From a virus: a stretch of DNA of 20,070 nucleotides. Of the stretch, positions 1-20,070 are shown one piece after another. The notes under the pieces are model-generated. The model saw only the letters and a list, made by a program, of their open reading frames with translations. It searched no databases and had not been told where the DNA came from. A program made the position numbers and the translations under genes. The stretch covers positions 1 to 20,070 of the IMG/VR virus record IMGVR_UViG_3300042868_006980; one strand, 5' to 3'. Every line of letters begins with the position of its first letter. The first letter of the stretch is position 1.

Positions 1-279
1 AGTTTTAAACCTATCTTTTTTATCAATAGCTTCGTACTTCTTTAGGTCAATTGCAAAAGCATCGGCTATCTGTTTTTCAGTTTTAGCATAAGCCGCCCCA
101 AATAGTTCAGCGCTTTTAGCTTCTTCAATCTGTTTGCCTAAACGTTCTTGTACAGTACGTTCAAGTTTAGATACATAACCCGTTACGGCTTCATCTAATG
201 TAATTTCGTTTGCTTCTAATTTTAAAATTAGTTCGGGTTCAATACCCAATTTTTCAACAAATTTGTCAAGCATTTCCAT
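1..279 (-). CDS. Partial gene, probable capsid scaffold-like protein (N-terminal 93 residues)
   Basis: An open frame starts with ATG at 279 (MEMLDKFVEKLGIEPELI...) and runs off the left edge without a stop, so only the first 93 residues are visible. ATG at 273 is an alternative start. The visible part is highly charged, rich in Glu, Lys, Ala and Leu, has no hydrophobic core or cysteine, and looks like one long helix or coiled coil (for example VSKLERTVQERLGKQIEEA). Phage scaffold proteins are acidic, helical, and encoded between the portal/head-morphogenesis genes and the major capsid gene, which is this position. The function is therefore inferred from composition and location, not from a motif. 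The gene follows the previous stop by six bases, in the leader TAAACACACATG. Confidence 0.6.
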   Translation of the reverse strand, partial: MEMLDKFVEKLGIEPELILKLEANEITLDEAVTGYVSKLERTVQERLGKQIEEAKSAELFGAAYAKTEKQIADAFAIDLKKYEAIDKKDRFKT

Positions 280-285
280 GTGTGT

Positions 286-630
286 TTAAACTTTAAAAAA
301 TAATTTGGTAAAATCTTCAAATGATATACTTAGCGGTAATTCAAAACCGCTTTTTAAAATAACCTTAGTAAATTGTTCGCCATCGTCCCATTCTGATTTA
401 TAAAACGTGGCTATTTCATCTAAATCAATATAACAATAATCTTCAAGTTCAACAATAAATTCAGGTTCATTATCTGACTTTAAGCGTTCGTCTATATCTT
501 TTCTTATTTTAGCCGCCGCTTTATAGTCTTCTAATTTAACGGCTTCTTCGAAATCATTTTGCAGTTCCTCTAATGTTTGCGGTTCATCATTATATTCCAA
601 ATGAATAACGAATTTATGAAAACGTGCCAT
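286..630 (-). CDS. Hypothetical protein with a UVR-like helical hairpin
   Basis: This is a 114-residue acidic protein of unknown function. Residues 20-52 look like the UvrB/UvrC interaction (UVR) motif, with the typical spacing of an acidic helix followed by LEDYKAAAKIRKDI. In bacteria this motif forms a helical hairpin used for protein-protein contacts. The second half (about 66-114) reads as strands followed by a helix, with VILKSGFELPLSISFEDF, which I cannot assign to a family with confidence. The gene lies inside the head module, one base before the start of the upstream neighbour's stop codon region, so it is probably co-transcribed and co-expressed with head genes. A DNA-repair role is not implied; an assembly or adaptor role is a guess. 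Confidence 0.7.
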   Translation of the reverse strand: MARFHKFVIHLEYNDEPQTLEELQNDFEEAVKLEDYKAAAKIRKDIDERLKSDNEPEFIVELEDYCYIDLDEIATFYKSEWDDGEQFTKVILKSGFELPLSISFEDFTKLFFKV

Positions 631-631
631 G

Positions 632-823
632 TTATTTGCGTTTATTTGCGCAGCCGCAGCCGCGTTTAGGTGTTACAGTTCTTTGTATCGGTTGCGCTGG
701 TTCAGATACATGTATAGTGCCTAAGTAATTATAATTACCTGTTTGCTGTTCGGTGTACCATTGCGAAGGGGTAAATTGGTATTCAGTACCGTTTGTTTTA
801 TGCTTTGCTTTTATTACTAACAT
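632..823 (-). CDS. Small hypothetical protein with Cys-Gly-Cys tail
   Basis: This 63-residue protein starts with ATG at 823 and overlaps the end of the upstream lysin-like gene by seven bases, which suggests translational coupling. The N-terminal half (MLVIKAKHKTNGTEYQFTPS) looks like a short beta structure. The C-terminus is basic and ends in RGCGCANKRK, with two cysteines separated by one glycine. I do not recognise a family. Small basic proteins at this place in the head module are common in phages and their roles are mostly unknown. The tight packing with genes on both sides, and a stop one base from the next start region, support it as a real gene. Confidence 0.65.
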   Translation of the reverse strand: MLVIKAKHKTNGTEYQFTPSQWYTEQQTGNYNYLGTIHVSEPAQPIQRTVTPKRGCGCANKRK

Positions 824-1446
824 AGTTCAATAAGTGTAAAGTTTATTAACTGATTAGGCTGAAATATTTTGATAGCTTCAAACCAACGCGCATCGGGTAC
901 AACTAAGCAACCAGCGGACCACGTATCAACAGCATGACCGATACCGCCCCGATGAAAGTTGATGCCATACCAGCCTTTGGTCTTAATTGCTTTATCTAAT
1001 TTGCGGTCCTTGTTGCCATCGCGGTAAATTTCAATTGCTCCCGCTTGGTAAAAGTACGGCGCATTTAACCAAAGGTGTTTCCAATTAGGCGCGGTTACAA
1101 ACTTATGCGATGCTATTACTTGTTGTTCGCAGGCAACTGCACTACCTGTAATTCCGCCAACGGTCAAGGGATTGAAAATAATATTATCGCCGGGCGTTGT
1201 GCTGCATGGTAAAATCATATCGGCCACGCGGTTATTAAATCTTACAACGTAATCGGCAAACTTATTATCAAACGTTTGGTCTGTTCTAATCCAAACAAGG
1301 TCATTAACAGGTTTTACCCAACCTCGAATATTCATTTCCGCGTCAATCCATTGTTTAGTACCTGCAAGTGTTAACGGGCCAACTATACCATCAATAGCTC
1401 CCGAATAATAACCGCGGTCTTTTAGTAGTTTTTGAAAGTTTTTCAT
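817..1446 (-). CDS. Peptidoglycan-binding protein with L,D-transpeptidase-like catalytic domain (probable endolysin or virion lysin)
   Basis: The 209-residue protein starts with a short peptidoglycan-binding repeat (about residues 3-35: FQKLLKDRGYYSGAIDGIVG, then PLTLAGTKQW), the fold used by many lysins to hold the cell wall. The C-terminal part carries a His-rich and Cys-containing active-site signature, NFHRGG at 163-168, H171, then WSAGCLVV at 176-183. This resembles the YkuD L,D-transpeptidase pattern in which H, S/T, G and C line the pocket; the probable nucleophile is C180 and the partner H165 or H171. Such domains in phages are usually interpreted as wall-cleaving enzymes acting on the peptide stem, and the exact bond is not knowable from sequence. 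There is no signal peptide. It lies between the Mu F-like gene (3-base gap) and small head genes, so it could be either the lysis enzyme or a virion component. Confidence 0.75.
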   Translation of the reverse strand: MKNFQKLLKDRGYYSGAIDGIVGPLTLAGTKQWIDAEMNIRGWVKPVNDLVWIRTDQTFDNKFADYVVRFNNRVADMILPCSTTPGDNIIFNPLTVGGITGSAVACEQQVIASHKFVTAPNWKHLWLNAPYFYQAGAIEIYRDGNKDRKLDKAIKTKGWYGINFHRGGIGHAVDTWSAGCLVVPDARWFEAIKIFQPNQLINFTLIELC

Positions 1447-1449
1447 GTG

Positions 1450-2301
1450 TTAATCTTTTTTATAATTAGCGGACCTAACAGGGTAAGCGATATGCCTACA
1501 ATTATAACCGCCGCGATTTTGACAAAAGTTTTCGGGCGTTGTATTTGGTATCATGCCCGTACCTTCATTATTTGCCCATGCTATTTCGCTTTCTAAATCT
1601 TCAAATAATATTAACCCTAACTTACCGTTTTTTGTTTCATTTACCCATCTTTCACATTGCGCGCGGCTATCTTTTACAATACTGCCAACGTATAACAGCG
1701 CATCCATTTTATATACTTTGCGCACCGCTTCATTTACTACGCCATCGTATTGCAGTAAAGCATCGCGCGAAGCCTGCAAAGATATTCGTTTTAAAACGCC
1801 TTGGCGCGCTTCAGTTGTTGTTAGTTGACCCGCAATAGAAGTAACCACATCGGTAAGGCTACTACCTTGGTTAACGGCTACTAATAATTCTTGTTTAAGC
1901 GGGTTTATTAGCGTTGTTGTTAAGCCTTGGCCTTGCATCGCTGCTATAACATTATTTACCGCCCAACGTTTAAAAGGATTCAAAAAACTTTTTGTAATAT
2001 CTAAACCGTTTAGTTCGCTTTGTATTGTTTGTTGTTCAGCGGCTAAAGTATCGAAATTACCTAAAAACCCGCTTACCATGTCATTATACCCCGACTGAAT
2101 AAGATAGCGTTCTATTGCACGTTTAAATGTACTAAGGCGGCTAATGTTTTCTTTTGACCTAACTAAGTTACCCGAACTTGTTCTGAACTTTTCAATCCAC
2201 GCAACAACAGCCTTTACAAATTTAGGTTCTACTTTGTCGTACCGTTTTTGTAAAATTTCTATTGCTTTGTCGTTAATTCTTTCAGGTGCGTTGAGGTCCA
2301 T
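1450..2301 (-). CDS. Phage head morphogenesis protein, Mu gpF-like
   Basis: This 283-residue protein follows the portal gene with a one-base overlap (TAATG at 2301), the classical place for a Mu F/SPP1 gp7-like head protein that binds the portal and enters the capsid. The N-terminal two thirds is helical. The C-terminal region has the diagnostic pattern of the family: YVGSIVKDSRAQCERWVN at about 204-221 (the strand, D-x-R and C), then, after a linker, TTPENFCQNRG at 254-264 and YNCRHIAYPV at 266-275, ending in C-R-H. The cysteine and histidine set (C216, C260, C268, H270) could bind a metal. Length is usual for the family. The assignment is by motif and gene order. Confidence 0.8.
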   Translation of the reverse strand: MDLNAPERINDKAIEILQKRYDKVEPKFVKAVVAWIEKFRTSSGNLVRSKENISRLSTFKRAIERYLIQSGYNDMVSGFLGNFDTLAAEQQTIQSELNGLDITKSFLNPFKRWAVNNVIAAMQGQGLTTTLINPLKQELLVAVNQGSSLTDVVTSIAGQLTTTEARQGVLKRISLQASRDALLQYDGVVNEAVRKVYKMDALLYVGSIVKDSRAQCERWVNETKNGKLGLILFEDLESEIAWANNEGTGMIPNTTPENFCQNRGGYNCRHIAYPVRSANYKKD

Positions 2302-4091
2302 TACATATTATCGTTATCGCTATCTTCGTTATTATCGTTTTCTTCGCTTAATTCCATTTGTTCATAAGCGGCGGCAAACTGATTCATATCTATTTCTGGT
2401 ACTTGAACACTTGCAACAGCATCAAACCTTGGCGCTAACTTTGCATCAATAGCGTTTTTAATTGCTGTGTAATCGCTGTTCATTATATCAAAGCCTTCAT
2501 CGTAGTAAAGTTCAGTAACAGCATCAAAAACGAATTGCGCGCTAATTGCATCCTTTTCGGTTATTTGGCCACTTGCTAAAAGCTGAACGCGTTCTTCAAC
2601 TGTATAAAGATAAGCGCTGTTATACATGGCGCAAATGGTTGCTATTTGGCGTGCAACAGCATCAGCATTATAACGGCGGTCAATGTAGCTAATATAAGAT
2701 TCGTAACGTATCGCCGCTGGTAATCCTTTTTGCGATAGTGCAAATTCTGCCATTAGTTCCGTTTCTGTTTTAAGGTCAAACGAAATAGGCGCATTTACCA
2801 TTATCGGGCTTTCATTATCCATAAATACAATAGCCTGAATAATTTTTAACACATCCTTATAACGCGCGTAAACATCATCTGAAATTTTACCTACTTCTAT
2901 ATATTCTGGTTCGCGGTCCATTTCTTTAGCCACGCCCGATTGTGCCGATTTAAGCGAACGGTTTATATTTAACACTTGTTCCGCTTTGCCTAATGCTTCG
3001 GTTGCTACCTTGTTTGTTTCTTGAATAGTACTTACATCGGGGCTATAATATCTAATCGGTTCTACTTGCTGTTTATCATTATCGCCAAACTTTGAAGTAG
3101 TAGGATTTAGATTGTAAGCTGCAAGCGGTGTAATGCTTAATGTTTTGCCATGCCCTAAACAAGTTTTACAAGTTATCGAAGTGTCATAATCATTTGGGTC
3201 AGGAACGCGCCCAACGCCATTACAACTGTTACAGTCAACCCCCTCAACAAATTTAATAGGGAAACATGTCGCAAGCATAACCGATTTATGCTGATTATCA
3301 AAGATAGCAGCATCATTTAAGTATGGTATTGCAGGGCTAAAATCAGACTTGTAAATTTTAAACGTATTGCCATAAGAATCATATTTAGGTACAACGCGAC
3401 CTCCAAGGGCAACCCAAGGCATAATACCGCTATTATGTTCGTAGATAACCTCAAACATTGTTTTATCACCATACGCGCGCGCTTGAGCGTAAAACATATC
3501 GGTTACAATGTGATAATATAGCGGGTTTTCAATACCTAATGTAGCATATTTGTTTTTTGATATACCTTTATATATTAGTAGTCTGTATTCAGGGTCGTTA
3601 AAAACAATCCTATCAGACTGTATTACCTTCATGTCAATGTTAACGCGCACGTTATCGGTTTCAATTCCTTCGCCTTCTGGCTGAATCAAAAGAACGGCGT
3701 TAGGGTCAAGTACGCGGTTCGGAATAAATACAGAAAATATATAATTTTGTAAATTAGAATCGCCAAACTTTTCATTTTCGGCAAATTCTTTCATATCTGT
3801 ATTTTCAAAACGTACCGAATGTTTAGCAGAACTTAGCAGTCTATGCAGTTCGGTTATTGCCTTAACCAATGGCGATTCTGTTTTAGGCTGATAGGTATTT
3901 TTTCTATAAGCTAAAATCTGTTCATCCTCATTCGGAAAAGCCTTATCCAACGCGGGCGGCACTTCACCGTAGAAGTGAGGTTTAATGCTTTCATAGATAC
4001 GTTTCCAATCGGCCCGAAATGGATGTACCGGTGGATTTAGTATCGTAGCATTTACAGAATCTAAAAACTGATAAAACTGTTCTAAGTTCAT
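2301..4091 (-). CDS. Portal protein with a CxxCxGxG zinc-finger-like insert
   Basis: At 596 residues this is the size of a phage portal, the dodecameric ring at the head vertex through which DNA passes. The helical stretch around 372-420 (LNINRSLKSAQSGVAKEMDR, then a Glu-rich helix) has the SG-x-AKE-x-DR signature typical of Bacteroidetes phage portals, and the next gene is Mu F-like. Between residues 287 and 315 there are two CxxCxGxG units (CNSCNGVG at 287-294 and CKTCLGHG at 308-315), as in the zinc-binding DnaJ/zinc-ribbon type; the four cysteines are well placed for one zinc ion. The C-terminus is very acidic (EENDNNEDSDNDN). A hairpin lies just upstream of the ATG at 4091, so the gene may start a separate transcript. 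Confidence 0.8.
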   Translation of the reverse strand: MNLEQFYQFLDSVNATILNPPVHPFRADWKRIYESIKPHFYGEVPPALDKAFPNEDEQILAYRKNTYQPKTESPLVKAITELHRLLSSAKHSVRFENTDMKEFAENEKFGDSNLQNYIFSVFIPNRVLDPNAVLLIQPEGEGIETDNVRVNIDMKVIQSDRIVFNDPEYRLLIYKGISKNKYATLGIENPLYYHIVTDMFYAQARAYGDKTMFEVIYEHNSGIMPWVALGGRVVPKYDSYGNTFKIYKSDFSPAIPYLNDAAIFDNQHKSVMLATCFPIKFVEGVDCNSCNGVGRVPDPNDYDTSITCKTCLGHGKTLSITPLAAYNLNPTTSKFGDNDKQQVEPIRYYSPDVSTIQETNKVATEALGKAEQVLNINRSLKSAQSGVAKEMDREPEYIEVGKISDDVYARYKDVLKIIQAIVFMDNESPIMVNAPISFDLKTETELMAEFALSQKGLPAAIRYESYISYIDRRYNADAVARQIATICAMYNSAYLYTVEERVQLLASGQITEKDAISAQFVFDAVTELYYDEGFDIMNSDYTAIKNAIDAKLAPRFDAVASVQVPEIDMNQFAAAYEQMELSEENDNNEDSDNDNM

Positions 4092-4108
4092 TCTATTTTA
4101 TTTTAAAT

Positions 4109-4135
4109 AGGGCGGCTACATTAAATAACCGCCCT
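4109..4135 (-). terminator. Hairpin between the Big_2 structural gene and the portal
   Basis: On the minus strand a stem GGGCGG/CCGCCC (4129-4134 and 4110-4115) extends inward through T-G, T-A, A-T and T-G pairs to a five-base loop, giving about ten pairs. It is followed by the AT-rich run TATTTAAAATAAAATAG rather than a clean U-tract. It sits in the only gap (4092-4144) between two major structural genes and is much more GC-rich than its surroundings. It is best read as an intrinsic terminator or attenuator. A bidirectional role is possible. Confidence 0.55.
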
Positions 4136-4144
4136 TAAAACTAT

Positions 4145-5020
4145 CTATGGAGTAACAGTAACAACAAGTGAACCAGTAACGCCCGAAGCATCATTAGCCG
4201 TAGCAATTACAGTAACAGTTCCAGCACTTGTAGCAGTAAGCAAACCGCCTACACTAATAGTTGCAGAACCAGTACCGTTAACAACTGACCATGTAACAGT
4301 AGCATCAGTAGCATTCAATGGTAAAATAGCTGCAAGCATTTGCAATGTAGCGCCATCGGCAACAGTAGTAGCACCGCCTGTACCTGTAACAACAATTGAA
4401 GTAACCCAACAAACATTATAAGGCAATGTTAGCAAGAAGTCTAAAGACAATTGGCTAAATGTACCTAACTGTTCATTGTATCTAAATTCAACAGTCCAAT
4501 AAGCATCGTCCTCATCAGTTTCTGCAATCTGATAAAACGGCCTAACAGTAACGTTTGAATACCAACCTAAAAAACGGCCATCGCAAGTTACAAAACCAAA
4601 CTCATAACCAGCAGCTTTAGCAGGATTTGAAAGGAAATTGTAAAGCGCATCAATAGTAAACGTAAGGTCGTTTTCTGCATCGGTAAGTGAAACAACACGC
4701 GATTGTTTTACTACTTCTTCTTGTCCGCAGCTACCACGTTTTTTAGTAGTAAATTCGGGTGCAGGCAAACCACCGCTGATACGGCTACCGTTTACGCGAC
4801 CAAAAACATTTTTATCAGCTATTGCAGTTTCCCACTCTGTAGAATCTGTAATATCAGCAAATTCGTAGTTACATTTTTTTGCAAACCAACCAGCAATACC
4901 ACCACTATAAACAGTAGAATCGCACGGGTCGCAAAGATAGTTAGGGGCATTGTCCTCGTCTATGCAAGGCGGGCAAACGCCGAACGCGCCCAAAAACCCA
5001 TTGATAAAAGAAATATTCAT
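4145..5020 (-). CDS. Putative major tail or other structural protein with C-terminal Big_2 (Ig-like) domain
   Basis: The 291-residue protein has two parts. Residues 1-200 are a Cys-rich, mixed beta domain of unknown family (CPPC at 16-19, CDPC at 30-33, C50, C98, C146, C204). Residues about 206-291 form a clear bacterial Ig-like group 2 domain: a VTG start, PLNATDATVTWSVVNG, then LLTATSAGTVTVIATAND and a final SLVVTVTP strand. Big_2 domains are frequent as surface decorations at the end of phage tail tube and capsid proteins, where they may bind host-surface sugars. Position after the tail module, own terminator hairpin downstream, and low-complexity beta composition suggest an abundant virion protein. 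Major tail protein is the first guess; a capsid decoration protein is the alternative. Confidence 0.65.
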   Translation of the reverse strand: MNISFINGFLGAFGVCPPCIDEDNAPNYLCDPCDSTVYSGGIAGWFAKKCNYEFADITDSTEWETAIADKNVFGRVNGSRISGGLPAPEFTTKKRGSCGQEEVVKQSRVVSLTDAENDLTFTIDALYNFLSNPAKAAGYEFGFVTCDGRFLGWYSNVTVRPFYQIAETDEDDAYWTVEFRYNEQLGTFSQLSLDFLLTLPYNVCWVTSIVVTGTGGATTVADGATLQMLAAILPLNATDATVTWSVVNGTGSATISVGGLLTATSAGTVTVIATANDASGVTGSLVVTVTP

Positions 5021-5059
5021 GTTTTTTGTTTTTAAAATATTTGTAAATGAATTACGACC

Positions 5060-6013
5060 TCATCTACATTGCTTGTTATCTAAACGACATTTTTTATCAA
5101 ATGTCAAATCTAACAAAAACATTCGGTTATCTTCGGGTTTAGAATCATATCTAAAGTTCTGATATTGCACGCCATCTACTGTTACGTAATTGCCTCTCAC
5201 AGCTTGTTGTAGTAACTTAATGTAAAACGGTGGCACAGCGCCCGAAATAATACCGTAATTTTCTGTTATATCTTTACTAATAACTACATTTCTATCATTT
5301 TCTGTAATCGCTTCAGTATCGCCAAAGAACTCAACAGTTCCAAAGATTCGAAGCGAATTATAAAACGGTGTATTATTAGAACCTAAATAGTTAGTCAAAG
5401 TTCCGTAAAAATTACCGTTACAATCATAATTTGCGTATGTGCTATAAATTAGCGAAGTGTCGTTTAAGTTTCCACAACCTTCAACTTCTTTATAGTATTC
5501 AGTCCAAAGAACCTTATCTGTTTCGGGTTCTAAGGTTATCTGATTTATTTTAAAATATTCAATTCTTAATCTAAAACAATCCAAATCAGCGGGGAATAAA
5601 CCTGTATTAACAAACCAAGTTTGAATACTACCTGTTGCAAGACTTTGCCCTACATAGTAACTATCTGAAAATACATCTATATATTTACTAATTTCAGTAC
5701 CGCAACAATCAAATAAACTAACTTGCACATAATGCGATGTACTTGTAGTAGTAAAAAAGCCTGCTACCAAAACATCATTAGGCTGATTATATAAATCTGT
5801 AACTTGAGTTTGAAACGGAATAATATCGCCCTCAACATACGGAATATAAAATGGTAAATCAGAACCGCATAAGTTACAATTCCAAGCATCATTAAAATTC
5901 TGCATTAAATTACCCGGTAAAATAGGGCAGGCATACCGAATCGGTACGGGCTGCCTAAACGAATAAGTCCTACTAATTTCGGGCGTGTATGTTATTGGAT
6001 AATTTAAAATCAT
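5060..6013 (-). CDS. Hypothetical beta-rich structural protein, probable tail component
   Basis: I take ATG at 6013 (MILNYPITYTPEIS...), giving 317 residues. An in-frame TTG at 6031 is possible but lies inside a promoter box and would need a transcript starting upstream. The protein is rich in aromatic residues, Asn and Thr, with scattered cysteines, including WNCNLCGSDLPFY and FDCCGTEISKYI, and reads as beta strands throughout without a signal peptide or membrane segment. I know no named family. It lies between the 815-residue tail protein and the Big_2 structural protein on the same strand, so a tail-tip or tail-fibre-associated role is likely but not shown by a motif. The C-terminus is basic (RLDNKQCR). 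Confidence 0.7.
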   Translation of the reverse strand: MILNYPITYTPEISRTYSFRQPVPIRYACPILPGNLMQNFNDAWNCNLCGSDLPFYIPYVEGDIIPFQTQVTDLYNQPNDVLVAGFFTTTSTSHYVQVSLFDCCGTEISKYIDVFSDSYYVGQSLATGSIQTWFVNTGLFPADLDCFRLRIEYFKINQITLEPETDKVLWTEYYKEVEGCGNLNDTSLIYSTYANYDCNGNFYGTLTNYLGSNNTPFYNSLRIFGTVEFFGDTEAITENDRNVVISKDITENYGIISGAVPPFYIKLLQQAVRGNYVTVDGVQYQNFRYDSKPEDNRMFLLDLTFDKKCRLDNKQCR

Positions 6014-6020
6014 ATATTCG

Positions 6021-6028
6021 CAAAGATA
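6021..6028 (-). promoter_or_regulatory. Bacteroidetes -7 box TATCTTTG before the 317-residue tail gene
   Basis: The minus strand reads TATCTTTG at 6028-6021, an exact match to TAnnTTTG. A -33 TTTG at the right distance (about 6048) is not visible, the region being only A and T. The next ATG is at 6013, so transcription from here would leave a leader of only a few bases. The only gap of any size in this part of the operon (6014-6053) is occupied by the box. Confidence 0.45.
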
Positions 6029-6053
6029 CAAATAAATATTAAATTAAAAAATT

Positions 6054-8501
6054 TTATCCTAAATCGCTACATTTATAGTTGTTACTAAAAGTACCTAAAG
6101 GCGGTAATGCAGGCGCGGGCAATGGAACAGGCATAAGTATTTCGTGTCTAATTGTGTGCGGACCTGTGCCCGGGTCAAAGTTAGCATCAACTACAAACCT
6201 ATAATAAGCCGTTCCTATTGTTTCGTTTACTTTTATTGCAGTAACTACATTGCCCGCATAACTTAAAACGCCTACAGGGTTATTAGCATTATCTACAAAG
6301 TTATTTTGAACAATTGTTAAACCGCCTACATAATCGGGATGCGCTAAAATTTCAGCTATTACAAGCGTTGGATTACCTGTAATGCTCCACAAAGGCAAAA
6401 CCCCTATAACGCGGAAAGTTGATGTAGTTGTAAAAGCCGTTAAGCCGATAGGGCAATAATCGGGAACTTGTTGGAATGCTATTGCAGTAACCCAGTAACG
6501 CTGACCTAATGTAAGTTGTTGCACATTTATTTTAAATACTGCAAAATCATCTGTACCAAATGAAGCATCAACATCATCAAGTTTACCGCTTACTAACTGT
6601 TGCATTTGAATAGTTATAGGCTGCCAACTTGCTTCTTCTTCAATGGCATTATTATTTGTATCGCCTAATTCGTTTGCGGGGTAAATGGTAGCTATTAAGT
6701 TAATAGAACCTATGAATGTAGCATCTTTTTCTACTTCGGCTATAATCTGGTCGGCATCGCAAATATCAATTATTTCTGTTTTGATGCCTAAAATATAATC
6801 TTCTAAATCATAGAACCGAACGGCTAATAAGTTAGGGGTAACCGCATCATTTTCGAAAACATCAACATCTAATTTTTGAACAAAGTCTATTTGTGTTAAT
6901 TGAGTAATGCCGTTAACCGATGTAGGCTGATTCATGCTAACAGTCCATGTTATTTCGGTTGATGTACCTGCATATTCTTCAGCTATTCTAAAGATGCAAT
7001 CTAAAACTAAGTCGTTAACTGTATCGGTTATAATAGTCATATCAGCCGTTGTAATTGCAGGGCTTGCAGGTATGTAGCCTTGCACTTGATTAACAACGCC
7101 CGGCACATTTGTAAGTTTGCAGATTATGCCCGCAATGCTACCATCAAAAGTGCCTGTTAAACCTAAAGCAGTTAAAGCCGTTGCATAACTTAGCTTGTCA
7201 ATATCTAAACGCGCCTTAATACGTTGGTGAGCTGCTATTGTTAATTCGTTGCCGCTATACTCAGTATTATAAGTGCTAAGATAACCTGTTAACGTAGGTA
7301 TTGCAGGCGGCGTATAAGTAGCCGATAATAATGGGCTGATATGCGCCGTTGGCTGGTCTACGTTTGCGCTATCATGAATGTTTACTACTAAATAATATTG
7401 ACCGTTTATTTGTAGTTGTGTACCATCAATTACAAACTGCACTTCAATGTCATCGGCTAAAGGTACGTTTTCAAACCAATCTGAAGGCGAATAAATAGCG
7501 CCGTTTAGTTGACCGCTTCCCGGTGTCGCTTGCGGTATAATAGCATCAGAAAGGCTTAAATCAGATACAAAGTTAGCGGCGTTTGTAGTGTTGTCAACCC
7601 TAAATAATAGAACGCGTACATCTGAAATAGGGTCATTATTTACAGAACCGTTATAGGCTGCACCCCTTAATAAGATACGAACGTTATTTGCTTCGCCTAC
7701 TGCTAACTGATTATTTGCAATGGTAAATATTGCGTTTGGTATTGTTGTTTGATTAGGTTGCGCCGCTGTTGCTGTTGCATCGGTAAGTAGTGGTAAACTT
7801 GCAGCTATTTGTGATGCTGAACTAATTTCAAGTTCACGCATGTAACGCATCAATAAGCTATAACCTAAATAGTCTGAATTATACCAACGTGCTTCAACAG
7901 GCAAGTTTAAGAAATTGCCACCACCAGGTGTAGTAGGTATGGCCGAAAAACCCGATGGGTCAAATACGCGCGTAGCAATACCAAAGTTTTTAGCAGTATT
8001 ATAAATGCTTTGAAACTGATTATTCTGCAGGCTTAGAATAGATGTTAAAAATCTACTGACATTGGTATTACTTGAATTGCCAAATATAAAGTTAGTAGTA
8101 TCATTTGTAACGTAAAATTCAAATACTATTGTAGCTATATCATATGGCGCGCCATTACTCGACATTTCGCAATAGATATTTTCTAAAGCTGGATTTGAAA
8201 TATTTAATACAGCCTGTTGTACTGTAGTGCTTAATGGGTTTAGTGTTTGGTATCCAAAATCAAAAGCGTTGGTCTGATTTGATAAAACAAATAAACCAGG
8301 GTTAAACCTTAGAAACTTATTTAAAAAGCTATTAGCGCCACTACTTGTAATAGTTAGCGTTAAACGTATTTTATTACCTATTGCAAAGCCTTCGATAGGT
8401 GTGGCGGGTATTGTAGTGCTATCAAATGTAGCTATATTGTAAAGCACATTACCGCTGCTATCAATGCAATCTAATTGTATATCATCGTAAGTATAAGACA
8501 T
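6054..8501 (-). CDS. Large beta-rich tail protein (putative tail tip or receptor-binding component)
   Basis: The 815-residue protein starts with ATG at 8501, overlapping the stop of the putative hub gene by one base (TAATG). It is rich in Thr, Asn, Ala and Ile, almost free of cysteine, and has alternating beta strands typical of chained Ig- or FN3-like domains. Two stretches resemble each other: one with GQYYLVVNIHD (about residues 380) and one with GQRYWVTAIAF (about 680), both preceded by long strands and acidic loops, as in repeated FN3-like units. There is no recognised enzymatic motif. By position after the hub it is expected to be part of the tail tip or a fibre that meets the cell surface. 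Function is inferred from context. Confidence 0.7.
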   Translation of the reverse strand: MSYTYDDIQLDCIDSSGNVLYNIATFDSTTIPATPIEGFAIGNKIRLTLTITSSGANSFLNKFLRFNPGLFVLSNQTNAFDFGYQTLNPLSTTVQQAVLNISNPALENIYCEMSSNGAPYDIATIVFEFYVTNDTTNFIFGNSSNTNVSRFLTSILSLQNNQFQSIYNTAKNFGIATRVFDPSGFSAIPTTPGGGNFLNLPVEARWYNSDYLGYSLLMRYMRELEISSASQIAASLPLLTDATATAAQPNQTTIPNAIFTIANNQLAVGEANNVRILLRGAAYNGSVNNDPISDVRVLLFRVDNTTNAANFVSDLSLSDAIIPQATPGSGQLNGAIYSPSDWFENVPLADDIEVQFVIDGTQLQINGQYYLVVNIHDSANVDQPTAHISPLLSATYTPPAIPTLTGYLSTYNTEYSGNELTIAAHQRIKARLDIDKLSYATALTALGLTGTFDGSIAGIICKLTNVPGVVNQVQGYIPASPAITTADMTIITDTVNDLVLDCIFRIAEEYAGTSTEITWTVSMNQPTSVNGITQLTQIDFVQKLDVDVFENDAVTPNLLAVRFYDLEDYILGIKTEIIDICDADQIIAEVEKDATFIGSINLIATIYPANELGDTNNNAIEEEASWQPITIQMQQLVSGKLDDVDASFGTDDFAVFKINVQQLTLGQRYWVTAIAFQQVPDYCPIGLTAFTTTSTFRVIGVLPLWSITGNPTLVIAEILAHPDYVGGLTIVQNNFVDNANNPVGVLSYAGNVVTAIKVNETIGTAYYRFVVDANFDPGTGPHTIRHEILMPVPLPAPALPPLGTFSNNYKCSDLG

Positions 8502-10159
8502 TAAATTAAACCGTTTATAGTTAATGAATTATTATTTGTATCGTAAGTTATCTCAGTAATTTGCACTTGACCTTGCGGCGTTGTAACGTATTTGTCAATA
8601 TCTAAACTTGTAAGTAAATCACAATCAGCTGTAATTGATATTGTAACTTTTCGAGTTTTTACCGATGTTAAACGTGGGTCGTCAATGTATAGAAGGCGTT
8701 GGTAGGCTGTGTCGTATTGTTGGCCAGCCGAATCTACTAATGGGTTTTCTCTTACATGCCATTTGTAATTGTAAACCCGTAAACCGTTTGAATTTATAAA
8801 AAAATCGGGTACGGCATAACCCCTATCAAAATTTAAAATATCTTGGTCAAGTATTGTTTCAATATTTATTAACTTAGGAAAATTAGATATACCCTTTTCT
8901 AAAAACATTGCATATCTATTTTCATTATCTTGTACAAACGGATAAAACGTAACATAAAACGGTTTATCTATTGGGTTAGTATCTGGCGCATTTGCATCAA
9001 ATCTAAATTGAGCTGCTGAAAATGTAAACGTTTTACTTTTTAATCCTACCTGCTGTGGGTTATCGGTTGGATTCCAATCTATAACGCGGTCAGTCCAACG
9101 GCGCGCTACTTCATCTCCACTATTATCAACGCCATCTTTAGGGTATTCGTATTCAGCATAGGCTGCAGGGCGTTCGCCTAATGATTCAAAGCAAATAGAT
9201 AATAGCTGGTCATTTTGTAAATTATCAGTATTAAACCATTCAACACCTACAAAATAATCTTTGCGTTCAATCTGTAAAACATTATTTACAACGCGCCATT
9301 CTATATTCCATTCTTTTAAAGCATCTAAGAATTGAACGCCGTTTAAGTTTGGCGAATTATCATCAATAGCTGAAAATCTTGAAGACGTGCCCGACCACGG
9401 TCTAAATGCCATATCAATTCTAACTGTATTGTGATAATAACCGCCCACATCAAACAAAGAACTTTGATAACCTAAACCGCAAATTTTACATAGGTTTCTA
9501 AATTGGCTATCTAAAAAAGGTGCTACATGTTTTTTATTACAACCTACTATAAAGTTAGATAAATCATCAAAAATGTTTTGACCATTACCAGCTATTAAAT
9601 TACCTAATTGAAAAAATAATAAGATAGGCGCTGATACTACAAAAATAAATATGCCTATAATCATTATTGCTTCTTGTGTTGCAGCGGGTTTAACATCATT
9701 GCAATAATACATCCACGGCGCACGTCTAAATTCATCTATGCCCCGATAATTTCTACCTGTTTCCCACGGAAAATGATTTTTTAAACATCTAATTGCTAAC
9801 GCATCCTGACTATTATCAACTACCGTAACTTGCGCTTCACATGTCGGGAACGTACACCAACGAACCGAACCGCCTTCAATTTTACCCGTAAATAATAAGC
9901 GGTCCGAACCATCGGGATTAGTGCAGCATGTATCGTAAATTAAAACCTGTATAGCTGCTATATTTGGATTTGGCGCGTTTATTATTTGCTGCCTAACATA
10001 TTCGTATGTATCGCCTACAACGGTTAATTCAGGCGCAAAACTAAATGCAGAATCACCCGCTTCATCTTTGCGGCGAAAAACAAAACTTGCAGACTCAGTA
10101 CCGTTAAAGTTATCTAAGTCTTGCGGTATGCCATCGAAAAATATTAGTAAGCCGTTCAT
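8501..10159 (-). CDS. Putative tail hub / tail-associated structural protein with an internal hydrophobic segment
   Basis: This 552-residue protein begins at ATG 10159 in an ATGA overlap with the upstream membrane-protein gene. The N-terminal domain (1-120) looks like a beta-barrel of the kind found in distal tail or hub proteins (GLLIFFDGIPQDL, strands ending in FTGKIEGG). Residues about 165-190 form a strongly hydrophobic stretch (IMIIGIFIFVVSAPILLFF) long enough to span a membrane. A cysteine cluster surrounds it (C153, C207, C224, C227). The C-terminal half is again beta-rich and ends in a short ITEITYDTNNNSLTINGLI-like barrel strand pair typical of hub proteins. Location two to three genes after the tape measure supports a tail-end role. 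Family not named with certainty. Confidence 0.65.
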   Translation of the reverse strand: MNGLLIFFDGIPQDLDNFNGTESASFVFRRKDEAGDSAFSFAPELTVVGDTYEYVRQQIINAPNPNIAAIQVLIYDTCCTNPDGSDRLLFTGKIEGGSVRWCTFPTCEAQVTVVDNSQDALAIRCLKNHFPWETGRNYRGIDEFRRAPWMYYCNDVKPAATQEAIMIIGIFIFVVSAPILLFFQLGNLIAGNGQNIFDDLSNFIVGCNKKHVAPFLDSQFRNLCKICGLGYQSSLFDVGGYYHNTVRIDMAFRPWSGTSSRFSAIDDNSPNLNGVQFLDALKEWNIEWRVVNNVLQIERKDYFVGVEWFNTDNLQNDQLLSICFESLGERPAAYAEYEYPKDGVDNSGDEVARRWTDRVIDWNPTDNPQQVGLKSKTFTFSAAQFRFDANAPDTNPIDKPFYVTFYPFVQDNENRYAMFLEKGISNFPKLINIETILDQDILNFDRGYAVPDFFINSNGLRVYNYKWHVRENPLVDSAGQQYDTAYQRLLYIDDPRLTSVKTRKVTISITADCDLLTSLDIDKYVTTPQGQVQITEITYDTNNNSLTINGLI

Positions 10160-10614
10160 TTAAGTATTGAATATGTTAACGCCCCCAAAGATACAGATAT
10201 AAACGCGTAACTTGTTATTTTCCACATTTTTTTCAGACGTGTTTGTTTTTTCAGTTGCTTTTTATAGTCATTGCATATTATTGCATCGCGTTCATAGCTT
10301 TTAATCATAGCGTTTTTTAATAATAGCATGTCGCTTTGTGTTTGGTGCTGTACTTTCATATCAGCTATAAGCCTTTCAGATTTATTCAGCAACGCATCAC
10401 AATCAACGGCCCTATCAACGCATTCGCCATACGCAATTTTATAAACTTCTAAGCTATCAAAACGCAATGCGATGAACTCAGCATATTCGCGGCTAATTAA
10501 AAAACCGTTATTTACCTTTGTAATCTGACAAGAGGCGGCTAATGAGCAAAGTATCAGTAATGTCGCTATAATTAACACTCGGTATTTGAATAATCTTAAT
10601 TCGGTGTAAGTCAT
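10156..10614 (-). CDS. Small membrane protein or lipoprotein, candidate outer-membrane spanin partner
   Basis: The 152-residue protein starts at ATG 10614 inside the 3-prime end of the upstream gene, overlapping it by 107 bases in another frame. It has a basic start (RLFKYR), a hydrophobic core (VLIIATLLILCSLAA) and then S-C at 28-29, which fits a lipobox. The middle (about 45-130) is helical and charged, and a second hydrophobic helix (ITSYAFISVSLGALTYSIL) ends the protein. An Rz1-like o-spanin is a lipoprotein whose gene overlaps the inner-membrane partner, which matches the arrangement here; the C-terminal membrane helix does not match. A tail-associated membrane protein is the other possibility. 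Confidence 0.65.
   Translation of the reverse strand: MTYTELRLFKYRVLIIATLLILCSLAASCQITKVNNGFLISREYAEFIALRFDSLEVYKIAYGECVDRAVDCDALLNKSERLIADMKVQHQTQSDMLLLKNAMIKSYERDAIICNDYKKQLKKQTRLKKMWKITSYAFISVSLGALTYSILK
10186..10193 (-). promoter_or_regulatory. Possible -7 box TATCTTTG upstream of the putative hub gene
   Basis: The minus strand has an exact TATCTTTG at 10193-10186, 26 bases before the ATG at 10159, within the coding sequence of the preceding gene. No -33 TTTG is visible at the expected distance, and the triplets code for residues S-L-G in that gene, so chance is a real possibility. Confidence 0.2.
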
Positions 10615-10837
10615 ATCTAAACTGTTTTATTTGTTTGTCTAATGTAGTCTGCATCGTATCTATATGCGCTTGTAGGCTATCCGATTTTGTCACAAATTTA
10701 GCATATATTTGTGACAAACTATCGCGGGTCCGCTGTTCGTTTTTCTGTATCTGTTTATGTAACTTAGTGCTATTATCAATGGTAATGTATAGCAGTACAG
10801 ATACTAATAGTATTACAATGGCTATTAGGTATTTCAT
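10508..10837 (-). CDS. Inner-membrane coiled-coil protein, candidate i-spanin
   Basis: The 109-residue protein has an N-terminal membrane anchor (residues 3-19, YLIAIVILLVSVLLYIT) followed by a long charged helix or coiled coil (about 24-80, with KQIQKNEQRTRDSLSQIYAK), and a short tail. That is the architecture of Rz-type i-spanins, which span the periplasm. The start ATG at 10837 overlaps the stop of the preceding 41-residue gene as ATGA. The following gene starts inside this one in another frame. Spanins act at the end of lysis to fuse inner and outer membranes, relevant for a Gram-negative Bacteroidetes host. No sequence-family match is claimed; the call rests on architecture and overlap. 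Confidence 0.65.
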   Translation of the reverse strand: MKYLIAIVILLVSVLLYITIDNSTKLHKQIQKNEQRTRDSLSQIYAKFVTKSDSLQAHIDTMQTTLDKQIKQFRYDLHRIKIIQIPSVNYSDITDTLLISRLLSDYKGK

Positions 10838-10959
10838 TTTTTAACTAAGTTTAAAGCGATGGCAACGGCTTGTTCTTGTGGTTTGCCTTCAGCTATTAAA
10901 GTTCTAATGTTTTTAGAAATACATTTGTTATCGCCGGGTAAGCATTTGATTAGTGGCAT
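10834..10959 (-). CDS. 41-residue conserved phage protein
   Basis: A short ORF from ATG 10959 to TGA 10836-10834 encodes 41 residues: MPLIKCLPGDNKC at the start, then ISKNIRTLIAEGKPQEQAVA and IALNLVKK. The pattern S-x-N-I-x-T-x-x-x-x-GKPQ-x-QA-x-AIAL is common to many very small phage proteins of unknown role in which a helix-turn-helix-like pair of helices is expected. The stop overlaps the next ATG as ATGA, which supports translation. The gene fills the otherwise empty gap between the tape measure and the membrane proteins. Cysteines at positions 6 and 13 are less typical. Confidence 0.8.
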   Translation of the reverse strand: MPLIKCLPGDNKCISKNIRTLIAEGKPQEQAVAIALNLVKK

Positions 10960-10977
10960 AATGTTTAATTATTTGTG

Positions 10978-10985
10978 CAAAAATA
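10978..10985 (-). promoter_or_regulatory. Possible -7 box TATTTTTG after the tape measure gene
   Basis: The minus strand reads TATTTTTG at 10985-10978, matching TAnnTTTG, 18 bases before the ATG of the 41-residue gene and just after the tape measure stop. No good -33 element is seen 17-21 bases upstream. It could restart transcription of the tail-tip genes. Confidence 0.3.
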
Positions 10986-10987
10986 TG

Positions 10988-13825
10988 TTATTTTGACCAA
11001 TTCTTTGAAAAGTTTTTCCGCGCTTGTCTTTGTTCGACAATTTTAAATATACCGTTGGCATTTGCGCTAACTGTTGTACGCGGCATGTACTTAGGCAATT
11101 CAGTTAAAACATTTTCGATACGTTCTAATCTGTTTTCTAAACCGCCGTATGTTTGGGCCACGTTTACAAATATAGATTTTTGGCCTAACTCATTGCTAAG
11201 ACTTACGTTATCACCAAATGCCCCTAAAGCGTTTTTAATGCCGCCTTGCTGATATGCTTTAGAAAATGTATTAAGTACATCAGCTGGTATTCTATTATTA
11301 TGTACGGCGCTTAATACATCCCAATATTTATTATTGGTATCTGTTGTAATTACGCGTTCGCCTTCGTTTAGCATTGCAGGGATTGTATCGCGGCCCGCTT
11401 TGTTATTGCCGCGTTCAAGATATTCAACACCGTGAAAAAATGCGTTACCTGCGGCGGCCCTTGCTTGGGCTAAACCAGCTATCAATGATGCAATAGTTAA
11501 ACCAACAGTTACAGCCGATGCAAAACCGCCGCCTTCAATCAATGCTTTAGATATTGCAATTGATGCGTTAATAGCTATCTGTACCTGTGCTAATGTTTTT
11601 TCACGTTCAACAGCCCTTGCGCGTTCGGCTTCTAATTTTTCTAAACGTTCCTTTTCAATTTCTAATTGTCGCGCGTTAAAGTCTTCGCTATTGGCGCGTA
11701 TTTCATCCAATGCCGATTTGCTTTTATCAATGGCTTTATCTAAACCGCTAATATAGGCTTGCACCTGAGCATTAAGAACAGAAAAAACAGAATCCGAAAC
11801 GCCTGTAATAACTTGACCTATTTGTTCAATAAGTTTTTTAGGGTCGGGCGGTTCAATGCCATCTTCAGTAAGTTTTCCTAACTCAACTAATTTAAGTTCT
11901 ATTTCTGATATTTGCTTATCAATATCAGCAAGTAAATTAGCATCACCAGTTGAAACGGCCAATGCTCTTAGCTGATTTAATAGTGTTATTTTTGCATCTA
12001 ATATTTTTTTGTTAGTATCTTTTTCAAGTTCTAAACGGCGCTTATCAAAGTTTTTGTTAATCTTTTCTTGTTCTTCTGCATTACCTGTAGCCGCTTGCAA
12101 TAATGCGTTACGTTCTTGTTCTAATGCCGTTAGCTGGTTATTTAGTTCGCGTTCTAAATTATTTTGCTGATTAGTCGACTGCTTATTATAATAGTCTTCA
12201 TATAAGCCAAAACGCTTTTTAAGCCCTTGTTTTACAAATTCATCTATTTGCTTTTCGGTCATGCCTAAATCTTTGGCATATCTTGTATATAAATCTTTTA
12301 GCACGTCATAGTATTGCATTTCTGCATCAATACGTTGTTGGCTGCCTTCTTGCGTATCTTGAATTTGTAAATTTAAAAGCGCTTCGGTTTCTTCAATCTG
12401 TACCTTTAATTTTTCAATGCGTTCTTTTTCTTTTTCATCTAAAGAATTGAAATAGTCTAAGTTTATTTTTTTGCGTTTATCTACATTGTCTTGCATCATT
12501 AAAGTAATTTCAGCTTCTGTATCGCCAAAACCTTTTTGATTCTGTATTCTAAATTGTTCGATAACATCAATATATTTTAATTCGGCCCTTGCACGCGCTT
12601 CTGTACCTTCTTCAGTTTTATTGATTTCAATTTTTAAAGCATTTTCAAGGTTGGTTAATTCTTCTTGCAGTAGTTTAGCTTTTTCATCGGTAGCATTTCT
12701 GTTTGCTTGCGTTATTGCTGTTGGTGTTCTTGGTGGTTTTGGTGGTTTTGGTGTTGTTGGTACTTGAGTTAAACCCAATGATTTTTCAAGGTCTTTTGCT
12801 GATTCGTTTATTTTTTTAACTTCCTCTTTGTAAGCCTTATCAATATTTTGTAAATTCTTTTTTGCTGCTTTAAAATTATTTATTGCGCGTGCTTGGTCAT
12901 CGTTTGTTGGTCTTGAAAACATTTCTTCACCATCTTTATTTCTCATAAGTATAGCTACACCTGCATCGTCTAAATCTTTTTGTGCCTTTTTTTGCCTTTC
13001 TAAACCTGCTATCCTATCTTGTATTAATTTACCTGTAACCGCTTCTAATGCGTTTGTTTTAGCTTGGGTAACAGCTTTTCTTATCAATGCGTTATTGATT
13101 AAATCATAAGCCGCTGCAATTTCTTCAGCTGTATTTGCTTCAGTTAATAAGTTCGGCAAATAATCACCGTATTGGTCATTTACTTGTTTAATAATTGCGC
13201 TACGTTCTTCACCTTTAATGTTTGCATCATTGAGCGAACCAAACAATTCATCTAATGCAACTTTTTCTTTTGCATAACCTTGAACAGCAGATTCAGTTGC
13301 TTCATTGAATGCTTTTTGCGCAGTTGTTGCACCAAAAATATAATCAATAACTGTAGGTAATGCAGTAAGTAATAAACCGAACGGATTTAAACCGCCTAAC
13401 AATCTAAATACATTACCTAACATCATACCAGCGCGGCGTAAACCATTTATATTACGCGCGCCTTGTAGTAACGAACCCGCAAAACCGCGCTGACCGTTTG
13501 CCGCCTGACCTGTACTAACTGCTATCTGTTTATTTGTAGCATCCAACTGTTTACCAACTGCTACACCAGCTTTAGATTCAGCGTTAACGGCTTTTTGTGT
13601 TTTAACTAAAGTATCTCGTTTTTGATTCAACTGTTCAACTCCTTTGGCTTCAGTATTCAACACGTTAACTAAGTTAGCCTGTGCTGATTCTAAATCATCG
13701 GCAACATCAACGCCTTCGGCCATGGCGTTATTTAGTTCGTCAATACTTTGTATAGCTGAATTGATTTCAGTTTGAAACTGTGAACTGTTAAATTCTAAAC
13801 TATAAACATCTTTAATTTCTGCCAT
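10988..13825 (-). CDS. Tail tape measure protein
   Basis: At 945 residues this is by far the longest alpha-helical protein of the window and follows the tail assembly chaperone gene, as tape measures do. The N-terminus (1-110) is coiled coil; residues about 133-165 and 750-795 are hydrophobic (for example FGLLLTALPTVIDYIF), as in tape measures that enter the host membrane. A Pro-rich hinge sits near 356-368 (PTTPKPPKPPRTP). Two stretches, about 394-424 and 481-511, repeat one another with a period of 87 residues (T-x-EG, AE-x-x-Y-x-DV). Residues about 797-826 carry the C-terminal signature GVEYLERGNNKAG and DTIPAMLNEGERVI typical of Bacteroidetes phage tape measures. It sets tail length; about 0.15 nm per residue gives roughly 140 nm. 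Confidence 0.92.
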   Translation of the reverse strand: MAEIKDVYSLEFNSSQFQTEINSAIQSIDELNNAMAEGVDVADDLESAQANLVNVLNTEAKGVEQLNQKRDTLVKTQKAVNAESKAGVAVGKQLDATNKQIAVSTGQAANGQRGFAGSLLQGARNINGLRRAGMMLGNVFRLLGGLNPFGLLLTALPTVIDYIFGATTAQKAFNEATESAVQGYAKEKVALDELFGSLNDANIKGEERSAIIKQVNDQYGDYLPNLLTEANTAEEIAAAYDLINNALIRKAVTQAKTNALEAVTGKLIQDRIAGLERQKKAQKDLDDAGVAILMRNKDGEEMFSRPTNDDQARAINNFKAAKKNLQNIDKAYKEEVKKINESAKDLEKSLGLTQVPTTPKPPKPPRTPTAITQANRNATDEKAKLLQEELTNLENALKIEINKTEEGTEARARAELKYIDVIEQFRIQNQKGFGDTEAEITLMMQDNVDKRKKINLDYFNSLDEKEKERIEKLKVQIEETEALLNLQIQDTQEGSQQRIDAEMQYYDVLKDLYTRYAKDLGMTEKQIDEFVKQGLKKRFGLYEDYYNKQSTNQQNNLERELNNQLTALEQERNALLQAATGNAEEQEKINKNFDKRRLELEKDTNKKILDAKITLLNQLRALAVSTGDANLLADIDKQISEIELKLVELGKLTEDGIEPPDPKKLIEQIGQVITGVSDSVFSVLNAQVQAYISGLDKAIDKSKSALDEIRANSEDFNARQLEIEKERLEKLEAERARAVEREKTLAQVQIAINASIAISKALIEGGGFASAVTVGLTIASLIAGLAQARAAAGNAFFHGVEYLERGNNKAGRDTIPAMLNEGERVITTDTNNKYWDVLSAVHNNRIPADVLNTFSKAYQQGGIKNALGAFGDNVSLSNELGQKSIFVNVAQTYGGLENRLERIENVLTELPKYMPRTTVSANANGIFKIVEQRQARKNFSKNWSK

Positions 13826-13827
13826 TA

Positions 13828-14130
13828 CTATTTGTTTATTTTTTTATTAGCCTGTTCGGCCCTATCGTTATCTTTAAGTATTTGTTCTAATGCGCTATAA
13901 TAATCGCGTATAACCCAAAATCTAACATTTGCCATCTGTACCGGGTCACCCTTAGTTATTATATAATCGTTCTCGCGGTTTTGTTCTTTCAGTTTTTGTA
14001 ATGCGTGCTGATATGTTTGCGGTTTCTTTTTTGGTTTAGCGTTCGGTTCAATTTTGTTTAGCCGTGGAAAGTTTAATTTTTTAAAGCGCTCGAACCTTTC
14101 AAGATTTGTTCTATACTGTTCAAAAAAAAA
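13828..14130 (-). CDS. C-terminal extension of the tail assembly chaperone, made by -1 frameshift
   Basis: From the T9 run to the TAG at 13830-13828 there is an open frame of about 100 codons with no start codon near its beginning. A TGA stop in this frame lies just upstream of the run, and the first internal ATG is two thirds of the way in. If ribosomes step back one base in the T run, the 186-residue product is replaced after about residue 169 by FFEQYRTNLERFERFKKLNF and onward to DRAEQANKKINK, giving a 268-residue fusion. The arithmetic closes exactly: 803 bases plus one re-read base is 268 codons. The tail is basic at first (NAKPKKKPQTYQ) and acidic later. This mirrors the lambda gpG/gpGT pair, in which the long form binds the tape measure protein. 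The tape measure ATG follows the stop by two bases. Confidence 0.75.
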   Translation of the reverse strand, partial: FFFEQYRTNLERFERFKKLNFPRLNKIEPNAKPKKKPQTYQHALQKLKEQNRENDYIITKGDPVQMANVRFWVIRDYYSALEQILKDNDRAEQANKKINK

Positions 14131-14633
14131 GCGCGCAGTTCATCATCTTTTTTAATTGCATCCATTTTGCGCTGTTGCGTTTCGCTATTTATGATGTATG
14201 GGTTTTCGCCATCGATATAAAAGAAGTACAAACCAGCTTCTAATAACAGGTCATCAATCTTAACGCTTTTAAGCCTGTACAGAATATCGTTTAGTTGGTC
14301 CTTAGACTTAGTGTGAAATTCTTTTAGCTTATCGCGTGTCATGTTTTGCCATGGCATTTCTTCAACCGTTTCTAACATCGAACTTAGCTTTTCAACTACT
14401 TCGGTTTTATGAATGCCAAAATCAATAGCGGTCATTGCTTCCTCAATTCTTTGCGCACGTTCACGCGTTAAGTTTGCCGGGTTTTTAAGAATGTAAAAGT
14501 TATTACCAGCGCGGTCTGTAAATACTCTTGTCAATTCTATGCGCTGCTTTGTAGTTTCGGGAATGTAGGTTTTAAGCCACTTCTGGTAATTACTTTCGTT
14601 TTGTTCGGCCCTGTTTTGTTTTCTAAAAATCAT
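14073..14633 (-). CDS. Tail assembly chaperone, short (gpG-like) form
   Basis: The frame-0 product has 186 residues, MIFRKQNRAEQNESNYQKWL at the start and SSALKN at the end. It is helical and charged, with an acidic segment LSSMLETVEEMPW and a helix-rich end (DELRAFFLNSIEQILKG). No named family is recognised from sequence alone. The call rests on the position immediately before the tape measure gene, the T9 slippery run near the 3-prime end, and the overlapping start-less ORF that follows, which together are the established layout for siphovirus and myovirus tail assembly chaperones. It is the first gene of the structural block and starts after the leader TTAAACACACATG, in a divergent intergenic region with candidate promoters. 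Confidence 0.75.
   Translation of the reverse strand: MIFRKQNRAEQNESNYQKWLKTYIPETTKQRIELTRVFTDRAGNNFYILKNPANLTRERAQRIEEAMTAIDFGIHKTEVVEKLSSMLETVEEMPWQNMTRDKLKEFHTKSKDQLNDILYRLKSVKIDDLLLEAGLYFFYIDGENPYIINSETQQRKMDAIKKDDELRAFFLNSIEQILKGSSALKN
14122..14130 (-). promoter_or_regulatory. Slippery T9 sequence for -1 programmed frameshifting
   Basis: The minus strand reads GCT TTT TTT TTG in frame 0, nine T in a row. T-TTT-TTT fits the X-XXY-YYZ heptamer rule, and a one-base backward slip leads into the open -1 frame. The in-frame stop of the short form is about 50 bases downstream. I see no clear pseudoknot but did not exclude one. Confidence 0.7.
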
Positions 14634-14678
14634 GTGTGTTTAATTTGGTTGTAAAGTTAGGGCAAAAAAAGATAAAAC

Positions 14679-14702
14679 ATTTTATAAAATTTTTATAAAA
14701 AT
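14679..14702. repeat. Two overlapping AT palindromes in the divergent promoter region
   Basis: ATTTTATAAAAT (14679-14690) is a perfect 12-base palindrome and ATTTTTATAAAAAT (14689-14702) a perfect 14-base one; they share two bases and their centres are 11 bases apart. The second ends one base before the -33 TTTG of the plus-strand promoter. Such a pair facing the same helix side is a reasonable operator for a dimeric regulator controlling both directions, although AT-rich DNA makes palindromes by chance more often. Confidence 0.45.
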
Positions 14703-14703
14703 A

Positions 14704-14734
14704 TTTGCAGTTTTAAAAAGAAGCTGTATCTTTG
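14704..14734 (+). promoter_or_regulatory. Bacteroidetes promoter of the sigma-factor island
   Basis: TTTG at 14704-14707 and TATCTTTG at 14727-14734 are separated by 19 bases, an exact match to the published -33/-7 consensus of the Bacteroidetes primary sigma factor. Transcription would start near 14740 and read the plus-strand genes that include the sigma factor. The host enzyme therefore probably transcribes the island. Confidence 0.75.
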
Positions 14735-14773
14735 AGCATCGATTTGATGAAACGCTTTAAAAAACTTCAAGAC

Positions 14774-14986
14774 ATGAGCAACGCAACTAAAAAAATTGAA
14801 ATCATTACAACTCAATTAAGAAATAAAAGTTTAGTATTAGCAAAAAATGATAAGCGTTATGGCATTTGTGCTTATAGTTATTGCAATCTTACTCAAGCTA
14901 ATAAAATGGTAGATAAGCTAAAACAACAAGGTGTTAAAGCTTTTGTTAGATGTGGTTATCCTTTTTATATCGGCTTAGAATCATAA
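14774..14986 (+). CDS. Small hypothetical protein, first gene of the plus-strand island
   Basis: I choose ATG at 14774 (MSNATKKIEIITTQLRN...), 70 residues. In-frame ATG at 14747 and TTG at 14732 exist, but 14732 lies in the -7 box, and the bases before 14774 (CTTTAAAAAACTTCAAGACATG) repeat those before the next gene, which marks this as the real start. The C-terminal half reads as strand, helix, strand (YGICAYSYCN, ANKMVDKLKQQGVKAFVRCG, YPFYIGLES), weakly like one half of a SPOR-type fold and thus like the protein encoded two genes later. I do not recognise a family. It may be an early or middle gene because of its promoter. Confidence 0.65.
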   Translation: MSNATKKIEIITTQLRNKSLVLAKNDKRYGICAYSYCNLTQANKMVDKLKQQGVKAFVRCGYPFYIGLES

Positions 14987-15052
14987 TTAACTAACCAAAC
15001 AGGGCGCAGCATCTTACACTGCATATTTTAAAAACTTTAAAAAACTAATGAC

Positions 15053-15223
15053 ATGACTATTCAAAATTTAAAAATTGGACAATACCTTAAAGATGATAAT
15101 TTAGTTTGTAAGGTAGTAGCTATTTATGCTGATAAATTTGAGGTACAGTATATTTCAGGTGCTTGTTTTACTTACAGACAAAAAGACTTAGATAATAAAA
15201 CTTTAGATACTTATATCGGTTAA
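15053..15223 (+). CDS. 56-residue hypothetical protein
   Basis: A short ORF, ATG 15053 to TAA 15223, encodes MTIQNLKIGQYLKDDNLVCK and a following AIYADKFEVQYISGACFTYR. The pattern reads as a small all-beta domain, reminiscent of short phage proteins that carry a KOW- or SH3-like barrel, but this is a guess. The gene fills the gap between two other island genes and its start has the same leader block (CTTTAAAAAACT, then GACATG) as the preceding gene, which argues that it is translated. Confidence 0.65.
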   Translation: MTIQNLKIGQYLKDDNLVCKVVAIYADKFEVQYISGACFTYRQKDLDNKTLDTYIG

Positions 15224-15241
15224 TTTTAACATCACAACACA

Positions 15242-15556
15242 ATGAAAACACTATTTTTTATTTTCGCGCTTTCATTTAGCGCAATGGCTCAACAGCAGGA
15301 TACTTTTTATTGCATTCAAATACTTAGCACGCGACACCCTGAATTTATACGCGCTGAACACTTAGCGATGTGTACGATTGAACAAGCTCAAGTAGAACAA
15401 ACAGATAGTCTATATCGGATTATGTTTGTTTATAACACACTTGAAGAAGCTGAAATAATGCTTACAACGTGGAAACGCGCGCACAAAGATGCTTTTATTT
15501 GCCGCCGTACATCTCAACAAGTTTTAAACTTTTATCAATTCTATACTTATGATTAG
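15242..15556 (+). CDS. Secreted SPOR-like small protein
   Basis: The 104-residue protein has a clean signal peptide (MKTLFFIFALSFSAMA, cleavage expected after A16 before QQQD). The mature part resembles a SPOR peptidoglycan-binding domain in its strand-helix-strand order: FYCIQILSTR at 22-31, a helix, then YRIMFVYNTLEEAEIMLTTW and AFICR at 84-88. SPOR domains bind denuded glycan strands in the periplasm. The end of the gene overlaps the sigma-factor gene by eight bases. A periplasmic protein encoded next to a phage sigma factor is unusual; a role in host envelope modification or superinfection exclusion is a guess. Confidence 0.7.
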   Translation: MKTLFFIFALSFSAMAQQQDTFYCIQILSTRHPEFIRAEHLAMCTIEQAQVEQTDSLYRIMFVYNTLEEAEIMLTTWKRAHKDAFICRRTSQQVLNFYQFYTYD

Positions 15557-16316
15557 GCACGTACATATTAAAGGAAATAACAAACGCGATAAAAAAGGTA
15601 TCCTGCAGCAGTTCTTAACCGAAGCGCAACAATACAAACCACTTACGCGAGAAGAAGAACGATTCGCGAATCGCGATACGCTAATAAAACACAATATGTT
15701 ATTTGCGGCATCGGTTGCGTTTCGTTACGATAACTCGCAATGTGATATAATGGATTTAGTAAGCGAAGCTATGATAGGTTTAATTAAAGCGGCTGATACA
15801 TTTAACCCGGCATTTGAAAATAAATTCATTAGTTACGCGCTGTTTCATATTCAGCGCTACATTAAAGAGTTTTTAGATACTAAGAAAAGTTTTGTTAGAT
15901 TACCGCACAAAATAAGTGAAATAAAATACAAAATTGGTAAACATGAAGAAACAGATAGTCAGCTATTGGCCGAAAAGCTAAACATACCTGAGCATCTAAT
16001 TGTATCAGCCCAAAGCATTACAGGATTTGTTAGCCTTGATGATTTAAATGAAGATGGTGATGCAATATATCAAGTTGCATCCGATGACCTAACAGATAAG
16101 CATATTTTAAAGCAAGAACTAAAAGAACTTTACAACGAAGTTACCGAATGTTTAACGGACCGCGAGTTGAAAATATTACAGCTTCGATATTTCGATAACT
16201 TTCCGCAAGATTTAAACCAAGTAGCCGAAAAAATGAATGTTTGCCGCGAACGTGTTAGGCAAATAGAAAAACAAGCATTTCATAAAATAAGAAACAAATA
16301 TGCAAACGGAATCTAA
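15549..16316 (+). CDS. Phage-encoded sigma-70 family RNA polymerase sigma factor
   Basis: The 255-residue protein has the full core of a group 2/3 sigma factor. A short 1.2-like segment (PLTREEE, 31-37) precedes region 2 (about 43-112, with NMLFAASVAFRY, DIMDLVSEAMIGLIKAADTF and YALFHIQRYIKEFL), region 3 (about 120-160, LAEKLNIPEHLIVSA) and region 4 (about 195-250, LTDRELKILQLRYFDNF, then the recognition helix VCRERVRQIEKQAF). All promoter-contact regions are present and undamaged. It should direct the host core polymerase to phage promoters, probably those of the late genes around it. The start overlaps the preceding gene by eight bases and the end overlaps the next by 17, so the three are translated as a unit. 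What sequence it reads is not known. Confidence 0.92.
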   Translation: MIRHVHIKGNNKRDKKGILQQFLTEAQQYKPLTREEERFANRDTLIKHNMLFAASVAFRYDNSQCDIMDLVSEAMIGLIKAADTFNPAFENKFISYALFHIQRYIKEFLDTKKSFVRLPHKISEIKYKIGKHEETDSQLLAEKLNIPEHLIVSAQSITGFVSLDDLNEDGDAIYQVASDDLTDKHILKQELKELYNEVTECLTDRELKILQLRYFDNFPQDLNQVAEKMNVCRERVRQIEKQAFHKIRNKYANGI

Positions 16317-16689
16317 ATGGGTTAGGGAACTTATTTTAAACGGGCAACCCGATGTTATTGAATTAGGCTTTATGCTAAATGATTCGTTAAACTGTTTTCC
16401 CTTAACGCGTAAGTTTTACAGAAAATATAAGCGCTTTAAATTTTGGCAGCAATCGCGGCATTATTCAGTATTAGAATCTGAATCGCGTTATTATTCGTGG
16501 GTTGCACTACTTAATAACGAACTTAAAACGCACCGTTGTTATTTTTGGTTAGACTTTCAAGAACCGAAGTTTAAAACGCCCTGGCAACAATGGCAAAAGC
16601 ATATTACAAACGGTTATAAAATGCCCTATCACGGTCCGCTGTTTCATTACCCTTCGCATCCTTATACGGCAATGTTCACAAATCGCTAA
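16300..16689 (+). CDS. Hypothetical aromatic-rich protein
   Basis: The 129-residue protein starts at ATG 16300 within the last codons of the sigma-factor gene, so it is translationally coupled. It is very rich in Trp, Tyr, Phe, His and Lys (KFYRKYKRFKFWQQSRHYSV, PWQQWQKHITNGYKMPYHG), with no signal peptide or membrane helix. The composition is that of a small basic nucleic-acid- or protein-binding protein, but no family is recognised. The arrangement next to a sigma factor makes an anti-sigma, co-regulator or DNA-binding role imaginable, without direct evidence. Confidence 0.7.
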   Translation: MQTESKWVRELILNGQPDVIELGFMLNDSLNCFPLTRKFYRKYKRFKFWQQSRHYSVLESESRYYSWVALLNNELKTHRCYFWLDFQEPKFKTPWQQWQKHITNGYKMPYHGPLFHYPSHPYTAMFTNR

Positions 16690-16690
16690 T

Positions 16691-16729
16691 GTTCATGTAA
16701 CGTGAACGCTAATACATCTTACCATTAGC
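16691..16729. terminator. Hairpins between convergent operons
   Basis: Two inverted repeats occupy the 47-base gap between the convergent island and packaging genes. GTTCATG-TAA-CGTGAAC (16691-16707) forms a seven-pair stem (one G-T pair) with a three-base loop. GCTAAT-N10-ATTAGC (16708-16729) follows directly. GCTAAT also precedes the first stem at 16685-16690, so the sequence is a small cluster. No poly-U tract follows either, so a bidirectional terminator is likely but not certain. Confidence 0.45.
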
Positions 16730-16736
16730 TAAGAAC

Positions 16737-17519
16737 TTATCGGCCCATACATTTACCTGTTCTACGTAAAAAGGCGAAACCATTTGCCCACAGTTGGCGC
16801 TGGAAACGCGGCATATAGCTAAAACCTTTAGACTTTATATCGAATAAACCGCCAATGTTAAAAGCTGCTTTGTTCCCAGTATGGTAACATTGAACACGGT
16901 GCGTATGGCCAAACATTACAGAGTGCTGTGTTTTATCTAAGTGCGCTTTTGCTGCATGAATAGAAGTATAAACGCCGTGGACTATATCTAAGTGTTTGCC
17001 TAATGTGAAATAATCGCTTTGCCAATCTGTTTTAACTTCCCATCCGCGCTCATGAAGATATAGCGCTTCAGTAGGGTTTATAAGTGCGCCGCCATATTTA
17101 GCGTTATCCTTTTCTTTGATATGCCTAAAGTATCGGTCTTCATGGTTGCCAAATAAGAAATATTTTTTAGCACCTTTGAATGCGCTGTTAATTTCATCTA
17201 TGCCCTGCAGCCCATCAATGTATTCATCTTGTAGTGTTAGGCCCGATAAGTTGGCTAAAGATTCGGCATTATATGAACCAAGGGTGTATAAATCTAAGTA
17301 ATCACCAGCTAATACAATGCCGTGTAAGTTAGTGCCTAATTCGCTTATTAGCCTTAGTAGTTTCTGCCATAGTATTTGATTGTGAAACGGCCTATGTACA
17401 TCTGAAATAACTAACCAGCGCTGTAATGTTTTGTGCTGATATCGTTTTTCATTTATTAGGTTTTTCCAATATTCTATTTCAGCATTAGAATGTACTTTAA
17501 TTTTGGGGCGGTAAATCAT
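16737..17519 (-). CDS. Calcineurin-like metallophosphoesterase
   Basis: The 260-residue protein contains every metal-binding motif of the family in order: DVHRPFH with D40 and H42, GDYLD at 72-76, GNHE at 124-127, a further His in VHGVY (H181) and GHTH at 204-207. It is therefore probably an active two-metal phosphoesterase acting in the cytoplasm; the substrate (nucleotides, phosphorylated proteins or DNA ends) cannot be told from sequence. It starts five bases after the large terminase stop, so it belongs to the packaging operon, and no packaging role for such an enzyme is well established. It converges with the plus-strand island. The N-terminal 35 residues are an extra helical, basic extension. 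Confidence 0.9.
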   Translation of the reverse strand: MIYRPKIKVHSNAEIEYWKNLINEKRYQHKTLQRWLVISDVHRPFHNQILWQKLLRLISELGTNLHGIVLAGDYLDLYTLGSYNAESLANLSGLTLQDEYIDGLQGIDEINSAFKGAKKYFLFGNHEDRYFRHIKEKDNAKYGGALINPTEALYLHERGWEVKTDWQSDYFTLGKHLDIVHGVYTSIHAAKAHLDKTQHSVMFGHTHRVQCYHTGNKAAFNIGGLFDIKSKGFSYMPRFQRQLWANGFAFLRRTGKCMGR

Positions 17520-17524
17520 GGGGA

Positions 17525-18976
17525 TTATAGTTTAATATCTTGACAAAACGTATTAAGCAAGTATCTAAGATTATCTAATAAATCCGCTTGCCTTTCTTCT
17601 CCTTTGCCTTTAATGATTCGGCGGCTGTTATCTGATTTGATACGTAAACAGTCCATACGCAAGCCTGGGCATTTATCTTCATATATTTGAAAATCTGGGC
17701 ACATGCTTATAATAGTATTTGTTTGAACGTAACTTTCAGCGTGTAACGGGTTTGCCTTAGGAACTACAAAGAAACGCGCGGGCAGTTGCAATTCTTCTTG
17801 TATAATTTCGTAGTATGTTTTAGATACGCGCTGCCTACCATCGGACCTATCACCGCTCGCATCACCTGTAATCAGTAGCGGAATAGTGCAGGGATAAATA
17901 GCCGTATCAGACCATCGGCCTATCTTTTTATTTGTTTCACTAAATATCCATTCCCTAAACGCCTGGCATGTATCGTAAATAGATGCTTCACCGCGTTCTT
18001 CACTACCTATCTTAAATTCTTTAATGATATGCACGCCGTACCGATAACGCGAACGTGCTGATAGGTCGGGCGGCAATACGGTTTTTTTCATCACCGCCGC
18101 GGTCATGGGTATTTTGTTAAAGTCAAAACTAACATAAATCTGTTCCGTTTCCCAGCTGATTTTTTTTGATTGCTGAAATACTTTTTGCTGAATGCTTTTG
18201 TCCTTTAGAACATAAACCCATGCTTCGCCTGAATAGTCAACAAAAACAGATTTGTATTCTTGTTCAAACGTTAGGCGGTCAAGGTCGCGGCTGGCATCGG
18301 CTACTTCAGCGGGGTCGATTGCAGGGTTATCGGTTGTTTCCATTCGAAACGTTATCCAACTTTCGCTTCCGTTTTCCGATTGAGGTAAATCAATATCGCC
18401 GTAACAGTTACGTTCCACGTTACCAGCAATAGCGCCATTTCTGCATAGTTCATACCAATAATTATCTTTTCCAGCAGCTGTACCAATGAAAAAAGCCTCA
18501 CCTTTGAAGTCAGTCAAGGTAGGGCGGGCAACTGTTTTCCAGTGGTATTCTAATATATGGCTCGGTATCTTTTGCGTTTCCTCGTAAATAACGCGGTGAT
18601 ATTTTCGCCCGCGCCCTTTATCTTTTCGCCCTTCATCGCCAATAGACCACACTTCTAAAACGCCGCCGTTTAAAAACTGCATTATCTTTGATGTTTCATC
18701 CTTATGCGATATGATGCCGCCTTCGTTACTTAGCTTATAAGTATCAACTATCTTTGCCCAGCTTTGCGCAAAGTCTTTGAAGTCATCTACAAATATACCT
18801 ACGAACTTACCTTCGAATACTGCAGGTGAAATTAACGGTAACGCAACCGATGTAATCAATTCAGTCTTACCAAATCGCCGCGCACACACTATACAATTAA
18901 AACGGCGCTTATTATTTAAAATGCGCTGTTGCCCTACGTGTGGCCTGTATAGTGTTATGTCTATATTTCGCGGCAC
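17525..18976 (-). CDS. terL: Terminase large subunit (DNA packaging ATPase and nuclease)
   Basis: At 483 residues this is a standard large terminase. It has a deviant Walker A (CARRFGKTE, 31-39), a Walker B region with RVIYEET at 128-134, where the usual D is replaced by E132 or the pair E132-E133 is used, and a coupling motif GTAAG at 165-169. The nuclease half shows D285 in VSFDFNK, D372 and D376 in TGDASGD, and an aspartate pair in QADLLDNLRY (D465, D468), matching the RNase H-like two-metal centre. It pumps DNA into the head and cuts it. The start is GTG at 18976, the first possible; it overlaps the TAG of the small subunit by one base, which implies coupling. The next Met is codon 100. 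Confidence 0.95.
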   Translation of the reverse strand: MPRNIDITLYRPHVGQQRILNNKRRFNCIVCARRFGKTELITSVALPLISPAVFEGKFVGIFVDDFKDFAQSWAKIVDTYKLSNEGGIISHKDETSKIMQFLNGGVLEVWSIGDEGRKDKGRGRKYHRVIYEETQKIPSHILEYHWKTVARPTLTDFKGEAFFIGTAAGKDNYWYELCRNGAIAGNVERNCYGDIDLPQSENGSESWITFRMETTDNPAIDPAEVADASRDLDRLTFEQEYKSVFVDYSGEAWVYVLKDKSIQQKVFQQSKKISWETEQIYVSFDFNKIPMTAAVMKKTVLPPDLSARSRYRYGVHIIKEFKIGSEERGEASIYDTCQAFREWIFSETNKKIGRWSDTAIYPCTIPLLITGDASGDRSDGRQRVSKTYYEIIQEELQLPARFFVVPKANPLHAESYVQTNTIISMCPDFQIYEDKCPGLRMDCLRIKSDNSRRIIKGKGEERQADLLDNLRYLLNTFCQDIKL

Positions 18977-19401
18977 TACTTATCAGGTGGGTACTGAATG
19001 TTTATGTTAATGTTTTTATCGTCTTGCGTTTCTGCTTTAGGTTCTATAATGCCATAGTTGTGACCTAAAAGTAACTTAGTCATTTGCGGATTTGACTTAC
19101 CATCTAAGCCGCGTTCTACCTTGTTTGTTAGTATTTTAGACTTTGCACGTGCGATTAAAACCGAAAAAGCATCGCGCGTTTGATAGTTCAAAAGCGTGTC
19201 TGCATCGCAATCTAAGAAATCAGCAAGACCGTAAACAGTATAAGGTATTGGGTCGGGCAAATCTATTACCTCATAATAGTCACGTGTTTTTACAACTTCT
19301 TTTTTAGTACGTGATTCACAGTAATCAAAATATGAATCTATTTTACTTTGCAATTCTTCAGGACTTTTAAACTTCATTGGGCGACCGCCTAAATCTTTCA
19401 T
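18976..19401 (-). CDS. terS: Terminase small subunit
   Basis: The 141-residue protein starts with GGRPMKFKSPEELQSKIDSY, the opening signature of the P22 gp3-like/Bacteroidetes small terminase group. A helix-turn-helix follows (about 54-74: YTVYGLADFLDCDADTLLNY), which is expected to bind the packaging-initiation site, then a helical multimerisation region (AKSKILTNKVERG) and an acidic, Asn-rich tail. It precedes and overlaps the large subunit, as usual. ATG at 19401 is supported by an A-rich leader (ACGAAAATATG), the style of the whole window. Small terminases often bind near their own gene, so the repeats upstream are a possible target. Confidence 0.9.
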   Translation of the reverse strand: MKDLGGRPMKFKSPEELQSKIDSYFDYCESRTKKEVVKTRDYYEVIDLPDPIPYTVYGLADFLDCDADTLLNYQTRDAFSVLIARAKSKILTNKVERGLDGKSNPQMTKLLLGHNYGIIEPKAETQDDKNININIQYPPDK

Positions 19402-19406
19402 ATTTT

Positions 19407-19496
19407 CGTTTTAAGAAACTTTTAATAAGTTTTGATATATATACACCACTTTAATATAAAAATGTCTTAAAATGCCGTTTAAATACGTTTTAAGAC
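19407..19496. repeat. Inverted repeat GTCTTAAAA/TTTTAAGAC with a third half-site
   Basis: GTCTTAAAA at 19464-19472 and TTTTAAGAC at 19488-19496 are perfect inverted arms of nine bases around a 15-base spacer. CGTTTTAAGA at 19407-19416 repeats 19486-19495, 79 bases away, close to the start of the small terminase. They may be regulator or terminase binding sites, or the stem may be an attenuator of the minus-strand transcript. The pattern is direct; the role is inferred. Confidence 0.55.
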
Positions 19497-19540
19497 TATA
19501 TCTATATATAAATTGATTTATTATTATTATTTATTATTAA

Positions 19541-19750
19541 GTGTAACATTAGTAACATAATTGTAACATGTAAAGTATTGATTATTATAGTATGTTACAC
19601 TTGTTTACAATGTTACACCTATTCACATATATATAATGAATTTTTTTTTAAATAAAATATATGCGCGTAAGTGCGTAACAATGTTAACAAACGTAACAAG
19701 CTATGTAAATCAGCATTTTATAAGTTACGTTTCAGTTACGTATGTTACAA
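19541..19750. repeat. Array of GTAACA/TGTTAC motifs (iteron- or operator-like)
   Basis: About ten GTAAC or GTTAC cores are packed in 210 bases in alternating groups: forward at 19543, 19552 and 19563; reverse at 19594 and 19612; forward at 19675 and 19693 with a palindromic GTTAAC between; reverse at 19724, 19735 and 19744. The best copies share nine bases (GTGTAACAT at 19541-19549, its complement at 19592-19600 and 19610-19618). Forward groups followed by inverted groups give two dyads. This looks like a binding platform for one protein: a replication-origin iteron set, a late-operon control region, or the packaging-initiation site. Nothing in the window identifies the binder. Confidence 0.65.
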
Positions 19751-19782
19751 TTTCAAATAAAAAACAGCTGAACTTTTTTGAA

Positions 19783-19799
19783 CAGCGGTTAAGCCGCTG
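19783..19799 (-). terminator. Hairpin at the end of the HNH-like gene
   Basis: CAGCGG-TTAAG-CCGCTG is a perfect six-pair stem with a five-base loop, 25 bases downstream of the HNH-like gene's stop on the minus strand. It is GC-rich within AT-rich DNA. After the stem the minus strand reads TTCAAAAAAGTTC and then CAGCTGTTTTTT, so a weak U-tract follows at a distance. A terminator is the likely meaning. Confidence 0.45.
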
Positions 19800-19824
19800 G
19801 CAATGCAAAAGTAAATGTTATTTT

Positions 19825-20070
19825 CTAATTATCAAATTTTCCATGATAAAAAACTACATTATCTCTTTGATAATTAAAAATATTGCCATCTTTAAAGCCT
19901 AAACGGTACTTTCTATTAAAATTTTTATGGTTAAAAAGTAAGTGATGTAAGAATTTACCTTGATAGTTTATAAACTTGTTTTCTCTAAAATACCATTTGT
20001 AATCTACAACACTAAAAAAATCTTCATCATCAACCATGAACTTCAAAATTTCACCGTTTTTTCTTTTAAC
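19825..20070 (-). CDS. Partial HNH homing-endonuclease-like protein, probably degenerate
   Basis: The frame is open to the right window edge, so the N-terminus is missing. The visible 81 residues start VKRKNGEILKFMVDDEDFFS, which fits the strand leading to V-D-D-E-D-F/Y and then YKWYF that begins AP2/HNH-type phage homing endonucleases. FLHHLLFNH and KDGNIFNYQRDN follow, corresponding to the LHRLI and V-DH-x-DGN-x-x-NN-x-x-NL blocks. The catalytic D-H pair is replaced by G-F (RLGFKDGN) and the final N-L by N-V, and the protein ends soon after. It is probably a catalytically impaired relic or a DNA-binding descendant of a mobile endonuclease. A TTG at 20046 or the ATG for FMVDD could start it internally, but the similarity upstream of these argues for a start beyond the window. 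Confidence 0.6.
   Translation of the reverse strand, partial: VKRKNGEILKFMVDDEDFFSVVDYKWYFRENKFINYQGKFLHHLLFNHKNFNRKYRLGFKDGNIFNYQRDNVVFYHGKFDN

Follow-up and report, generated by a model that had tools for sequence, protein, structure and literature searches.

In phage P4, a satellite whose repeats are split between two regions, a single protein, alpha (with ori/crr), unites primase, helicase, and iteron binding. Lambda cosB and P1 pac have short boxes surrounding IHF sites close to the terminase genes, and boxes around an IHF site are also found in P1 parS and lambda attP. PICI origins contain two iteron sets on either side of an AT-rich region (PMC6092414). As summarized in PMC7581432 (citing Ubeda et al., 2007), the C-terminal domain of SaPI Rep binds iterons located directly 3' of its gene. 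The SCCmec protein Cch2 likewise binds iterons beside its own gene through its C-terminal domain; these iterons read AAGTG and the published site consists of a few direct repeats (PMC7581432).

The window analyzed in this study (the whole stretch of DNA) is a virus contig of 20,070 bp with a repeat array near its right end. The original prediction claimed a dense array between positions 19541 and 19750, with about ten copies of a six-base motif in the order forward, reverse, forward, reverse. The density was borne out: this 210-bp region contains 10 GTAAC/GTTAC cores, while dinucleotide shuffles gave a mean of 1.38 and a maximum of 7, with none of 2000 containing as many. The number of ten applies to this five-base core, but the exact hexamer (GTAACA/TGTTAC) occurs only eight times (shuffle mean 0.77, maximum 5, 0/2000 reaching eight). 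Outside the array, the window has densities of 0.15 GTAACA and 0.61 GTAAC per 210 bp, and the window-wide hexamer count is ordinary (22 versus 14 expected, 6/100 shuffles). Two variant sites (GTTAAC and TGTTTACA) fill gaps in the pattern, bringing the array to 12 sites in total. The alternating order is correct for the four blocks of three sites each, the first of them forward, but not site by site. The features of the region are:

17525–18976, minus strand: terL, a neighbor of the array
18976–19401, minus strand: terS, GP3_package family (Pfam), a neighbor and not the reader of the array
19402–19500, minus strand: leader-side element (...TTAAAGTGG...CTTAAAACG...) separating the AT tract from the next gene
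19503–19540, no strand: AT tract of TAA/TTA triplet repeats adjoining the array, also beside the array in relatives
19543–19568, plus strand: triplet 1, GTAACA three times (19543–19548, 19552–19557, 19563–19568), at fixed offsets in relatives
19571–19583, minus strand: IHF-like site AATCAATACTTTA (consensus WATCAANNNNTTR) in the 25–26 bp spacer of the terS-proximal block
19593–19616, minus strand: triplet 2, inverted, with TGTTAC (19593–19598), variant TGTTTACA (19602–19609), and TGTTAC (19611–19616)
19617–19674, no strand: AT-rich center between the blocks, 58 bp, 78% AT
19675–19698, plus strand: triplet 3, with GTAACA (19675–19680), variant GTTAAC (19683–19688), and GTAACA (19693–19698)
19708–19720, plus strand: second IHF-like site AATCAGCATTTTA, differing from the consensus WATCAANNNNTTR at one position
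19724–19748, minus strand: triplet 4, inverted, with GTTAC (19724–19728), GTTAC (19735–19739), and TGTTAC (19743–19748)

The array thus consists of three sites, a spacer of 25–26 bp, three inverted sites, and an AT-rich center, followed by the mirror image. Two outcomes named beforehand as arguments against a dedicated site, an even spread of the motif across the genome and a lack of conservation in relatives, did not materialize: the motif is unevenly spread in the genomes of relatives and the array is conserved. Most of the 54 distinct arrays found in relatives have 12 sites at fixed offsets, with both spacers measuring 25–26 bp and a center of 56–80 bp that is variable in sequence. The original prediction had overlooked the mirror symmetry, the constant spacing, the IHF-like sequences in the spacers, and the variable AT-rich center.

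An IHF-like consensus (WATCAANNNNTTR) is present in each spacer, in mirror orientation. Of the 18 distinct versions of the terS-proximal spacer, 17 match it (shuffling predicts 0.0068 per spacer), and the other spacer has an exact match in 12 of 23 (<0.01 expected per spacer), the versions stemming from related sequences and therefore not being independent counts. The four N positions of the consensus read TTAG, TACT, TTAC, or TAAG in the terS-proximal spacer, whereas its fixed letters are constant. Judged from sequence, both spacers carry putative IHF/HU sites at a fixed place; WATCAANNNNTTR is the consensus of E. coli IHF, and the host, probably a member of the Bacteroidetes (based on one MAG contig with TerL at 92%), may not use the same consensus. 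A search by DNA found no close isolate.

We regard the AT-rich center as a candidate melting region and the adjoining AT tract as a second candidate unwinding element. The leader-side element resembles, by eye, the same position in phages with other arrays, and a UTR, a promoter, or a packaging element are its candidate roles. In four contigs (L015, L016, L162, L164), the array-side element and terS are separated by an inserted small gene of HAD-like type (PKISFDYDGVL...). On the other side of the array, the minus strand at 19780–19813 shows a Bacteroidetes-type −7 element (TACTTTTGC) directly followed by hairpins and a T-run. Its terminator is near-perfect in relatives, a search of the element against Rfam gave no match, and it is possibly a short RNA or an attenuator. 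At the right end of the window, beyond the intergenic region, an HNH-like reading frame is cut off by the contig end.

In the window's family, the array lies just upstream of terS, a location that would suit a packaging site (pac/cos), with TerS assembling on TGTTAC sites around an IHF bend. The hexamers around an IHF-like site recall P1 pac and lambda cosB, and the motif also lies beside TerL in some unrelated phages. TerS is modular in this family, with a variable body containing a helix-turn-helix and a conserved tail (DDKNININIQYPP), in front of which the bodies appear to be swapped. The TGTTAC array precedes TerS of classes 1, 2, and 3 (36, 18, and 3 distinct upstream regions, respectively) and also class 4, with a body unrelated to the other classes. 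Class 1 TerS is in turn also paired with a quite different GTTTAG array (L051–L056 group), and in contig L464 the array is accompanied by a terminase unrelated in both subunits, TerS and TerL. Contigs L298 and L490 have the TerS region in common but not the motif, whereas L298 and L492 have the motif in common but different TerS bodies. On the basis of these swaps, TerS was rejected as the reader of the array. The array shares short boxes around IHF-like sites near terminase genes with lambda cosB and P1 pac, but does not follow TerS; co-variation with the DNA-binding part of TerS, as expected for a pac or cosB site, was not observed. It tracks neither TerS nor TerL, which contradicts packaging as its function and makes this reading very unlikely.

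Genome ends were also considered: maps are circularly closed with differing break points, and contig ends, looked at as a test for cos, form no sharp cluster by eye. Contigs that end within terS were probably interrupted during assembly by allele swaps. The fourth TerS (L199, L201, L212) is 121 aa long and has an unrelated body with the same C-terminal tail (DDKNININIQYPPEAK); a ParB_N-methyltransferase gene lies between array and terS in these contigs. Sister lineages have other repeats upstream of terS, namely a (TA)n tract flanked by TGTTTAG boxes, and repeats of a TCTTAAG-like type accompanied by (TA)n (L157–L160 and L161/L162), which are probably the lineages' own origins. The related contig L052 contains an IHF consensus match.

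The array follows the replication module and not the terminase. The primase-helicase gene is absent from the 20-kb contig of the window and its product is 571 aa long in close relatives. Contig L435 (TerS 100% and TerL 98% identical to the window) carries both primase and array, and in the window's family the array is located approximately 7 kb from the primase gene, beside terS. Six contigs (L461, L463, L464, L465, L468, L471) encode a primase and an SSAP (Rad52-like recombinase) with 54–57% and 71–78% identity, respectively. They have 11–12 sites beside the SSAP gene and no terminase of the window's family. In contig L146, a protein matching only the DnaB N-terminal domain (5645–6256) adjoins the primase-helicase gene in G008, and a small Cro-like HTH protein (9931–10203), detected in the array genomes compared but not in G012, heads the leftward early operon. 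The GC skew minimum near the array coincides with a change of gene direction, which confounds skew as a test for an origin.

More remote relatives of the primase, from four lineages, have their densest hexamer cluster directly 3' of the primase gene, with four different motifs: GTAACA (L298, L492), TATACA (L490), GTCAGC (L491), and CGGAAC (L499, L500). No other 350-nt segment of these loci matches the count of the 3' cluster; 15 of the 21 remote contigs have no dense cluster directly 3' of the gene. We also examined the stretch around the gene in 12 isolate phages with a related primase. A dense cluster is located just 3' of the primase gene in three of them (Bdellovibrio phi1422, Synechococcus S-H1, and Pararheinheimera KLER1-1); the phi1422 cluster comprises two blocks with 12 GGTAAC sites in all. 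Two isolates (Serratia MQ-4 and Acinetobacter Acjo_20) have a TGTTAC array elsewhere nearby, and the remaining seven show no cluster in the stretch read.

The metagenomic contigs L298, L490, and L492 link the array to one end of the primase. Along the primase gene, L298 and L490 share ~90% identity, but this drops to 46–70% over nucleotides 5451–5800 of L298, i.e., the last ~20 primase codons and the array. Beyond the array, from a GIY-YIG gene through to the terS region, identity is back at 88–100%. The iteron word is TGTAACA in L298 but TGTATACA in L490, where all iterons are of the latter type and both IHF-like sites are kept. Ten of the 27 amino-acid differences between the two primases fall within the last 28 residues (1.4 expected, P 1e-7), compared to one of 12 between L298 and L492, which have a common motif. 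A chimera is unlikely, since high identity is regained on both flanks and the exchanged piece is a complete array. In an AlphaFold model of the 571-aa protein (AF2 pLDDT 84), the last residues make up a beta-hairpin that ends a winged-helix-like domain. Foldseek matches of the model, at fold level only, include SCCmec Cch as the top hit (5dgk, E 1.6e-8), NrS-1, poxvirus D5/E5, and SaPI PriRep1 with dsDNA; the E value for 7pds is 7e-6. The initiator is thus predicted from its model to be a Rep/Cch-like helicase with a C-terminal winged helix. The joint exchange of primase wing and array lends indirect support to the predicted iteron binding by this protein. In this trio, natural recombination separates initiator, origin, and terminase, and indicates ~28 residues as the specificity determinant.

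We are confident that the array is a replication origin of the phage, read by the phage's own primase-helicase. The 12 TGTTAC-type iterons would form two mirror-image blocks flanking the AT-rich center, each block being folded around an IHF/HU-type bend. The primase-helicase would bind the iterons via its C-terminal winged-helix tip, probably with one assembly per block, melt the AT-rich DNA, and then load as helicase, like SaPI Rep. Binding, bending, and melting of the DNA, and origin activity itself, are inferred. Among the roles originally proposed, a replication origin held up, the array tracking the replication module and being exchanged together with the primase tip, whereas the proposed pac/cos site, with the array tracking neither terminase subunit, did not.

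The closest likeness is to PICI/SaPI origins, which the array fits in plan, initiator fold, and co-exchange. Both have an AT-rich region with a set of short iterons on either side, iteron words that vary between elements, and an initiator of the primase/helicase type, with C-terminal iteron binding that we presume for the phage protein. The remote relatives (L298, L490, L491, L492, L499, and phage phi1422) even have the array directly 3' of the primase gene. In the window's family, on the other hand, array and initiator gene are ~7 kb apart, and we therefore call it an origin working like a PICI origin without claiming membership. The phage arrays further differ in carrying IHF-like sites inside each iteron block and in belonging to tailed phages of ~43 kb, not satellites. 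The best reading is a PICI/SaPI-type origin in free-living phages that has moved away from its initiator gene. SCCmec Cch/Cch2 resembles the phage system in the initiator (5dgk), but represents a different element with a different motif and has few direct repeats instead of two mirror blocks. P4 alpha with ori/crr is similar in that one protein is proposed for primase, helicase, and iteron binding, but differs as a satellite with two separate repeat regions.

A late-operon control region bound by a phage or host regulator would agree with the position between the early genes and the terminase operon, and with the promoter-like TAnnTTTGC just upstream, which leads into hairpins and a T-run (by eye). 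The same plan is found 3' of primase genes elsewhere, however, with a lineage-specific motif that is exchanged along with the tip of the primase, and an operator array would not usually have such a mirror-symmetric, AT-rich layout. No regulator was found to track the array, although array genomes alone yielded a 90-aa HTH gene. We consider such control very improbable as the main function; it may be a secondary role, as a side effect of the array's position. A role in partition or recombination (as a parS-like site, or as arms of the att type with IHF) is suggested by the boxes around an IHF site in P1 parS and lambda attP, but is extremely improbable, since the one ParB-like protein among the array genomes compared, that of G008, is accessory and missing in the others, and no integrase was recognized among the subset of proteins inspected.

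The array plan with other motif words recurs in many unrelated viruses. TGTAACA triplets were found in at least 120 IMG/VR stretches, which among the matches listed fall into 59 groups without close proteins in common. The reversed motif ACAATGT, an imperfect control that itself contains the TGT...ACA spacing, was found in 50 stretches, indicating that tandem repeats alone produce a background. Inverted copies are nearby in 48 of the 119 TGTAACA loci among the matches listed, versus 4 of the 50 stretches with the reversed motif. Of the 10 largest genes adjoining the inverted type of TGTAACA array in unrelated phages, eight encode primase/helicases (several PHROG families) and two encode TerL, a tally without a base rate. 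An unrelated Firmicutes-like phage contig (L240, 2360–2680) has 13 GTTAC sites and an exact IHF-like site, with early genes on one side and an ArpU-like gene plus terminase on the other. The control scan yielded other iteron-like arrays with TGTGGACAA repeats (L379, L380, L402, L406), while the pattern matches in L211, L213, and L172 have only four sites each and form no array. A literature search for TGTTACA or TGTAACA in phages found nothing relevant.

The replication origins of most uncultivated phages are unknown, and the array plan offers a sequence rule for finding one together with its likely initiator. We lean slightly toward the view that the replicon class so far regarded as particular to PICIs is general in many tailed phages, with wing and origin forming an exchangeable specificity cassette and close relatives switching words to escape cross-initiation or satellites. 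The occurrence of the plan in free-living tailed phages, isolates included, bears on the source of the satellites' replicons.
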